NCBI RefSeq assembly: GCF_005771675.1
Contig: NZ_VAJM01000001.1
Location: forward strand, 124,001 to 188,000
DNA from: Hymenobacter jeollabukensis
GTDB taxonomy: Bacteria; Bacteroidota; Bacteroidia; Cytophagales; Hymenobacteraceae
Reading direction: 5' to 3'
DNA: 64,000 nt
This document shows positions 1 to 64,000 of the stretch, one piece after another (within the stretch, counting starts at the first letter, position 1; each line of letters starts with the position of its first letter). The notes under the pieces were generated by a model that saw nothing but the letters and a program-made list of their open reading frames with translations, searched no databases and was not told where the DNA came from. A program made the position numbers and the translations under genes.

Positions 1-173
1 TACGGTCAATGAATGCCTCTTGGTACTCTTTAACATACTCGTCTTTTTTACACGATAGGTCATGTGCTGCCGTAGCAAGCGCACCTGGGGTTGTGGGCGA
101 GGCTCTGAGTCAGGGTCTGGAACTGCTCGGGGTAGGAAGCGCGCAGAGAAAAGACGTAGCTGTATTGGGGCAT
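1..173 (-). pseudogene. possible frameshifted or partial small gene at the left edge
   Basis: An ATG at 173 opens a 37-codon frame (begins MPQYSYVFSL) that ends at a TGA at 60-62. A second minus-strand frame is open from 109 to the window edge and reads convincingly protein-like (ends KKDEYVKEYQEAFIDR). A single-base shift near position 80-90 would join the two into one reading frame running off the edge. A CATCTTTA element lies just upstream of the ATG. Either this is a gene broken by a frameshift or two chance frames; I do not recognise a family. The AT content of positions 1-60 is higher than in the rest of the window. Confidence 0.25.
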
Positions 174-299
174 TAAAGATGCGCAAACCGGCACAAACGC
201 AGTAGGCCCCGCGCCACCGAAAGCCAGCCAGCCGCCCGGTTTCCCAGCCCCGCCCCACCCGCCACTGCCAGATGCCCCGGCTACCGGCTGCCGCTGACC
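174..299. other. intergenic, nothing recognised
   Basis: Spacer between the possible broken gene and the end of the next minus-strand gene. I see no hairpin with a T-run and no ORF of note. Confidence 0.5.
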
Positions 300-968
300 T
301 TACTGGGGCTTTTGGGGCTGGGCCGAGAGCTTGACCAGGTCGTAGTGGGCCACGAAGGCGTCCAGGTCCCAGTCGGGAATCTGCTGGGCCAGCAGCGGCA
401 GTTTCCATGCAATGGTATTGCTGGCCAGCGAGTCGGGCTGCAGGCGGAAGGGGCGGGCCTGCCCAGCGGGGCTGGCCAGCTCGAGCAGCAGCAGCTGCCA
501 GTTCAGAAAGCCCCAGGTGAACTGCAGCAGCGAGATGTAGCCCTGCAGGTCCAGGTCCAGCGGCTCCAGGTCCCGGTCACTCTCATCGTAGTAGTACAGC
601 TGCGGGCTGCGCCGCTCGTCGTGGAGCAGGCCCACGCAGGCGTCGGGCTTGAACATGTCCACCGGCCGGAAGTGATGGAGCTCAGGCGCGTCTTCGGGCA
701 GCACCAGAAACTCGTCCGGGTCCAGCGGGCCGTAGATCCGCTCCACCGGCAGCAGGTTGATGCTGCCCTCCAGCCGCACGCCTCCGCGCGCCTGCCAGTC
801 GGCCCGTAGCCCGTTTACATAGCGGCCGTACAACAGCACCACTTCCGGGATGCCCTCGGCCTGAAAGGCGGCCAGCTGCTTCTTCTTTAAGACGCCGTAT
901 GGCTGAGACCACGGCATCTCCATGTGCCTATCCAACTCATCATACACCGTAAACAAAACCCGGCGCAT
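300..968 (-). CDS. hypothetical protein, weakly SMI1/KNR4-like
   Basis: A 222-residue cytoplasmic protein with no signal peptide or membrane segment. I chose the internal ATG at 968 (MRRVLFTVYDEL) because the protein-like sequence starts there; an ATG 11 codons upstream (1001) is possible. The C-terminal part has a tyrosine/aspartate-rich patch followed by a hydrophobic, aromatic helix (LLQFTWGFLNWQ), an arrangement that reminds me of SMI1/KNR4 (SUKH) proteins, often immunity proteins in bacteria. The resemblance is weak and no toxin gene is adjacent. It stands alone, divergent from the sugar-acid cluster. Confidence 0.7.
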   Translation of the reverse strand: MRRVLFTVYDELDRHMEMPWSQPYGVLKKKQLAAFQAEGIPEVVLLYGRYVNGLRADWQARGGVRLEGSINLLPVERIYGPLDPDEFLVLPEDAPELHHFRPVDMFKPDACVGLLHDERRSPQLYYYDESDRDLEPLDLDLQGYISLLQFTWGFLNWQLLLLELASPAGQARPFRLQPDSLASNTIAWKLPLLAQQIPDWDLDAFVAHYDLVKLSAQPQKPQ

Positions 969-1257
969 GTGCCATTCAACAAATGGGGGAGCGAATATCA
1001 TACTAGCAGCAAGAAAGGAAGAACCGCGAAAGTAAGGTTTGGGCGTACCTCAGGGTACTGCTACGGGAGGTGCGCATCCGGCCTTGCCTGCCGCTGCCAG
1101 CGGCAAGTCGGTACCGCGCATCCCGTATCCAGCCAAGGTAGCTATCCACCCGACACTACAGGACACCCCGGCCGCCGGCCGCCGCTACTTTGCCGCCGCC
1201 ATTCACCACGCGGCCGCCCGCCTACCAGCGGCTCCGCTTCCACCCTACCTCCCCTGC

Positions 1258-2331
1258 ATGAACCGCATCCAGAGCTACGGCGTGTATACCGCCAAGGCCC
1301 AGCTGGCCCAGCCCATTGCCGACGCCACCCACACCCTGACGGAAATATCCTTCCTGGTGCTGCGTATCACCACCGAAACCGGCGTGGTGGGCGAGTCTTA
1401 TCTGCTCAGCTTCCAGTACAGCCCCCGCGCCATTGCCGGGGCCCTGCAGGACGTGGGCGAGCTGGTGCGCGGGGCCGAGGTATCGGAGACGGTGGCGGTG
1501 TTCGAGCGGCTCAACCACGCCAACGAGTACTTCGGCCAGGAAGGCATCAACCGCTGGGCCCAGGCCGCCTACAACATGGCCATGTGGGACGCCTGGGGCA
1601 AAATTCTGGGCCAGCCCATCTGGCGAATCCTCGGCACCTCCCGCACCGAAGTGCCCATCTACGGCAGCGGCGGCTGGATTTCCTACTCCGTGGAGGAGCT
1701 CATTGCCGAAGTCAGCGGCTACAAGGCCCGGGGCTTCCGGGCCGTCAAGATCAAAGTCGGCAAGCCCGACTGGCGCGAGGACCTGGAGCGGCTGCGGCTG
1801 GTGCGCGAGGCCGTGGGCAATGACATCGGCATCATGATGGACGCCAACCAGGGCATGACCGTGCCCAACGCCCTGGCCCTGGCCCGCGCCGCCCGCGAGC
1901 TGCACATCCAGTGGTTCGAGGAGCCCATCCCGCACGACGACTTCCAGGGCTACGCGCTCTTGCGCAACCAGGCCGGCATCTCGCTGGCCATGGGCGAGCG
2001 GGAATACTCCACCCTGCCCCTGCGCGAGCTGCTGCTGCGCAACGCCATCGACATCTGGCAGCCCGACATCCTGCGCCTCGGCGGGGTGGAAGCCTGGCGC
2101 AACAGCGCCGCTCTGGCCGGCGCCTTCAACATCCCGGTGCTGCCCCACTACTACAAGGACTACGACATTCCGCTGCTCTGCACCATCCCGAACGGGGCCG
2201 GCGCCGAGTCGTTCGACTGGATTGACCCGCTCATCGACCACCCCCTGCAGATCGTCAACGGCCTGGCCCGCCCCCACGACCGGCCGGGCTGGGGCTTCGG
2301 CTTCAAGGACGCCGTGCTCACCGAAATCTAG
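1258..2331 (+). CDS. mandelate racemase/muconate lactonizing (enolase superfamily) protein, probable sugar-acid dehydratase
   Basis: A 357-residue enolase-superfamily enzyme, the usual length. The frame is open further upstream, but the ATG at 1258 (MNRIQSYGVY) starts the conserved capping domain. Visible active-site parts: the KxK pair at Lys164 and Lys166 (VKIKVG), metal ligands Asp195 (MMDANQG), Glu221 (WFEEP) and Glu247 (GERE), and a His at 297 (LPHYYKD) preceded by an Asp in QPDILRLGG. A KxK pair plus a His/Asp dyad is the mandelate racemase subgroup pattern; most members dehydrate acid sugars. The SDR gene starts 9 bp downstream and an MFS transporter follows, so a sugar-acid pathway is likely. 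The substrate cannot be read from the sequence. Confidence 0.92.
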   Translation: MNRIQSYGVYTAKAQLAQPIADATHTLTEISFLVLRITTETGVVGESYLLSFQYSPRAIAGALQDVGELVRGAEVSETVAVFERLNHANEYFGQEGINRWAQAAYNMAMWDAWGKILGQPIWRILGTSRTEVPIYGSGGWISYSVEELIAEVSGYKARGFRAVKIKVGKPDWREDLERLRLVREAVGNDIGIMMDANQGMTVPNALALARAARELHIQWFEEPIPHDDFQGYALLRNQAGISLAMGEREYSTLPLRELLLRNAIDIWQPDILRLGGVEAWRNSAALAGAFNIPVLPHYYKDYDIPLLCTIPNGAGAESFDWIDPLIDHPLQIVNGLARPHDRPGWGFGFKDAVLTEI

Positions 2332-2340
2332 CCCCGCCCC

Positions 2341-3120
2341 ATGCAGCCCAACCCCGACCACAAGCTCCGCGCGCTGTTTTCCCTGGCCGGCAAGCGCGTC
2401 ATCGTCACCGGCGCCTCCAGCGGCCTGGGCCTCGATCAGGCCCTGACGCTGGCCGAGTGCGGCGCCGAGGTCTTCGCCCTGAGCCGCTCCGGCCGCATCA
2501 AGGTGGAGCACCCCGGCCCGGTGCCCTCGAATGTCACCTTCCTACCCCTCGACGTAACCGACGAAGCCGCCGTGCAGCGCGTGTTCGACGATATCGGCGC
2601 CGGCGGGGGCATCGACGTGCTGGTGAACAATGCCGGCATCACCCAGCGCAAGCGGGCCGAAGCGCTGACCACGGCCGAGTGGGAAGCCATTCACGCGGTG
2701 AACGTGACCAGCGTGTTCCGCTGCTGCCGCGCCGCCTTCCCCTACCTGCGCCAGTCCCCCCACATCGGCCGCATCATCAACGTGGCCTCGATGGCCTCCT
2801 ACCTGGGCTTTGCCGAAGTGGTGCCCTACAGCTCCAGCAAGTCGGCGGTGCTGGGCATCACCCGGGGCCTGGCCGTGGAGTGGAGCGCCGATAACGTGCT
2901 GGTCAATGCCGTGTCGCCGGGCTGGTTCCCGTCGGAGATGAGCCAGCAGGTGATGGACGCGGACCGCCGCCAGAAAATCCTGCGGCGCATGCCCCTGCAC
3001 CGCTTCGGCCGCCCCGAGGAGCTGTCGGCCCTGGTGTGCTTCCTGGCCGGGCCGGGCGCCAGCTACATCACCGGCCAGGACTTCAGCGTCGACGGCGGGG
3101 CGCTGGCCTTCGGATTCTGA
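2341..3120 (+). CDS. SDR family NAD(P)-dependent oxidoreductase
   Basis: A classical short-chain dehydrogenase/reductase of 259 residues. It shows the cofactor-binding TGASSGLG motif near residue 23, the NNAG motif near 98, and the catalytic YSSSK with Tyr163 and Lys167, preceded by a Ser in the NVASMASY strand. The end [10 protein letters not shown] is typical of the family. It begins 9 bp after the enolase-superfamily gene and is surely co-transcribed. In known sugar-acid pathways an SDR oxidises or reduces the 2-keto-3-deoxy product of such a dehydratase; gluconate 5-dehydrogenase-like activity is an alternative. The function here is inferred from context. Confidence 0.93.
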
Positions 3121-3299
3121 GCCGGCGCGCATTGCGGAAGCAGTAAGCCTAACGGCTAGACCCACCCTTCTCAGCGGAGGGGGGCACCGGCTCTAGCCTT
3201 GCTCCGCAGCTTGAGGTAGCAGGTGAATTCGCCCATGGCGCCCGCACAATCCCGCCAGCCCGTGCATCTTCGCGGCCCGACCTCTCCCCGCTCCCACCC

Positions 3300-4499
3300 A
3301 TGCCCCGGGCCACCCCTTCCCCCGCGCCCCGCACCTTGCCCGTCATCGTGCTGGCCCAGTTTTTCTGCACCTCCCTCTGGTTTGCCGGCAACGCCATTGC
3401 GGCCGATCTGGCGGCCATGCTCCACCAGCCCGCCGCCTTCGTGGCCCACCTGACCAGCGCCGTGCAGCTGGGCTTCATCAGCGGCACGCTCACCTTTGCC
3501 CTGCTGGCGGTGGCCGACCGGTTTTCGCCCTCCCGGGTGTTCTGCCTCAGCGCCCTGGCCGCGGCCGCCTGCAACCTCGGCCTGCTCCTGCCCGGCCTCG
3601 ACGCGGGCGGCCTGCTCGCCTGCCGCTTCCTGACGGGCTTTTTCCTGGCCGGCATCTACCCCGTGGGCATGAAAATAGCCGCCGACTACGCCCCCGCCGG
3701 GCTGGGCAAGTGGCTGGGCTTCCTGGTGGGGGCACTGGTGCTCGGCACCGCTTTCCCACACCTGCTGAAGAGCGGCGCGCTGCAGCTGCCGTGGCGACTC
3801 GTGCCCTGGGCCACCTCGGCGCTGGCGGTACTGGGCGGCCTGGCCATGCAGCGGCTGGTGCCCGACGGCCCCTACCGCCGCCCCGGGCAGCGCCTGCGGC
3901 CCACGGCGTTTCTGAGCAGCTTCCGGCGGCCCGGCTTCCGGGCGGCGGCCTTCGGCTACTTCGGCCACATGTGGGAGCTGTACACCTTCTGGACCTTCGT
4001 TCCGCTGATACTAACCACCTACAACCGCGCCCATCCCGGCGCCCCGCTGGCCGTGGCGGGCTGGTCGTTTCTGCTGATCGGTTCGGGCGCCGTGGCCTGC
4101 GTAGGCAGCGGGCTGCTCTCGCGGGTGGTAGCACCCCGCACGCTGGCCCTCACGGCCCTGGCCCTGTCGGGGCTGTGCTGCCTGGTGTCGCCGCTGGTGC
4201 TGCGCGGGGCGCCGGCGCCGGGGCTGCTGGCGTTTCTGTGGGGCTGGGGCCTGGTGGTGGTGGCCGATTCGCCCATGTTTTCCAGCCTGGTGGCCCAGCA
4301 CGCCCCGGCCACCGCCCGCGCCACCGCCCTGACCATCGTCAACTGCCTGGGCTTCGCCCTCACCGTGGCCAGCATTCAGCTCACCAGCTGGCTGGCGGAC
4401 CGCGTACCCACGCACAACCTGTTCCTGGTGCTGGCCCTGGGGCCGGTGCTGGGCTTGCTGGCCCAGCTAGGCACCCGCCGAGTGGCCCCTACCGAGTAG
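3300..4499 (+). CDS. MFS transporter
   Basis: A 399-residue protein of almost continuous hydrophobic segments, about 12 by eye, with short basic loops such as the segment after LADR and the RRPGQRLRP central loop, as expected for the major facilitator superfamily. It starts at the ATG at 3300, 180 bp after the SDR gene on the same strand. It probably imports the substrate of the preceding two enzymes, but the family also contains efflux pumps and the 180-bp gap leaves room for its own promoter. No substrate-specific motif was recognised. Confidence 0.88.
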   Translation: MPRATPSPAPRTLPVIVLAQFFCTSLWFAGNAIAADLAAMLHQPAAFVAHLTSAVQLGFISGTLTFALLAVADRFSPSRVFCLSALAAAACNLGLLLPGLDAGGLLACRFLTGFFLAGIYPVGMKIAADYAPAGLGKWLGFLVGALVLGTAFPHLLKSGALQLPWRLVPWATSALAVLGGLAMQRLVPDGPYRRPGQRLRPTAFLSSFRRPGFRAAAFGYFGHMWELYTFWTFVPLILTTYNRAHPGAPLAVAGWSFLLIGSGAVACVGSGLLSRVVAPRTLALTALALSGLCCLVSPLVLRGAPAPGLLAFLWGWGLVVVADSPMFSSLVAQHAPATARATALTIVNCLGFALTVASIQLTSWLADRVPTHNLFLVLALGPVLGLLAQLGTRRVAPTE

Positions 4500-4591
4500 A
4501 AGCCGCCCGATACCGCCCGGGTTCTGCACCGGGCAGCCGGCCCCAAGCCGGCCGCCCGGTCGCCGCCCGGTCGCCGCCTGGGCGGTGCAGG

Positions 4592-4610
4592 CCCGCCCGC
4601 CCGCCCGCCC
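4592..4610 (-). other. G-quadruplex motif (five G3 tracts with one-base loops on the minus strand)
   Basis: The plus strand reads CCC five times, separated by single G residues, so the minus strand carries five GGG tracts with one-base loops. It lies in the 247-bp gap between the MFS gene and the penicillin-binding protein gene, about 120 bp upstream of the latter's promoter element. The rest of this gap is GC-rich with short CCGCCCGGTCG direct repeats at about 4555-4575. Confidence 0.7.
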
Positions 4611-4733
4611 AATGCATACCCATCCGCTCCCCGACAACCAGCCTGCTGCGGGCCACCACGGCCCGGGCATGAGGTTCAGCGACAATCCCGCCCCGTTCAC
4701 CGAACCGCCCGCCCCCGCCGTCCGCCAATTGCC

Positions 4734-4741
4734 TAGCTTTG
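4734..4741 (+). promoter_or_regulatory. promoter -7 element TAGCTTTG
   Basis: Exact match to the Bacteroidota -7 consensus TAnnTTTG. Its last base is only 5 bp before the ATG at 4747, so transcription should start at or beside the start codon. No clear -33 TTG is visible at the expected distance. Confidence 0.6.
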
Positions 4742-4746
4742 CCGGT

Positions 4747-6567
4747 ATGCGCACGGCTACCAATCGTTGTAAACAGGGCCTGTTGGCACTATTTCTAGGT
4801 CTCGCTGCCTGCTCCTCCCCCGACCAGCCCAGCGGTGCCCCCAGCGCCGGCCTCGGCGACGTGCGCGTGCGCTACACCGCCCGCCGCGTGGTGCTGCCCG
4901 AGCTGCCCCAGCGCGGCCGCATCCTCGACCGCTACGACTCGGTGCTGGTAGTCACCCGCCCCCAATACCTGCTGAAGCTCCCGCGCCTGCTCGATACCCT
5001 CAAGCTCGGCGCGCTGCTCGGCTGGGACTCCACCACCGTGCGCCAGCGCCTGCAGGAAGCCGTACCCGCCGACCGCCGCGGCTCCGCCTACCCCGTGCAG
5101 CTCAGCCTGACCAAGAGCGAAGCCGAGCGGGTGCGCCAGGACAGCAGCCGCACCGTGCCCAGGCTCACCCTCACCGAGCGCCCGCGTCGCGCCTACACCA
5201 CCCCCGCCGGCGCGCCGCTGCTCGGCTACCTGTACGCCGAAGCTCAGCCCTTCCTCGGCCAGACCCGGCGCACCCAGCGCGGGCGCTTCTACCGCCTGCG
5301 CAACGGCGGCGTGGAAAGCTACTACAACGGCCTGCTCAGCGGCCACCGCGGCTACCAGCACCCCCTGCTCGACCAGCAAGGCCGCCAGCACGGCAGCTGG
5401 GCCAAGGACACCCTCTTCCAGCAAGGCCAGGACCTGCACCTGACCATCGACGCGAAGCTGCAGACCTACGCCGAAAAGCTGCTCGGCAACCGCCGCGGCT
5501 ACCTCGTGGCCCTCGACCCCAAGACCGGCGAAATCCTGGCCTACGTGTCGGCGCCGGTGTACCCGGCCGCCACCATCACCGCCCCCGACAAGGCCGGGCT
5601 GCGCGCTGAGCTGCTGGAAAGCGAGGACATGCCCCTGCTCAACCGCCCCGGCATGCTGGCCAACCCACCCGGCTCGGTGTTCAAGCTGATCAACGCCGCC
5701 ATTGCCCTGCAGCTCGAAGCCATTACCCCCGCCAGCGCCTTTCCCTGCGACCAGTCCCTGGTGAGCTGCGTGCACCCCCACCGCCCGGCCCACAACCTCA
5801 CCGCCGGCCTCAAGTACAGCTGCAACCCCTACTTCTACCGGGTGATGCAGAGCCTCATCGACTGCGTGCCCGACACCCTGGCGGGCGACACCGTGGCCGC
5901 CCGCCACGCCACCCTAGCCCAGTGGCGCCGCTACGCCCGCTCCTTCGGCCTCGACGCGCAATTGGGCGTCGACCTGCCCCGCGAAGCCCCCGGCTTCCTG
6001 CCCACGCCCGCTTATTACGACAAGGCCCGCCGCACCCGCGCCTGGACTTACCGCTCCATCTACTCCCTGAGCCTGGGCCAGGGCGAAATCAACCTCACCG
6101 GCCTGCAGATGGCCAACCTCGCCGCCATCATTGCCAACCGCGGCTGGTACTATGCCCCCCACCTCGTGCGCGGCATCGGCACCGGCGGCCCGCTGCCCCG
6201 CTTTCTGCAGAAGCACCATACCCTGGTCGACAGCGTGCACTTCGCCGCCCTCGTGCCGGGCATGCAGGCCGTGATGCGCAGCGGCACCGCCGCCTCGTCC
6301 AGCCTCGCCGACGTGGGCATCAGCGTGGCGGGCAAAACCGGCACCGTGCAAAACGACGAGGGCGACGACCACGCCGCCTTCGTCGGCTTCGCCCCGGCCG
6401 ACAAGCCCCGAATTGCCGTGGCCGTGTACCTCGAAAACGCCGGCTTCGGGGCCGAAGCTGCCGCCCCCTGCGCCGTGCTGGTGATGGAGAAGTACCTGCG
6501 CGGCTCCATCGCGCCCAAGCGCAAACGCTGGGAAAAGCGCATCCAGCGCCAGGCCCGGGGCGAGTAG
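4747..6567 (+). CDS. penicillin-binding protein 2-like transpeptidase, apparent lipoprotein
   Basis: A 606-residue class B penicillin-binding protein that would cross-link peptidoglycan in the periplasm. The three transpeptidase motifs are present: Ser310 in SVFK, Ser358 in SCN, and Lys530 in KTG. An N-terminal dimerisation region begins with a degenerate RGRILDR motif. In place of the usual uncleaved membrane helix, the N-terminus is basic, hydrophobic and ends in LAAC before SSPDQ, a lipobox. The start at 4747 gives this signal; an upstream in-frame ATG at 4585 would bury it. No rodA, mreC or mreD gene is adjacent, unlike standard mrdA loci, so it is probably a secondary or specialised PBP2 paralogue. 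The leaderless-looking promoter is described separately. Confidence 0.88.
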   Translation: MRTATNRCKQGLLALFLGLAACSSPDQPSGAPSAGLGDVRVRYTARRVVLPELPQRGRILDRYDSVLVVTRPQYLLKLPRLLDTLKLGALLGWDSTTVRQRLQEAVPADRRGSAYPVQLSLTKSEAERVRQDSSRTVPRLTLTERPRRAYTTPAGAPLLGYLYAEAQPFLGQTRRTQRGRFYRLRNGGVESYYNGLLSGHRGYQHPLLDQQGRQHGSWAKDTLFQQGQDLHLTIDAKLQTYAEKLLGNRRGYLVALDPKTGEILAYVSAPVYPAATITAPDKAGLRAELLESEDMPLLNRPGMLANPPGSVFKLINAAIALQLEAITPASAFPCDQSLVSCVHPHRPAHNLTAGLKYSCNPYFYRVMQSLIDCVPDTLAGDTVAARHATLAQWRRYARSFGLDAQLGVDLPREAPGFLPTPAYYDKARRTRAWTYRSIYSLSLGQGEINLTGLQMANLAAIIANRGWYYAPHLVRGIGTGGPLPRFLQKHHTLVDSVHFAALVPGMQAVMRSGTAASSSLADVGISVAGKTGTVQNDEGDDHAAFVGFAPADKPRIAVAVYLENAGFGAEAAAPCAVLVMEKYLRGSIAPKRKRWEKRIQRQARGE

Positions 6568-6612
6568 CAAGCTGCCGCTCCTTCGGGCCCGCCGCCTGTC
6601 TTGCGTGTCCCT

Positions 6613-7194
6613 ATGGCTATCTGGCAATACCGCTTAACGGCCCTTCCCGCCGCCGGAATCCGGCGCCGCTGCGGCCACGTCCCCTCCCAGCTCTTCATCG
6701 ACCACGAGGGCTGGAAACAGTATTGGAACGCGCTACCCTCGGCTGACTCGCCGCCCAAACCCGTCATTGACGATGCGTACACCACCGACTGGTGGGAGGG
6801 CCTCGGCGTGGCCGTCGCACCTATTGCCGCCCGGATCGACCAGTTGATCCAGCGGGCTGCTTGGTCGAGCCAGGAGAACTGGTCCTGGAAAGGCAAGGAA
6901 GAAAACCAACAGGACCATGACTGCTGGATTTCCGTTCGGCCAAACGCGCAGACGATAGATAAATTTCAGTTCCGAACCGATCTGCGCGACATCAATACAG
7001 CGGCCGCCTTCCTCCTGCCCATGCTCGGAATTTGCGAGCAATACGACCTGCTGGTGCTCGACACCCGCGGCCAGTTGATGCAGCCCAATCTGGCCGCGGT
7101 TTATCCGTCGATCAAGGAGTCCAGCGCGGTACGCTTCCTCACCAACCCCCAAGCGTTTTTAGAGCAGGTGCTGCGCGAACAAAAAGGCGCGTAG
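6613..7194 (+). CDS. hypothetical protein
   Basis: A 193-residue soluble protein starting at the ATG at 6613 (MAIWQYRLTALP); a TTG four codons upstream is an alternative. It is rich in Trp, Asp and Gln, without signal peptide or membrane segment. A central stretch (DCWISVRP ... FRTDLRD) and a late one (YDLLVLDTRGQLMQP) look like strands of a small alpha/beta fold. I do not recognise the family. It sits 45 bp after the penicillin-binding protein gene and 35 bp before the aldo/keto reductase gene. Its base composition is slightly less GC-rich than its neighbours. Confidence 0.7.
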   Translation: MAIWQYRLTALPAAGIRRRCGHVPSQLFIDHEGWKQYWNALPSADSPPKPVIDDAYTTDWWEGLGVAVAPIAARIDQLIQRAAWSSQENWSWKGKEENQQDHDCWISVRPNAQTIDKFQFRTDLRDINTAAAFLLPMLGICEQYDLLVLDTRGQLMQPNLAAVYPSIKESSAVRFLTNPQAFLEQVLREQKGA

Positions 7195-7229
7195 TTGGTA
7201 TTAGCTCCCATCTGCTTTATCAGCCGCCC

Positions 7230-8105
7230 ATGCCCGCAACCATCACCATCGCCCCCAATTCGGCCCAGCCGCTCACCGTGTCACGCCTCGGCTACGGCAC
7301 CATGCGCCTCACCGGCCCCGACATCTGGGGGGAGCCCACCAACCGCGCCGAAGCCCTGCAGATCCTGCGCACCGCCGTGGAAGCGGGCGTCAACTTCCTC
7401 GACACGGCCGACTACTACGGCGAGGACGTGACGAACCGCCTCATCCGCGAAGCCCTCTACCCCTACCGCGACGACCTGGTTATCTGCACCAAAGTGGGCG
7501 CCACCCGCCGCCCCGACAAAAGCTGGATACCTTTCAACCGCCCCGAGCAGCTGCGCCAGAGCATCGACAACAACCTGCGCACCCTCGGCCAGGAGCAGGT
7601 GCAGCTGGTGCATCTGCGCCTGATTGGCCACGGCCCGGTGCCGCTCGACGAGCAGCTCGGCGCCATGTTTGAGCTGCAGCAGCAGGGCAAAATCCTGCAC
7701 GTGGGCCTGAGCAACGTGACGCCTGAGGAACTGGAGGCCGGGCTGAAGCTTGGCCCCATTGCCACCGTCGAGAACATGTTCAGCTACGCCCAGCGCACCA
7801 CCGTGCAGCTGCCCCACGGCGCCAACCCCGGCGGCGAGGAAGTGCTCCACCTCTGCGAGCAGCACCAGCTGCCGCTGATACCGTTCTTCTCGCTGCTGCA
7901 CGCCCTGCCCAAGCAGCTCGACCGGGTAGCCGAAGTGGCGCGCCGGCACGAGGCCACGCCCGCCCAGATCAACATTGCCTGGCTGCTGCACCATTCGCCC
8001 TGGCTGCTGCCCATCCCGGGTACCTCGTCATTGGCCCACCTGCGCGAAAACCTGGCCGCCGCCGAAATCCGGCTCAGCGCCGAGGACATGGCCTACCTGG
8101 GCTAG
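7230..8105 (+). CDS. aldo/keto reductase
   Basis: A 291-residue NADPH-dependent oxidoreductase of the aldo/keto reductase fold, slightly shorter than the typical ~310. Visible catalytic elements: LGYGTMRL at the N-terminus, Asp and Tyr in FLDTADYYG, Lys in ICTKVG, and His in LVHLRLIG. The C-terminal PIPGTSSLAHLRENL segment is the nucleotide-binding loop. The ATG at 7230 begins the first conserved strand; the longer frame upstream overlaps the preceding gene. Substrates of such enzymes are varied aldehydes and ketones and cannot be assigned here. Confidence 0.93.
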   Translation: MPATITIAPNSAQPLTVSRLGYGTMRLTGPDIWGEPTNRAEALQILRTAVEAGVNFLDTADYYGEDVTNRLIREALYPYRDDLVICTKVGATRRPDKSWIPFNRPEQLRQSIDNNLRTLGQEQVQLVHLRLIGHGPVPLDEQLGAMFELQQQGKILHVGLSNVTPEELEAGLKLGPIATVENMFSYAQRTTVQLPHGANPGGEEVLHLCEQHQLPLIPFFSLLHALPKQLDRVAEVARRHEATPAQINIAWLLHHSPWLLPIPGTSSLAHLRENLAAAEIRLSAEDMAYLG

Positions 8106-8152
8106 CAGCACGCCCCAGGTATCTGGCGGCTACGGAGGCGGGCCCACCCGAA

Positions 8153-8899
8153 CTACCGCCCGCCCCGCCCGCCGCGCACAAGCTGGTAGAGCGCGTCGCG
8201 GTAAGTGTCGCTGACGGGAATCAACTTGTCGTGCACGTAGAGCGTGTTGCCGTCGATGGCCTGCACGTGGTCCAGTGACACGATAAAGGACTTGTGCACG
8301 CGCAGAAACGGCGGCTGCGGCAGCGTATCGGCCAGTTCCTTGAGCGTCTGGTAGGTGATGATGCGCTCCGCGGGCAGGTGGAGCAGCACGTAGTTGTTGA
8401 GCCCCTCCACGTAGCGGATATCGGCGTAATCGACCCGCACGAACTTGTTTTTGGCGTCGCCCTTCACGAACAGGTAGTTGGCTGCGGACGTGGCCGCCCC
8501 GGCGGCCGGAACTGGCGGCGGCTCCGGGGCCGTCGCGGACACCGGGGCCAATAAGGCCAGGGCTTTCTGGGCCGCTTTCAGAAACCGCTCGAAGCTGATG
8601 GGCTTGAGCAGATAGTCCACCACGTCGTTTTCGAAGCCGTCGAGGGCGTACTCGGGGTAAGCGGTGGTGAGCACCACGCGGCAGCGCGGCCCGGCCAGGC
8701 GCAGAAACTGCAGGCCGGTCAGGCGCGGCATCTGGATGTCGAGGAAGACGAGGTCGGCGCGGCCCTGCTGCACCCAGGTCAGCCCCTCAATGGGGTCGGT
8801 GGTGGTGCCGGCCAGGGCCAGAAACGGCACCTGCCCGATGTAGTCGGCCAGGATGGCCAGGGCCGGCGGCTCGTCGTCGATAACTACGCAGCGAATCAT
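8153..8899 (-). CDS. LytTR family DNA-binding response regulator
   Basis: A 248-residue two-component regulator. Residues 1-120 form a receiver domain with the acidic pocket at VIDDEP, phosphoacceptor Asp54 (LVFLDIQMP), a Thr in VVLTTAY and the Lys in LLKPI. A Pro/Ala-rich linker follows, then a LytTR DNA-binding domain from about 145 (FVKGDAKNKFVRVDYADIRYVEG ... RVHKSFIVSLDHV, quoted in parts). Its gene begins 12 bp after the LytS-type kinase gene, so the two form one operon and almost certainly a cognate pair. The target may be the divergent outer-membrane receptor gene, as such pairs often regulate neighbours; that is inference. Confidence 0.95.
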   Translation of the reverse strand: MIRCVVIDDEPPALAILADYIGQVPFLALAGTTTDPIEGLTWVQQGRADLVFLDIQMPRLTGLQFLRLAGPRCRVVLTTAYPEYALDGFENDVVDYLLKPISFERFLKAAQKALALLAPVSATAPEPPPVPAAGAATSAANYLFVKGDAKNKFVRVDYADIRYVEGLNNYVLLHLPAERIITYQTLKELADTLPQPPFLRVHKSFIVSLDHVQAIDGNTLYVHDKLIPVSDTYRDALYQLVRGGRGGR

Positions 8900-8911
8900 A
8901 GGGCGGTAAAG

Positions 8912-10027
8912 CTACGCGCTGACGGACGCCGGCGCCAGTGGGTGGGCTGCCGCCAGCGCGGCGGGCACCGGCGTAACCCGGGCAGCTTCGTCGTGCAGGA
9001 GCAGGTGCGCCCGAAATTCCGCACCGTCGGGCCCGGCCTGCAGCTCGTGGCGGCCAGCATAAAGCAGCTGCAGGCGGCGGCGCAGGTTACCCAGACCGAT
9101 GCCGCTGGTGGCGTCGGTTTGGTAGTCGTGGCGGCGGTTGGTGGCGGTGAATTCCACCCGGCCGGGCTGCAGGCGCAGGTGCAGGCGTACGGGCGCGGCG
9201 GGGTCGTCGAGCACGCCGTGCTTAAAGGCGTTTTCGACGAAAGGAATCAGCAGCAGCGGAGCCACGCGGTGGCCCGCCGGGTCGCCCTCCACGCTCAGCT
9301 CGGCGTTGAGGCGGCCCGAAAAGCGCAGGCGGTGCAGGGCCAGGAAGTTTTCCAGGTAGTCGATTTCCTCCTGCAGGTCCACGCGGCCGTCGGGCGTGTC
9401 GCGCAGCATGTAGCGCATCAGCTCCGACAGCTTCAGCAGGGCGCCAGCCAGCTCTTTGTCCGCCGCGTAGGCCCGGCCGAAGAGCATGTTGAGCGTGTTG
9501 TAGAGGAAGTGCGGGTTGATCTGCGTTTTGAGGAAGGCGGCCTCGGCGGCGCGCTTTTCCGCGGTGAGCTGGCGGGTTTCCCGCTCGCGGCGCAGGGTGG
9601 TTTCAGTTGTCCACGCCATGGCACTCAGCGCCAGCGGCAGCACCGCGTAGTAGGTGTTGTCGAGCAGGTAAAACCAGGCGGTGGTTTCGGCGCCGTAGTT
9701 GCGAAAACCGAGCACGGCCGGGTACAGGGCTTCTTCGAGCAGCGCCCGGGTGCCGGCAAACAGCAGCACGGCCCCGAGCAAACCCAGCGCCAGCCGGGGC
9801 AGGCGCCCCGGGTGCAGCCAGCGTGGGTACACCAGCAGGTAGCAGCAATAAAAGGCCACCATGCGCGCAGTCAGGAAAGACGCTTGCAGCCACAGCTTGG
9901 TGGTCAGGGTGCTGCCGCCCGGCTTGGGCTCGAACAGCAGCCAGTCGCCGAGCAGCACGTAGCCGACGTAGGCCAGCCACAGCAGCACGTGCCAGCGCAG
10001 GGCAGATTTGGGGGTGAACGGGGGCAT
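8912..10027 (-). CDS. LytS-type sensor histidine kinase
   Basis: A 371-residue membrane kinase. Four hydrophobic segments occupy residues ~10-150, followed by a short coiled coil (TLRRERETRQLTAEKRAAEA) and the His_kinase domain with phosphoacceptor His173 in NPHFLYNTLN. The ATPase region has PFVENAFKHG (N box) and a GIGLGNLRRRL glycine-rich loop. It lacks a periplasmic sensor domain, so the stimulus may be sensed in the membrane. It is the first gene of an operon with the LytTR regulator and has a consensus -7 element 22 bp upstream of its start. Confidence 0.95.
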   Translation of the reverse strand: MPPFTPKSALRWHVLLWLAYVGYVLLGDWLLFEPKPGGSTLTTKLWLQASFLTARMVAFYCCYLLVYPRWLHPGRLPRLALGLLGAVLLFAGTRALLEEALYPAVLGFRNYGAETTAWFYLLDNTYYAVLPLALSAMAWTTETTLRRERETRQLTAEKRAAEAAFLKTQINPHFLYNTLNMLFGRAYAADKELAGALLKLSELMRYMLRDTPDGRVDLQEEIDYLENFLALHRLRFSGRLNAELSVEGDPAGHRVAPLLLIPFVENAFKHGVLDDPAAPVRLHLRLQPGRVEFTATNRRHDYQTDATSGIGLGNLRRRLQLLYAGRHELQAGPDGAEFRAHLLLHDEAARVTPVPAALAAAHPLAPASVSA

Positions 10028-10049
10028 GGCGCAGCAAAACGGCGAAGCC

Positions 10050-10057
10050 CAAAGCTA
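10050..10057 (-). promoter_or_regulatory. promoter -7 element TAGCTTTG for the LytS/LytTR operon
   Basis: Read on the minus strand this is an exact TAnnTTTG match. It leaves a leader of roughly 15-20 nt before the kinase start at 10027. Between here and the divergent receptor gene at 10258 there is also a short hairpin (7-bp arms at 10145-10151 and 10157-10163), a possible operator. Confidence 0.6.
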
Positions 10058-10257
10058 CCGGCCGGGCCGAAATCCACGGCATTTTTTACGCCAGTGGCCG
10101 ATTTGGCCGGGGCAGTGGGCCGAGCGGGCGGGTCAACGGGGTCAAACTCCGGCCGGCGGAGTTACCCCTCGTTCGGGGCCGGTGGGATAATCTTTTTTCG
10201 GCGCGGCGCCGGGCCGGGGACTTTTGAGCCGTCCAACCGCACCAGCCCCGTTCCGTC

Positions 10258-12681
10258 ATGTGCCAACGCCTACTCGTTCTCCGGCTTAGCCTTCTTTCCC
10301 TCACTGCCCTGGCCCTGAGCGCGGTGCTGAGTTCGGCCGCGCGGGCCCAGGTGCCGGTGCGCGGCGCCTTGCAGGATGCCGCCGGCCAGCCCCTGCCCTT
10401 CGCCACCGCCGTGCTACTGCACCTGCCCGACTCGGCCGTAAGCAGCGTACAGACGGCCGACGCGCGGGGCGCTTTCACCTTCGAGCGGGTGACGGCCGGG
10501 CCCTACTGCCTGAAGGCCCTGCTGCTGGGCTACCGGCCGCAGCGCTACGGCTTTTCGGTAAGCACGCAGCCGCTCGCCCTGCCCGCCCTGCGCCTGCCCA
10601 GCGCCACCACGGCCCTGAGCGAAGTGGTGGTGGAAGGCCGCCCGCCGGTGCTGGAGCAGCACGCCGACCGCACCGTGGTGAACGTGGACCGCCTCAACTC
10701 CGCCGGCGACAACGCCCTGGAGCTGCTACGCCGGGCTCCCGGCGTGACCCTCGACAAGGACGACCAGGTGCAGTACCGCGGCAGCGGCAGCGTACTGGTG
10801 CTCATCGACGGCAAGCAGACCTACATGAGCGGAGCCGCGCTCAGCAACTACCTCAAGTCCCTGCCCGCCTCAGCCATCAGCCAGATCGAGCTGCTGCCCA
10901 ACCCGCCCGCCTCGCTCGACGCGGCCGGTACGGCGGGCGTCATCAACCTGCGCACCCAGCGCAGCCCGCGGCCGGGCCTCACGGGCACGGCCACCGCCAG
11001 CGGCGGCTACGGGCGCTACGAAAAAGGCTCGGGCGGCGTGAACCTGGCCTACAACGCGGGCCGGGTGCGCACCTTCGGGCGGGTTGATCTGACGCACTCC
11101 AACTCCTTCAACAACCTCGATATCCGCCGCCAGATCCGCGACACCGTTTTTGCCCAGCAGAAGTACTGGCACCCGGTCTACAACGGCCTGAACTACGCCG
11201 CCGGGGCCGAGGTGCCGCTGAGCCCGCGCCAAACGCTGGGCGGGCAGGTGCGCGGCGCCCTCGACCACACCACGGCGCTGTCGACGGGCAGCTCGGTGGC
11301 CACGGCGCCCGACGGCCGGGTGGCCGGCACCGTGTCGCTCCACAACCCTTCCACCAGCCGCAGCCGCGACCGGGCCCTGAACCTGAACTATCGCCTCGCC
11401 CTCGACAGCGCCGGCCGCGAGCTGACCGCCGACGCCGACCTGATTCAGTACCGCAGCCGCATGGACCAGAGCTACCAGGTAACGAGCAGCACGCCCGCCA
11501 CCGAGGGCGCGCTCAGCGGGCAGCAGCGCAGCGACCAGGGCGCCGACGTCGTCATCCGGGCCCTCAAAACCGACTACGTACACCCCGTGGCCGGCAGCAG
11601 CTGGCGGGCCGAAGCCGGCGCCAAGGCCAGCTGGGTCACCACCCGCAGCTTCCTCGACTTCGAGCAGCTGCTGGACGAACAGTGGCGCCGGGACCCGCAG
11701 CGCACCGACCGGTTCCGCTACGACGAAACCATTACGGCCGGCTACGCCACGCTGAGCACCACCTGGGGCGGCCTGGAGCTGAAAGCCGGTCTGCGCGGCG
11801 AGCATACGCACGCGGTGGGCGCTTCGGCCAGCACCGGCCAGCGCGTGGCGCGCAACTACTTCCAGCTCTTCCCCACGGTGTTTGCCAGCTACAAGCTCGG
11901 TGACAACGACCAGCTGGGTTTGTCGGGCGGGCGGCGCATTAGCCGGCCTTCGTACCAGAGCCTGAACCCCTTCGTGACCTACACCGACGCCTACACCGCC
12001 CTGCAGGGCAATCCGTTTCTGGCTCCGTCGCTGGCCCGCTCCCTGGTGCTGAATTACACCCACCGCAACTTTCAGGTGCTGAGTTTGAGCTACCTGCTCG
12101 AAACCAACGTGGTCAGCCAGGTAGCCTACCAGAACGACCAGACCAAGGTCACGACCACCGTGCGCCAGAACCTGGACCGGGCCCTGACACTCACGCTCAC
12201 CTCGGGCGGACACACCGACGTGAGCCCGGCCTGGGGCATGGACAACGAGCTGGAAGGCAGCTACAACGCCGTCACCTCACGCCTGGAAGGCAGCCCCGTG
12301 CAGCTGCGGCGGTTTTCCCTGTCGGCCTCATCGAACCACACCATCCGGCTGCCGCGCGGCTACCAGGTGCTGGTGAGCGGCAGCTACGGCTCGCCCAGCG
12401 TGCAGGGGCTGTTCTACACCCGCAGCTACGCCAACCTCACGCTGGGCGCCAAAAAGCAGCTCTGGCACGAGCGGGTCACGCTGGGCCTGCGCCTGAGCGA
12501 CGTATTCGGCACCAGCCGCTTCCGCAGCACCATGGATTACAACAACATCCGCATGAGCTGGAACAACCAGTGGGAAAGCCGGCGCCTCTCGCTCACCTTC
12601 ACCTGCAAGCTCGGCAGCGGCCGCACCCACAACAGCCGCACCCGCGGCAGCGCCGACGAAGAAAGCCGCGCCGGCCACTAG
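10258..12681 (+). CDS. outer membrane beta-barrel protein, TonB-receptor type with carboxypeptidase-like N-domain
   Basis: An 807-residue outer membrane protein. A signal peptide ends near AARAQ (residue ~30). A carboxypeptidase regulatory-like (CarboxypepD_reg) domain follows (VRGALQDAAGQPLPFATAVLL begins it; the segment is split here as two parts), then a plug domain at about 125-215 (LLRRAPGVTLD, VLIDGKQTYMSG) and a long C-terminal beta-barrel with alternating aromatic strands. This is the OMP_b-brl_3 family common in Bacteroidota; many are receptors of unknown ligand. No SusD partner lies next to it. The LytS/LytTR operon is divergent and may control it. No hydrolase or ligand-specific neighbour is present. 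Confidence 0.9.
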   Translation: MCQRLLVLRLSLLSLTALALSAVLSSAARAQVPVRGALQDAAGQPLPFATAVLLHLPDSAVSSVQTADARGAFTFERVTAGPYCLKALLLGYRPQRYGFSVSTQPLALPALRLPSATTALSEVVVEGRPPVLEQHADRTVVNVDRLNSAGDNALELLRRAPGVTLDKDDQVQYRGSGSVLVLIDGKQTYMSGAALSNYLKSLPASAISQIELLPNPPASLDAAGTAGVINLRTQRSPRPGLTGTATASGGYGRYEKGSGGVNLAYNAGRVRTFGRVDLTHSNSFNNLDIRRQIRDTVFAQQKYWHPVYNGLNYAAGAEVPLSPRQTLGGQVRGALDHTTALSTGSSVATAPDGRVAGTVSLHNPSTSRSRDRALNLNYRLALDSAGRELTADADLIQYRSRMDQSYQVTSSTPATEGALSGQQRSDQGADVVIRALKTDYVHPVAGSSWRAEAGAKASWVTTRSFLDFEQLLDEQWRRDPQRTDRFRYDETITAGYATLSTTWGGLELKAGLRGEHTHAVGASASTGQRVARNYFQLFPTVFASYKLGDNDQLGLSGGRRISRPSYQSLNPFVTYTDAYTALQGNPFLAPSLARSLVLNYTHRNFQVLSLSYLLETNVVSQVAYQNDQTKVTTTVRQNLDRALTLTLTSGGHTDVSPAWGMDNELEGSYNAVTSRLEGSPVQLRRFSLSASSNHTIRLPRGYQVLVSGSYGSPSVQGLFYTRSYANLTLGAKKQLWHERVTLGLRLSDVFGTSRFRSTMDYNNIRMSWNNQWESRRLSLTFTCKLGSGRTHNSRTRGSADEESRAGH

Positions 12682-12785
12682 CCGCGGGGCCGACTTGCGC
12701 CCAGGCCGTTTGCCGCCGATATTTCGGTGTCCCAGTAGCTGCGCGCGCACTTTGGGCCCGCCGCCGACGTTGGGGCAGCTAGTCT

Positions 12786-13949
12786 ATGAAACCTACCCGG
12801 CTTTCCCCATCCCTGCGTTATTTCGGCGGCTTTGCGAGTCTGGCCGCCCTGCTGCTGGCCGCGCCGGCCCAGGCGCAGCAAGCCCCGTCCCTGGCCGGCA
12901 TCTGGCAGGGCGTCGAAACGGACACCGACGAGCCGGGCTCCACCTGGCCGGCCCTGATGCGCATCCAGAGCGGGAAGGGCAGCAGTCTGTTCGGGGTGCT
13001 CTACCAGGAGGCCGGCGGCCGGCCGGGCGTCACCGTCACGTTTCAGGTGCTGGCCTCCCGCACCGCTACCGGCCTGCGCCTCGACCAGGTGCGCAAGCTC
13101 AACGAAACCGGCCGCACCCCCGGCAGCTACTGGTGCGAGGGCCTCATCACCTTCAGCTACGACGCGCAGGAGGAGAAGCTGACCGGCCGCGCCACCTACG
13201 ACCCCGTCGGCACCTGCAACCACGGTAACTTCACGCTCTACCGCGTCAAGCTGAAATCGGCCGCCACGGTGCCGGCCGCTACCGCCACCACCCTTCGCGT
13301 ATCGGGCCGCGCGGTGCGCTGGTACGCCGATGCCGAGCTGAAGCAGCCCCTGGCCAGCGGCAACGAGTACCGCACCAGGCTCAGCAAAACCACCACTTTC
13401 TACATCACCCAGGGCTACTACCCCACCCGCGAAAGCGCCGTGGTGCCCATCACGGTGAAAGTCGGCGGCACTGCGCCCGCCCCGAAACCAGCCGCCCCCA
13501 AACCCACCGCGCCCCCGGTAGCCGCCACCCGCCCCACGGCCCAGCCGCCCCTGCCTCCGCTCGATACTGCCCACCGCAGGCCCACCCCGGCTCCCACGCC
13601 CGCGCCGCCCATAGTCACGGAGCAGCCCGTGGCCCTGCCCACGGTACTCTTCAAGCTGGGCACCGCCGAGCTGCTGGCCGACGGCCTGCCGGCCCTGAAC
13701 CAGCTGGCCGCCGAGCTGCACCAGCGGCCCGCGCTGCGCCTGCAGATTGCCGGCCACACCGACCGCGTGGGCGAGCCGCAGAAAAACCTGGTGCTGAGTG
13801 AGCAGCGCGCCGAAGCCGTGAAGGCGTACTTGATCAAGGCCGGCATCGACGCCACGCGCCTAAGCACCATCGGCTACGGCGACGCTCGCCCCCTCTACCC
13901 CTCGCCCGACGCCCGCAACCGCCGCGTGGAGGTGTCCGAGGTGAAGTAA
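12786..13949 (+). CDS. OmpA family protein with N-terminal secreted domain
   Basis: A 387-residue envelope protein. A signal peptide ends at AQAQQ (about residue 28). Residues ~30-150 form a Bacteroidota secreted domain of unknown role (LAGIWQGVE ... FTLYRVKLK) with several cysteines that may pair. A Pro/Ala-rich linker (about 225-280) resembles a periplasm-spanning tether. The C-terminal OmpA domain, about 285-387, has the peptidoglycan-binding signature (IAGHTDRVG, NLVLSEQRAEAVKAYL, GYGDARPL, NRRVEV). It would anchor the N-domain to the cell wall. A strong bidirectional terminator follows. Confidence 0.9.
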   Translation: MKPTRLSPSLRYFGGFASLAALLLAAPAQAQQAPSLAGIWQGVETDTDEPGSTWPALMRIQSGKGSSLFGVLYQEAGGRPGVTVTFQVLASRTATGLRLDQVRKLNETGRTPGSYWCEGLITFSYDAQEEKLTGRATYDPVGTCNHGNFTLYRVKLKSAATVPAATATTLRVSGRAVRWYADAELKQPLASGNEYRTRLSKTTTFYITQGYYPTRESAVVPITVKVGGTAPAPKPAAPKPTAPPVAATRPTAQPPLPPLDTAHRRPTPAPTPAPPIVTEQPVALPTVLFKLGTAELLADGLPALNQLAAELHQRPALRLQIAGHTDRVGEPQKNLVLSEQRAEAVKAYLIKAGIDATRLSTIGYGDARPLYPSPDARNRRVEVSEVK

Positions 13950-13955
13950 GAAACG

Positions 13956-13996
13956 GCAAACGGCCCGCCCCGGAACTACCGGGGCGGGCCGTTTGC
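13956..13996. terminator. bidirectional terminator between convergent genes
   Basis: Perfect 18-bp stem (13956-13973 with 13979-13996) around a 5-base loop; the arm ends are GCAAA and TTTGC. It sits between the OmpA gene (+) and the M64 peptidase gene (-), both ending toward it. Confidence 0.8.
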
Positions 13997-14014
13997 TTAG
14001 CGGACCGGTGTCCG

Positions 14015-15415
14015 TTACTCTTTCACGAGCTGCCGGCTGATGCGGGCCCCGTCGATGTCGAGCAGCAGTCGGTAGCTGCCGGGGCGGCGCAGGCCCAGCT
14101 CGGCGGCCGTAAAGCGCCACTGGTGCGTGCCCGCAGCGGCAGCCGGCTCCTGCACCAGGGTGCGCAGACGGCGGCCGGTTTCGTCGAGCACGGTTACCGT
14201 CACCGGGGCCGGGCGGCTGAGCTTGTAGCTCAGGTTCAGCGCGTCGGTTACCGGGTTGGGGTAAGTTTCGAGCTGGTACTCAAAGGTACTGGCCTGCAGG
14301 TGGGTACCGGTGGCGGTGTTGGTCACGGTCCACTGCGTCACGTAGGTGTGCTGGCTGAGGTGGGTGCTGGCGCGCGTCATGGCGGTGGTGTCCGTCACCT
14401 CGGCCCGGATGGTGTGCGTGCCGGTGTTCAAGGCCGTCAGCGGCACCGTCACCTGGCTGGTATTACGGGCCAGCAGGGCCCCGTCGCGCTGCCAGGTTAC
14501 GCGCAGGGTGTTCGGGGCGGGCGCCAGCAGCGTCAGGGCGAAGGGCACGGCGGCCGTGGGGTTGCTGATGGTGGCGGCGGCCGGGCTGAAGCCCTGCACC
14601 GGCCTCACCAGCGTGTGAATGCGCTCCACGAAAGCCTGACGGCACACGTCGCAGAACGCTACGCCCAGGAAGCGCATCTTGCAGTTCTGGTGCGGACGCT
14701 GCCAGGTCGGGCTTTCGGCGTGCGGATACACGCCCACGCCGTTGGTGCCCACCCAGGGCGCCCAGCGCACCAGCGTGGGGTTGGTCTGGGCGGTCATGTT
14801 CAGGCCTTCGCGGGCGTAGCTGGCCCCGGCCCAGTACTCGTCGATCAGCGAAGCAAACGAGTGCCCGATTTCGTGGATGCTGATTTCGCGGGCGCTGACG
14901 TTGACCGACGAGGTAGCCAGCGCCCCGCCCGAGCCCCCGTACTCGGTGGAGTTGACGAGCACGAAGGCCTGGTCGTAGAGCGGGAAGTTGGCCGCCAGCA
15001 CGCTGGCCACGGCACTGCTGCGCGTGGGCACCAGCAGCCGGTGAATGCCGCCCTGGTCGAAGCTGCTGCCGAAGTAGTTGTTGGGCGTGGCCAGCGGCAG
15101 GGCGCTGCAGTCGGCGGCCGTGCGCGGGTGCTTGGCCCCGGCATCCACCGAGGGCACCTGCACGGCAAACACGTTGAAGTAGCCCTGGTACTCGCGGAAG
15201 GGCGACTGGGCAAACATGCCCGTTACCACCCCGCGCACGTCGCTGAGGAACTGCGGCAGCTGGGCCGTCTGGTACCCGTCGCTGAGGAAAACTAGGTTGA
15301 TGCGCTGGTTGAGCGGGCCGGTTTTCACCAGCGTATCCACCGGGAAGGTCTGGCCGAAGGCTGCCCGGCTGAGCAGCAGGCAAAAGAGCACGAAAAGGGA
15401 GTAGCGTGTTTTCAT
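14015..15415 (-). CDS. secreted M64 family metallopeptidase with T9SS sorting domain
   Basis: A 466-residue secreted zinc peptidase. A signal peptide ends near AAFGQ (residue 22). The M64 (IgA peptidase-like) catalytic domain covers about 25-270, starting with INLVFLSDGY; the zinc motif HEIGH starts at His181 and is followed by FASLIDEY. An Ig-like region spans ~275-370. The last ~80 residues (YPNPVTDALNLSY ... GSYRLLLDIDG ... QLVKE) form a type A type IX secretion C-terminal domain. M64 members cleave immunoglobulin A in pathogens; in an environmental bacterium the substrate is unknown. It overlaps the upstream lipoprotein gene by 4 bp, so the two are translationally coupled. Confidence 0.93.
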   Translation of the reverse strand: MKTRYSLFVLFCLLLSRAAFGQTFPVDTLVKTGPLNQRINLVFLSDGYQTAQLPQFLSDVRGVVTGMFAQSPFREYQGYFNVFAVQVPSVDAGAKHPRTAADCSALPLATPNNYFGSSFDQGGIHRLLVPTRSSAVASVLAANFPLYDQAFVLVNSTEYGGSGGALATSSVNVSAREISIHEIGHSFASLIDEYWAGASYAREGLNMTAQTNPTLVRWAPWVGTNGVGVYPHAESPTWQRPHQNCKMRFLGVAFCDVCRQAFVERIHTLVRPVQGFSPAAATISNPTAAVPFALTLLAPAPNTLRVTWQRDGALLARNTSQVTVPLTALNTGTHTIRAEVTDTTAMTRASTHLSQHTYVTQWTVTNTATGTHLQASTFEYQLETYPNPVTDALNLSYKLSRPAPVTVTVLDETGRRLRTLVQEPAAAAGTHQWRFTAAELGLRRPGSYRLLLDIDGARISRQLVKE

Positions 15416-15924
15416 GGGCGAGCTGGTAAAGTGAAGTCAGTGGTTTTCACCGACCGGCGGTTGACAAATTCCTCCACGCGCACGGTTTTGGTCGTTGCGG
15501 CCAACGTCATGCGCACAAAAAACTCGGCTTCGGGCAGGCTCACTTCCTGGCGCCGCAACTGGCCCTCGGCCCCGGCGGTTTCCACGGCCCGGCGCAGCGG
15601 GTGCTCCACCGCGGTTGAGCTGAGCACTTCCCGGCTAGCCCCGAGCTGGGCTATGGTCAGGTAATCCGGCATTTCGCTGGCGCCCGCGGGGGCCGCCTTC
15701 GGGGCTCCGGCGGCCACGGTGCTCTTGAGCAGGGTAATTGTGGCCGGTCCGTTGGCAACGGCCGTGGCCTTGAAGGACAAAAACACCATTTCGGGCCGGG
15801 CCGTGGCGGCGGGCCCTGCCAACGTGGAAGCCGTAAACTGATGCTGAGCCGCGGGCGGACGGTGGCAACCGGCCAGCAGGCCGCCAAGCAGGGACAGCCA
15901 CAGCGCGAGAGGTAAAGCCGGCAT
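15412..15924 (-). CDS. hypothetical lipoprotein coupled to the M64 peptidase
   Basis: A 170-residue predicted lipoprotein: a hydrophobic N-terminus ends in LLAGC (lipobox). The mature part is mostly beta-strand-like with little sequence signature (PEMVFLSFKATAV ... KTVRVEEFVNRR). I do not recognise a family. It is the first gene of a two-gene operon; its stop overlaps the M64 start by 4 bp (ATGA), which suggests that the two products are made together and may interact at the envelope. It has a TACCTTTA promoter element 26 bp upstream of its start. Confidence 0.8.
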   Translation of the reverse strand: MPALPLALWLSLLGGLLAGCHRPPAAQHQFTASTLAGPAATARPEMVFLSFKATAVANGPATITLLKSTVAAGAPKAAPAGASEMPDYLTIAQLGASREVLSSTAVEHPLRRAVETAGAEGQLRRQEVSLPEAEFFVRMTLAATTKTVRVEEFVNRRSVKTTDFTLPARP

Positions 15925-15949
15925 AAAGTGAAGCGGTAAGATAATGAGC

Positions 15950-15957
15950 TAAAGGTA
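15950..15957 (-). promoter_or_regulatory. promoter -7 element TACCTTTA
   Basis: Seven of eight bases match TAnnTTTG on the minus strand. It is positioned to drive the lipoprotein-M64 operon with a leader of about 20-25 nt. Confidence 0.5.
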
Positions 15958-16142
15958 TCAGCAAACGAGTCGTTTTTGTACTCGCCCAAGGTAGTTTTGC
16001 TGGCCGCCTGAGCCGGGCAGGCCGAAAACCCTATCGGTCGTTTCCGCTTTCTGCCGACTTCCGCTCGTAGCCGAGGCAGCGTAACTTGGACCTTCCACCC
16101 ACCCGCCGCAGCGCCCCACGCCCTGCCGCCCACGTTTCTGCT

Positions 16143-16952
16143 ATGATCAGATTATTCCTGGCCCTACTCCTCGCCGCCCCGGCCGCTGTCTGCGCCCAAA
16201 CCACCGCTTGGCAGGGTAAGCAGTGCGCCGTGGTGCTGACCTACGACGACGCCATCGACGCCGACCTGGACCGCGTCGTTCCGGCCTTGGACTCGCTGAA
16301 GCTGCGCGGCACGTTCTACCTCATCGGCTCGTCGCCGGTGGTGGCCAAGCGCCTGCCGGAATGGCGCCGGGCGGCTCAAAAAGGCCACGAGCTGGGCAAC
16401 CACGCCCTCATGCACCCCTGCGACGGCACGCTGCCCGGCCGCTCGTTCGTCACGCCTGAAACCGACCTGAGCAAGTACACCGTGGCGCGGGCCGTCAGCG
16501 AAATCCGGGCGACCAACACGCTGCTCAGCGCCATCGACGGCCGCACGCGCCGCACCTTCGCCTACCCCTGCGGCGACCGAACCATCGGCGGCGTCGATTT
16601 CTACGAGCCGCTGCGGGGCGACTTCGTGGCCGCCCGCGGCGTGACCAAGGGGCTGCCCACCGCCGCCCAGGTCGACCTCACGAACGTGGCCTGCTACTCC
16701 ATCAACGGGCAGTCGGCCGAGTACATGCTGGACCTGGTCCGGCAGGCCCAGCAGACGCACACGCTGCTGGTGTTTCTGTTTCACGGCGTGGGCGGCGGCC
16801 ATTCGCTCAACGTCGACGCCAACGCCCACCGCCAGCTGCTGCGCTACCTCAAGGCCCACGAGCGGGACATCTGGGTGGCCCCACTGGTGGAAGTGGCCGA
16901 AAGCGTGAAGGCCCAGCAGGCTGGGGCAGCGCCGGGGAAACCGAGCCGGTAA
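16143..16952 (+). CDS. secreted polysaccharide deacetylase
   Basis: A 269-residue NodB-homology (carbohydrate esterase 4) protein with a signal peptide ending near VCAQT (residue ~19). The metal-binding Asp pair is in TYDDAIDAD; the second metal motif is HELGNHALMHP, matching the family H(S/T)xxxH. The arginine motif is TFAYPCGDR and the late His is in FLFHGVGG. These enzymes remove N- or O-acetyl groups from chitin, peptidoglycan or xylan; the target is unknown here. I chose the ATG at 16143 because it begins the signal peptide. A TAACTTGG element is 50-57 bp upstream. Confidence 0.92.
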   Translation: MIRLFLALLLAAPAAVCAQTTAWQGKQCAVVLTYDDAIDADLDRVVPALDSLKLRGTFYLIGSSPVVAKRLPEWRRAAQKGHELGNHALMHPCDGTLPGRSFVTPETDLSKYTVARAVSEIRATNTLLSAIDGRTRRTFAYPCGDRTIGGVDFYEPLRGDFVAARGVTKGLPTAAQVDLTNVACYSINGQSAEYMLDLVRQAQQTHTLLVFLFHGVGGGHSLNVDANAHRQLLRYLKAHERDIWVAPLVEVAESVKAQQAGAAPGKPSR

Positions 16953-17059
16953 CCCGGCTTCCGTTGCGGCAAAGGTCGCGGTGACAGCCGGCAGTAGCCC
17001 GGAGCCGTAATTGCGGGCAACGCCCCTATCTTCCTGCTCCGCAACCTTGCCTCTCACCC

Positions 17060-17725
17060 ATGCCCCACTCCCAGCCCGCCCCCAGCCAGTTCGAACTTCG
17101 CTTCGACCGCCCCGCCGAGCCCGCCAGCCCCGCGTCGGACTGGCCCTGGCCCCTGCCCGGTACCGCTGCCGCCGACCACGCGCCGCACGTGCTGGAGCTG
17201 ATTCGGCTGGAAACGCCGCTGGGCCCGATGATGGCCGGCGCCACCGCCGAGGGCGTGTGCCTGCTGGAGTTTTTTGAGCGGCGGGAGCTGCAAACGGAGC
17301 TACAGGACCTCGCCCAGCGCTTCAACGCCCGCGTGGTGGAGCGCGACAATGCCCACCTGCGGCAGCTGCGCGCCCAGCTCACCGAATACTTTGCCGGCGC
17401 CCGGCAGGAGTTTTCGGTGCCGCTCATCACGCCCGGCTCGGCGTTTCAGCAGCAGGTGTGGCAGGTGCTGCGGCAGATTCCGTATGGTCACACCCGCAGC
17501 TACGGACAGCAGGCCCTGGCCCTGAAAAAGCCCGAAGCCGTGCGCGCCGTGGCCGCCGCCAACGGGCAGAACCGCATTGCCATCGTCATTCCCTGCCACC
17601 GCGTCATCGGCGCCGACGGCAAGCTGACGGGCTACGCCGGCGGCCTCTGGCGCAAGCAGCGCCTGCTGGAGCTGGAGCAGCGGCACCGACAGCCCACGCC
17701 GGGCCAGCAGATAGCGCTGTTTTGA
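17060..17725 (+). CDS. ogt: methylated-DNA--protein-cysteine S-methyltransferase with N-terminal extension
   Basis: A 221-residue suicidal DNA repair protein that moves alkyl groups from O6-alkylguanine to its own cysteine. The acceptor Cys179 lies in the invariant IPCHRVIG motif, followed by LTGYAGGLWRKQRLLELE, as in Ogt/MGMT. The DNA-binding winged helix precedes it (FQQQVWQVLRQIPYGHTRSYG, quoted in part). The first ~45 residues are an extra Pro/Ala-rich extension before the usual N-domain (LIRLETPLGPMMAGA). No Ada-type AraC or zinc domain is present. Family assignment is firm; the exact name (ogt or mgt) is a convention. Confidence 0.93.
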   Translation: MPHSQPAPSQFELRFDRPAEPASPASDWPWPLPGTAAADHAPHVLELIRLETPLGPMMAGATAEGVCLLEFFERRELQTELQDLAQRFNARVVERDNAHLRQLRAQLTEYFAGARQEFSVPLITPGSAFQQQVWQVLRQIPYGHTRSYGQQALALKKPEAVRAVAAANGQNRIAIVIPCHRVIGADGKLTGYAGGLWRKQRLLELEQRHRQPTPGQQIALF

Positions 17726-17750
17726 TAGCAACCGGAGCGCCCATTAACAA

Positions 17751-17892
17751 CGTCAGGTCGAGCTTCCCAAGGCCCTGACGGACGGCGTCAACCAATCCCG
17801 CGGGCTGACGGCCCAAATAATTCTTCTCGTTGAACGAGGATTTTACTATCCGGCGTCAGCACGCGGGACGTCTCGACCAGCTCGACATGACC
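17751..17892. repeat. intergenic inverted-repeat element, family A copy 1
   Basis: Divergent member of a family also found at 22901-23009 and 48369-48474. It shares the internal block GGCGTCAGCACGCG and the ends GTCAGGTCGAG / CTCGACATGAC with the other copies. It fills most of the gap before the small peptide gene at 18005. Confidence 0.7.
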
Positions 17893-17957
17893 TCCCTTTC
17901 CCATCGTTCAAAGGCAAACAATGATGCATGCCTAACAATTATGTAACATTTGCGTAG

Positions 17958-17965
17958 TATCTTTG
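17958..17965 (+). promoter_or_regulatory. promoter -7 element TATCTTTG
   Basis: Exact TAnnTTTG match, 39 bp upstream of the ATG at 18005. It begins about 65 bp beyond the end of repeat copy A1. Confidence 0.65.
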
Positions 17966-18004
17966 CAGCAAGAACATGACATTCACCAACATACAACATA
18001 GACA

Positions 18005-18142
18005 ATGAAAAAGACCACCGCCGTTTCGACGCTGTTGCTACTGGGTGGCCTGGGAAGCCTGGGCCTCTGGGCCGCCCGCACGCTGAACTTCTCCCTGCGC
18101 ATCGACTCGCTCGACGAAGAGTACAGCGACTACTGCGGCTAA
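18005..18142 (+). CDS. small membrane or secreted peptide, 45 residues
   Basis: A short gene with complete flanking signals: consensus promoter element upstream and a strong terminator 30 bp downstream. The product starts MKKTTAVSTLLLLGGLGSLG, a basic start plus a hydrophobic segment, then WAARTLNFSLRIDSLDEEY and ends SDYCG. It could be a single-pass membrane peptide or a secreted peptide with a single C-terminal Cys. The acidic, tyrosine-rich tail outside the membrane segment is notable. I do not recognise a family. Confidence 0.7.
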   Translation: MKKTTAVSTLLLLGGLGSLGLWAARTLNFSLRIDSLDEEYSDYCG

Positions 18143-18171
18143 GCCGCGGCGCCTGTTCCGGCAATTCCGTA

Positions 18172-18207
18172 AAAAAGCCGGCCCCACTCCCGTGGGGCCG
18201 GCTTTTT
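18172..18207. terminator. bidirectional terminator
   Basis: Perfect 15-bp stem, arms AAAAAGCCGGCCCCA and TGGGGCCGGCTTTTT, around a 6-base loop. It serves the small peptide gene (+) and the HELGH protein gene (-). Confidence 0.85.
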
Positions 18208-18219
18208 CGTGCGCGGGGC

Positions 18220-19143
18220 CTACCAGCCGGTTTGGACCCGCGCTACTTCCGCCCCCACCCGCGTCTGCAGAAACGCGGCCAGCTGCGCATCGTCGTAGGT
18301 GGCGGTGTTCTGGCGCAAGGCCCGCCAGAGGGCCGGCAAGGCCGTGGCGCCCTGCTGGCCGTAAATGCGGGCCGCCGCGCGGTGCAGCCGGCATTGGTAC
18401 CAGCCGTAGTTCAACGGCTTGGTGCTGGGCATGCTTTCGTACTGCTGCTCGAAGTCGGCTAGGGAGGTGTAGCCCAGGGTTTTAAGGTCGGTGCCATCGA
18501 CGACCACCTGCGGAAACAGCTCCAGGGCGGGCAGCAGCGCGGGCTCCTGCGTAGCCACGAAGGTGTGCAGCAACATGTTGGCAAACAGCTCCTCCAGCCA
18601 GTAGCGCGGCCGCCCTAGCCGGGCTTGCCGGTAAAAGGCGTGCCCCAGCTCGTGCACGGCCGTCAGGTCGAAAAACTTCATCATGGATACCGACCCGTCG
18701 GCGGTGCGGTATACCTGCTGCACCTGCCGGGCCTGGGCCGGCGACAGTTGCTTGGCCGGGGGTACGCTGCCGCGCCACATGGCGTTGTCTTCGGCCGCTA
18801 CTACGAGTATGGTGTCGCCCACGGTGTGGGGCATGCCGTAGGCCTGGATGCGGGCGTACTTTTTCCAGTCGGCCGGGCCGAGCACCAGCAGCGTCACGCG
18901 CGGGGCGAAGCCTAGCAGCGCGGGCTGCTCGAGGTATCCAATGGCCCGGGTGCAAAGCTCGGCCATCTGCCGGGCGCGGGCCTCGTGGCCGGGCGTGGCA
19001 TAGACGGTCAGGCGGGCGGTTTTCTGGGCCACCAGGCCGGCGAAGGGCCCGGCCGGAGCGGCCGTCTGGGCTTGGCTGTGGACGGGCGCGGCCAGCAGCA
19101 GTGCGCCGAGCAGCAGCGCGCGGAGGAAACGGGTAATAGTCAT
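18220..19143 (-). CDS. secreted gluzincin-like protein (HELGH)
   Basis: A 307-residue protein with a signal peptide ending near VHSQAQT (residue ~27). A zinc-binding HELGH motif starts at His164 and a downstream Glu pair (YWLEELFANML) is placed like the third ligand of gluzincin peptidases (peptidase MA-like). The upstream part contains FAPRVTLLVLGPADWKKYAR, which in such proteins forms the substrate groove. No sorting domain or lipobox is present, so it is probably periplasmic. Whether it is an active peptidase is inference from the motif. It ends against a terminator shared with the small peptide gene. Confidence 0.75.
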   Translation of the reverse strand: MTITRFLRALLLGALLLAAPVHSQAQTAAPAGPFAGLVAQKTARLTVYATPGHEARARQMAELCTRAIGYLEQPALLGFAPRVTLLVLGPADWKKYARIQAYGMPHTVGDTILVVAAEDNAMWRGSVPPAKQLSPAQARQVQQVYRTADGSVSMMKFFDLTAVHELGHAFYRQARLGRPRYWLEELFANMLLHTFVATQEPALLPALELFPQVVVDGTDLKTLGYTSLADFEQQYESMPSTKPLNYGWYQCRLHRAAARIYGQQGATALPALWRALRQNTATYDDAQLAAFLQTRVGAEVARVQTGW

Positions 19144-19199
19144 GGCGGAAGATCTTCCGAAGTTGGGAGGTTGGGCAGCATAAGGGCAGGCCGGGCAGT

Positions 19200-22100
19200 T
19201 TAGCGCACGGCCACCGGCTTGGCGGCCGGCTTTTCCTCCTGCAGAGGCTTCACGTTGTCGTAGTAATACCGGTCGATGAGCTTCTGAAAGGGGTCGACGC
19301 CGGCTTTGGCGGGCTTTTCGGCCACTACGAAGTGCAGGGTGGTTTCGGGCTGGGTGAGCTTCACCTTGCGCAGCACCAGGGCCTTGCCGCGCACGTCCCA
19401 GGCCTCACCGGCCGACTTATCGGGGCCGAACACGCCCACGTCCACGTAGTCGCCGACCAGGGGCGTGGGGGCTTCGTTGCCCAGACTGTCGGCGCGGAGT
19501 TTTTCGGCTTTGATGGTCAGGCTCACATCGAACCGGCCGTCGGGGCGGGGGGTGTAGGTGGCGGTTTTCAGCTCGTTCTTGTAAAGCGTGATGGTCTCGA
19601 ACATGTCCCGGATCAGGTACTGCAGGGAGTCGGGCGTTTCGCGGCGGATGTAGGCCATCAGGTCGGCCGAGTTGGGGTACGGGTCGGTTTTGTAGCGGTT
19701 AGCGGCGGCAAAGTCGCCGAGGGCCTTGTTCAGCTTCTGCTCCCCGATGAAGTCCTGCAGGGCGTAAAACACCATGCCGCCCTTGTAGTAGTGGATGTAG
19801 GGCTGGCTTTCGACCAGCATCAGCGGCATTTCCTTCTTCCTCTCCTGCCGGCGGCCGCGCAGGTACTGGTCCAGCTCCCGGCGCATCACCTGCTGCATCT
19901 GGGTGGGCGTGAAGCGGTGCTTGCAGGTCATCAGGGCCGAGTATTCGGCCAATGACTCGATGAGCATGCTGCTGCCCTGCACGTTGGCCCCGCACACTTG
20001 GTGGCCCCACCACTGGTGGCCCAACTCGTGGTTGGTGATGAAGTAGGTGTAGTCGGGCGCGTTCGTATCCCGCGGGTCGTCGATAAAGCCGGCGGCCTCG
20101 GAGAAGGGCACCGTGTTGGGCTGACTCTGGGCGAAACTCTTGTAGCGCGGAAACTCCAGGATGCGGATCTGCCGGTACTGGTAGGGCCCGAAGGCGGCCG
20201 AGTAATACGGCAGCGCGTCGCGCAGGGCCTGGGCCATGCGACGCACGTTGTAGGGGTGGTGCGGGTCGTAGTAGATTTCGATGGCCACGGGCTGACCGCC
20301 TTCCTGGGGCTGCCAGGTTTCGCGGTGCACCTGGTAGCGGGCCGAGAGGATGCCGGTCATGGGCATCATGGGCTGGTCCATCCGGTACTGGAAGTAGCGG
20401 CGGCCATCCTGGGTCCACTCCCGCTGCAGGTAGCCCGGCGTCACGGCAATCTGGTCCGGGTCGGTGCTGATGGTGGCCTGGTAGCGGATGTAGTCGGCGT
20501 CGGGGCCGAAATCGGCGATGCGGCGGCCGCGCGGGTCGTTCAGGGCCAGGGCGCGGTCCTTGGGCTTGAGGCCGTTGCGCTGGCGCACGTTGTCATCCTC
20601 CAGCTCGCCGCCCACCTGGTAGCCGATGCGCAGGCCGGCGTCGCTGAGGAAGGTGCCGTTGGCGGTGAGTCGGTCTTCGGGCGAGATGTTGGCCCAGTCG
20701 AACACGCCGGAGCCTTTCAGGCGGGAGGTGAAGCCCGCGGCCCGGTAGCCCACGTCGAAGCGCAAATCCAGCGAGTCATTCGGCGCCAGCGGCTGATTCA
20801 ACCGATAAAGCCGCACGCCGCTGGTCGGGTCGTCGCGCAGCACTTGGGCGGGGCGGCTCAGGCTGAGCTTACTGGTCACGCTGCGGCTGGGGTCGTAGTT
20901 GATGAGCAGCGTGTCGATGGGGCGGGCTTCCTTGTTGCGCAGGGTGAAGGTGCCGCGCATCCGGTAGCCGCGGGGGCTGGCCGTGGGGTACAGGTCGGCC
21001 GCCATATCGATGGCCACGATTTTAGGCTGCAGCAGGCGGGCGTAGCGCTTGTACTGCCGCTCGGTGTCGGCCTGCCGGGCTTCGAGGTCTTTGGGCGTCA
21101 CGTACTCGTTGAGCACGTTGGTGTTGTAGAACACCCAGCCGCCGGCCGTCAGCAGCACCAGCAGGGCCAGGGCCAGGGCGGGCCGCACGCCGGGGGTGCG
21201 CAGGCGCTGCCCGAACAGCCGGGCGCGGCTCGGCAGGCTGGTGTCGTTGCCGCGCACCCAGAGCAGGGCGGCCAGCAACGCCAGCAGCAGGATGCCGGCC
21301 AGGTAGTACAGATTCAGGGCCAGCAGCGGGGCCACCATATGCCCGTAGCCGTTCATGTCGGAATACGTGTAGGTGATGCCCGCGCCGAACTTGAGCAGCA
21401 CGTGGTGCAGCCCCAGCGCGTCGGCCAGCAGGAAGACCACGCCGTAGTACACCATCATCAGCGCGTGGCCCACGTACTTCTGGTTGACTACCGTCTGCAC
21501 CACCACGGCCAGGGTGCAGAGCACGGCAAGGTTGGCGGCTTGCAGCAGGAAGTTCTTGAGGTACAAGAGCGGCTCCACCAGCTCGGGGGCGCGGTAGAGC
21601 TGAATGCCCAGACCCACCAGGCTCAGCACCAGACTCAGCAGCAGCTGCACGCCCAGCAAGGCCAGGACCTTGCTCACGAAGGGCAACCAGGTGGCGTAGG
21701 GCAAGGCATCGAACACCAGTTGCAGGCGCACGTCCCGCTCGCGCCACACCAGCTCGCCGGCGTAGATGGTGGTGATGATCAGGAAGAAGAGCGTGAAGTT
21801 GTCGTTGACCAGGTTCAGGATCAGGTAGGTTACCGGCATCTGGATGCCGCGCGGGTCCTGGTAGGTGTAGTAGGCGTTGAAGAGAATATAAATCACGCCC
21901 AGCAAGGCCAGCGCCCGGAACGGCCAGGCGTTGATGACGTTCAGCAGCTGCACCCGCGTGAGGCGCCGCAGCTGCCACCAGCCCAGCCCGCCGCCGAAGT
22001 CCTGGGGGGAACGGCGCAGCCCGGCGCCGGCCGCCACGGCCAGCGGGGCGGCTTCGGCTGCCTGCTTTTTCTGCCGGACGCGGGGCAGGCCCAGCCGGAA

Positions 22101-22877
22101 GTAGGCGCAGCCGGCCAGCAGCAGCCCCAGCCCTACCCCGCTCCAGAGCAGGCGGTTCTGGATCAGCTCCCCGCCGAGGTAGTTGAACAGGCGGGTGTTG
22201 CGCTCGGCAATGGTCCAGTACTTGGTGTCGGTAGCCTTGGCGGTGAGGCCGAAGGGGTCGAGCAGGGAAAACAGGTGGTCGGAGCTGATTTTATCGATAA
22301 AGACGAACGATACCTGGTAGAGCACGAACAGCACCACCCCGCCCAGGTACACCACCAGCGGGGAGCGGAACACGAGGTAGGCGGCGAAAAAGATGCAGCC
22401 GGCAAACCAGGCATTGGTCCAGGCCGCGCCTACCAGCGGCACCAGCAGGGCCAGTGGCTGCACCGGCCCCAGCTTGGAGGCCTCCACCCAGGGCATGAGC
22501 ATGCCCAGCAGGGCCCCCACGGAAATGCCCGTCATGATCAACCAGATGGCCAGCAAGGAGCCCAGGAAGCGCCCGGCCAGGTAGCCCGTTTTGCCCAGCG
22601 GCGTGGTGTAGAGCAGCCCGGTCATGCCGTCCTTGTCGTCGCGGTAGATGGGCGTGCCCAGGATGGCGGCCGTCACGAACATGCCCAGGATGGAGGCAAT
22701 GGTGTGCAACGTGGCCAGCGCGTCGGGCGAGTTGACGTGAATCTTGGCCGAGCCGAAGCCGAAGTCGTCGACGGTCTGCGACAAAAAGCCGAACAGCGCG
22801 AAGACGCCGAAGTACAGGTAGGTGCTCGGCTGCGTAAACCGAAAGCGCAGCTCGAACTTGAAAATATGACCAAACAT
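19200..22877 (-). CDS. ABC transporter permease fused to M1 family aminopeptidase
   Basis: A 1225-residue fusion. The N-terminal ~600 residues hold about a dozen hydrophobic segments in two ABC-2 permease-like halves (the first ends near residue 260; a basic loop, QKKQAAEAAP, separates them). The C-terminal half is an M1-type peptidase domain: HELGHQWWGHQV from His950, with a Glu 20 residues after the motif (IESLAEY) as the likely third zinc ligand. The usual GAMEN motif is replaced by EAAGFIDD. This fusion type is known in Bacteroidota; the peptidase domain would face the periplasm. Its partner ATPase gene is directly upstream, separated by an inverted-repeat element. The substrate is unknown. 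The ATG at 22877 starts the first membrane segment region. Confidence 0.93.
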   Translation of the reverse strand: MFGHIFKFELRFRFTQPSTYLYFGVFALFGFLSQTVDDFGFGSAKIHVNSPDALATLHTIASILGMFVTAAILGTPIYRDDKDGMTGLLYTTPLGKTGYLAGRFLGSLLAIWLIMTGISVGALLGMLMPWVEASKLGPVQPLALLVPLVGAAWTNAWFAGCIFFAAYLVFRSPLVVYLGGVVLFVLYQVSFVFIDKISSDHLFSLLDPFGLTAKATDTKYWTIAERNTRLFNYLGGELIQNRLLWSGVGLGLLLAGCAYFRLGLPRVRQKKQAAEAAPLAVAAGAGLRRSPQDFGGGLGWWQLRRLTRVQLLNVINAWPFRALALLGVIYILFNAYYTYQDPRGIQMPVTYLILNLVNDNFTLFFLIITTIYAGELVWRERDVRLQLVFDALPYATWLPFVSKVLALLGVQLLLSLVLSLVGLGIQLYRAPELVEPLLYLKNFLLQAANLAVLCTLAVVVQTVVNQKYVGHALMMVYYGVVFLLADALGLHHVLLKFGAGITYTYSDMNGYGHMVAPLLALNLYYLAGILLLALLAALLWVRGNDTSLPSRARLFGQRLRTPGVRPALALALLVLLTAGGWVFYNTNVLNEYVTPKDLEARQADTERQYKRYARLLQPKIVAIDMAADLYPTASPRGYRMRGTFTLRNKEARPIDTLLINYDPSRSVTSKLSLSRPAQVLRDDPTSGVRLYRLNQPLAPNDSLDLRFDVGYRAAGFTSRLKGSGVFDWANISPEDRLTANGTFLSDAGLRIGYQVGGELEDDNVRQRNGLKPKDRALALNDPRGRRIADFGPDADYIRYQATISTDPDQIAVTPGYLQREWTQDGRRYFQYRMDQPMMPMTGILSARYQVHRETWQPQEGGQPVAIEIYYDPHHPYNVRRMAQALRDALPYYSAAFGPYQYRQIRILEFPRYKSFAQSQPNTVPFSEAAGFIDDPRDTNAPDYTYFITNHELGHQWWGHQVCGANVQGSSMLIESLAEYSALMTCKHRFTPTQMQQVMRRELDQYLRGRRQERKKEMPLMLVESQPYIHYYKGGMVFYALQDFIGEQKLNKALGDFAAANRYKTDPYPNSADLMAYIRRETPDSLQYLIRDMFETITLYKNELKTATYTPRPDGRFDVSLTIKAEKLRADSLGNEAPTPLVGDYVDVGVFGPDKSAGEAWDVRGKALVLRKVKLTQPETTLHFVVAEKPAKAGVDPFQKLIDRYYYDNVKPLQEEKPAAKPVAVR

Positions 22878-22900
22878 GGCAGTCCAGATTAGAATAGGCC

Positions 22901-23009
22901 GTCATGTCGAGCGAAGTCGAGACATCTCGCCGGATAGCAATTTCCTCCTTGAGCAGCAGTTGCTATCTGTCATCAGCACGCGAGATGTCTCGACTTCGCT
23001 CGACATGAC
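22901..23009. repeat. inverted-repeat element, family A copy 2, inside the ABC operon
   Basis: Perfect 30-bp terminal inverted repeats (22901-22930 and 22980-23009) flank a 49-bp centre that itself has GATAGCAA/TTGCTATC arms. The ends begin GTCATGTCGAGCGAAGTCGA. It lies between the ATPase gene and the permease-peptidase gene, so an operon transcript would carry a very stable hairpin. Confidence 0.9.
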
Positions 23010-23018
23010 GTTCAGGAT

Positions 23019-23906
23019 TTAAGCCTCAACTCCTTTCGCCTTCCGCGCCAGCCGGTGGAAGTACACATCTTCCAGGGTGGCTTCGGCGGGCTGGAAGATG
23101 CCGTTGATAGGCGTCTCGCTGAACACGCGCACCACCGGCTGCCCGGCCACCAGCTTGGAGCTGATGACCTCGTGCTGCTCGCGCAGCTGGGCCAGGGCCG
23201 CCTTTTCGGTCTTGGTGCGGTACACCTTGCCCCGGATTTCGCCGATGACGTCGTTGGGGGAGCCGGTGGCTACCACTTCGCCCTGAGCAATGATGGCCAT
23301 GTGGGGGCACAGCTCGGTGACATCTTCGACAATATGTGTGCTCAGAATCACCACCACGTTTTCGCCGATTTCGCTGAGCAGGTCGAGGAAACGGTTGCGC
23401 TCCGTCGGGTCGAGGCCGGCGGTGGGCTCGTCCACAATGATGAGCTGGGGGCTGCCGAGCAGGGCCACGGCAATGCCGAAGCGCTGGCGCATGCCGCCGG
23501 AGTAGCCGCCCACGGCTTTCTTGCGGGCGTCCCAGAGGTTGGTTTGCTGCAGCAGGCTTTCCACGGCGGCCTTGCGCTCAGCCCCGTCCCGGATGCCCTT
23601 GAGCCCGGCGAAGTAATCGAGCAGGGCCTCGGCCGACACGCTGGGATACAGCCCGAATTCCTGGGGCAGGTAGCCCAGCACCCGGCGCACCCGCTCTTTC
23701 TCGCGCAGCACGTCGATGTCGCCCAGTTGGATGCTGCCGCTGTCGGGCTCCTGCAGGGTGGCAATGGTGCGCATCAGCGTCGATTTACCCGCGCCGTTGG
23801 GCCCGAGTAGGCCGAACATACCGTTGGGAATGGTCAGCGTCACGTCGCGCAGGGCCCGCACGCCGTTGGGATAGGTTTTGGAAAGATTCTGTATGCGTAG
23901 TTCCAT
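23019..23906 (-). CDS. ABC transporter ATP-binding protein
   Basis: A 295-residue ATPase that would power the permease-peptidase fusion. Walker A is GPNGAGKST (about 39-47), the Q-loop is near YLPQEFGLY, the signature is YSGGMRQR, Walker B is LIIVDEPTAGLD and the switch His is in ILSTHIVED. The C-terminal ~75 residues (VYRTKTEKAALAQL ...) are an ABC-2 accessory region. The start at 23906 (MELRIQNLSKTY) fits the family; the longer frame to 23963 adds unconserved residues. The gene precedes the permease gene by 141 bp, a gap filled by the family A element. Confidence 0.95.
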   Translation of the reverse strand: MELRIQNLSKTYPNGVRALRDVTLTIPNGMFGLLGPNGAGKSTLMRTIATLQEPDSGSIQLGDIDVLREKERVRRVLGYLPQEFGLYPSVSAEALLDYFAGLKGIRDGAERKAAVESLLQQTNLWDARKKAVGGYSGGMRQRFGIAVALLGSPQLIIVDEPTAGLDPTERNRFLDLLSEIGENVVVILSTHIVEDVTELCPHMAIIAQGEVVATGSPNDVIGEIRGKVYRTKTEKAALAQLREQHEVISSKLVAGQPVVRVFSETPINGIFQPAEATLEDVYFHRLARKAKGVEA

Positions 23907-24016
23907 GCGACTGAGGGAGTTAGGATTTTCGGTCAATAACTGCAGCCTGGCAACACGGCGCAATCACATAAATGGGTGATAAGCGGCCGGGCCCGGCGGG
24001 TTCCAGCCCGGGCGCG

Positions 24017-24024
24017 TAGCTTTG
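24017..24024 (+). promoter_or_regulatory. promoter -7 element TAGCTTTG
   Basis: Exact TAnnTTTG match 28 bp upstream of the esterase ATG at 24053; it supports that start over the frame's earlier ATG at 24029. Confidence 0.6.
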
Positions 24025-24052
24025 GCCCGTGTTTGATTTACCCCGCCCGCCC

Positions 24053-25057
24053 ATGCGCTTTTTCGCCCTGTTTCCCGGCCGGCGCGGCTGGCTCGTGGGC
24101 AGCCTCGTTGGCCTGCTGGCTAGCCCGGCGCTGGCCCAGCAGCCCGCCCCCACCCCGCGCGACACCTCCTTCACCACGCACAGCGCCTACGTGAAGGCCA
24201 AAAAGCAGAATCCGAACATTACCGTGGCCCGGCCGGCCGTGCCGAAAACCATCCGCACGGCCCCGAACCTGACTTACTGCACGCTCGACGGCGGCCGGGC
24301 CCTGCGCCTCGACGTGTTTTACCCCAAAGCCCGGCGCAAACAGCAGTTTCCGGCCGTGCTCATCGTGCACGGCGGCGGCTGGCGCAGCGGCGACCGAAGC
24401 CAGCACGTGCCACTGGCCCAGCAGCTGGCCGCGCGCGGCTACGTGGCCGTCACGGCCGAGTACCGGCTGAGCACCGAAGCGCCCTACCCGGCGGCGGTGC
24501 AGGACCTGAAAACCGCCCTGCGCTGGCTGCGCGCCAACGCCCACACCTACCAGGTGGACACAAGCAAAGTAGCCATTTGGGGCTTCTCGGCGGGCGGGCA
24601 GTTGGCCACGCTCGTCGGCACCACCGCCGACGACCCGCTCTTCGAGGCCGGTTCCTGCTACCGCAGCCGCAGCAGCCGGGTGCAGGCCATCATCGATGCC
24701 GACGGCACCTTGGCTTTCATTCACCCCGAATCGGGCGAGGGCGACGACCGGAAGGGCCCCTCGGCGGCCACGCTGTGGTTTGGGGCCTCGAAAACCGAGC
24801 GGCCCGACCTCTGGCAGCAGGCCGCCCCGCTCAACCACGTCTCGGCCCAGACGCCGCCCATTCTCTTCATCAACAGCGGCGTGGCGCGCATGCACGCCGG
24901 CCGCGACGATATGCGCCGGCAGCTCGACGCGCGGGGCATCTACAGCGAGGTGCAGAGCTTCCCGGAGGCGCCCCACCCCTTCCCGCTGTTCAATCCCTGG
25001 TTTGAGCCCACCCTGCAATACACAGTGGCGTTTCTGCAACGGATATTCGGCAAGTAG
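24053..25057 (+). CDS. secreted alpha/beta hydrolase (esterase/lipase family)
   Basis: A 334-residue serine hydrolase with a signal peptide ending near SPALAQQ (residue ~28). It shows the oxyanion-hole motif HGGGW, the nucleophile in GFSAGG, and a likely catalytic His in EAPHPFPLF. The region before the nucleophile (VQDLKTALRWLRANA) is typical of hormone-sensitive-lipase/BD-FAE-type carbohydrate or aryl esterases. The promoter element 28 bp upstream supports this start. It is divergent from the ABC ATPase gene. The natural substrate is unknown; polysaccharide deacetylation or xylan side-chain removal are possible. Confidence 0.9.
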   Translation: MRFFALFPGRRGWLVGSLVGLLASPALAQQPAPTPRDTSFTTHSAYVKAKKQNPNITVARPAVPKTIRTAPNLTYCTLDGGRALRLDVFYPKARRKQQFPAVLIVHGGGWRSGDRSQHVPLAQQLAARGYVAVTAEYRLSTEAPYPAAVQDLKTALRWLRANAHTYQVDTSKVAIWGFSAGGQLATLVGTTADDPLFEAGSCYRSRSSRVQAIIDADGTLAFIHPESGEGDDRKGPSAATLWFGASKTERPDLWQQAAPLNHVSAQTPPILFINSGVARMHAGRDDMRRQLDARGIYSEVQSFPEAPHPFPLFNPWFEPTLQYTVAFLQRIFGK

Positions 25058-25234
25058 CCGGTGGCGCGGCGGGGCGCATCATGCCAATGTGACGCACCCG
25101 GCAGGCTGGCGCGGAAACTGCCAGCGGCTGGCCCGGCCGCAGCGGCCCGGGTTTTTTCCGCACCTTCGCGCCCGCCGTCGTATAACCGTCCGTCTGACGG
25201 CTGCGGCTGTCCTTTTCAATCCAACCCCAACCCC

Positions 25235-25867
25235 ATGGAACTGACCTCGCTCAAGCAGCAAATCAGCTACATCATCGGCCGCGACCTGGCCCGTAATTTC
25301 GCCCAGCAGGGCCTCGACCTCGACGTGGACGTGCTGGCCACCAGCCTCAAAGAAGCCCTCAGCGGCAAGCCCAGCCAACTCTCGCCCGAGCAGATGCAGC
25401 AGGCCATGCAGCAGTTTCAGCAGCAGATGGGCGGCGCCGAAGAAGAGGAAGACGACGCCGCCCCCGGCGCCGGCAACGACAACAAAGCCGCCGGCGAAGC
25501 CTTCCTGGCCGAAAACGGCAAGAAGCCCGGCGTGACCACCCTGCCCAGCGGCCTGCAATACGAAGTGCTGCAGGAAGGCTCGGGCCCCAAGCCCGGCCCG
25601 CGCAGCTCGGTGACGACCCACTACCACGGCACGCTCACCGACGGCAAAGTGTTCGACAGCAGCTACCAGCGCGGCGAGCCGGCCACCTTCGGCGTCAACC
25701 AGGTTATTGCCGGCTGGACAGAGGCCCTGCAGCTGATGCCCGAGGGCTCGAAGTGGCGCCTCTACATCCCGTCGAACCTGGCCTACGGCCCCCGCGGCGC
25801 CGGCCGCGACATCGGCCCGAACTCGGCCCTGGTCTTCGACGTGGAGCTGCTGAAAGTCAACGGGTAG
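25235..25867 (+). CDS. FKBP-type peptidyl-prolyl cis-trans isomerase
   Basis: A 210-residue prolyl isomerase. The N-terminal helical domain (SYIIGRDLARNF, LSPEQMQQAMQQF) resembles the dimerisation part of FkpA/Mip-type proteins. An acidic linker (EEEEDDAAPGAG) follows. The C-terminal FKBP domain has VTTHYHGTLTDGKVFDSSY, VIAGWTEALQLM and IPSNLAYGPRGAG. No signal peptide is visible, so it is probably cytoplasmic, unlike FkpA. The ATG at 25235 was chosen because homology-like sequence begins there. A short inverted heptamer array begins directly at its stop codon. Confidence 0.94.
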   Translation: MELTSLKQQISYIIGRDLARNFAQQGLDLDVDVLATSLKEALSGKPSQLSPEQMQQAMQQFQQQMGGAEEEEDDAAPGAGNDNKAAGEAFLAENGKKPGVTTLPSGLQYEVLQEGSGPKPGPRSSVTTHYHGTLTDGKVFDSSYQRGEPATFGVNQVIAGWTEALQLMPEGSKWRLYIPSNLAYGPRGAGRDIGPNSALVFDVELLKVNG

Positions 25868-25989
25868 GTGATATAGGTAACAGGTGACAGGTGACACGTA
25901 ACAGGTCGATGGCAGCGGGTGTGCCCCCTGCCCCGGCCCGGCCGCTCAAACCGGCGGCCTCCCGACGTGTTACCTGTCACCTGTTACGT
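25865..25989. repeat. short tandem repeat array at a stop codon, with inverted partner
   Basis: Starting at the TAG of the FKBP gene, about five degenerate heptamers of the type AGGTGAC/AGGTAAC run to ~25905. Their inverted complement (ACGTGTTACCTGTCACCTG and following bases) lies at 25965-25989, just before the next gene. The two arms can pair over about 25 bases. Confidence 0.75.
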
Positions 25990-26003
25990 TTTACCCGACG
26001 GTC

Positions 26004-26561
26004 ATGGAACAGCCCTACTACAGCTTCGCGCCCCCGCCGCTGCCGCCGCCCCGCCCGCCCGTGCAGAGCGCCGACGGCCGCTGGCGCCTCACCGACGACG
26101 AGCTGATTCTCGACGGGCGGCACTACAGCCTGCTGGAGCTGGAGCGCGTGACGGTGCAGCATGTGCGCTGGCTGCTGTGGATTTTGCTGGGTGCCTTCAC
26201 GCTCGGCGGCGTAGCGCTGGCTTTTCTGCAAAACTGGCTGCGCACCCCTTCGGCCATGCTGGGCATGGTGGCGGGGGCGCTGATGCTGGCCTGGGGCCAG
26301 CGCGGGGCCAACCGCGTCCGCCTTGCCCGCCTCGGCCTCGACGACCAGCACCACGCCCTGCCCGGCGAGCTGACCGGCTGGCAGCAGCTGGGCGCCGAAA
26401 CCAACATCCGCATTCACCTGCGCCACCAGCGCGCCGCTCAGGAGGCCCTGGCCCTGCTGGCCGCCCAGGAAGCCGAAGCGGCCCAGGCCGCGGCGCTGCG
26501 TGCCGCGGAGTTCGGCTACGGCCCGACGGATGAGTCGGCTCCCGCGCCCGACGAATTGTAG
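26004..26561 (+). CDS. hypothetical membrane protein
   Basis: A 185-residue protein: a Pro-rich N-terminus (FAPPPLPPPRPP), a short soluble stretch (DGRWRLTDDELILDGRHYSL), two membrane segments at about 52-75 and 80-100, then a charged Ala/Glu-rich helix that may be a coiled coil. The pattern resembles small Bacteroidota proteins of unknown function with a PH-like lead segment. It lies alone between the FKBP and kup genes. No function is assigned. Confidence 0.75.
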   Translation: MEQPYYSFAPPPLPPPRPPVQSADGRWRLTDDELILDGRHYSLLELERVTVQHVRWLLWILLGAFTLGGVALAFLQNWLRTPSAMLGMVAGALMLAWGQRGANRVRLARLGLDDQHHALPGELTGWQQLGAETNIRIHLRHQRAAQEALALLAAQEAEAAQAAALRAAEFGYGPTDESAPAPDEL

Positions 26562-26601
26562 CGCCGGCCCGGCTGGCGCGGTCCGGTTCGGGCTGCATCC
26601 T

Positions 26602-26609
26602 TACCTTTG
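26602..26609 (+). promoter_or_regulatory. promoter -7 element TACCTTTG
   Basis: Exact TAnnTTTG match 47 bp upstream of the kup start at 26657. Confidence 0.65.
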
Positions 26610-26656
26610 CGCGCCTCATTTTCAGAGGCCCACTTATTCTTCGTTGTCGCGCCCTT

Positions 26657-28630
26657 ATGAGTGACACCAAAACCCTGGTCGACGGCAAGGCTACTGCCAC
26701 CGCGCCCCACGCTCACACCGCCATTTCCACGGCGGGCCTGCTTATTGCCCTGGGCATCATCTACGGCGACATCGGCACCTCGCCGCTGTACGTGATGAAG
26801 GCCATCGTGCCCGAGGTCATCACCCAGGACCTGGTGTACGGCGGCATCTCGGCCGTGCTCTGGACGCTCACGCTGCAGACCACCATCAAGTACGTGCTGC
26901 TCACGCTGAACGCGGACAACAACGGCGAAGGCGGCATTTTCTCGCTGTACGCCCTGGTGCGCCGCCGCGGCGCCTGGCTGTCGGCGGTGGCCATCATCGG
27001 CGGCGCGGCCCTGCTGGCCGACGGCGTCATCACCCCGCCCATTTCGGTGTCCTCGGCCATTGAAGGGCTGGAGGCGGTGTACCCCGGCATTCCGACGATG
27101 TACATCGTCATTGCCATTCTGTGCGGGCTGTTTCTGCTGCAGAGCTTCGGCACCCAGATTGTGGGCAAGGCCTTCGGGCCGATTATGTTCCTCTGGTTCA
27201 CCATGCTGGCGGTGCTCGGCGTGCACGGCATCGTGCAGCACCCCGAAATCCTGAAGGCCCTCAACCCCTACTACGCCTACAACATGCTGGTGAACACGCC
27301 GGGCGGCTTCTGGCTGCTGGGCGCCGTGTTCCTCTGCACCACCGGGGCCGAGGCCTTGTACTCCGACCTGGGCCACTGCGGCAAGGGCAACATCCGCATC
27401 AGCTGGGTGTTCGTCAAGGCCTGCCTGGTGCTCAACTACTTCGGGCAGGGCGGCTGGCTGGTGGCCCACGCGGGCGAGCAGCTCAACGGCCGCAACCCCT
27501 TCTTCGCCCTGATGCCCGAGTGGTTTCTGCTCATCGGCATCGGCATTGCCACCATTGCCGCCATCATTGCCTCGCAGGCGCTGATTACGGGCTCGTTTAC
27601 GCTGGTGGCCGAGGCCATCCGCCTGAACATGTGGCCCAAAGTGCGCCTGAACTACCCCACCGACGTGAAGGGCCAGCTCTACGTGCCCTCCATGAACCGC
27701 CTGCTGCTGCTGGGCTGCATTGCGGTGGTGCTCTACTTTCAGCGCTCCGAGCACATGGAAGCCGCCTACGGCCTGGCCATTACCATCACCATGCTCATGA
27801 CCACGCTGCTGCTCTCGATGTGGCTGCGGGCCAAGCGCGTGGCGCTGCCGCTGATTGCCCTGTTCGTGCTGGTGTACGGCGGCATCGAGGGCTCCTTCCT
27901 GGTGGCCAACCTCATCAAGTTCCCCCACGGCGGCTGGGTGTCGGTGGCCATCAGCCTCTGCCTGATTTCGGTGATGTACATCTGGCTGCGGGCCTACTTC
28001 ATCAAGCGCCGCCTGACGGAATTCGTGAAAATCGAGCCGTACATGGACGCCCTGAAGGAGCTCAGCAACGACGAAACCGTGCCCAAGTACGCCACCCACC
28101 TGGTGTTCATGTCCTCGGCCGAGCGGCAGTCCGAAATCGAGTCAAAAATCATCTACAGCATCTTCCAGAAGCGCCCCAAGCGCGCCGACATCTACTGGTT
28201 CGTGCACGTGGACACCACCGACGAGCCGTACACGATGGAGTACAAGGTGACCGAGCTGGCCCAGAACGACGCGTTCCGGGTGACCTTCCGCCTGGGTTTC
28301 CGCGTCGAGCAGCGCATCAACCTCTACTTCCGCAAAGTGGTGGAAGACCTGGTGCGCAACAAGGAGGTGGACATCACCTCGCGCTACGAGTCGCTGAGCA
28401 AGCAGCACGTCACCGGCGACTTCCGCTTCGTGGTGCTGGAGAAATTCCTCTCGGTGGAAAACGAGCTGCCCTTCGTCGAAAACCTGGTGATGCAGGCCTA
28501 CTTCTACATCAAGCAGTTCATTGCCTCGGAGGACAAGTACTTCGGGCTGGATACTTCGTCGGTGAAAATCGAGAAGGTGCCGCTCATCATCACGCCCACG
28601 CGCAACGTGTCCCTGAAGCGGGTGTACTAG
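26657..28630 (+). CDS. kup: KUP/HAK/KT family potassium transporter
   Basis: A 657-residue potassium uptake protein, the family's usual length. The N-terminal signature GIIYGDIGTSPLYVM is present, then ALGIIYG-type and VLLTLNADNNGEGGIFSLYAL segments (quoted in part; the NNGEGG selectivity-region residues are conserved). About 12 membrane segments span to residue ~450, followed by a hydrophilic cytoplasmic domain of ~200 residues ending RNVSLKRVY. It imports K+ with protons in known members. The start at 26657 follows a consensus promoter element, and a terminator lies directly after the gene. Confidence 0.96.
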   Translation: MSDTKTLVDGKATATAPHAHTAISTAGLLIALGIIYGDIGTSPLYVMKAIVPEVITQDLVYGGISAVLWTLTLQTTIKYVLLTLNADNNGEGGIFSLYALVRRRGAWLSAVAIIGGAALLADGVITPPISVSSAIEGLEAVYPGIPTMYIVIAILCGLFLLQSFGTQIVGKAFGPIMFLWFTMLAVLGVHGIVQHPEILKALNPYYAYNMLVNTPGGFWLLGAVFLCTTGAEALYSDLGHCGKGNIRISWVFVKACLVLNYFGQGGWLVAHAGEQLNGRNPFFALMPEWFLLIGIGIATIAAIIASQALITGSFTLVAEAIRLNMWPKVRLNYPTDVKGQLYVPSMNRLLLLGCIAVVLYFQRSEHMEAAYGLAITITMLMTTLLLSMWLRAKRVALPLIALFVLVYGGIEGSFLVANLIKFPHGGWVSVAISLCLISVMYIWLRAYFIKRRLTEFVKIEPYMDALKELSNDETVPKYATHLVFMSSAERQSEIESKIIYSIFQKRPKRADIYWFVHVDTTDEPYTMEYKVTELAQNDAFRVTFRLGFRVEQRINLYFRKVVEDLVRNKEVDITSRYESLSKQHVTGDFRFVVLEKFLSVENELPFVENLVMQAYFYIKQFIASEDKYFGLDTSSVKIEKVPLIITPTRNVSLKRVY

Positions 28631-28658
28631 CCCCGAATTGCTCTTGCTCGTTATGGCC

Positions 28659-28701
28659 GCCGGCCCGCCACCCGAAAGGGCGGCGGGCCGGCGCATTTTT
28701 T
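28659..28701 (+). terminator. rho-independent terminator after kup
   Basis: An 11-bp GC stem (28659-28669 with 28682-28692) with a 12-base loop, followed by six T residues at 28696-28701. Confidence 0.8.
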
Positions 28702-28706
28702 GGGGC

Positions 28707-29168
28707 TTATTGCTCGTCGCAGAGCAGGATGTGGTAGGTCTGGTCGATCAGCTGCCGGTCGTCCATGATGCGCCGGCCCTTGGCCAGCCGGCCTACGGTC
28801 ACCACCAGCTGGTCGCCGCCCTGCACCTTCGAGCGCATGGGCAGCTCATAGCGGCGCGGCACCTGCGCGGCCGAGGGCGGGGCCACGCCGGGCGTGTTCA
28901 GCCAGCTCAGCACGTCGAACTCATTGAACGCAGCCACCGACGGAAACTGCCGCACCCCGATGGGCCGGTAGCCACGCACCACGATAAACTCCACCATCAG
29001 CGTGTCGGGGCGGCCGACGGGCAGCGCCAGGGTGCGCAGCTCCCGCAGCAGCTGGCAGTCCTGAAACGGGGCGCCGTTGACGACAATGGCCGGGCGGTTC
29101 TGGCCCCGGGTGGCAGTGGCCGCTGCCAGCCCACCGGCCAGCAGCACAATTCGCAAGAGAGGATTCAT
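28707..29168 (-). CDS. hypothetical secreted protein
   Basis: A 153-residue protein starting at the ATG at 29168 (MNPLLRIVLLAGGL), which gives a signal peptide ending near TATRGQN; a longer frame to 29198 exists but adds a basic stretch before the signal. The mature part (PAIVVNGAPFQDCQLL ... VEFIVVRGYRPIGVRQF) has no motif I recognise. It is convergent with kup and separated from it by the terminator. Confidence 0.75.
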   Translation of the reverse strand: MNPLLRIVLLAGGLAAATATRGQNRPAIVVNGAPFQDCQLLRELRTLALPVGRPDTLMVEFIVVRGYRPIGVRQFPSVAAFNEFDVLSWLNTPGVAPPSAAQVPRRYELPMRSKVQGGDQLVVTVGRLAKGRRIMDDRQLIDQTYHILLCDEQ

Positions 29169-29396
29169 CGGCAAAAACGGGCGGCGGGCCAAGCGCAAGG
29201 TCCGCCGGCGGCGCTACCTCCTACGCGCGGCCCGCCCGAATGGACGGGTTTCACCCGTCGAATCTGGCCGGGATAATCCAGCTCCAAGCCGGAACCCGCT
29301 GGAACCCACGGGGAAATTTGTTATGCATGTTGCAATACTCGCCGATTTTTCGTGCCTTGTCGGAATGTTCTCATTCTCACCCCAAAGCACCACTTT
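29169..29396. other. divergent intergenic region
   Basis: 228 bp between a minus-strand and a plus-strand gene. It should hold promoters for both. GGGATAATCC at 29270-29279 is a weak candidate; no TAnnTTTG was found. Confidence 0.4.
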
Positions 29397-30980
29397 ATGC
29401 CCCATTTTACCCGCTACGCCGCGGCCGCAGCCTTGCTGTGGCTGGGCGCCTGCCAATCGGCCGACAAGGAGCTGAGTCAGCTGCAGCCCGAACCGGAGCT
29501 GGCCGGCGAAGCCCTCACCGCCGCTCAGCTCGATGAGCAGATCTGGACCCGCGTGCGCCAGTCCGGCAGCTACGACTGGCGCCAAGCCACCGACCACGTC
29601 GTGTGGAGCGCCCTGCAGCGCTCCGACCAGGTGCTGAGCGTGGGCTACGCCCCCGCCGGCCGCTGCGGCCAGAATGCCGCCCTGCCCGATGACGCCCGCA
29701 CCGACCCGGCCTACCAGCAGGCCCGCCAGCAGGTGCTCGACCTCATCCTGGCCTCGGAGCGCGCCGCGCACCCCGAAGTGACGGCCGACAACCTCATCAT
29801 CTTCCAGCAGTCGACCTTGCCTGTGCTCACGGTGCGGGTGCGCGAGCTGGCTACCGTACGGGCCCTGCGCCGCTCTGGCCTGGTGCGCTACGCCGAGCCC
29901 ATGGGCTACGAGCCCTACCACCCCGACGGCTCGGCCAGCCGCACCACCGCCAGCCTGAGCAGCAGCGGCTGCGGCAACAACACCGCCACCGCCGGCCTGG
30001 TGGCCGGCTCCGACTACACCGTGCTCACGGGCGGCAGCAAGTCGTCGTGGAACCAGGCTGACACCTACCACGGCATCCGGGCGGCCTGGTCGCAGAGCAC
30101 CGGCGCGGGCGTCAAGCTGGTCATCATCGACACCGGCTCGTCGGACACCCAGGAAAACCTCGGCTCGGCCTTCAACCAGGGCCTGAGCACCGGCCGCACC
30201 GTGGAGCGGCTCGTCACGCTGCCGCGCAACAGCATATTCGGCATTCCCTACGGCGCGGCCGAAACGCCCAACGACGGCTGCGGGCACGGCACCAGCATGG
30301 CCGGCGCCGCCGCCGCGCCCCGCGGCACCGACGGCGCCTCCGTGGGCATTGCCTACGGCGCCAACCTGATTACCATCCGCGCCGCTGAGGACGTGTTCAT
30401 CGATGCTTCCCGCGAGGTGCAGGGCATTTCCGACGCCTACACCCTGGCCGCCAACCGCGCCGACGTGCGCATCATCTCCATGAGCATGGGCCGCGTCACC
30501 AGCTCCTCGCAGCTGGCCGATGCCATCCGCTACGCCTACGGCCGCGGCAAGCTCATCTTCTGCGCCGCCGGCACGTCCTTCGACTGGTCGGCCGGCTGGG
30601 TGGGCGTCATCTTCCCCGCCAGCATGGCCGAAGCCGTGGCCGTGACGGGCGTGAAGGACAACCTCACCACCCGCTGCGACGAGTGCCACGTCGGCTCGGA
30701 CGTGGAATTTACGGTGGTGATGCAGCGCAGCAGCAACAATCTGCGCCCCCTCTCCCTGGCCATGAGCGGCGACGCGCCCAGCACCGTCGGCGGCTCCTCG
30801 GTCAGCACCGCCTCCATGGCCGCTATGGCCGCCGTGGTCTGGAGCAAGTACCCCACCGAAACGCGGGAGCAGATCAAAGCCCGCCTCGTGGCCGCCAGCT
30901 CCAACGCCACCAACCGCGACCCGAACTTTGGCTACGGCCGCGTGAACCTGGCCCGCGCAGTGGGGGCGCTGGTACAGTAG
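29397..30980 (+). CDS. S8 family serine peptidase, lipoprotein
   Basis: A 527-residue subtilisin-like peptidase. The N-terminus ends in LLWLGAC, a lipobox; the ATG at 29397 gives this signal, while an upstream in-frame ATG at 29352 does not. A ~150-residue prodomain-like region follows. Catalytic residues: Asp245 (VIIDTG), His297 (GCGHGTSMAG) and Ser473 (STASMAAMAA, in place of the usual GTSxAxP). The oxyanion-hole position reads CAAGT with Thr393 where most S8 enzymes have Asn. It has no sorting domain. It probably works at the outer membrane or periplasm, but the departures leave activity uncertain. Confidence 0.9.
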   Translation: MPHFTRYAAAAALLWLGACQSADKELSQLQPEPELAGEALTAAQLDEQIWTRVRQSGSYDWRQATDHVVWSALQRSDQVLSVGYAPAGRCGQNAALPDDARTDPAYQQARQQVLDLILASERAAHPEVTADNLIIFQQSTLPVLTVRVRELATVRALRRSGLVRYAEPMGYEPYHPDGSASRTTASLSSSGCGNNTATAGLVAGSDYTVLTGGSKSSWNQADTYHGIRAAWSQSTGAGVKLVIIDTGSSDTQENLGSAFNQGLSTGRTVERLVTLPRNSIFGIPYGAAETPNDGCGHGTSMAGAAAAPRGTDGASVGIAYGANLITIRAAEDVFIDASREVQGISDAYTLAANRADVRIISMSMGRVTSSSQLADAIRYAYGRGKLIFCAAGTSFDWSAGWVGVIFPASMAEAVAVTGVKDNLTTRCDECHVGSDVEFTVVMQRSSNNLRPLSLAMSGDAPSTVGGSSVSTASMAAMAAVVWSKYPTETREQIKARLVAASSNATNRDPNFGYGRVNLARAVGALVQ

Positions 30981-31002
30981 GTCCGGCTGGCCCGGCTGGC
31001 CC

Positions 31003-31188
31003 GACTGGCGCCGGTTTAGCGACACGAAGTGAAGCGTAACCGGTGCCGAAAATAAAGCAGGCTTTCAGCCTGCGTTGAACGTTGCGGTATCGGTCCGGCA
31101 GCTTGGCCGGGCGCTGCACGCAGGCTGAAAGCCTGCCCGAAACCAGGCACCGGTTACACTCGCTTTGCTCGCTAAACCGGCGCCAGTC
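31003..31188. repeat. nested palindromic intergenic element (family C)
   Basis: Outer arms of 19 bp are perfect (31003-31021 and 31170-31188, beginning GACTGGCGCCGGTTTAGCG). Inside, ACCGGTGCC/GGCACCGGT pair again, and two GCAGGCT...AGCCTGC hairpins (31058-31074 and about 31119-31137) sit on either side of the centre. It lies between the convergent S8 and M61 genes. Confidence 0.85.
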
Positions 31189-31191
31189 ACA

Positions 31192-31227
31192 AAAAAGCCC
31201 CGCTGAATGGTTTCAGCGGGGCTTTTT
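31192..31227. terminator. bidirectional terminator
   Basis: Perfect 16-bp stem with arms AAAAAGCCCCGCTGAA and TTCAGCGGGGCTTTTT around a 4-base loop, between the convergent S8 and M61 genes and directly beside element C. Confidence 0.85.
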
Positions 31228-31247
31228 GCACTAAACAACTCTGGATA

Positions 31248-33053
31248 TTACTGCGCCAGCTGTAGCCACTTGCGGCGCACGGTCAGCTGCTCTGGCGAGG
31301 CGTCCGGCGTCATTTCGATGCGGTAGCGGGCGGCGGTGCCGGCCAGCAACGGCACGGTCAGCTCCCGCGTCTGCCCGTCGCGCAGCACCAGCAGGCGCAC
31401 CGGGCTGCCCACCGGGCGGGCGGCCAGGCTCTGGGCAATGTCGGTGGGGGGGCGCAGCCCGTCGACGGCCAGGATTTCGTCGCTCACGTTCAGGCCGCCC
31501 TGCCAGGCGCTGCCGTCGCGCAGTACGCTGCTCACCACGGGCTTACCCGAGGTGGTGCTGACGGTAGCACCGAGCGAAGCGTCCTGCCCGGCGGCCGTAA
31601 CCAGGCGCAGACCGGCGTAGCCCAGCGCCCCTTCGTAGTCGAGGCGCTTGGTGCCGTACACCGACTGGCGGAAGAACTCATCAAAGCGGCGGCCGGCGAC
31701 TTTGGCCACGGCGTCCTGGTATTCCTCGTCGGTGAAGCCCCGGCCTGCCTTTTTGTAGTACTGGTCGTAGAGGTAGCGCATCACGTCGTCCAGGCTTTTC
31801 TGGCCCTTGGTGGCGTTAATCACCATCAGATCCAGCACCGCCCCGATAACCTCGCCCTTGTCGTAGTAGCTGATAGTCGCGTTCGGCGAGTTTTCGTTGG
31901 GGCGGTAGTACTTGATCCACGCGTCCCAGCTGGCCTCGGCGGCCGACTGCACCTTGTTGCCGGGCGTGTTTTCGACGCGCGTGATGCCGGTGGCCAGCTG
32001 GTCGAGGTACTGCTGGGGCTTCTGGAAGCCGGCGCGCTGCACGATGAGGTTGGAGAAGTATTCGGTGCCGCCCTCGCTCAGCCAGAGCATGTGGGTGTAG
32101 TTTTCCCGGTCGTAGTCGAAGGGCCCCAGCGCGATGGGGCGGATGCGCTTCACGTTCCAGAGGTGGAAATACTCGTGCGCGGCCAGCCCAAGGATGCCCT
32201 CGTAGCCCACCGGCGTGTTGTAGGCGTTGCGCGAAATTTCCAGGGTGGTTGAAAACAGGTGCTCCAGGCCCCCGCCGCCGCGCTCCAGGTTGTGGATGAT
32301 GAACAGGTAACGGTCCAGCGGATTCTGCCCCACCACTTTCTGCGCCGATTCGCACACGCGTTTGAAGTCGGCCGTGAGGCGCTGCTCATCGACGTTGGCT
32401 TGCCCGTACATGGCAATGCGGTGCGGCGTGCCGTTTACGTCGAAGCTGAGCACCTTGTGGTTGCCGATTTCAATGGGCGAGTCGGCCAGCTCGTCGTAGT
32501 TCGAGGAGAGAAACGTAAACGACGGCCCGGCCTGCGCGGCCGGCTTCAGGCTGGTCGATACTTCCTTCCAGCCCTCGAAAGGCCGCACTTCCACCTGCGC
32601 CGGCAGCTGCTTCTGGCCCTCGGGGTACATAAACACGCTGGTGCCGTTGAGGTAGCCGTGCGAGGCATCCACGAAGCTGGTGCGCACGCTCAGCTCGTTG
32701 GCGTACACCCGGTAGCGCACCGTGAAGTCCTTCTGGCCCGCGTGGGTGATGCGCCAGGTGTTCTTGTTGAGCTTGTCGACGGCCAGCTCCTTGCCGCCGG
32801 CCTGGGCCGTGAAACCCTCTACGTTCTTGGCAAACTCCCGCACCAGGTAGGAGCCCGGTGCCCACACCGGCATCTTCACGTCGGTGCTGCGGCCGGAGAA
32901 GCCGCTGAGCTGCATTTCAACTTCGAAGTAGTGCGTTTGCGGGGCCGGCATCGACAGCACGTAGCGCAGCGTGGGGGCGGCCAGCGCCGGGGCCGCGCCT
33001 AGCAGGGCCAGGGCCGCCGTAGCGCCAAGGCGGCGCCAGGTAGTAGTCAGCAT
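31248..33053 (-). CDS. M61 family metallopeptidase with PDZ domain
   Basis: A 601-residue exported peptidase. A signal peptide ends near APALAAP (residue ~26). An N-terminal beta domain runs to ~170; the zinc motif HEYFH begins at His293 (GLAAHEYFHLWNVKRIRP) with a downstream Glu in SEGGTEYF. A PDZ domain covers about 490-590 (LGYAGLRLV ... LAVDGLRPPTDIAQ). M61 glycyl aminopeptidases release N-terminal Gly or Ala residues. The frame is open for another 270 codons upstream, but those residues are low-complexity and the ATG at 33053 begins the signal peptide. Confidence 0.95.
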   Translation of the reverse strand: MLTTTWRRLGATAALALLGAAPALAAPTLRYVLSMPAPQTHYFEVEMQLSGFSGRSTDVKMPVWAPGSYLVREFAKNVEGFTAQAGGKELAVDKLNKNTWRITHAGQKDFTVRYRVYANELSVRTSFVDASHGYLNGTSVFMYPEGQKQLPAQVEVRPFEGWKEVSTSLKPAAQAGPSFTFLSSNYDELADSPIEIGNHKVLSFDVNGTPHRIAMYGQANVDEQRLTADFKRVCESAQKVVGQNPLDRYLFIIHNLERGGGGLEHLFSTTLEISRNAYNTPVGYEGILGLAAHEYFHLWNVKRIRPIALGPFDYDRENYTHMLWLSEGGTEYFSNLIVQRAGFQKPQQYLDQLATGITRVENTPGNKVQSAAEASWDAWIKYYRPNENSPNATISYYDKGEVIGAVLDLMVINATKGQKSLDDVMRYLYDQYYKKAGRGFTDEEYQDAVAKVAGRRFDEFFRQSVYGTKRLDYEGALGYAGLRLVTAAGQDASLGATVSTTSGKPVVSSVLRDGSAWQGGLNVSDEILAVDGLRPPTDIAQSLAARPVGSPVRLLVLRDGQTRELTVPLLAGTAARYRIEMTPDASPEQLTVRRKWLQLAQ

Positions 33054-33239
33054 GAAAAACGGTGGAGTGAGTGAAAACCGCGCGGGCGGCGTGCCGCCAC
33101 TGACGGCCGCGCCGGCGCGGGGCTGCAAGGTAAGCCCGAAAAAGCCCGTTTCCGTTCCCCGCGTAACGCCCGCCGGCCCGGCTACGTTAGTCCCAGCAGC
33201 CGCCCGGCGTTCCACACCGCGCCCGGGCTGGCCCGAATT

Positions 33240-33809
33240 ATGCGTACCGTTTGGCTCATGTTTGGAGCCCTGATGACTTTGCTGTTGGGCGTACTGGGCT
33301 GGCAGCAGCTGCGCCCCGATGCCCCCGTGCCCGCCAGCGGCGACCTGCCGCCCGTGCGCGCCGTGGTGTACCGCGCCGCCACCGCCCCCCGCCGCCACGC
33401 CTCCGCCGACCGCGCCGACCAGCTCGTGAGCTTCGCCCTGCGCCAGCTCGGCAAGGCCTACTGCTACGCCGGCACCACCCCCGAAGGCGGCTTCGACTGC
33501 TCCGGTTTCCTCACCTACGTCTACGGGCAGTTCGGCGTCGACGTGCCCCACTCCTCGGCCCTGCAGTACAAAACCGGCACCGCCGTCCCCCGCGCCGAGG
33601 CCCGCAAGGGAGACCTGATCATCTTCACCGGCACGGCCCAGGACGCCACCACGCCCGGCCACGCCGGCATCGTCATCTCCGAGCCCGGCCAGCCCCTGCG
33701 CTTCGTCCATTCCTCCTCGTCGCGGCGCGACCCGGGCGTGAAAATCAGCCAGGTCGATGGCACCGACTACGAGCGGCGCTTTTTGGGCATCCGGCGCGTG
33801 CTGTTGTAA
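33240..33809 (+). CDS. NlpC/P60 (C40) peptidase, membrane-anchored
   Basis: A 189-residue cell-wall endopeptidase. An N-terminal hydrophobic segment (TVWLMFGALMTLLLGVLGW) is a signal anchor. The C40 domain has catalytic Cys87 in GFDCSGFLTYVY, His141 in GHAGIVI, and a His in RFVHSSSS. It should cleave D-Glu-diaminopimelate or related peptide bonds in peptidoglycan. It is divergent from the M61 gene. Its stop codon TAA is also the first base triplet of a short AAATGG repeat element. Confidence 0.92.
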   Translation: MRTVWLMFGALMTLLLGVLGWQQLRPDAPVPASGDLPPVRAVVYRAATAPRRHASADRADQLVSFALRQLGKAYCYAGTTPEGGFDCSGFLTYVYGQFGVDVPHSSALQYKTGTAVPRAEARKGDLIIFTGTAQDATTPGHAGIVISEPGQPLRFVHSSSSRRDPGVKISQVDGTDYERRFLGIRRVLL

Positions 33810-33872
33810 ATGGGCAAATGGCTGGTCGTTCTGACGTTGAACAGTCAACCATTTAACCATCCAGCCATTTAG
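33807..33872. repeat. AAATGG repeat element starting at a stop codon
   Basis: From the TAA of the C40 gene the sequence reads TAAATGGGCAAATGGCTGG, then TCGTTCTGACG, and returns as the inverted CCATTTAACCATCCAGCC. The same combination of AAATGG units and TCGTTCTGACG recurs inverted near 55670-55708. Confidence 0.75.
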
Positions 33873-33881
33873 CAATTCATA

Positions 33882-33925
33882 TAAAAACAGCGAGGCCCGG
33901 CTGCCTTCACAGGTAGCCGGGCCTC
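33882..33925 (-). terminator. rho-independent terminator of the 34.1-kb small transcript
   Basis: Stem of 15 bp with one mismatch (33892-33906 with 33911-33925); on the minus strand it is followed by GCTGTTTTTAT. Confidence 0.8.
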
Positions 33926-34039
33926 TAATCCTGGGGCCATCTTACCAAGCGACCGGCCACCGGGGATACCGGTGCGGCCATCTCAGTTCAGACCTGCCGT
34001 AATGCAGGGAAACATACGCCCCCCCGCGACACTTGAGTG

Positions 34040-34111
34040 TTACGCGCGTTCGGCGGTGAAGCGAACGACATTACTCAGGCTTGGCAGGATGGATTTGGGA
34101 CTATCAGACAT
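34040..34111 (-). CDS. 23-residue micro-ORF with an exceptional Shine-Dalgarno sequence
   Basis: ATG at 34111, TAA at 34040-34042. The peptide starts MSDSPKSILPSLSNV and ends VRFTAERA: polar, slightly basic at the end, no Cys and no membrane segment. The ORF is preceded 5 bases upstream by an 11-base perfect complement of the 16S rRNA tail. It lies inside a transcription unit of about 320 nt defined by a TAACTTTA promoter element (34208-34215) and a terminator (33882-33925). Between stop and terminator, hairpins at 33958-33974 and 33993-34008 suggest structured RNA. It could be a real peptide, a translated regulator or a dual-function RNA. I do not recognise it. Confidence 0.6.
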   Translation of the reverse strand: MSDSPKSILPSLSNVVRFTAERA

Positions 34112-34116
34112 TTTGT

Positions 34117-34127
34117 ACCTCCTTTCT
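34117..34127 (-). promoter_or_regulatory. extended ribosome binding site
   Basis: On the minus strand it reads AGAAAGGAGGT, which can pair over 11 bases with the usual 16S 3' end ACCTCCTTTCT. It is 5 bases from the ATG. No other gene in the window has a comparable site. Confidence 0.75.
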
Positions 34128-34207
34128 TTTTGGTGAAACATAACCGTCGGGGGCGCTACCAACAACTTAGGTCCGCTGGCCGGGGCTGTAGCACTCGCTA
34201 CGATGAC

Positions 34208-34238
34208 TAAAGTTATACGCCTATCGAATGGTTCAAAA
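34208..34238 (-). promoter_or_regulatory. promoter (-33 TTTTG, -7 TAACTTTA) of the small transcript
   Basis: On the minus strand TTTTG at 34238-34234 is followed after 18 bases by TAACTTTA at 34215-34208, close to the Bacteroidota consensus spacing. Transcription would start near 34201, leaving a ~90-nt leader before the micro-ORF. Confidence 0.55.
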
Positions 34239-34384
34239 CAAAAAGATGCTTTTTTTCGGGCTTAGCGCTGATTCAGCAGCATATTCCTGATTATCAGCGC
34301 TATTTTTTTTAGCCGCGCCAATGGTTTTGGCGCTCCGGCAGCGGGCTTGGTACACTACTTGCCAACCGTGCGTAAACGGTCTTG

Positions 34385-34414
34385 TTGCGTCTTCAAGCTG
34401 GTTTTGTATATTTT
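34385..34414 (+). promoter_or_regulatory. candidate promoter (TTG, 19 bp, TATATTTT)
   Basis: TTG at 34385-34387 and TATATTTT at 34407-34414 have the spacing expected of a Bacteroidota promoter and sit 35 bp upstream of the first DUF2147 gene. Confidence 0.4.
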
Positions 34415-34448
34415 CCCCACCAACCTCATTTCCTTCCCTTTTCAGCCC

Positions 34449-34886
34449 ATGAAAAAGCTCCTCCTGTGCCTGGTGTTTCTGCTAGGTGCGCTCGGCGTGG
34501 CCTCCGCCCAAAATCTCACGCCGCTGGGCGTGTGGACCAACGGCGAGAAGAAAGCCACCTTCGAGATTTACAAGTGCGGCAACAAGCTCTGCGGCAAAAT
34601 CGTGTCGTTGACGGTGCCCAACGACCCGGCCACCGGCAAGCCCAAAACCGACTCGCAGAACCCCGACCCCAAGCTGCGCAGCCGTCCGCGCCTGGGCCTG
34701 GTGTTTATGCAGGACTTCGAGTACGACGAGGCCAACAAGTGGGACGACGGGAAAATCTACGACCCGGAAAGCGGCAAGACCTACTCCTGCTACATGAAGA
34801 TGCTCAACGCCAACACCATGGAAGTGAAGGGCTACATCGGTTTTTCGCTGATTGGCCGCTCGCAGACCTGGACGCGGGTGAAATAA
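34449..34886 (+). CDS. DUF2147 domain-containing secreted protein (copy 1)
   Basis: A 145-residue exported protein with a signal peptide ending near VASAQN (residue ~21). The rest is one DUF2147 domain: LGVWTNGEKKATFEIYKCG, NKLCGKIVSL, QNPDP, WDDGKIYDPESGKTYSCYMK and EVKGYIG (quoted in parts). Two Cys in the first part (KCGNKLCG) may pair. DUF2147 forms a small beta barrel of unknown role. A second copy follows 116 bp downstream. Confidence 0.93.
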   Translation: MKKLLLCLVFLLGALGVASAQNLTPLGVWTNGEKKATFEIYKCGNKLCGKIVSLTVPNDPATGKPKTDSQNPDPKLRSRPRLGLVFMQDFEYDEANKWDDGKIYDPESGKTYSCYMKMLNANTMEVKGYIGFSLIGRSQTWTRVK

Positions 34887-35002
34887 GCGCCCCGCCTGCT
34901 AATATCCGGCTCAGCCGCCGGCTCCGTTTTGCGGGGTCGGCGGCTGTTCGTTTCCGGGTAAGCGGTTGTGCGGGGCGTTGCGTACCTTGGGCCTCCTGCC
35001 TA

Positions 35003-35467
35003 ATGCCTCCCGCCGTGCGTTTCCTCCGTTTTCTGCTTCTGACCGTGCTGCTGACCGCCTCCCCGGCGCTGTGGGGCCAAACGGCCACGCCCGCAGCCAT
35101 GCCCCTGGGCGTGTGGACCGACGAGCCCGGCGAAACCCAGGTGGAGTTTTACCGCTGCGGCGAGCAGCTGTGCGGGCGCATCGTGCAGCTGCTGCACGCC
35201 ACCGATGCCGAGGGCAAGCCCCGCCTCGACGTGCACAACCCCGACCCCAGGCGCCGCAACCAGCCGCACGTGGGCCTGACCATTATCCAGGACCTGCACT
35301 ACAACCGCGACGAAAACCGCTGGGACGGCGGGCAGATTTACGACCCGGATAACGGCCGCACCTACTCCTGCTACGTGCGCACGGTGGCCCCCGATCTGCT
35401 CGAAGTGAAAGGCTACATCGGTTTTGCTCTGGTGGGGCGGGCGCAGGTGTGGAAGCGGGTGCGCTGA
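35003..35467 (+). CDS. DUF2147 domain-containing secreted protein (copy 2)
   Basis: A 154-residue paralogue of the preceding gene with signal peptide (LLLTVLLTASPALWGQ). It keeps LGVWTDE, the EQLCGRIVQL segment with the same Cys pair, NPDP, WDGGQIYDPDNGRTYSCYV and EVKGYIGFALVG. The two copies share the core motifs but differ widely elsewhere, so the duplication is old. A TACCTTGG element at 34983-34990 may give it its own promoter. The ATG at 35003 starts the signal peptide. Confidence 0.93.
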   Translation: MPPAVRFLRFLLLTVLLTASPALWGQTATPAAMPLGVWTDEPGETQVEFYRCGEQLCGRIVQLLHATDAEGKPRLDVHNPDPRRRNQPHVGLTIIQDLHYNRDENRWDGGQIYDPDNGRTYSCYVRTVAPDLLEVKGYIGFALVGRAQVWKRVR

Positions 35468-35542
35468 GGCCCTGGCGGCCATAGGGCCGAAACTATTTCG
35501 GGAAATGCGTGTTTTCAGCTCATTCCGCGCACGTTTCCCACC

Positions 35543-36145
35543 TTGCTACAGTTTCTTCGCCGCTTGCTTAAGGGCCCGGGGCCCGACGCCGACTGGCAGC
35601 CGCTGCACCGTTCAGCGGCCGAGCTGCGGGCGTATGAGCAGTGGAAGCAACAAGCCGAATACCGTCCCTGGCTCGGCGCCTATTTCAAGGCCTATCACTA
35701 CTGCAAGGCGGGCCTGCCGCCCTGCCACGGCGGCCCCCGCGTGCAGCGCCTCGAAGCCTGCGGGCAGCCCGGCGCCCTGCTGTTTTTCGACCCCGGCATC
35801 GGCGCCGCCAACTTCCAGCACCTCTTCGACCTGCTGCGCGACCGGATGCTGCCGCTGGGCTACCACCTGGCCGCTTCGGACGTGCGCACCCGCCGCCTGC
35901 CGCAGTGCACCGAAACCATTGCCAAGCACTTCCTCAAGCCCAGCCCTTCCGACTGCCCCGACACCGGCCGCTGCCAGCAGCGCTTCGGCACCGTCACCAT
36001 CGATTTGATCAGCCTGAACGGCCGTCCGGGCTTTATCCGCGTGGCCTGCAACCCCATTGCCGACAGTATGTTCTGCGAGGCCTACTCCTTCGATCAGCTG
36101 ATGGATGCGCTTTTTAACCAGGTGCCGCAGACGTCTGCCAGCTAA
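35543..36145 (+). CDS. hypothetical protein with TTG start
   Basis: A 200-residue soluble protein. The first in-frame start is TTG at 35543; no upstream ATG is in frame and the next ATG is about 100 codons in, after protein-like sequence. It is rich in Cys (about eight: YHYCKAG, PPCHGG, LEACGQPG, PQCTET, PSDCPDTGRC, RVACNP, MFCEAY), a number that hints at metal binding or disulfides, though no signal peptide is seen. I do not recognise the family. It ends before a strong hairpin. Confidence 0.65.
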   Translation: MLQFLRRLLKGPGPDADWQPLHRSAAELRAYEQWKQQAEYRPWLGAYFKAYHYCKAGLPPCHGGPRVQRLEACGQPGALLFFDPGIGAANFQHLFDLLRDRMLPLGYHLAASDVRTRRLPQCTETIAKHFLKPSPSDCPDTGRCQQRFGTVTIDLISLNGRPGFIRVACNPIADSMFCEAYSFDQLMDALFNQVPQTSAS

Positions 36146-36169
36146 TCAGTCCTCAGCCTTCGAAAACAT

Positions 36170-36203
36170 CAAGCCCCGGCTGCCTTGTGGCAGCCGGGGC
36201 TTG
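36170..36203. terminator. hairpin terminator between convergent genes
   Basis: Perfect 15-bp stem (36170-36184 with 36189-36203) with the loop TTGT; no long T-run follows on either side. Confidence 0.7.
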
Positions 36204-36227
36204 CAGCGTTATAGGCACGAGGCGGCG

Positions 36228-38300
36228 CTACTCCTTCACGAAACACGTCCGGCCGGCCAGGGTGCCATCGGCCTGGCGCAGGCTTAGGTGGTAGAGGCCG
36301 GGCGCCAACGTCTGCACGCGCAGCTGGGTGGCAGCACCTTGCAGCGGCTGACGCAGCACCACGCGGCCGGTCAGGTCGGTGACTTCGGCGGTGGCGGCGC
36401 GCGGCGGCAGTTCGGGCAGTTGCAGCACGTCGTGGCAGGGGTTGGGGTATGCGGGCAGGGCGGCCACGGCCTGCGGGGCGCGGGCGGCCAGAATCAGGGT
36501 GTTGTCGCGGGCGGCCGTGCTGCTGTAGTCGAGCACCCACTGGTCGGGGTCCACGTCGATGCCGGCGACGGTGAGGCCGGCGGGCACGGTGCTGATGACG
36601 TCGGTGCTGGCCTGACTTTGCGTGGCGCGCAGCAGGGTCGACTGCCCGTTGGTGTAGCGCACGCGGTAGGTCACATCGGTCAGGAAAAACGGCGTGACGG
36701 TGGGCATCGACACGGTTTCGTTTACGCGCAGGTAGAGGTTGGTGCCCACCTGGTTCCAGCGCACGGCAAACGTGGGGTAGCCCTGCCCGCTGTACCACTG
36801 ATCGAAGAAATACTGCAGCGAACGGCCGGCCTGCTGCTCAAACACCTGCTGCAGCTGGCGGGTGCGAGCCGTGCGGCCGCTGTAGGTGCTCTGGTAGGTG
36901 CGCAGGGCGTTGAAGAACTTGGTGTCGTCGTTGAGCAGGTAGCGCAGCATGTGGATGACGGCCGCGCCCTTCTTATAGGTCAGGCGGGAGCTGAAAATGC
37001 GGCCCACGTTGGTGGTATCGGGCACGCGCACCGAGCCGCCGGGCTGAAACTGGTCGTAGGTGTTAGTGTTGAAGTTATAGTTGTTCTGGGCCTGCATAAA
37101 CGTCAGATCCAGCCACTGCCGGGGTGCTGCGGTGCCACCGAACTGCACCAGCGAGAGGTATTCGCCGTAGGACGCGAAGCCCTCGTTCAGCCAGATGTCC
37201 TCCCAGGAAGCGCAGGTCACGTTGTCGCCGAACCACTGGTGAAACAGCTCGTGGGCCGTCAGGGTGAAGCTGAAGCCGTCCTGCGTGGTCATCGTCTGGT
37301 GCTCCATGCCCCCGCCGATGGGCGCGGTGCAATGGCCGTACTTCTCGCTGGCGAAGGGGTACAGCCCCACCAGGCTGGAGTAGTTTTCGATGAAGCCCGG
37401 CGTACGGTTGATTTCGGGGAGAAAGTCGTTGAGCGCCGCTTGGTTGTAGACGTAGTTGACGATGGGAATGCGCGGGCCGCCCACGGGGTTGGCGTAGTTC
37501 ACGTACTCCACGTAGGGCGCCACGGCCACCGAAATCAGATAGTAGTCAATAGGTTTGCGGGAGTGCCACTCGTAGCGGCTGCGGTTGCCGCTGAGCGGCG
37601 TCACGCGGCGCAGCACGCCGTTGGAGCCCGCCTTGTTGGGGTTGGTGGTCGTCACCCACACGGCCGAGGAGTCGGCCTTGTCGGTCAGCACTTGCTTGAC
37701 GGGGAACCACTCGTGGGCGCTGAAGGGCTCGGAGAGGCTCCAGGTCACGTTCACGCCGTAGTCGGAGTCGGTGTCGAGGGCGTTGCCGATGGCGGCCGTG
37801 CCGCCGTGCGGGGCCGTGCCGCGGTAGTAGATGCGCGCCTCGAAAGTGGCGCCGGCAGCCACGGCTTGCGGCAGGGCGGCCGTCACGTCGTGGCCGGCGC
37901 GGCGCCAGCCGCCGCTGCGGCGGCGGTCCACCACCACCGAGTCGATGAAGTAGCCCCAGTTGTTGACGGCGTCGCGGTTGAACAGCTCGAAGGCCAGCGA
38001 ATCGAGCGGCTGGCCCGACACGTTGCGGGCCCGGATCAGCCCCGAGCCGCTGACGTTGCGCGAGGTGTTTTCCAGGTTCAGGTCCAGCTTGTACCAGAGC
38101 ACGTCGTAGCGGTCCATCTTCTGGCGGTGCCGCACCGAGGAAGTGGCCGTGCGGGCCGCCGCCCGAATGTGGGCCTGGGCGCATTTCTCGCCGCCCAGGG
38201 TCAGCTCGGCCGGGCTCAGGCGCGGAGCAGCCAGCTGCTGGGCCCGGGCCACGCCGGCTACAAACAACAGGCCCGCGGTAAACTGGTAAAAAAGTCGCAT
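36228..38300 (-). CDS. secreted M1 family aminopeptidase with T9SS sorting domain
   Basis: A 690-residue zinc peptidase. A signal peptide ends near GVARAQQ (residue ~21). The M1 domain has GGMEHQT (the GAMEN-equivalent exopeptidase motif), the zinc site HELFHQWFGD from His350, and NEGFASY with the third ligand Glu. The last ~75 residues (YPNPCHDVLQLPEL ... LAPGLYHLSLRQADG ... CFVKE) are a type A type IX secretion C-terminal domain, so the enzyme is exported to the surface or medium. It probably supplies amino acids from environmental peptides. Confidence 0.95.
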   Translation of the reverse strand: MRLFYQFTAGLLFVAGVARAQQLAAPRLSPAELTLGGEKCAQAHIRAAARTATSSVRHRQKMDRYDVLWYKLDLNLENTSRNVSGSGLIRARNVSGQPLDSLAFELFNRDAVNNWGYFIDSVVVDRRRSGGWRRAGHDVTAALPQAVAAGATFEARIYYRGTAPHGGTAAIGNALDTDSDYGVNVTWSLSEPFSAHEWFPVKQVLTDKADSSAVWVTTTNPNKAGSNGVLRRVTPLSGNRSRYEWHSRKPIDYYLISVAVAPYVEYVNYANPVGGPRIPIVNYVYNQAALNDFLPEINRTPGFIENYSSLVGLYPFASEKYGHCTAPIGGGMEHQTMTTQDGFSFTLTAHELFHQWFGDNVTCASWEDIWLNEGFASYGEYLSLVQFGGTAAPRQWLDLTFMQAQNNYNFNTNTYDQFQPGGSVRVPDTTNVGRIFSSRLTYKKGAAVIHMLRYLLNDDTKFFNALRTYQSTYSGRTARTRQLQQVFEQQAGRSLQYFFDQWYSGQGYPTFAVRWNQVGTNLYLRVNETVSMPTVTPFFLTDVTYRVRYTNGQSTLLRATQSQASTDVISTVPAGLTVAGIDVDPDQWVLDYSSTAARDNTLILAARAPQAVAALPAYPNPCHDVLQLPELPPRAATAEVTDLTGRVVLRQPLQGAATQLRVQTLAPGLYHLSLRQADGTLAGRTCFVKE

Positions 38301-38480
38301 GAAAAGCGTGGAAAATGGTTCTGCGAAGAATCAAAGAAGCGCGGGCGCAGCCGGCGCCAAAACCGATCAGGAAAACGCCGCCGGCTGGCTTGATCAGCCT
38401 GATTCGGTTGTAATTTGCAAGCTACGTCGTAGGCGCCAATCTCCTGCGCGAGCGGCCCGCCGACGGGCTATTTTTCCCTT

Positions 38481-40730
38481 ATGCCCATGCGCTTACACCT
38501 TTACCTACGTCGATTGCTGCCCCTGCTGGCCTTGCTGCTGGGCCTGCTGCGCCCGGCCCGCGCCACGCACATCGTGGGCGGCGAGCTGGACCTGCAGTAC
38601 CAGAATGGCAGCGTGTACCGGCTCACGCTGAACCTCTACTTCGACGCCATCAACGGCAGCACCGGCGCCATCGACATCGATGCGACGGCCGGCATTTTTG
38701 AGAAGGGCACCAACCGCCGCATCCAGGACGTAACCCTGAACGCGGCCGGCAACAGCTTCGTGCCCTACACCAACCCCGTTTGCGCCATCGGCACGCTCAG
38801 CACCCGCAAGCTGGTGTATTCGGCCCTGCTGACCCTGCCGGAGGGCACTTACAACAGCCCCAACGGCTACTACGTGGCCGTGGAGCGCTGCTGCCGCAAC
38901 GGAGTCATCAACAATATCGTGAACCCGGGCAACGCCGGGCAGACCTACTACCTGGAGTTTCCGGCCGTGGTGCGCAACGGACAGGCCTTTCGCAACTCCA
39001 CGCCGCGCATCTTCCCGCCGCTGAGCGACTACGCCTGCGTGGGCGAGCTGTTTTACTTTGATTTTGGCGGGCAGGATGCCGACGGGGACTCCCTCGTTTA
39101 CGACATGGTGACGCCGCTCAACGGCCACGCCAGCACCAACCAGCCCCGGCCCGCCCAGGCCAGTTCTGCTCCGTATTCTGAAGTTTCCTGGACCTCGGGC
39201 CTGAGCCGCACCAACCAGATGCCCGGCACGCCCACCCTGGGCATCGATTCGCGCTCGGGCCGCCTGACGGTGCGTCCCTCAACCCTGGGCCTCTACGTGT
39301 TTGGGGTGCGCTGCTCAGAATACCGTCGGGGCACCAAGATTGGGGAAACGCGCCGCGACTTTCAGCTGCTGGTGGTGGCCTGCCAGGCCAATCAGACGCC
39401 CCAGATGGTGGTGCGCGCCCCCGGCACCGGCACCCAGCCCTACCGCCCCGGCCGCGATACCCTGCACCTGCGGCCGGGCCAGGACCGCTGCCTGCGCCTG
39501 CGCTTCACCGACCCCGACCCCACCTCGCAGCTGCGGGTGGAGCTGCGGGCGGTGAATTTCCCGCAGGCCATGGTGCCCGCGCCCACCCTCACGCAGGGTA
39601 CCGTGCACGCCCCCGGTATGCCCGACACGCTGACCTCGACGGTGTGCTTCCCGGAGTGCTTCAACTCGCACGGCCGGGTGTTTTTGCTCGACGTCATCGT
39701 GGCCGACAACGGCTGCTCGCTGCCCCGCCGCGATACAGTGCGCGTGGCTTTCACGGCCGAAGGCCCGCCCAACCAGCCGCCTTCGGTGGCCCTGGTGTCG
39801 CCGCCCACCCAATTCCCCATCACCGCCCGCGTGGGCGACTTGATAGAGTTGGACGTGGAAGGCGTCGATATCGACCTGGACGCGGTGAGCCTGGAGCTGA
39901 ACGGGCGGGGTTTCACGCCGGCCTCGGTAGGGGCGCAGCTGGTGGCGGTGAGTGCGGTGCCCGGCCGCACGGTGGCCCGCCTGCGCTGGCGCGTCGATTG
40001 TAGGGCCATCACGCGGGGACTGCACGAGTTTGAGGTGGTGGCCGCGGCCTCACCCTGCCTCGACCGGCAAACCAGCCCCGTCGCGCTCATCCCGATTCAG
40101 GTGCAGTACGCCAACACGCCACCGGTCTTGACCTCAAACTTCATCAGCACCCCGATTCCGCCGGACACCATCGTCATCAAGCGCCGGCTGGGCGACACTT
40201 TCACCGCTACCCTTTCGGGCAATGACGCTGACCGCGACAACCTCACCATGACGGCCACGCCCAGCGGCTTCAGCTTGGCGGCGGCGGGCATGAGCTTCAG
40301 CGCCAATGGCACGGCGGGGTCGGCTTCCGGCTCGTTTCAGTGGGTACCCAGCTGCGAGGCGGCCAAGCTGGAGCCGATGACCGTCACGTTTTCGCTGACC
40401 GACAACACCTGCGTACCGGCCCCGCGCCAGCAGGTGGCGCGCTTCGAGGTGGAGCGGCCGGAGGCCCCGGAGTTTATCCCGGCCAACATCATCACGCCCA
40501 ACAACGACCAGCGTAACGACTACTTCGCTCTGCCCACCCTGCCGCCCGACTTCTGCGAGCAACGGTTTGCATCCGTCATCATTTTCTCGCGCTGGGGCAA
40601 TAAGGTATATCAGTCGCCCGACCGCAACTTCCGCTGGGACGGCCGCGGCGTGGCCGAGGGCGTGTACTACTACCTAGTGGAATACACCGACGGCCGCCGT
40701 TTCAAGGGCACCGTGACGGTGATGCCGTAG
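38481..40730 (+). CDS. large secreted protein with gliding motility-associated C-terminal domain
   Basis: A 749-residue exported protein. Signal peptide ending near PARATH (residue ~28). Several Ig- or cadherin-like beta repeats fill the rest: segments with DPDPTSQLRVEL, DIDLDAVSLEL and DADRDNLTMTATPSG are similar and look like repeated domains of ~110 residues. The last ~90 residues (FIPANIITPNNDQRNDYF ... VIIFSRWGNKVYQ ... GVYYYLVEY ... GTVTVMP) are the type B T9SS C-terminal domain (CHU_C). It is a putative surface adhesin or scaffold. A GTCAGTT array starts at its stop codon. Confidence 0.92.
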   Translation: MPMRLHLYLRRLLPLLALLLGLLRPARATHIVGGELDLQYQNGSVYRLTLNLYFDAINGSTGAIDIDATAGIFEKGTNRRIQDVTLNAAGNSFVPYTNPVCAIGTLSTRKLVYSALLTLPEGTYNSPNGYYVAVERCCRNGVINNIVNPGNAGQTYYLEFPAVVRNGQAFRNSTPRIFPPLSDYACVGELFYFDFGGQDADGDSLVYDMVTPLNGHASTNQPRPAQASSAPYSEVSWTSGLSRTNQMPGTPTLGIDSRSGRLTVRPSTLGLYVFGVRCSEYRRGTKIGETRRDFQLLVVACQANQTPQMVVRAPGTGTQPYRPGRDTLHLRPGQDRCLRLRFTDPDPTSQLRVELRAVNFPQAMVPAPTLTQGTVHAPGMPDTLTSTVCFPECFNSHGRVFLLDVIVADNGCSLPRRDTVRVAFTAEGPPNQPPSVALVSPPTQFPITARVGDLIELDVEGVDIDLDAVSLELNGRGFTPASVGAQLVAVSAVPGRTVARLRWRVDCRAITRGLHEFEVVAAASPCLDRQTSPVALIPIQVQYANTPPVLTSNFISTPIPPDTIVIKRRLGDTFTATLSGNDADRDNLTMTATPSGFSLAAAGMSFSANGTAGSASGSFQWVPSCEAAKLEPMTVTFSLTDNTCVPAPRQQVARFEVERPEAPEFIPANIITPNNDQRNDYFALPTLPPDFCEQRFASVIIFSRWGNKVYQSPDRNFRWDGRGVAEGVYYYLVEYTDGRRFKGTVTVMP

Positions 40731-40786
40731 GTCAGTTGTCAGTTGTCAGTTGTCAGTTGTCAGTTGTCAGTTGTCAGTTGTCAGTT
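40731..40786. repeat. perfect heptamer array (GTCAGTT) x 8 at a stop codon
   Basis: Eight perfect copies of GTCAGTT begin on the base after the TAG of the 749-residue gene and end at 40786. Such a pure array is prone to copy-number change; it is outside coding sequence. Confidence 0.95.
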
Positions 40787-40835
40787 GGTCTACTGACTTG
40801 TGGTAAAAGCAGTTGACGTTAAGCGCAACTTCCTG

Positions 40836-40876
40836 AAAAAGCCACTCGGGCCCGGTATTGCTGCCGGGCCCGAGTG
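40836..40876 (-). terminator. rho-independent terminator of the oxidase subunit gene
   Basis: 13-bp perfect GC stem (40843-40855 with 40864-40876); on the minus strand it is followed by GGCTTTTTC. Confidence 0.8.
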
Positions 40877-40913
40877 CGTTGTGAGAGTCGGTTCTGACTG
40901 GCTGAAGCGGCGG

Positions 40914-41558
40914 TCAGAACAGGAACAGGAAAATCGTGAACAGCACCACCCACAGCGCATCGACGAAGTGCCAGAAGATGCCGAGTAGGCGCAGTCGGAC
41001 GCGCCAGTAAGGGTTGCGGATGAATACTAGGGTGCGGATTCCGTCGCGGGAGGCGCGCAGGGCGTGGCCCAGCAGCACGCCCAGAAAGATCATGCCCCCG
41101 AGCAGGTGCAGCACGTGCAGGGCGGAAATCAGATAGACGTAGGTGCCGGACGGTTCGCGGGTGAAAAACACGCCCTGATCCTGCAGCTCGCGCCAGCCCA
41201 GCACCTGCAGCCCGGCGAAGATGCAGCCGAGCAGCAACGTGGCCCCGAGGCAGCGTGCCAGCGCGGGCACCTCGTCGGTGCGGTAGAGGCGCGGGGCCTG
41301 GGCCAGCACGTAGCTGCTGATCAGGAGCACCACCGTGCTCAGCGAAAACCAGCGCGGGAACGGGTGCGGGCTGCCCACGTCGCCCTCGTGGGTGCGGGTG
41401 TAGAGATACAGCGTCACCAGGGCGGCAAACATCATCGTGACGCCGGCCAGGGTGAGGTAAAGCACCAGCTCGAGCAAGGGTAGCCGGGCCCGGTAGGCGG
41501 AGGTGGGGGTGGGGCGGCCGGCGCCTACTTTGTCCTTGCGTTCCTTATCCGAATTCAT
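40914..41558 (-). CDS. cytochrome c oxidase subunit III (heme-copper oxidase)
   Basis: A 214-residue membrane protein with about five hydrophobic segments. The family pattern is visible: a Glu in the SALHVLHLLGG helix region, HALRASRDG, and the C-terminal WHFVDALWVVLFTIFLF, which ends subunit III proteins. It has an extra charged N-terminus (MNSDKERKDK) and a middle loop (YVYLISALHV). No other oxidase subunits are next to it, so it is an isolated extra or accessory subunit III. The start at 41558 was preferred over the frame's beginning at 41726, which is unlike the family. Confidence 0.88.
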   Translation of the reverse strand: MNSDKERKDKVGAGRPTPTSAYRARLPLLELVLYLTLAGVTMMFAALVTLYLYTRTHEGDVGSPHPFPRWFSLSTVVLLISSYVLAQAPRLYRTDEVPALARCLGATLLLGCIFAGLQVLGWRELQDQGVFFTREPSGTYVYLISALHVLHLLGGMIFLGVLLGHALRASRDGIRTLVFIRNPYWRVRLRLLGIFWHFVDALWVVLFTIFLFLF

Positions 41559-41640
41559 GGCCGACGGTGGGGATGCCACCGTGCCAGATAACCGCGCGCA
41601 ATCCAAATAGTTGGCCGGCCAAGCAAGGTGGTGCTTCCCT

Positions 41641-41648
41641 CCAAGGTA
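41641..41648 (-). promoter_or_regulatory. promoter-like element TACCTTGG
   Basis: Seven of eight bases fit TAnnTTTG on the minus strand, 83 bp upstream of the oxidase subunit start. Confidence 0.4.
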
Positions 41649-41703
41649 CGCAAAAAGGGCGCGGGTAGCCAGCGCCACCCGCGCTTTTTCCGCCCGGAAA
41701 TTT

Positions 41704-42042
41704 TCACCCCCGGAAAAACGAACCAATCTTACCCAGCACCGCGTTTAGCGTGATTTTCGGCCCGCGCCCGGCCCCGAAAGTCACCCAGGTTTTGCCGGCC
41801 ACCCGCAGATCGAGCACCAGCCCGAGGCGGCGCATCAAGTCGTTGAGCTGCTGCAGCGGGTCGGGGCCCTTGGGTCCTTTGGGCTTGCTGGGGTCCTTGG
41901 GCTTGCCGGCCCCGGTCAGCTCGTCGAGCACCTGGGCGCTGGGCAGGTTCAGGATAACGTAGGTGCCGGAGGCCGCCAGCTGAATGTCGTGGCCGTTCCA
42001 GCTGATGACGAGGCGGGCCTCCAGGTCGAGGCCGCTAGCCAC
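41704..42042 (-). CDS. hypothetical protein, GTG start, coupled to the preceding small gene
   Basis: A 112-residue soluble protein beginning at a GTG at 42042, overlapping the upstream gene's stop by 8 bp, so it is translated by coupling. A Lys/Pro-rich loop (KPKDPSKPKGPKGPD) splits two beta-rich halves (LVISWNGHDIQLAASGTYVIL and LVLDLRVAGKTWVTFGAG, quoted in parts). I do not recognise a family. The overlap and shared composition suggest it works with the 84-residue partner. Confidence 0.75.
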   Translation of the reverse strand: MASGLDLEARLVISWNGHDIQLAASGTYVILNLPSAQVLDELTGAGKPKDPSKPKGPKGPDPLQQLNDLMRRLGLVLDLRVAGKTWVTFGAGRGPKITLNAVLGKIGSFFRG

Positions 42043-42289
42043 CGAGGCCGGGGTTGGGGGTGGTGGGCGCGGGCAGCTGGCCGGAAGGCGGGTTTTCGCC
42101 CCGGGTGCGAATGCGCAGGGAGCCGTTCAGCCGCCAGGTAGTGGGCGAGCCGGCGGGGTTTTGCGGGTTGGGCATCTGCAGCTCCATCTGCTCGAAGGTG
42201 CAGGCCAGCTCCACGCCGCCCGAGAGTTTGGAGAGCAGGGAAGCGGCCATATCGGCCCAGTTGGCGGAGGATTGGGTGGAATCAGCCAT
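42035..42289 (-). CDS. hypothetical small protein (first of a coupled pair)
   Basis: An 84-residue protein starting at the ATG at 42289 (MADSTQSSANWADM). It ends in a Pro/Gly-rich tail (PAPTTPNPGLGG). The middle (GVELACTFEQMELQM, TTWRLNGSLRIRTRG) looks like short beta strands. The frame is open far upstream, but that sequence is shadow coding. It forms an operon with the following gene. Function unknown. Confidence 0.75.
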   Translation of the reverse strand: MADSTQSSANWADMAASLLSKLSGGVELACTFEQMELQMPNPQNPAGSPTTWRLNGSLRIRTRGENPPSGQLPAPTTPNPGLGG

Positions 42290-42360
42290 AAAGTAGCGGC
42301 GAAAAAAGGGTTGCGAAGGCGCAAACCGGGCGCAAGAAAGCACCGCGGCCGCATTCCTCC

Positions 42361-42412
42361 ATACGCAAGCCCGGCGCGGGCGGTACATACCCCGCGCCGG
42401 GCTTTTGCGTAT
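42361..42412. other. large inverted repeat in a divergent intergenic region
   Basis: Arms of 20 bp (42361-42380) and 22 bp (42391-42412) pair around a 10-base loop with a 2-base bulge; the plus-strand side ends GGGCTTTTGCGTAT. It lies between divergent genes, where a terminator is not expected, 52 bp before the next gene. Confidence 0.75.
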
Positions 42413-42463
42413 GCAAGGCCGGCAGCCCCGCTGCCTACTAGTTGCCGAGCCACCTCTCCTACT

Positions 42464-43321
42464 ATGCCGCACCTCCCCTTTCGCCTCCCCACGCTGCTTG
42501 CCACCCTGGCCTTCGCGGCCTTCGCCTGCGCCCGTTCCTCCGATTCCCCGCAGGCCCCTACGACGGCTGCTCCCGCCGGCACCCCGCCCGTCGAGGCAAC
42601 GGCTTCCGCGCCGGCCCCAGCTCCGGCCAGCACCAGCAGCACCAGCCTCAGCTGCGAGCATCCCTTCGGCCTCAACGACGGCACCGAGCTGACCTACCAG
42701 CTGCTCAACGAGAAAAACAAGCCCGAGGGCCTGCAGGTGCTGAAAGTAGCCCGCATCACACCCCACGAAGCGGCGAAAAAGGCGCCAGCCTACACCGAAG
42801 TGTTGCTCAAAAGCAGCCTCTACGACGCCAACAATCGCCTGCAGCGCAACGACGAGTACGTATACCTCTGCCGCCGCGACACGGTGCTCACCGACGGCCG
42901 CCTGCTGCTCGATCCGGCCATGCTCCGCTCCTTCCGCGACCGGCGCTTCGCCTTCGAGCCGGTACACCTGGCCTGGCCCAACCAGCCCACCACCGGCGCC
43001 CTGCCTGGCGGCAAGCTCACGGTGCAGGTCAGCAGCCCCAGTGTCGACATTGCGCAGGTGGTGACCAACGTCACGGAGCGCAAAATCAGCGGGCCCGAGA
43101 GCGTGACCACGCCGGCCGGCACGTTTCAGTGCTACAAAGTGGAGGCGCGTTACGAGTACGTGACCCAGGCCCGCGCCGACATGGCCCGCCGCTCCGTCAA
43201 GCGCGTCATTGATTATTACGCGCCGGGCGTGGGCATGGTGCGCTCCGAAATGCGCGACGCCGACCGGGAGCCCGACCACGTGGCCGTGCTGCTGAAACGC
43301 ACGGCCGGCACCGCGCGCTAA
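42464..43321 (+). CDS. putative lipoprotein, TapB/DUF3108-like
   Basis: A 285-residue protein. The N-terminus is hydrophobic and ends AFACARSS, a plausible lipobox, followed by a Pro/Ala/Thr-rich tether (residues ~25-62). The mature domain (FGLNDGTELTYQLLNE ... VTTPAGTFQCYKVEARYEY ... VKRVIDYYAPGVGMVRSEMRD) has the layout of the TapB/DUF3108 family: a beta sandwich in which a Cys in FQCYK and a tyrosine-rich end are typical. Role in the envelope is unknown. The ATG at 42464 starts the signal. Confidence 0.8.
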   Translation: MPHLPFRLPTLLATLAFAAFACARSSDSPQAPTTAAPAGTPPVEATASAPAPAPASTSSTSLSCEHPFGLNDGTELTYQLLNEKNKPEGLQVLKVARITPHEAAKKAPAYTEVLLKSSLYDANNRLQRNDEYVYLCRRDTVLTDGRLLLDPAMLRSFRDRRFAFEPVHLAWPNQPTTGALPGGKLTVQVSSPSVDIAQVVTNVTERKISGPESVTTPAGTFQCYKVEARYEYVTQARADMARRSVKRVIDYYAPGVGMVRSEMRDADREPDHVAVLLKRTAGTAR

Positions 43322-43336
43322 CTGCCGCTGAATGCG

Positions 43337-43344
43337 TAAGTTTG
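43337..43344 (+). promoter_or_regulatory. promoter -7 element TAAGTTTG
   Basis: Exact TAnnTTTG match 28 bp upstream of the DUF4920 gene start. Confidence 0.6.
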
Positions 43345-43372
43345 GGGCGGTTTGTCCTACTCCATTTCCCGC

Positions 43373-43933
43373 ATGAAACGCACGCTACTCGCCCTTGCGG
43401 CCGCCACGGCCCTCTTCACCGCCTGCCAGCAGCAGCAGCCGGCCGACACCGCCGCCGCCGACAAAGCCTCCGCCACCGAATCCAACGCCGAAGCGGAGGC
43501 CGAAGCCCATTCGGAAGGCCCGCAGGCCAAAACCACGGCCGCCGGCAAAATCTACGGCGCGGAGGTAACCGAGGAAGGCGCCCAGCCCATGTCGGCCCTG
43601 CCCGCCGTGCTCGGCCAGCAGGATTCGGCCAAGGTGAAGCTCATCGGTGAGGCCACCGACGTGTGCCAGGCCAAGGGCTGCTGGATGACGCTGCAGACCG
43701 CCGACGGCAAGCCGATGCGCGTGCGCTTCAAGGATTACGCCTTCTTCGTGCCCAAGGACTCCAAGGGCAAGACCGTGGTCATCGACGGCTGGGCCCACCG
43801 CGAGGAAATTTCGGTGGCCGACCAGCAGCACTACGCCAAGGACGCCGGCAAGTCAGACAAGGAAGTAGCTGCCATCACCAAGCCCCAACAGCAGCTGACC
43901 TTTATGGCCGATGGCGTGCTGATTAAAAACTGA
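43373..43933 (+). CDS. DUF4920 domain-containing lipoprotein
   Basis: A 186-residue lipoprotein: lipobox LFTAC after a short basic N-terminus. A low-complexity acidic stretch (about 25-50) precedes the DUF4920 domain, recognised by VKLIGEATDVCQAKGCWMTL with its Cys pair and the KDYAFFVPKD and WAHREEIS segments. The conserved Cys residues around GCWM suggest metal binding or thiol chemistry; the role is unknown. A consensus promoter is upstream and a repeat array starts at the stop codon. Confidence 0.92.
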   Translation: MKRTLLALAAATALFTACQQQQPADTAAADKASATESNAEAEAEAHSEGPQAKTTAAGKIYGAEVTEEGAQPMSALPAVLGQQDSAKVKLIGEATDVCQAKGCWMTLQTADGKPMRVRFKDYAFFVPKDSKGKTVVIDGWAHREEISVADQQHYAKDAGKSDKEVAAITKPQQQLTFMADGVLIKN

Positions 43934-43976
43934 CCACGGATTTAGACGGATTTTTCGGATTACACGGATTTCGTGG
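43934..43976. repeat. GGATTT repeat array starting at a stop codon
   Basis: Directly after the TGA of the DUF4920 gene: four units of 9-10 bp built on ACGGATTT, bounded by CCACGG and CGTGG so the ends pair. Confidence 0.75.
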
Positions 43977-43994
43977 ACGATTCAAAACTGCGTG

Positions 43995-44027
43995 GTGCCA
44001 CGACTCCCAAAGTCGTGGCACTATTGT
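43995..44027 (+). terminator. hairpin terminator after the DUF4920 gene
   Basis: Perfect 11-bp stem, GTGCCACGACT with AGTCGTGGCAC, and a 5-base loop, followed by TATTGTTTT. Confidence 0.6.
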
Positions 44028-46278
<2,251 letters not shown>

Positions 46279-46309
46279 GAAAATTTAATCAACTTCGGCA
46301 CGTTATGCG

Positions 46310-46350
46310 GCGGACGCGTTGTTTACTTTGGCAGCGCGTCCGCTTTTTTT
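46310..46350 (+). terminator. rho-independent terminator of ligA, overlapping the next promoter region
   Basis: Stem GCGGACGCG/CGCGTCCGC (46310-46318 with 46335-46343) followed by seven T residues. Its 16-base loop contains TACTTTGG, similar to the -7 element, 30 bp upstream of the rhodanese gene. Confidence 0.8.
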
Positions 46351-46360
46351 CATTCTCGCT

Positions 46361-46741
46361 ATGAAACAGCTTCTACCCTACTGCCTGGCCCTGGTACTGG
46401 CCCTGGCTGCCACTTCAGCCCAGGCTCAGACGGCCCCCACCGTGACGCCCCCGCAGGTCCAGCAGCAGCTGGCCAAGTCCGGCGTCATCCTGCTCGACGT
46501 GCGCACGCCGGCCGAGTTTGCCGCCGGCCACCTGCGCGGCGCCCGCAACGTGAATTTCCTCTCCACCGACTTTGCCGACCAAGTAGCCAAGCTCGACCCG
46601 AACGCGACCTACGTGCTCTACTGCAAATCGGGCAACCGCGCCACCCAGGCCGGTACGCTGATGTTGCAGAACGGCTTCCGGAACGTGGTCAACGCCGGCG
46701 GCTTCGAGGCCCTGAAGGCCGGCGGGCTGGCGGCGGAGTAA
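46361..46741 (+). CDS. secreted rhodanese-like domain protein
   Basis: A 126-residue protein with a signal peptide ending near AQAQTA (residue ~23) and one rhodanese domain. Family motifs: LLDVRTPAEFAAGHLRGARNV and catalytic-loop Cys88 in YVLYCKSGNRATQAG. Single-domain exported rhodaneses transfer sulfur or act as thiol carriers; the substrate is unknown. The start at 46361 is directly after the ligA terminator. Confidence 0.94.
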   Translation: MKQLLPYCLALVLALAATSAQAQTAPTVTPPQVQQQLAKSGVILLDVRTPAEFAAGHLRGARNVNFLSTDFADQVAKLDPNATYVLYCKSGNRATQAGTLMLQNGFRNVVNAGGFEALKAGGLAAE

Positions 46742-46752
46742 GTACCAGCCAC

Positions 46753-47061
46753 GTGGCCCTGGTTTTCACTCCCGACCGCTGGACCGGCAACCAGTGGGCC
46801 AGCATTGAAATCGACCCTGCTGAGCACCACTACCAAGTGTTTTTGCCACTACTACAGTACTTGGCTACCACCTATGGATTTGAGGTGCCCGTCACCTGCC
46901 CCATGCTCGACGGCTACGCGGCCGATTTCTGCCTAAACGGCTCCGAAGGCACGCTGTTTCTTGATAACTGGGGCATGTCCCTGGCCTTCGAGCACGAACC
47001 GGTGCGTGACCTGGTGCTGACTCAGCTGCAAGCCCTGCCCGCCGATTTCTTCCTAACCTGA
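46753..47061 (+). CDS. hypothetical protein with GTG start
   Basis: A 102-residue soluble acidic protein. It starts at GTG 46753 (MALVFTPDRWTGNQW), 11 bp after the rhodanese stop. The sequence (YLATTYGFEVPVTCPMLDGYAADFC ... LFLDNWGMSLAFEHEPV, in parts) looks like a compact alpha/beta fold of the kind seen in immunity proteins, but no toxin gene is near. Family not recognised. Confidence 0.65.
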   Translation: MALVFTPDRWTGNQWASIEIDPAEHHYQVFLPLLQYLATTYGFEVPVTCPMLDGYAADFCLNGSEGTLFLDNWGMSLAFEHEPVRDLVLTQLQALPADFFLT

Positions 47062-47103
47062 CAGCCCGCAGATGCCAAGCGCCAAAGCTCCGGTAGCACT
47101 AGC

Positions 47104-47323
47104 CGTCATTGCGAGCGAAGCGAAGCAACCGCAGGAAGGCGTAGCCAATCCTTCCTCTAGTAGCACAAACGGCCCACTTGGCAGCAACCGAAAACAGCCC
47201 CGCCCGAAACCAGCAACTGTGGTTTCGGACGGGGCTGTTTTTACTCAGTCAACTTTCGGTCCGAAGGTATTGTCGCGGCGGCACGATGGCCAGGACCGAT
47301 TGGTTCGCGTTGCTCGCAATGAC
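47104..47323. repeat. repeat family B copy 1 (ends GTCATTGCGAG, central hairpin)
   Basis: About 220 bp with ends GTCATTGCGAGCGAAG and GCTCGCAATGAC, and internal blocks CCAATCCTTCCTC, TCAGTCAACTTTCGGTC and CCAGGACCGATTG. A 20-bp central hairpin (about 47191-47242, with AAAACAGCCCCG/CGGGGCTGTTTT) followed by T residues could act as a terminator. The copy at 49465-49668 is the same element in the opposite orientation. It lies between convergent genes. Confidence 0.9.
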
Positions 47324-47352
47324 AGCGGGGTGAACCGCCGCTTGCACTCTGT

Positions 47353-48294
47353 TTACTTGCCGTCGAAGCTGTTGACGATGCTGTTGTGCAGAGTCTTAGG
47401 GCTCCAGTAGCCCGAGGCGATGATGCGGCGGATGGTGAACAGCGGGTCCTGCTGGTCGCGCTTCTCGGCCAGCACGAAGGCGGCCACCATGCCGCGCTGC
47501 TTGAGCTGCGGAATGGCCTCGGGGTTCCACAGGCCGAAGGGGTAGGCAAAGTACTTGATGTCCTTGCCGGTAATTTCCTCCAGGGTCTTGGTGGGCTTCT
47601 CAATCTGCGTCACCCAGTCCTGGCCCTGGTATTTCTTCACGTTGTGGTGGTCCCAGGTGTGCGAGCCGATGACGTTGCCCTCATCCGACAGCTGCTTCAC
47701 CTGGGCTTTGCTCATGTAGTTGGGGCGCCCCAGCGACACGGTCATTACGAAGTACACGGCCTTGTAACCGTATTTCTCCAGTGTGGGGCGGGCCACCGTG
47801 AACTGGTCGAGGTCGGTGTCGTCGAAGGTGAGCATCACCGGCTTGCTGGGCAGTTTGGCGCCGGTCGTGAGGTAGGCGTAAAGCTGATCCGGCAGGATGG
47901 TGTGGTAGCCCGAGTCGGCCAGCATCTTGATCTGGGCCTTGAACTGCTCCACCGGCACGATGTAGTCCTTGGCGCCTTTCGAGTCCTTGGCGCGCCAGTC
48001 GCGGATCTGGTGGTAGCACAGGATGGGCACCTGCGGACGGGCTAGGATGGCGGCGGCATTGCCCACGGCCGAAGCCGGGATGGTGCTCGGGTCGGGGGCC
48101 GAGGTGGTGGCATCGGCCGGGGTGGCGGCTTTTTCCTCGGCGGCCGTCACGGCCGCGCCCGACATGGCTTCGGCGGCAGCGGCGGGGTTTTCACCTTCGG
48201 AAGCCGAAGCTTTTTCGGTGTTGCAGGACGACACGGCGAGGCCGGCAGCCAGGGCGGCGGTGCCCAGCAGAAGAGAGGTGAAGCGTTGGGACAT
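47353..48294 (-). CDS. polysaccharide deacetylase family lipoprotein
   Basis: A 313-residue NodB-homology protein. The ATG at 48294 (MSQRFTSLLLGTAAL) gives a lipobox, AVSSCNTE; the longer frame to 48393 reads into the upstream repeat. An Ala/Glu-rich tether runs to ~85. The deacetylase domain has VMLTFDDTDLDQF (metal Asp), IGSHTWDHHN (metal His pair) and FAYPFGLWN. Members deacetylate chitooligosaccharides, xylan or peptidoglycan. This is the second deacetylase of the window. It is divergent from dapA, with the family A repeat copy 3 between them. Confidence 0.93.
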   Translation of the reverse strand: MSQRFTSLLLGTAALAAGLAVSSCNTEKASASEGENPAAAAEAMSGAAVTAAEEKAATPADATTSAPDPSTIPASAVGNAAAILARPQVPILCYHQIRDWRAKDSKGAKDYIVPVEQFKAQIKMLADSGYHTILPDQLYAYLTTGAKLPSKPVMLTFDDTDLDQFTVARPTLEKYGYKAVYFVMTVSLGRPNYMSKAQVKQLSDEGNVIGSHTWDHHNVKKYQGQDWVTQIEKPTKTLEEITGKDIKYFAYPFGLWNPEAIPQLKQRGMVAAFVLAEKRDQQDPLFTIRRIIASGYWSPKTLHNSIVNSFDGK

Positions 48295-48368
48295 GCGGGG
48301 GAAAGGGGCGGCCAGCGCGGCCTGAGGGAGTATTTCGGGATGTAGAGACCGGCCAAACATCAGTCGAA

Positions 48369-48474
48369 CGTCATGTCGAGCTTGTCGAGACATCTCGCTT
48401 GATAGTAATTCTAATCGTTGAGCTTACTACCTGGCGTCAGCACGCGAGATTCCTCGGCTTCGCTCGGAATGACG
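48369..48474. repeat. inverted-repeat element, family A copy 3
   Basis: Ends CGTCATGTCGAGCTTGTCGA and CTTCGCTCGGAATGACG, imperfect inverted repeats, with the centre GATAGTAATTCTAATCGTTGA and GGCGTCAGCACGCGAGAT (parts) shared with copies 1 and 2. It sits in the divergent region between the deacetylase gene and dapA. Confidence 0.85.
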
Positions 48475-48491
48475 TTCAACGTACGCCTTCG

Positions 48492-48499
48492 TACCTTCG
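48492..48499 (+). promoter_or_regulatory. promoter-like element TACCTTCG before dapA
   Basis: Seven of eight bases fit TAnnTTTG, 42 bp upstream of the dapA start. Confidence 0.4.
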
Positions 48500-48541
48500 C
48501 GCGGCCGGTTGTTCCCACAAAACTAACGGATTCGGCCCCTC

Positions 48542-49429
48542 ATGCACAAACTTGATTCCCGTCTTCCCGCGCTGCACGGCACCGGCGTGGCGTTGGTTAC
48601 GCCCTTCTCCCCCACCGATTTCGCCGTCGATTACCCCGCCCTGCGCCGTTTGCTCGATTTTGTCATCGACGGCGGGGTGGAATATATCGTCATCAACGGC
48701 ACCACGGCCGAGTCGCCGACCACCACCACGGCGGAAAAGGCCGAAATCCTGCGCGTGGCCAAGGAGCACGTGGCCGGCCGCGTACCGCTGGTCTACGGCA
48801 TCGGCGGCAACGACACGGTGGCCGTGGAGCGCACCATCCGGGAAACCGACCTCAACGGCGTTACGGCCATTCTCTCCGCCTCACCTTACTACAACAAGCC
48901 CACCCAGCGCGGCATCGTGGCCCACTACCAGCGCCTGGCCGACGCGGCCCCGGTGCCGGTAATCCTCTACAACGTGCCCGGCCGCACCGCCTCCAACATC
49001 ACCGCCGAAACCACCCTCACGCTGGCCCAGCACCCGAACATTATCGGCATCAAGGAAGCCAGCGGCAACGTGGAGCAGTGCCTGCAAATAGCTGCCGGCA
49101 AGCCCGCGAACTTCCTGCTCATCTCGGGCGACGACATGCTCACCACCCCGCTCATCAGCTTCGGCGGCGTGGGCATCATCTCGGTGCTGGCCAACGCCTT
49201 CCCGCGCAAGTTCTCCGACATGACCCGCCACGCCCTCTCGGGCGACTACACCGCAGCGTCCAAACTGCTGTTTGAGCTGCTGCCGCTGAACCCGCTGATG
49301 TACGAGGAGGCCAACCCCGTGGGCGTAAAGGCCGCGCTGGAGCTGCTGGGCGTGATTCCCGGCGTCGTACGCCTGCCCCTGCTGGAGGCGTCGGAAGGGC
49401 TGACGGCACGCATCAAGGCGCTGCTGTAG
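48542..49429 (+). CDS. dapA: 4-hydroxy-tetrahydrodipicolinate synthase
   Basis: A 295-residue class I aldolase that condenses pyruvate with aspartate semialdehyde, first step of the lysine/diaminopimelate branch. Schiff-base lysine is Lys171 in IIGIKEASGN; the substrate motifs GTTAESPT, SPYYNKPTQRG and YNVPGRT are all present. It is a typical length. No other dap genes adjoin it. The start at 48542 is the only good ATG and follows a -7-like element. Confidence 0.96.
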   Translation: MHKLDSRLPALHGTGVALVTPFSPTDFAVDYPALRRLLDFVIDGGVEYIVINGTTAESPTTTTAEKAEILRVAKEHVAGRVPLVYGIGGNDTVAVERTIRETDLNGVTAILSASPYYNKPTQRGIVAHYQRLADAAPVPVILYNVPGRTASNITAETTLTLAQHPNIIGIKEASGNVEQCLQIAAGKPANFLLISGDDMLTTPLISFGGVGIISVLANAFPRKFSDMTRHALSGDYTAASKLLFELLPLNPLMYEEANPVGVKAALELLGVIPGVVRLPLLEASEGLTARIKALL

Positions 49430-49464
49430 CCTGGTGCTGCCTCGTGAGCGACGGCACAAATGGC

Positions 49465-49668
49465 CGTCATTGCGAGCGAAGCGCAGCAATCGGTCCTGGC
49501 CAACGTACCGCCGCGACAATCCCTGCTGACCGAAAGTCGACTGAATAAAAACAGGAGCGCCCGAAACTGCATCTGCAGTTTCGGGCGCTCCTGTTTTCGG
49601 TTTCTGCCAGTTGTGACGACGGTGCTACTGGAGGAAGGATTGCTTCGTCGTGCCTCCTCGCAATGACC
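49465..49668. repeat. repeat family B copy 2, inverted relative to copy 1
   Basis: Same element as 47104-47323 on the opposite strand: ends CGTCATTGCGAGCGAAGCG and CTCGCAATGACC, inner blocks GGTCCTGGCCA, CGAAAGTCGACTGA and GGAGGAAGGATTG. Its central hairpin (about 49547-49596) has stem GAGCGCCCGAAACTGCA paired with its complement, a different stem sequence from copy 1 with the pairing kept. Confidence 0.9.
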
Positions 49669-49687
49669 GTGAATGCCGCCGCTGCCC

Positions 49688-50425
49688 TTACCACCCACTC
49701 GCCAGCACATCTGCTACGTGCAGAGTGCGCAACGGCAGCTTTTCCTTGCGGATGTAGGCGTCCAGGTGCATCAGGCAGCTGGTGTCGGTGCTGACGAGGT
49801 ACTCGGCGCCGGTGGCCAGGGCGTGCTCCACTTTCTGCTGGGCCATGGCCACCGAAATCGGCTCGAACTTCACGGCGAAAGTGCCGCCGAAGCCGCAGCA
49901 GGTTTCGGTTTCGGCCATTTCCAGGCGCTCCAGGCCGGCTACGGAGTCGAGCAGCTGGCGCGGCTCCTCGCGGATCTGACACTCGCGCAGGGCCGAGCAG
50001 GAGTCGTGGTAGGTGTACTTGCCCGCGAGCCTGGCCCCCGGGATTTCCGTCACGCCCAGCACGCCCACCAGAAACTCGGTAAACTCAAATACCCGGCGCT
50101 GAATGGCCGGAAACTCCGCGCAGCGCGGGGAGTCTTCCAGCAGCTCGCCGTAGTGGTTGCGCACCATGCCCACGCAGGAGGCCGAGGGCCCCACCACGTA
50201 CCGCTCGGCCGGGCCGGCAAAGTCGGTGAGGAATTTCTCGGCTACCTGCTGGCTTTCCTGGCGGTAGCCGGCGTTGTAGGCGGGCTGCCCGCAGCAGGTC
50301 TGGGCGGGGTTGTAGTTCACCTGGCAGCCGACGGCCTCCAGCACCTTTACCATGTTCATGGCGGTGTCGGGGAAGAGCTGATCGACGAAACAGGGAATGA
50401 AAAGGTCAACGAGGGCGGCGGGCAT
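49688..50425 (-). CDS. (Fe-S)-binding CCG-domain protein, LutA/GlpC-like
   Basis: A 245-residue protein with two cysteine-rich CCG domains: TCCGQPAYN and ETCCGFGGTFAVKF. This matches LutA/YkgE-type subunits of lactate utilisation or anaerobic glycerol/glycolate oxidase complexes. The partners LutB and LutC are not in the window, so the assignment to lactate use is weak. It is the last gene of a minus-strand operon (11 bp after the small membrane protein gene, itself 12 bp after HMG-CoA lyase). Confidence 0.9.
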   Translation of the reverse strand: MPAALVDLFIPCFVDQLFPDTAMNMVKVLEAVGCQVNYNPAQTCCGQPAYNAGYRQESQQVAEKFLTDFAGPAERYVVGPSASCVGMVRNHYGELLEDSPRCAEFPAIQRRVFEFTEFLVGVLGVTEIPGARLAGKYTYHDSCSALRECQIREEPRQLLDSVAGLERLEMAETETCCGFGGTFAVKFEPISVAMAQQKVEHALATGAEYLVSTDTSCLMHLDAYIRKEKLPLRTLHVADVLASGW

Positions 50426-50436
50426 GAATGAGGAAG

Positions 50437-50931
50437 TCAGGAATGGGGAAGCAGAGCGCGGCGAGCGGTCAGACCTCGGCGCAGCGCCCAGGTGCTCAGA
50501 AGCGCCAATGTCAGCATTGCCGCACAGCCCAGCCGGTGCAAGATAAGCTGCGCCCGGGCACTGATCAGGATCTGCCCGTCGGCTTCCAGTTGGTACAAGA
50601 ATGGGTGAACATCTGCGGAATCGAAATAGGCGGTAATCCGTGTCGCCCGCTGCAGCTGCTCAACAAGGGCCTGGGCTTTCACCTGCGTAGCTCGCGAATT
50701 ACGACCAAAATTGTAGCGCAACGGCTCGGCGGTGGAGCGTAGCTGCAAGTAAAGGAGCAAGGAGGCCCGACTGCCGGAGGCGGTGGGCTGCAGCGTCAGA
50801 TGCTCCACCGGCCCGGTAGCCTGCGTCAGTTGGCCTAGTGTCCGGCTGCCCCGATACCCCAGCAGCCCCGCCAGGGCCAGCAGCAGCGGAATCAGTAGGC
50901 CTACCGCAAACAAACGGCCGGATTGGTGCAT
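50437..50931 (-). CDS. hypothetical two-TM membrane protein
   Basis: A 164-residue protein with an N-terminal membrane segment (AVGLLIPLLLALAGLLGY), a ~90-residue exported loop with polar residues, and a C-terminal membrane segment (CAAMLTLALLSTWAL) followed by a basic tail. The layout resembles the sensor part of a membrane receptor without any signalling domain. It lies inside the HMG-CoA lyase operon. I do not recognise a family. Confidence 0.75.
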   Translation of the reverse strand: MHQSGRLFAVGLLIPLLLALAGLLGYRGSRTLGQLTQATGPVEHLTLQPTASGSRASLLLYLQLRSTAEPLRYNFGRNSRATQVKAQALVEQLQRATRITAYFDSADVHPFLYQLEADGQILISARAQLILHRLGCAAMLTLALLSTWALRRGLTARRALLPHS

Positions 50932-50943
50932 GGTTGACGAATA

Positions 50944-51795
50944 TCAGTGCCCGGCAAACACCGCCGCGCTCATGCGCTGCGCCTCGCGCAGCGCGGCCAG
51001 ATCCAGACCCGTCGGCACGCCCTGCTCCTGCAGGTACTGCACCAGGTTTTCGGTGGCCATGTTGCCGGTCAGCTCATCGGCCGCCATGGGGCAGCCTCCA
51101 ATGCCGCCCAGGGCGCCGTCGAAGCGGCGGCAGCCGGCGCTGTAGGCGGCTTCCACCTTCTCGCGCCAGCTCTGCGGGGTGGTGTGCAGGTGGGCGCCGA
51201 ACTCGATGTGGGGAAAGGCGGCCGTCAGCTCCCGGAAGGGCGGAATGATGGTTTCGGGGGTGGAGGCGCCGATGGTGTCGGACAACGCCACGATGCGGAT
51301 GCCCAGCGCGTCGAGCTTCTGGGTGAACTGGCCGAGCACTTCGGGGTTCCACGGGTCGCCGTAGGGGTTGCCGAAGCCCATCGAGAGGTACACGACCAGC
51401 TCCTTGCCGCGCTGCTCACAGAGGTTCTGCATCTGGGCCACTTCGGCCAAGGCTTCAGCTATGCTCTTGTTGGTGTTGCGCTGCTGAAACGTCTCCGACA
51501 CCGACAGCGGGAAGCCCAGGTACTGGATTTCGGGGTAGCCCGCGGCCGTTTCGGCCCCGCGCAGGTTGGCCACGATGGCCAGCAGTTTGGTTTTGGTCTG
51601 GCTCAGATTCAGCCCGGCCAGCACCTCGGCCGTGTCGCGCAGCTGCGGAATGGCCTTGGGCGAGACGAACGAGCCGAAGTCCAGCGTGTCGAAACCCACC
51701 CGCAGCAGTTGGTTGAGGTAGGCGGTTTTGGTGGCGGTGGGGATGAAGTCCGGCCAGCCTTGCATGGCGTCGCGGGGGCACTCGATGAGTTTCAT
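50944..51795 (-). CDS. mvaB: hydroxymethylglutaryl-CoA lyase
   Basis: A 283-residue HMG-CoA lyase, cleaving HMG-CoA to acetoacetate and acetyl-CoA in leucine breakdown. Recognisable: LIECPRDAMQGW near the N-terminus (the usual E-xPRDG/xQ motif), LSDTIGAS, the His pair in GAHLHTTP, and GGIGGCPMAADELTGNMATENLV (quoted in parts), which carries the catalytic Cys loop. The start at 51795 (MKLIECPRD) fits the family; the frame runs on to 51849. First gene of a three-gene operon with a TACCTTTA element at 51826-51833. Confidence 0.95.
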   Translation of the reverse strand: MKLIECPRDAMQGWPDFIPTATKTAYLNQLLRVGFDTLDFGSFVSPKAIPQLRDTAEVLAGLNLSQTKTKLLAIVANLRGAETAAGYPEIQYLGFPLSVSETFQQRNTNKSIAEALAEVAQMQNLCEQRGKELVVYLSMGFGNPYGDPWNPEVLGQFTQKLDALGIRIVALSDTIGASTPETIIPPFRELTAAFPHIEFGAHLHTTPQSWREKVEAAYSAGCRRFDGALGGIGGCPMAADELTGNMATENLVQYLQEQGVPTGLDLAALREAQRMSAAVFAGH

Positions 51796-51825
51796 GGGCG
51801 GGGAGCAGCTGGTGGGAATGGGCCG

Positions 51826-51833
51826 TAAAGGTA
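51826..51833 (-). promoter_or_regulatory. promoter -7 element TACCTTTA
   Basis: Seven of eight bases match TAnnTTTG on the minus strand, 31 bp upstream of the HMG-CoA lyase start. Confidence 0.5.
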
Positions 51834-51891
51834 GCGGCCCCACCGACAACCGCTCGGCCCCGCCCGCGGTTGGCGCCGGGCCGCCGCAGGC

Positions 51892-52866
51892 TTAGCGTAC
51901 CACCCCGAAACGCCCGCCCGGCGCGTCGAGAATGATGGTGCGGCCGGCGAAGGGCTCGTTGCCAAGCATACCGGCCAGACCCGATACGCGCGTCAGCATT
52001 TCCTGCATCAGGGTCATGCCCGTCATGTAGCTCACCGTGCCCAGCGGCAGCTCGGTGGCGCCCAGGCGCAGGGCCGCCGCGGTGGGGGCAGTGTAAGTGG
52101 TGAGCATTTTGCCCCAGGAATTCACCGCCTTGGTGCGCACGGGCGCGGCGGGCCGGATCAGCTCCTGCCAGCGGCTTTGGCTGGTGAGCAGGGCAAAGGC
52201 GCTGCTGCCGCTGTCGAACATCAGCGGGCCTGACTGGCCGGGCAGCTCGGCGCTGAGCATCACGCGGCGGCCCTTCAGCTCCAGGGGCACGAAGTCGGCC
52301 CGGCGGGCCAGGCTGTCGGGCGTGGCGGCGTAGAGGCTGAAGCGCTGGCGGGGGTAGTCGATGACGAGCACGCGGCCCTCCAGCACGTCGGCGCCGAGCG
52401 TGCCGATGACGAAGGGCGCGGCGGTATCAGCCGGCAGCGCGTGGGCGCCGTAGTTCAGCACCGGGGCGCGGCGCACCCGCAGCTCGGCCCCGCCCAGGCT
52501 GAATTGCACGTCGTGGACGGTATCGGCCTGCGGTACCAGGGCCGGGCCGGCGGCGGGATATTGGGCGCGCAATGCCGCCAGCGGGTGGGCGTAGAACACG
52601 GTATACGGCGCGCCGGTATCGAACTGCAGGTAGCAGGTGCGGGCGCAGCCGGGCACCCGTACGGGCACCAGCTGGTGGGCATGGGCCACCGCCGGTCGGG
52701 CGCTGCTATCAGCCTGCCACGCGAAGCGGCCACTGGCCGGCAGCCCGGCAACGCGGAGCTGATTGGCCGGCGGGGCAAACTTGCGCTGCATGTAGAAGTA
52801 GCCGCCGACGCCGCCCAGCACGAGCAGCAGCAGGACGGACAGCAGGATTGTGGCGAGGGTTTTCAT
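51892..52866 (-). CDS. retropepsin-like aspartyl protease domain protein, membrane-anchored
   Basis: A 324-residue protein starting at the ATG at 52866 (MKTLATILLSVLL), with a signal anchor at ~5-28. Two aspartyl-protease-like sites are visible: FDTGAPYTVFY and, later, MFDSGSSAFALL. Between them is GTLGADVLEGRVLVIDY, the flap/strand typical of retropepsin-like bacterial domains. Two D-T/S-G motifs are characteristic of pepsin-like two-lobed enzymes or duplicated retropepsin domains. Function unknown. A perfect -7 element is upstream. Confidence 0.8.
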   Translation of the reverse strand: MKTLATILLSVLLLLVLGGVGGYFYMQRKFAPPANQLRVAGLPASGRFAWQADSSARPAVAHAHQLVPVRVPGCARTCYLQFDTGAPYTVFYAHPLAALRAQYPAAGPALVPQADTVHDVQFSLGGAELRVRRAPVLNYGAHALPADTAAPFVIGTLGADVLEGRVLVIDYPRQRFSLYAATPDSLARRADFVPLELKGRRVMLSAELPGQSGPLMFDSGSSAFALLTSQSRWQELIRPAAPVRTKAVNSWGKMLTTYTAPTAAALRLGATELPLGTVSYMTGMTLMQEMLTRVSGLAGMLGNEPFAGRTIILDAPGGRFGVVR

Positions 52867-52896
52867 GGGGCCGGGAGTTGGGCTGGAAGACTGGGT

Positions 52897-52904
52897 CAAA
52901 CCTA
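52897..52904 (-). promoter_or_regulatory. promoter -7 element TAGGTTTG
   Basis: Exact TAnnTTTG match on the minus strand, 30 bp upstream of the start at 52866. Confidence 0.65.
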
Positions 52905-52987
52905 CCCGTCTGCCGCGCCCGGCCCTGCGTCATTTACCCGTCATTTTACCGCCATTTCAGCTAACCATTTGACCGGTATTCGATTAA

Positions 52988-53731
52988 CTATAGCCGAATT
53001 GGATAAATATCCAGCCGACCACGTCGCAGCCGCAGCGCCTCGTAGCCCACCACCAGCACGTTGAGCACGTACGACACGATGAATACACCCAGAAACGTGC
53101 CCGGCAGCTTGGCCTGAAAATACCTGGCCGCCACCCAGTGCGCCAGCACCAGCAGCAGGTAGGTCAGGGTAGTACTGACCTGCCACAAAATCTGAAAGCC
53201 GAGCACCCGCCGCCCGACCTCCGCCGCGTGCTCCACCTCGTGGCGCCGGGCCCGCCAGAGCCGTAGCGGGAGCACGATGTTGAGCAAGGGCAGCAGCAGA
53301 AAGCTTAGCGCGCTCAGGTTGAGCAGCTGCAGAAACTGCGGGTCGGGGCGCAGGACCGGAGTGGGCGCCGCCGGGTACGGCAGGGGCTGCGGATGGGTCA
53401 CCTCGCCCTCCACAGCGGGCCGCCGCGCGGGCAGCGGGGCCAGGGTTGGCGCTTCAATGAACTGCTGCGACGGTTCGGCTTCGGGCAGCGCGGCGGCCCC
53501 GGCGGCCGGGACTTCCGGGGCCGCGGGCATTGCGGCGGGCGCGTCCCGAAACGCCTCCAGCGTCACGCCCAGGGCGGCGGCCAGGGCCTGCAGGGTGTGG
53601 CCCCGCGGCACGGTGTCGCCCTGCTCCACCCGCTGAATGGTGCGCAGGCTCACGCCCGATTGCTCGGCCAGCATTTCCTGGGACAAGCCCCGGCTTTTAC
53701 GGATAGTCAGAATACGGTCGGCGGAAAACAT
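52988..53731 (-). CDS. helix-turn-helix membrane protein
   Basis: A 247-residue protein. Residues ~5-60 are an XRE-type helix-turn-helix (RKSRGLSQEMLAEQSGVSLRTIQRVEQGD, in parts). A ~70-residue Pro/Ala-rich linker follows. The last ~110 residues have three to four membrane segments (FLQLLNLSALSFLLLPLLN, ILWQVSTTLTYLLLVLAHW, LGVFIVSYVLNVLVV). This DUF4870-like combination is found in Bacteroidota membrane-tethered regulators. Its DNA targets are unknown. Confidence 0.85.
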   Translation of the reverse strand: MFSADRILTIRKSRGLSQEMLAEQSGVSLRTIQRVEQGDTVPRGHTLQALAAALGVTLEAFRDAPAAMPAAPEVPAAGAAALPEAEPSQQFIEAPTLAPLPARRPAVEGEVTHPQPLPYPAAPTPVLRPDPQFLQLLNLSALSFLLLPLLNIVLPLRLWRARRHEVEHAAEVGRRVLGFQILWQVSTTLTYLLLVLAHWVAARYFQAKLPGTFLGVFIVSYVLNVLVVGYEALRLRRGRLDIYPIRL

Positions 53732-53841
53732 ACGGGTAGCACGCGAAGCAAAGCGCCAATATTACCGCTTCCGCCCGGTTTTCGGCCCGGCCGATTTGCC
53801 CGCGGCTGCGCCCCGCCGCCGGCCAGTCCATTGCTCTTGGG

Positions 53842-54093
53842 AACGTTCCTACCAGACTTGAGACGGTTCCTACCGGACTTGGCATGATTCCTAGTGAACC
53901 TGGTGCGCTTCCTACCGCTCCCGGTAGTCTGTTAGTTGCTCACGGAAACGTATCGGAAGCAATTGGGAACGTGTCAGAAGCTCGCGGGGAAATGTCGAAA
54001 GGGCCCGGGAACGTGTCGGATGCGCCCGGGCAACTGTTGAACGGACGCGAGGACGCGGCAAAAGGATGCGGGAGTGTATCGAAGGGCCGCAGC
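53842..54093. repeat. degenerate 21-bp tandem repeat, 12 units
   Basis: 252 bp made of twelve 21-bp units. In the + frame of 53884 the units translate to heptapeptides: NVPTRLE, TVPTGLG, MIPSEPG, ALPTAPG, SLLVAHG, NVSEAIG, NVSEARG, EMSKGPG, NVSDAPG, QLLNGRE, DAAKGCG, SVSKGRS. Two other frames are also largely open with heptad periodicity. The units diverge strongly, so the array is old. Confidence 0.85.
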
Positions 54094-54135
54094 GCACCAA
54101 ACGAAGCCGCTGAATCCGCGCCACCGGCGACTTAA
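53884..54135 (+). CDS. possible heptapeptide-repeat protein
   Basis: An 83-codon frame over the 21-bp tandem repeat, from ATG 53884 to TAA at 54133. Units have the consensus N-V-S-E-A-x-G. The frame is open upstream through two more repeat units without an ATG. No signal peptide, membrane segment or promoter was seen. The repeat could be a non-coding DNA array whose period happens to be a multiple of three, so a true gene is uncertain. Confidence 0.3.
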   Translation: MIPSEPGALPTAPGSLLVAHGNVSEAIGNVSEARGEMSKGPGNVSDAPGQLLNGREDAAKGCGSVSKGRSAPNEAAESAPPAT

Positions 54136-54202
54136 CCCCGCTATCAACGGTCCGAACGAAGCCCGGCCGTATGGTGTTCTGCCCCTACCTATGCACCAAC
54201 CG

Positions 54203-55543
54203 ATGACGACGCGCCGGCCGCTGGGCTGGCTTCTCCCCTGCTTTCTGTTATCCTTCTTCCTGATTGGCTGCGGCAAGCAGCAGACGCTGCAGGGCATCTT
54301 TAGCCAGCCGCGCACTCCGCACGAGGCCTACGCCCGCCAGCTGCATCAGGCCGGCCTCGACCAGACCGCGCTGGGTCGCGACTGGCTGGCCGCCGCTGAC
54401 CGTGCCTTGCGGGACTCGCTGGTGGTGACGCTGCCCTTCCGCGAAACCGGCCTCTTCCGGGCCGATGCCGCCTTTGCCGCCTCTTACCGCTATCCCGTGC
54501 GCGCGGGCGAGAAAATCAACATCACCCTGACCGTGGAGCCGGCCTCGGCCGACGTGCGCGTGTTCGTTGATGCCTTCGAGCTGGACCCGGCCAATAGTCG
54601 GCTGCGCGCCCTGGCCTCGGCCGATACCGCCGCCCGCACGTTCAGCTACGTGGCCCCCGACGACCGGCAGCACCTGCTGCGGGTGCAGCCCGAGCTGCTG
54701 CGCCCCGGCCGCTTCACCATCCGCATTCAGCGCGCCCCCTCGCTGGCCTTCCCGGTGCAGGGCAAGAGCGACGCGGCCGCCGGCTCCTTCTGGGGCGCCG
54801 ACCGCGACAACGGCACCCGCCGCCACGAGGGCATCGACATCTTTGCCGCGAAGGGCACGCCCGTGGTGGCCGCCGCGCCCGGCATGGTCACGCGCGTGGG
54901 CGACACGCCCCGGGGCGGGCTGGTAGTGTGGCTGGCCGATACCCAGGGGCAGCATTTGTACTACGCGCACCTCTCGCGGCAGCTGGTGCAGCCCGGGCAG
55001 TTGGTGAAAGTGGGCGACACGCTGGGCCTGGTGGGCAACACCGGCAACGCCCGCACCACCCCGCCGCACCTGCACTTCGGCATCTACCGCGGCGGCCGCG
55101 GCCCCGTCGCCCCCTACCCCTTCGTGCGCCGCGCCGATAAGGAGCCGGCCGCCCCGCGCACCCCGGCCGAACGCCTGGGCCAGTGGGTGCGCCTAACCGG
55201 CAGCCGTACGGCCCTGCAGTCCGCCCCGGTGGCGCTGAAAACCAAAGCCGCCGCCCTGCCCAAAAACGCCCCGCTGCTGGTGATGGGCGCCACCGCCGAC
55301 TGGCTGCGCGTGCAAACGCCTGCTGGCCGCCTGGGCTACGTGCCCGCCAAAGCCGTAGCCACCGAGGCTCTGCGCCGCCAGTCCCTGCCCGCCCCCGCCG
55401 ACCTGCTCAGCCTGCCCGCCGCCACCGCCGCCCCGCTGGATACGTTGCCGGCCAACAGCCGCGTGGCCGTGCTGGGCGAGTGGAGCGGCTACCAGCTGGT
55501 ACGCAACGCCACCGGCCGCGTGGGCTGGCTGCGGATTGGGTAA
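54203..55543 (+). CDS. M23 family metallopeptidase lipoprotein with SH3-like domains
   Basis: A 446-residue envelope peptidase. The ATG at 54203 (MTTRRPLGWLLPCFLL) gives a signal ending in the lipobox LIGC; an ATG four codons upstream is possible. A beta-rich region precedes the M23 domain: zinc ligands His208 and Asp212 (HEGIDIF) and His289/His291 (HLHFG). Two SH3-like regions follow (VRLTGSRTALQSAPVAL and LPANSRVAVLGEWSGY, in parts), which usually bind cell wall. It would cut peptidoglycan cross-links or act as an activator of other hydrolases. Confidence 0.92.
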   Translation: MTTRRPLGWLLPCFLLSFFLIGCGKQQTLQGIFSQPRTPHEAYARQLHQAGLDQTALGRDWLAAADRALRDSLVVTLPFRETGLFRADAAFAASYRYPVRAGEKINITLTVEPASADVRVFVDAFELDPANSRLRALASADTAARTFSYVAPDDRQHLLRVQPELLRPGRFTIRIQRAPSLAFPVQGKSDAAAGSFWGADRDNGTRRHEGIDIFAAKGTPVVAAAPGMVTRVGDTPRGGLVVWLADTQGQHLYYAHLSRQLVQPGQLVKVGDTLGLVGNTGNARTTPPHLHFGIYRGGRGPVAPYPFVRRADKEPAAPRTPAERLGQWVRLTGSRTALQSAPVALKTKAAALPKNAPLLVMGATADWLRVQTPAGRLGYVPAKAVATEALRRQSLPAPADLLSLPAATAAPLDTLPANSRVAVLGEWSGYQLVRNATGRVGWLRIG

Positions 55544-55564
55544 AATGGTAAAATGGTAAAATGG
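55541..55564. repeat. TAAAATGG x 3 array at a stop codon, with inverted relatives at 55681-55708
   Basis: Three copies of TAAAATGG begin with the TAA stop of the M23 gene. Inverted, degenerate CCATTTCACCAT units lie at 55681-55708 next to GTCAGAACGAC, the same combination as at 33807-33872. Confidence 0.8.
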
Positions 55565-55592
55565 CGTACTGCTAATCTGCTCCTGGGTTACA

Positions 55593-55630
55593 ATAAAAGG
55601 GCCTTTCCTGCGCAGGAAAGGCCCTTTTAT
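55593..55630. terminator. perfect 38-bp palindrome terminator
   Basis: A perfect palindrome centred on TGCGCA, with arms ATAAAAGGGCCTTTCC and its complement; T-runs on both strands. It separates the convergent M23 and lipoprotein genes. Confidence 0.85.
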
Positions 55631-55709
55631 CGATGCAAGTAGGTAGCCGGGTAGTGAAAGGGGCCGTCAGAACGACAATCACCATTTCACCATCTCACAA
55701 TTTCACCAC

Positions 55710-56315
55710 CTAGTCCGCTACGATGACGGCTTTGTTGAGCTTTTTGGCGTAGGCAATGCGCTTTTCGCGGCCCGAAGCATCGACGTAATCAAAGCCTACG
55801 GCGCGGCCTTCGGCTTGTACGGCACTCCAGCCTTCGGGGTCGGCACCCTCGGGGGCGGTGGTGGCGGTGCGCGGAATAGCGGGCGAAGTGAATTTGTCGT
55901 CGGCGAAGAAGCTATTCATGCCTTGCAGAATGGCCAGCTCGCGGCTGCGCACCGAGGAAGCCTGCGGGTCGTCCTGCATGGCGCGTTCATCGATGAGGGC
56001 CTTGGCCGGAATGACCTCGTTGCGCAGGGTGTCGCCTTTGGCGGAGATGATCAGGAAACGGGCGTTGGCGTCGATGATTTTCGGGCCTTGCAGCAGCAGC
56101 ACGAACTTGTCCTTGCTACCGCGGTCGGAAAACGCGTGCTGGGTTTGCACGGTGCGCAGCACGGTGCGGCTGGTGAGGCGGCTGCGCTCGGCCTCGGGCT
56201 TGGGCGTGTACACGCGTTCGGGGTTACTCGACGTGCCTACTTCGCGGTCGGTCGTCACGCACGACGACTGGGCCAGCAGAAGCAGCAGCGCAGCGGGGAG
56301 CAATAGGTGTTTCAT
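55710..56315 (-). CDS. hypothetical lipoprotein
   Basis: A 201-residue lipoprotein: ATG at 56315 (MKHLLLPAALLLLL), lipobox AQSSC. The mature region (FVLLLQGPKIIDANARFLIIS, LRNEVIPAKALIDE, VGFDYVDASGREKRIAYAKKL, in parts) is not a family I recognise. Earlier in-frame ATGs up to 56423 add residues unlike a signal. It lies alone between a terminator and the barrel protein gene. Confidence 0.85.
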   Translation of the reverse strand: MKHLLLPAALLLLLAQSSCVTTDREVGTSSNPERVYTPKPEAERSRLTSRTVLRTVQTQHAFSDRGSKDKFVLLLQGPKIIDANARFLIISAKGDTLRNEVIPAKALIDERAMQDDPQASSVRSRELAILQGMNSFFADDKFTSPAIPRTATTAPEGADPEGWSAVQAEGRAVGFDYVDASGREKRIAYAKKLNKAVIVAD

Positions 56316-56452
56316 TGGAATGGTGAAGTCAGGGGAAGTACGCCGTATACGCAGGCGGCAGCGGCGACGGGCAATGAACTGCGAATATTGCAGCTGGAGG
56401 ATGTTGTTTTGCCCGGTACGCAAGGATATTGTCGTGGTTGCGTCGCGCCGGC

Positions 56453-57253
56453 TCAGAGCACGCCGATTTCCAGGCCCACCGTCCAGCGCGGCAGCTCGGG
56501 GTAGAGGCCGGCCGCCGGGCCCCGGAACGTGTCGCTGAGGCGGTAGCGGGCGGTGAGGACCAGGCGCTGACTGCCCAGGCGGGCGCCGGCACCGTAGGCC
56601 CAGCGACGCAGGTAAGGCAGGCCTGTTTCGGTGGTTTTCACGCGTTTGGCGCGGGCGCTGTTGGGCTCGTCCTCAGTGTGATGGGCGGTAGCCGCTACCC
56701 AGCCGCCCCAGCCGCTCACGTCGAGGTAGCGCCCCACGGTATTGCCCTGCCGGCCGAAGCGCAGCCGGGCCCAGCCTTCCAGGTCGCCGCGGTGCAGGGC
56801 CAGGGCCTCGCGGTGGTGCAGCGCGGCATCGGGCAGCACTTTATCGGCGTGCTGGGCCAGGGCGTAGCGCAGGTACACGTAGCGCGCATCCGCCCCGATG
56901 GCCAGCACCGGCGTCAGGCGCAGCTTTTCGCGCAGGCCCAGCACCATTTCGGCCGAGGACCAGGGCCGTAGGTCGGCCCCGGGGCCGGCGGGCTGGCCCA
57001 GCACGGGCATGTAGGCCAGGTAGAGGTGGCGAAAGTGGCGCCGGTGCGGGCCGTAGGTCTGCCGGGCCGTGTCGGCGGCCACGTCGGTGCTGAGCAGGGC
57101 GCGCTGGGCCCGGGCCGGCGTGGCCGCCAGCAGCAGCGCGGCCAGCGTCGAGGCCAGCACCAGGCTGGGCAGCCCGTAGCGCCCGCCCTCCGTCCGGCCA
57201 GGATTTACCGGGCGCGTTTCCAAGGCCGTTGCACTGCCCGCCGTTGCCGTCAT
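56453..57253 (-). CDS. hypothetical outer membrane beta-barrel-like protein
   Basis: A 266-residue protein starting at ATG 57253 (MTATAGSATALE), with a signal peptide whose hydrophobic part is LASTLAALLLAATPARA. The rest shows alternating polar and hydrophobic strands ending in PRWTVGLEIGVL, with aromatic residues typical of small outer membrane barrels. It follows the S8 peptidase gene by 60 bp on the same strand and probably shares its transcript. No function is known. Confidence 0.75.
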   Translation of the reverse strand: MTATAGSATALETRPVNPGRTEGGRYGLPSLVLASTLAALLLAATPARAQRALLSTDVAADTARQTYGPHRRHFRHLYLAYMPVLGQPAGPGADLRPWSSAEMVLGLREKLRLTPVLAIGADARYVYLRYALAQHADKVLPDAALHHREALALHRGDLEGWARLRFGRQGNTVGRYLDVSGWGGWVAATAHHTEDEPNSARAKRVKTTETGLPYLRRWAYGAGARLGSQRLVLTARYRLSDTFRGPAAGLYPELPRWTVGLEIGVL

Positions 57254-57313
57254 TGGCTTCCGACTACTGACTACCCAATACGGGCTACTGATTACCAAAT
57301 ACTGCATACCACG

Positions 57314-59167
57314 CTAGGGCAAGGGTTTTTCGGCCGTGTAGCCCCGGTAATGCACCCGCAGCACGTCGCCGGGCTGCCAGCTGCCGGCGGGCAGGCGCAG
57401 CACCGCCCGCTGCGACACCTCCAGCACTTCGTAGCGGCGCAGGCGGCCGCGGGCATCGGCCAGGTGCCAGTAGCAGTAATCGGGGTACGGCAGCGGGAGC
57501 GGCAGGCCAGGCGCCGGCGAGGGCGTGGGCCGCACCGGGGAGCTTCGCTCGCGGCCGGCGCGGGGCACCTGGGGGGCATTACGGCTGCTTTCGGCCAGGG
57601 CACCCACCGCCGCCACCGAGTCGGTGAACAGCGGCAGCGGCTGCAGGGCCAGCGTGGCTTCGGGCCGGATGACGACCTGCACCGCATTGGCCGCCACCAC
57701 GATGTCGAGCGTGGGCACGGCCGGGGCGGGCGTGGCGGGGCGCAGGCAGCGGCTGGCCTGGGGCAGGCCGTAGCCGTGGGCGTAGTCGAAATACGGGTAG
57801 AGCGTGGCCGAGTGCTCCAGCAGGTGAAACAGCTCCATGGCCTTCAGCTCGCGGCGCTGCTGCCACACGCAGGCGGCCAGCCCGGCTACCAGCGGCGAGG
57901 CGAAGGACGTGCCTTCCAGCTCCTGCACGTCGCCGCCGGGCGCGGCCGTCATCACCACCCCGAAGGCCGTGACGTTGGGCTTCAGGCGGCCACCCACGGC
58001 GGGGCCGCAGGAGCTGAAGTCGGTGGTGAGCCAGGTGTCGGGGTCGAGGGCGCCCACGGCCAGCACCGAGTCGGCGTCGGCGGGCGTGCCGATGAGGCGC
58101 CACCGGTCGTCGTCGCCGTCGTTGCCGGCGGCGCATACCACCAGCATGCCCTTGCGGGCGGCCAGGTTGGCGGCGCGGGCCACCAGGCTGGTGCGCCCGT
58201 TCATCTGCTCGCGGAAGTAGCGCGTATCGGTGTAGCCCAGCGAGGAGTTGATGATGTCGGCCCCGAGGCGGTCGGCCCACTCGGCAGCGGCCAGCCAGGC
58301 TTCCTCCTCGGCGAAGGATTCGCGGCGCAATGCCTCGGTGCGGGCCAGCAGGTATTCGGCCTGCGGGGCCAGGCCCAGCGGAATACCCTCGGAAAGCCGG
58401 CCGGCTAGGCAGGCCAGCACCTCGGTGCCGTGCGAGCCGCCGTGCAGCGCATCGGGGCGGTGGCGCATAAAGTCCTGGGTGGCCACGATGCGCTTCTCGC
58501 GCCACAGGTGCCTCAGGGCCGGGTGCTCATCGGCCCCGCTGAAGCCCACGTCGAGCACGGCAATGCGCAGGCCGCGGCCGTCGAGGCCCTGGCGGCGCAG
58601 CAGCTCGCCGCCGAGGGTGCGCGTCTGGCGCTGGGCCAGCTGGCGTTCCTGGGAGGTCAGGTGCGGGGTGCTGTCGGGCGCGGCGGCGCGGCGTAAGGCG
58701 GCCCGGGCGAAATCAGCCGATTGCCCGGAGCGCGCCGCGCCATGGCGGGCAGGCTGCAGCGGGCGCGCGGGCATGGCCTCCACGGCGCGCACGCCGGGCA
58801 GCTGGCGCAGAATAGCAACCTGAGCGGGCGTGGCCCGGCAGGCCACGGCGTTGAACCAGCGGCTGGTCCCAGTCACCGAATCGACGGCGGCCCGCACCTG
58901 GCCCAGGTAATCGGGGCGCAGCGGGAAGTCGGAAGTATCGGCGGCGGGCAGGTGCTGGCGGCGACGGCGGGCCCGGGCCTGCGGGCTGAAGTAAGCCGCC
59001 GGCTCGAAGTGGACGCCGTGCTTGTCGCGCAGAAACACCCAGTACTTCGCTGATGACGCGGCCGGGGACGGCGCGCCGGGCGGGCACGCCGCCCGCGGGG
59101 CGGCGGCCGGGCGCAGCGGCTGGGCGGCCAGGGCCAGTAAACCAGCGAAAATCAGGCGAAAGAGCAC
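57314..59167 (-). CDS. S8 family serine peptidase, secreted
   Basis: A 617-residue subtilisin-like enzyme with a signal peptide (LIFAGLLALAAQPLRP) and an N-terminal prodomain-like region to ~185. The catalytic triad is complete: Asp206 (AVLDVGFSG), His246 (GGSHGTEV) and Ser421 (LEGTSFASPLVAG), with the usual Asn in CAAGNDG. A ~190-residue C-terminal region lacks a clear T9SS sorting motif. It precedes the barrel protein gene on the same strand. A TATTTTCG element at 59194-59201 is a candidate promoter. Confidence 0.94.
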   Translation of the reverse strand: MLFRLIFAGLLALAAQPLRPAAAPRAACPPGAPSPAASSAKYWVFLRDKHGVHFEPAAYFSPQARARRRRQHLPAADTSDFPLRPDYLGQVRAAVDSVTGTSRWFNAVACRATPAQVAILRQLPGVRAVEAMPARPLQPARHGAARSGQSADFARAALRRAAAPDSTPHLTSQERQLAQRQTRTLGGELLRRQGLDGRGLRIAVLDVGFSGADEHPALRHLWREKRIVATQDFMRHRPDALHGGSHGTEVLACLAGRLSEGIPLGLAPQAEYLLARTEALRRESFAEEEAWLAAAEWADRLGADIINSSLGYTDTRYFREQMNGRTSLVARAANLAARKGMLVVCAAGNDGDDDRWRLIGTPADADSVLAVGALDPDTWLTTDFSSCGPAVGGRLKPNVTAFGVVMTAAPGGDVQELEGTSFASPLVAGLAACVWQQRRELKAMELFHLLEHSATLYPYFDYAHGYGLPQASRCLRPATPAPAVPTLDIVVAANAVQVVIRPEATLALQPLPLFTDSVAAVGALAESSRNAPQVPRAGRERSSPVRPTPSPAPGLPLPLPYPDYCYWHLADARGRLRRYEVLEVSQRAVLRLPAGSWQPGDVLRVHYRGYTAEKPLP

Positions 59168-59193
59168 CGGGTGGGGGAAAAGAGAAACGGGGC

Positions 59194-59201
59194 CGAAAAT
59201 A
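59194..59201 (-). promoter_or_regulatory. promoter-like element TATTTTCG
   Basis: Seven of eight bases fit TAnnTTTG on the minus strand, 26 bp upstream of the S8 start. Confidence 0.4.
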
Positions 59202-59330
59202 CGGGGGAAATAGCCGCGCTGCTAACCGCTGGCCGCCCCGGGCCAAAACTTCCGCCTCAGCGGCTGCGTAACCCGCCCCAGGCGACGCCCCGCCGCGGGC
59301 CCCGCTCCTCCCCTTTCCTACTCCCACACC

Positions 59331-60164
59331 ATGATGCAATTTCCCGTTTCGCGCCGCCTGGCGGCCGCTTCGCTGCTGGCCGTGGCCCTGGTGGCCCCCG
59401 GCTGCGTGTCGCAGAAAAAATATACCGCCCTGCAAAGTCAGAACAGCGAGCTAACCAAGTCGCGCGACCAGCTGCAGGTGGAGAAAACCGCCCTGCAGCA
59501 GGACAAGGCCCGCACCGAAGAAGAGCTGCGCCAGCGCCTGGCTTCGCGCAGCCAGCAGGTCAACCAGCTCAACCAAAACCTGAGCGGGGCCGAAGCGCAG
59601 AACACCCAGCTCTCGGCCGACCTCAAGGACCGGGAGCAGCGCCTGGCCGATCTGCAGAAGAAGCTGGCCGAGAAAGACGCCGCCGTGCAGAACCTGCGCA
59701 AGCGCGTGGCCGACGCCCTACTGGGCTTCAACGCCCAGGACCTGCAGGTGAACCTAAAGAATGGCAAGGTGTACGTGTCCCTGTCGGAGCAGCTGCTGTT
59801 CAAGTCGGGCTCGACCAAGGTGGACCCGCGCGGGCAGGACGCGCTGCGCAAGCTGGCCACCGCCCTCAAGGGCAATCAGGACGTGAACGTGCTGGTGGAA
59901 GGCCACACCGACAACGTGCCCATCACCAAGGGCACCGCCGGCATGCGCGACAACTGGGACCTGTCGGTGCTGCGCGCCACCGAAATTACCCGCCTGCTCA
60001 CCGAGGCCGGTATGGCGCCCGGGCAGGTGACGCCCTCGGGCCGCGCGGAGTACGTGCCGGTGGCCCAGAACGATTCGCCGCAGAACAAGGCCCTGAACCG
60101 CCGCACCGAAATCATCCTCACGCCCAAGCTCGACGAGCTGTTTCAGCTGCTGGAGCAGAACTAA
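59331..60164 (+). CDS. OmpA family lipoprotein with coiled coil
   Basis: A 277-residue envelope protein. The N-terminus ends in a lipobox (LVAPGC). Residues ~30-125 are a long Gln/Glu/Lys-rich coiled coil (LQSQNSELTKSRDQLQ, LQQDKARTEEELRQRL). The C-terminal OmpA/MotB-like domain, from ~150, has LLFKSGSTKVD, VEGHTDNVPI, LSVLRATEITRLL and NRRTEIIL. It would link the outer membrane to peptidoglycan through the coiled-coil rod. The family is common in Bacteroidota. Start at 59331; the second Met is also possible. Confidence 0.93.
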   Translation: MMQFPVSRRLAAASLLAVALVAPGCVSQKKYTALQSQNSELTKSRDQLQVEKTALQQDKARTEEELRQRLASRSQQVNQLNQNLSGAEAQNTQLSADLKDREQRLADLQKKLAEKDAAVQNLRKRVADALLGFNAQDLQVNLKNGKVYVSLSEQLLFKSGSTKVDPRGQDALRKLATALKGNQDVNVLVEGHTDNVPITKGTAGMRDNWDLSVLRATEITRLLTEAGMAPGQVTPSGRAEYVPVAQNDSPQNKALNRRTEIILTPKLDELFQLLEQN

Positions 60165-60525
60165 GAGTTGTGGGCCAGCGGCGAACAGGCCGTCCAGCTG
60201 CCTGTTAGGGCCGGTTTACTGCTTGAGCACCACCATAGACCAGGCAGCGCAGCCATCCGTCCGTAGGCGACGCCCCTGGACGCCCCGGGCTTGATAGTTA
60301 GCAGGGGCTTCTCTTTTGCTGTGGCCCCAGGCAAACCAACTGTGGAAAACGAACCAGCCCACCGGCGAGCCAGCTCACCGGTGGGCTGGTTCATTTCCCG
60401 GCGGGCCTGTGTGCGCCAGCGTCTGCTGCTGGTCAGGCCCTGCCCGCTCAGGAGTATCCGCCACCTGCACGTAGATTTATCATCTTTGCTTCCGCGCTGC
60501 TCCGTGTATTCCCGCCACTTGTACC
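60165..60525. other. intergenic region with an inverted repeat
   Basis: 361 bp without a gene. A 15-bp inverted repeat (60351-60365 with 60378-60392) around a 12-base loop is the only structure I see; no T-run follows. CATCTTTG at 60482-60489 is a weak -7-like element before the kinase gene. Confidence 0.5.
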
Positions 60526-62505
60526 ATGCCTGCCACGTCCGTCCCTCTCCCGCTTAGAGCCCTGCCCGCCGACGACCTGCTGGGCGACCTGCTGGCGGTA
60601 TCGATGACCGGCGTCATTTACTACACACCCATCTACGACCCGGCCGGCTCGGGCGAGATTGTGGACTTTCGCTTCGAGTACCTCAACCCCACGGCGCAGC
60701 GCATGATGAGCATGCCCGAGGTGCCTACCGTGACGCACAACGAGCAGTGGCCCCACAGCATCGCCCACGGCACTTTCGCGTTTCACGTCGATGCCTACGT
60801 GAGCGGGGAGCCCCGCGAGTACAACATTAACTACCAGGCCGACGGCTACGACAACTACTACCGCCTGGCCGCCCGCCGCTCCGGCGACGGGCTGTGGGTG
60901 AGCTTCACCGACACGGCCGACCAGCCCCGCTCGCCCGTGGAAGTGGCGCTACGCGAAAGTCAGGCCCGCGAAAAGGCCGCCCGCGCCGAAGCCGAAATCC
61001 AGCGCCAGCGCTTCTACGAGGTGCTGATGCAGCTGCCCGCCCACGTGGCCGTGCACGAGGGGCCCGAGCAGGTATTCACGTTCGTCAACCCTGGCTACCA
61101 GCGCATTGCCAACGGGCGCGACCTGCTGGGGCAGCCGATTCGCACGGTCTGGCCCGAGCTGGCCGGCCACGGCATCCTCGATATCCTCGAACGCGTGTAC
61201 CAGACCGGCGAAACGTTCAGCGCGGCCGGCATGCCGGTTCAGGCCGATTTCACGCGCACCGGGCAGCTGGAGCAGGTGTATTACGACTTCTTTTTCCTGG
61301 CCCTGCGCGACGCCCAGGGGCAGGTCACGGGGGTGCTCAACTTCTCCTACGACGTGAGCAGCGCTGTGCGGGCCCGCCAGCAGGTCGAGCAGCTGAATCA
61401 GGAGCTGGAAACGCGGGTGCAGGAGCGCACGGCCGCCCTGCAGGAAAGCGAATCCCGCTTCCGCATCATGGCCGACGCGGCGCCCAACCAGGTGTGGGCC
61501 GTCAATCCGGATTCCACCATCCGCTACGCCAACCAGGCTTTCCTAGACTTTGTGGGGGTGAGCCTGGAGCAGTACGTGGCCACGGGCTGGTCGGCCTACC
61601 TGCCGGCCGAGGAGCTGGAGCTGGCCCAGGCCACGCTGGAAACAGCCATTCGCACCCGCACGCTGTACGTGCTGGAGCACCGCATGCGCCGCCACGACGG
61701 GCAGTACCGCTGGCTGCTGGCCCAGGGCGCGCCCAGCTTTTATGCCAACGGGGAGCTGTACGGCTACGTGGGCTCGGCCATCGACATCACCGAGCTGAAG
61801 CAGGCCAACGAGCAGCTGCGGCGCACCAACGTGGACTTGGACAACTTCATTTACACGGCCTCCCACGACCTGAAGCAGCCGATTGCCAATATCGAGGGCC
61901 TGCTGCACGCCGTGCAGCACGAGTTGCCCCCGCAGTGCCGGGTTGGGGAAGTACCGCACATGCTGGAGCTGATGCAGGCCGCCATTGAGCGTTTTGGCCG
62001 CACTATCGGCCACCTGACGGAAATTTCGCGCCTGCAGCAGGAGCACAACCAGCCCGCTTCGCACGTCTTGCTGGCCCAAGTGGTACACGAGGTCGAACTT
62101 GATCTGGCCCCGCTGGTGGCGCGGACCGGGGCCCGGGTGGAGGCTCGCATTCCGGCGGACGTTACCCTGAACTTCTCGGAAAAAAACCTGCGCTCCGTCG
62201 TGTACAACCTGCTCAGCAACGCCCTCAAGTACCACCGTCCCAACCAGGTGCCGCAGGTGTCCATCACCTACACCCTGCTGGAGGCCTATCACGTACTGGC
62301 GGTGCAGGACGAGGGCCTGGGGCTGGACGTGGCCCAGGACCGGGAAAAGATTTTTGGCATGTTTCAGCGCCTGCATCCGCACGTGGAAGGCTCCGGCGTG
62401 GGCTTGTACATGGTCAAAAAAATCGTCGAAAACGCGGGTGGGCGAATAGAAGTGGAGAGTACGCTCAACCAGGGTGCTACTTTCCGGGTCTACTTTCCCC
62501 GCTAG
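60526..62505 (+). CDS. PAS-domain sensor histidine kinase
   Basis: A 659-residue soluble kinase without membrane segments. An N-terminal PAS-like region (~15-130), a PAS domain (~160-290: FYEVLMQLPAHVAVHEG ...), a coiled coil (VEQLNQELETRVQER), another PAS/PAC (~310-425), then HisKA with His447 in SHDLKQPIANIEG, and HATPase_c with NLLSNALKYH, DEGLGLD and GSGVGLYMVKK. It senses a cytoplasmic signal; no response regulator gene adjoins it. Phosphorylation partner is unknown. Similar orphan kinases are common in Cytophagales. Confidence 0.95.
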   Translation: MPATSVPLPLRALPADDLLGDLLAVSMTGVIYYTPIYDPAGSGEIVDFRFEYLNPTAQRMMSMPEVPTVTHNEQWPHSIAHGTFAFHVDAYVSGEPREYNINYQADGYDNYYRLAARRSGDGLWVSFTDTADQPRSPVEVALRESQAREKAARAEAEIQRQRFYEVLMQLPAHVAVHEGPEQVFTFVNPGYQRIANGRDLLGQPIRTVWPELAGHGILDILERVYQTGETFSAAGMPVQADFTRTGQLEQVYYDFFFLALRDAQGQVTGVLNFSYDVSSAVRARQQVEQLNQELETRVQERTAALQESESRFRIMADAAPNQVWAVNPDSTIRYANQAFLDFVGVSLEQYVATGWSAYLPAEELELAQATLETAIRTRTLYVLEHRMRRHDGQYRWLLAQGAPSFYANGELYGYVGSAIDITELKQANEQLRRTNVDLDNFIYTASHDLKQPIANIEGLLHAVQHELPPQCRVGEVPHMLELMQAAIERFGRTIGHLTEISRLQQEHNQPASHVLLAQVVHEVELDLAPLVARTGARVEARIPADVTLNFSEKNLRSVVYNLLSNALKYHRPNQVPQVSITYTLLEAYHVLAVQDEGLGLDVAQDREKIFGMFQRLHPHVEGSGVGLYMVKKIVENAGGRIEVESTLNQGATFRVYFPR

Positions 62506-62583
62506 CTGGCTTAGGTGGCTCCGCACAGGCGGCTACTGTCCGTCGGGGCCGCGTCGAAGGCAGTGCTACCGGGCCAGCTGGCA

Positions 62584-63150
62584 TTACCACTCAAGCCTGA
62601 ACTCCCCGACCGGCTGCCACTGCCGCCCGTCGTGCCGGAACAGCGTCAGCGCCGTGACCTGGAACGTGGCAGTATAGCGGCGGGCAGCAAAATCAACCTT
62701 AAGGGCCGGCACCTGGGCCGGCGGCAGGTCGCGGGTGGCCAGGGTCATGTGCGGGGTGAACGGGCGCGTTTCCAGCGGTACCGCGGGCAAGTCGGTGCGG
62801 CAGCGGGCCAGCAAAGCCGCGTGCAGCCGCTGCAACGCCTCGGCCTGCACCACGCGGACGAACAGCGTCCGATTCGCGAACCAGGCAAAATCCTGTAGGC
62901 TGACTGCAACGGACGGCTGCGCGGCCGCAAAATCGGCCAGCACGGCCTGGGCGCGGGGCTCGAACTCGGTCGGCGGCAGGCGAAATGGCGGAATGAGCGT
63001 GATGTGCGGGGGCAGGCGCACGGCGTTGCGCGAACCGGTCAGGCGGTGGACTTCCTGCTTTAGGGCCCAGACCTCGGAGAAGACGGGTTCGGGCGGCAGC
63101 GTGGCCAGCAGGTAGCGGGCGGGTGGCGGGGCGGCAGATAGTGGCTCCAT
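62584..63150 (-). CDS. 2'-5' RNA ligase family (2H phosphoesterase) protein
   Basis: A 188-residue 2H-superfamily protein, with the two H-x-T/S motifs PHITLI (~51) and PHMTLA (~138) that form the active site. ATG at 63150 (MEPLSAAPPPARYLLATL) fits the family; the longer frame to 63228 adds unconserved residues. Such proteins hydrolyse cyclic phosphodiesters, often in RNA or NAD metabolism. It begins 13 bp after the previous gene's stop, so the two minus-strand genes form an operon. Confidence 0.9.
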   Translation of the reverse strand: MEPLSAAPPPARYLLATLPPEPVFSEVWALKQEVHRLTGSRNAVRLPPHITLIPPFRLPPTEFEPRAQAVLADFAAAQPSVAVSLQDFAWFANRTLFVRVVQAEALQRLHAALLARCRTDLPAVPLETRPFTPHMTLATRDLPPAQVPALKVDFAARRYTATFQVTALTLFRHDGRQWQPVGEFRLEW

Positions 63151-63163
63151 CCGGATTCTTACG

Positions 63164-63619
63164 TCAAGCCATTCCCGCCGTTGAGGCCGGATCGGCGCGG
63201 GCAAAATACGGTCCAAAACCAGCCTCATGGGTCTGGCAGAAAACCCAATTCAGAGTGGGCTGCGTCACGTACACGTCGCGGCCTTCAGGTGGCCCCTGAC
63301 TGGACAGCTCACGCAGCAGCGGCCAGGGTGGCAGCCGCACGCCCCGACACCGAAAGCCCCAGGCAGCCTGCTCAAAGAACACCAGGAAGGCCCTAACTGG
63401 CTGCGCTTCGTAGTCGGCCACAGCCGGCGCACCCGTAAGGTGCGGATGCAGTCGAAAGCTGAAGCAATGCCACAGAAATGGCTGCTGGCCGCCGCCAAAC
63501 AACTGATGCCAGCGACGCTTCAACTCCTGCAACTCCTGCGGGCCAAATTCTTCTACCGATTCGACAACGGTTTCCAGCAATGCGCGCCACTGCTGCCGGC
63601 CCGGAGTAGCTCCACTCAT
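63164..63619 (-). CDS. hypothetical protein, DUF4275-like C-terminus
   Basis: A 151-residue soluble protein; ATG at 63619 or two codons upstream at 63625. The C-terminal segment LNWVFCQTHEAGFGPYF resembles the THE...GPYF end of DUF4275-type proteins, but I am not sure. It is rich in Trp, Phe and Gln. It precedes the 2H phosphoesterase gene by 13 bp. Function unknown. Confidence 0.7.
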   Translation of the reverse strand: MSGATPGRQQWRALLETVVESVEEFGPQELQELKRRWHQLFGGGQQPFLWHCFSFRLHPHLTGAPAVADYEAQPVRAFLVFFEQAAWGFRCRGVRLPPWPLLRELSSQGPPEGRDVYVTQPTLNWVFCQTHEAGFGPYFARADPASTAGMA

Positions 63620-63644
63620 GTTCACGCTGGTATCATTTAGTCAC

Positions 63645-63672
63645 AAAAAGCCCCGCCAGATGGTGGCGGGGC
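63645..63672 (-). terminator. rho-independent terminator of the M28 gene
   Basis: Perfect 9-bp stem (63650-63658 with 63664-63672) and 5-base loop; on the minus strand it is followed by TTTTTG. Confidence 0.8.
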
Positions 63673-63699
63673 CGTCAGGAGCGCGACTGTGGGACTGAG

Positions 63700-64000
63700 T
63701 TACAGTCCGTACTTGCTCAGCAAATAAATCAGCGAGGCCATGCCGGCGCCGCCCAGCTCCAGCTCGCGGCGGTGCACCTTGTCGAAGGTGTCGGCTGCCG
63801 TGTGGTGAATGTCGAAGTAGCGCTGGGAGTCGCAGTCGTAGCCGATGAGGGCCTGGGCCTGGCCTTTGAGCGGGCCGATGTCGGTGCCGCCGTGGCCGGC
63901 GGCAATGTCGCCGGCGTGGTAGGGCGCCAGCAGGGGGCGCCACTGCTGCAGCTTGGCCACCACGGCGGGGCTGCCCTCCACCCCGAAGCCGCGCGGGGTG
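63700..64000 (-). CDS. M28 family peptidase, C-terminal part (runs off the window)
   Basis: The last ~100 residues of a zinc aminopeptidase of the carboxypeptidase Q type: GHGGTDIGPLKGQ and IHHTAADTFDKVHRREL, with a late metal His in HHTAADT, and the end LIYLLSKYGL. The frame is open to the right edge and begins beyond it (the codon at 63981 is a GTG within the frame, not the start). The zinc ligands of the N-terminal half lie outside the window. A terminator follows the gene. Confidence 0.85.
   Translation of the reverse strand, partial: TPRGFGVEGSPAVVAKLQQWRPLLAPYHAGDIAAGHGGTDIGPLKGQAQALIGYDCDSQRYFDIHHTAADTFDKVHRRELELGGAGMASLIYLLSKYGL

Follow-up and report, generated by a model that had tools for sequence, protein, structure and literature searches.

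The stretch of DNA analysed here, referred to below as the window, comprises 64,000 nt from Hymenobacter jeollabukensis (assembly GCF_005771675.1, contig NZ_VAJM01000001.1, positions 124,001-188,000 of the forward strand). Between an NlpC/P60 gene that ends at 33809 and a DUF2147 gene that starts at 34452, both on the plus strand, direct reading of the minus strand confirms the compact unit that an earlier sequence-only reading had described at 33882-34238 (Table 1). The putative -7-type promoter element TAACTTTA departs in its last base from the consensus TAnnTTTG that is quoted in the Flavobacterium psychrophilum transcriptome paper (PMC9723704), and by eye TTTTGAACC or a similar sequence is found in family members at the place of the -33-type element. 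The ATG, at 34111, follows the extended Shine-Dalgarno (SD) element after 5 bases. At the other end of the unit, the putative terminator consists of a hairpin stem at 33925-33892 and a T run that begins a few bases past the stem and ends at 33883, and a terminator-like hairpin with a T run is seen by eye at the same place in relatives. The RNA of the window folds better than 100 of 100 shuffled versions (z -3.1). Simple terminator and sigma-70 scans gave no match at the locus, Bacteroidota promoters being outside the reach of that scan, and ARAGORN found no tRNA or tmRNA there. An upstream open reading frame (ORF) that reads ATGTCGGAT... through the SD was dropped as a candidate, as its frame ends elsewhere in other clades (by eye).

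Table 1. Features of the unit, in positions of the window.
Feature	Position	Strand	Basis
-33-type promoter element TTTTG (putative)	34234..34238	-	sequence
-7-type promoter element TAACTTTA (putative)	34208..34215	-	sequence; relatives
Hairpin P1, GUAGC-GAGU-GCUAC	34188..34201	-	stem compensation; expected RNA 5' end
Small hairpin, UAAG-type loop	34158..34172	-	by eye: CCC/GGG, CCA/TGG and TTCA/TGAA stems
Extended Shine-Dalgarno AGAAAGGAGGU (DNA AGAAAGGAGGT)	34117..34127	-	sequence; conservation
23-codon ORF MSDSPKSILPSLSNVVRFTAERA, stop included	34040..34111	-	sequence; length and synonymous excess in relatives
Helix 1, 5' arm AGUCC	34098..34102	-	pairs with GGAUU in 65/65 distinct rows
Helix 2, 5' arm CCAUCCUGCCAAGC, inside ORF	34079..34092	-	covariation
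Helix 2, 3' arm GCUUGGUAAGAUGG	33937..33950	-	covariation; RNAalifold
Helix 1, 3' arm GGAUU (in AGGAUU), just before terminator	33927..33931	-	conservation; RNAalifold
Terminator hairpin and T run (putative)	33883..33925	-	fold; relatives by eye

Conservation in relatives, the lack of which the sequence-only reading had itself named as part of what would refute it, holds for the peptide start, the SD, the spacing and the structure alike. By DNA similarity, 25 of 58 genomes, the source genome among them, have a single copy each, and all 25 loci have the SD, a start codon and a peptide of 20-23 residues. A sequence-only core model of 74 positions, built from 36 loci, matches, at E <= 0.01, 67 of the 291 genomes sampled from the order, and 54 of the 291 are counted as carriers once most of the weak matches had been read. 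The window's own family accounts for 45 of 45 sampled genomes, with one copy in each at E <= 1e-7 (not every one of them read by eye), and in other families of the order, sized by the list of the same 291 genomes, the RNA is carried by 7 of 8 genomes of f5, the single genome of f17 and 1 of 10 of f20. A pattern scan of named genomes yielded 39 stretches, 35 of them genuine by eye, and the named carriers are Pontibacter, Adhaeribacter, Xanthocytophaga, Chryseolinea, Ohtaekwangia, Dawidia, Pseudochryseolinea, Parachryseolinea and several metagenome-assembled genomes (MAGs). Among 395 class-wide genomes, 13 match model R1 and 14 match model R2 at E <= 0.001, both searches having used stricter filters by which weak matches are lost; nine are genuine in each case, four from the window's family, four from f23 and one from f51. 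Diverged forms are thus present in two further families, f23 and f51, and 5 of 13 genomes of f23 carry the RNA when G691 is counted. By these counts the RNA belongs chiefly to Cytophagales, with diverged representatives in one other order, and is, taken as a whole, a conserved, single-copy RNA gene across a large group of Bacteroidota.

Weak matches of R1 and R2 that were read and judged not to be this RNA lie in G213, G131, G079, G067 (two), G198, G189, G227, G126, G305, G208, G616 and G635; G421, G684, G353, G613, G422 and a second place in G623 were judged likewise. The weak matches left unread are those of G060, G089 and G113, from which no locus was taken, and those of G469 and G653, for which no SD-like site was listed. 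Pattern matches L030, L031, L033, L041, L148, L150, L158 and L164 were dropped as false, as was the single viral one (L312), which begins a long unrelated ORF, and no similar sequence was found in plasmid DNA.

Bacteroidota rarely use SD pairing, and their anti-SD is kept but hidden. Within the window the SD of the unit is the sole match with at most one mismatch, as the earlier reading had stated; 0.35 such matches are expected and 30 of 100 shuffled windows hold at least one, so that the element by itself is weak evidence. Its first ten bases, AGAAAGGAGG, occur 9 times in the 6.18-Mb genome (21 times for the reversed control), the complete 11-mer occurs only at this locus, and two of the other eight AGAAAGGAGG sites are followed 4-6 bases on by an ATG that opens frames of 32 and 26 codons. 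Across relatives the SD is retained while the flanking sequence diverges, with an exact 11-mer in 69 of the 74 non-redundant loci, or 98 of 103 when repeats are counted. Its duplex with ACCUCCUUUCU has a median of -17.6 kcal/mol, which is also the value at the window locus, and reaches -16.7 kcal/mol or stronger in 102 of 103 loci, with the remaining one at -8.2; pairing below -13 kcal/mol upstream of the start codon, by which an extended SD is recognized, is therefore found here. Of 31 genomes, 17 yielded a 16S end, which closes with ACCTCCTTTCT in every case, the source draft assembly giving none, and the SD is complementary to this whole 16S tail. The start codon is ATG in 70 and GTG in 4 of the 74 loci. 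The one locus with weak pairing belongs to a 75%-complete MAG (G112, locus L202), in which the RNA is present and the SD core GGAGG is deleted, whether by real loss or by assembly error.

Note also that few other strong SDs were seen. One of them, GAAAGGAGGTAACAATG, precedes a hydrophobic, probably membrane protein gene in two genomes of family f14 (L200 and L201, in G131 and G079). At L030 (~1501-1530, G207) and L227 (~1518-1550, G635) a perfect SD is followed at once by an ORF of 10-11 codons, and at L030 another ATG-started frame comes after it. The codons of these ORFs spell the anti-SD (GACCTCCTTTC / GCCTCCTTTCTTT), so that the SD would be hidden in a hairpin, and both loci look like a different, self-locked SD leader.

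The main feature of the unit, missed by the sequence-only reading, is a covarying helix between the ORF start and a 3' arm. Codons ~4-11 pair with the arm just before the terminator, where AGGATT stands in 88 of 88 loci, preceded by a GRTAARATTT-like sequence. By eye, CCATC/GATGG of the window's genus is compensated as AAATC/GATTT in the sister genus, as TTTCATC/GATGAAA in G051, as TTTTGTC/GACAAAA in G100 and as CGAGC/GCTCG in Pontibacter burrus, and helix 1 reads AGTCC/GGATT as against GTTCC/GGAAT in the outlying family f23. The helix was scored on an alignment, A3, of 66 of the 74 loci (65 distinct), all from Cytophagales, which leaves out L198, L202 and six f23/f51 rows. In A3, 94.4% of 1200 cells are paired, as compared with 88.6% in shuffled and 25-50% in slid alignments, both partners vary in 13 of 19 pairs, and two-sided changes occur in 88 cells where shuffling leaves 11.0; none of 500 shuffles, which ignore relatedness, reaches any of the five measures, the structure having been chosen on the same sequences on which it was scored. 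In helix 2, 13 of the 14 pairs have changes on both sides and 92.3% of the cells are paired (duplex of -29.0 kcal/mol at the window locus). In helix 1, four of five pairs never vary in the 65 rows of A3. One pair of the structure, 25-205, is unpaired in 22 of the 65. RNAalifold, applied to A3, proposes the same helix and no other (15 pairs, 9 changed on both sides).

The arms also fit their own partners best, mean pairing over 74 loci being -21.9 kcal/mol for cognate, -17.1 for swapped and -12.4 for shuffled arms; no permutation out of 2000 attains the cognate mean, in a set that included L202 of G112 with a wrongly picked 3' arm. In the Chryseolinea group cognate arms do little better than swapped ones (-18.2 against -17.1), and single-sequence folds there often miss the helix (mean 8.3 pairs, some 0). 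Such folds leave the SD about half unpaired (mean 0.48 over 73 loci) and give, at the window locus, 7.0 expected helix pairs and a mostly paired AUG (0.25 unpaired). Nearer the 5' end, the stem of P1 is replaced by complementary versions (GATAGC/GTTATC, GGCTGC/GTAGCC, GGTGAC/GTCACC and GGCGGC/GCCGCC), by which P1 is to be regarded as a second covarying element. Its loop is GAGU in 37 and GGUC in 13 of the 74 loci; the rule used found no hairpin in 5 of the 74 and picked another hairpin in some rows.

The best-argued use of the anti-SD in Bacteroidota is the autoregulation of rpsU, the gene of bS21, and perhaps of a few other ribosomal protein genes. In Flavobacterium johnsoniae, ribosomes without bS21 favour the extended SD of rpsU, and mutation of Y54 or loss of the bS21 C-terminus raised translation of a strong-SD template, according to McNutt et al. 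(2023, PMC9976891), who also place about 20% of Cytophagales, mainly Cyclobacteriaceae, among the genomes that satisfy the criteria of that paper for an rpsU SD. The words Hymenobacter and small RNA are absent from its main text. We found rpsU in 22 of 22 and 62 of 62 genomes searched; in the source genome it lies on another contig (C27) and is without a strong SD, and the encoded bS21 keeps Y54. This residue is present in 35 of 40 carriers (5 lack it) and in 41 of 43 non-carriers of the RNA. That the unit would respond to ribosomes with an exposed 16S tail, as the sequence-only reading had proposed, is what we can best infer, since bS21 keeps Y54 and rpsU has no strong SD.

An rpsU SD that pairs at -10 kcal/mol or stronger occurs in 0 of 34 Cytophagales carriers (strongest -6.9) and in 10 of 39 non-carriers, three unparsed paralogous loci (two of G660, one of G623) being excluded from this comparison. 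We rejected a strict trade-off between the RNA and the rpsU SD, as nine of these ten non-carriers belong to one family (of which 12 genomes were tested) and four of five f23 carriers also have a strong rpsU SD; with both present in f23, a family of another order, replacement of rpsU autoregulation by the RNA is not established. The f23 genomes G603, G623, G660 and G308 each have two or three rpsU-like genes, and the first three of them also carry the RNA. In some of the Cytophagales families tested, both the RNA and a strong rpsU SD are missing, and the function of the RNA is therefore dispensable in the order. For rpsR, which encodes bS18, a strong SD is found in the tested genomes of g3, g4 and g6 (-12.2 to -13.6 kcal/mol) and in G051 (-16.3), and none in those of the window's genus, g2 and g5 (loci L107-L128), in a set that leaves out two unparsed f5 genomes.

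The ORF measures 19-23 codons in all 74 non-redundant loci. The nearest-neighbour synonymous excess is 0.300 over the whole ORF (null 0.226) and 0.278 from codon 12 to the end, outside the helix (0.209), values that none of 200 simulations reached; for codons 2-11 it is 0.340 against 0.254, within the simulated range (maximum 0.348). This points to a modest coding constraint on the ORF, and the unit might be an ordinary small-protein mRNA in which the peptide of 19-23 residues is the product and the SD and the structure merely set its expression. Kept frame and length, the excess over the whole ORF and its distal codons, and a recurrent N-terminus, MS(S)xPKxIL, are what such an mRNA would leave behind; yet the excess stays inside the simulated range at just those N-terminal codons, whose conservation coincides with the helix, the C-terminal half is barely alike between clades (by eye), and Pfam and NCBIfam gave no match for six peptides, the 23-aa peptide of the window being among those without a Pfam match. 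We consider this explanation unlikely, if one to be taken seriously, and translation itself may matter as much as its product; the peptide signal suggested by the sequence-only reading gained no specific support. A short ORF in a structured RNA would also suit a type I toxin or the precursor of a ribosomal peptide, an origin that is very improbable for peptides that show no long hydrophobic stretch (by eye) and whose gene occurs once in each of the 45 family genomes sampled, with no similar plasmid DNA.

The same sequence of ORF, hairpins and terminator resembles an attenuator, and the ORF could in principle encode the leader peptide of a neighbouring gene. The next downstream ORF is convergent in 16 of 20 loci of a first set and in 20 of 35 of a second (3 of the 35 being undetermined). 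Co-directional cases number 4 of 20 and 12 of 35 and come mainly from the Chryseolinea group; all these directions refer to picks of the longest ORF and not to gene calls. The co-directional genes, which speak for attenuation, differ from one another even within the Chryseolinea group, and from clade to clade (by eye), so that no single conserved co-directional gene is found past the terminator; the window locus itself is followed by NlpC/P60, which is convergent. A divergent DUF2147-like gene, recognized by Pfam for the window and by eye elsewhere, usually lies close to the RNA in the window's family. By eye, the genes around the RNA in f5, f17 and the Chryseolinea group bear no relation to those that flank it in the window. 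Because neighbours change between clades and the next ORF is mostly convergent, the unit is most likely a separate gene and not a leader, and attenuation is quite improbable. The RNA might also be a ribosome decoy, which would capture and hold 30S subunits with a free 16S tail and would not need its peptide. Complementarity of the SD to the full tail favours it, as do the unusually stable complexes reported on rpsU mRNA with its extended SD (PMC9976891), but the ORF is under some coding constraint, the gene is single-copy and a decoy would need very high RNA abundance, which makes it a rather improbable role. Finally, that the SD arose by chance in a non-functional spacer, as the matches with at most one mismatch in 30 of the 100 shuffled windows might suggest, is next to impossible to reconcile with the conservation, the covariation and the coding constraint.

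We return to exposed-tail ribosomes and put forward, tentatively and with somewhat less than even confidence, that the unit is a free-standing gene for a structured RNA of ~320 nt which doubles as a small mRNA and would act as a sensor of ribosome state. The helix would keep SD-less initiation, the usual route in Bacteroidota, away from the ORF start region, and the cost of opening this region would be borne by the 11-bp SD pairing, so that ribosomes whose 16S tail is free (because bS21 is absent or the bS6-bS18-bS21 pocket is not intact) should translate the ORF preferentially. Translation would in turn melt the helix and free the 3' arm, and the RNA could report through the peptide, through the freed 3' arm in trans, through 30S capture or through the act of translation; it would thus be a trans-acting or peptide-producing sensor, a dedicated RNA built on the same logic as rpsU autoregulation. 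In favour of this sensor we count conservation, the single copy, the kept SD, the compensatory helix, the changing neighbours, Y54 and the 0 of 34 carriers with a strong rpsU SD. Against it we count shuffles that ignore relatedness, a helix 1 that hardly varies, pair 25-205, the weak single-sequence folds, the swap result in the Chryseolinea group, the coexistence with a strong rpsU SD in f23, G112 without its SD core, the RNA-less families and the 5 of 40 carriers without Y54. A more specific form of the sensor, which we regard as doubtful, is a riboregulator of ribosome composition whose helix-locked start codons would be opened only by ribosomes with an exposed 16S tail, the released 3' arm (GGUAAGAUUU...AGGAUU) or the peptide then acting in trans; if this were true, the state of the bS21 pocket would be broadcast to other genes.

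The covariance models of Rfam 15 gave no match at the gathering threshold for the window and 10 loci from other clades, and sub-threshold matches (ncr1175, Pxr, P17 and others; best E 0.11) were judged to be chance. A full-text search of open-licence PMC papers brought up no account of an RNA of this kind, and passages of the F. psychrophilum transcriptome paper (PMC9723704) deal with other small RNAs. The claim of an undescribed unit, made at first for the window alone, is thus borne out for one that is also kept in relatives, and by these comparisons it constitutes a separate, new RNA family, whose ORF is so short that annotation can miss it. A conserved single-copy RNA that sets a whole-tail SD over a covarying gate suggests a second use of the hidden anti-SD, offers a ready reporter for free-tail ribosomes and makes the purpose of this anti-SD testable in culturable Pontibacter, Adhaeribacter, Chryseolinea and Hymenobacteraceae.

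Dual-function small RNAs with a short ORF are known from other bacterial systems, RNAIII/hld and SgrS/SgrT among them. Like these, the unit combines a short ORF with compact RNA structure and ends in a terminator-like element of its own; differently from them, its SD goes against the rule of its phylum and the ORF start itself forms one arm of a conserved long-range helix. Its anatomy and changing neighbours fit a free-standing RNA gene, although the simple scan for promoter and terminator found neither. The strong SD of rpsR in Bacteroidota, treated in PMC9976891, provides a further SD-bearing gene in some of the same genomes; however, rpsR is a ribosomal protein gene, and it lacks such an SD in the genomes tested from g2, g5 and the window's genus. 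The closest parallel is the autoregulation of rpsU as set out in PMC9976891: in both cases an extended SD to the 16S tail occurs in an SD-avoiding phylum and is expected to favour ribosomes with an exposed tail. Here, in contrast, the controlled ORF encodes not bS21 but a 23-aa peptide without a Pfam match, the SD lies on a separate structured RNA with an ORF of 19-23 codons, a covarying helix from the ORF to the 3' end is added, and the 34 Cytophagales carriers tested do without a strong rpsU SD.
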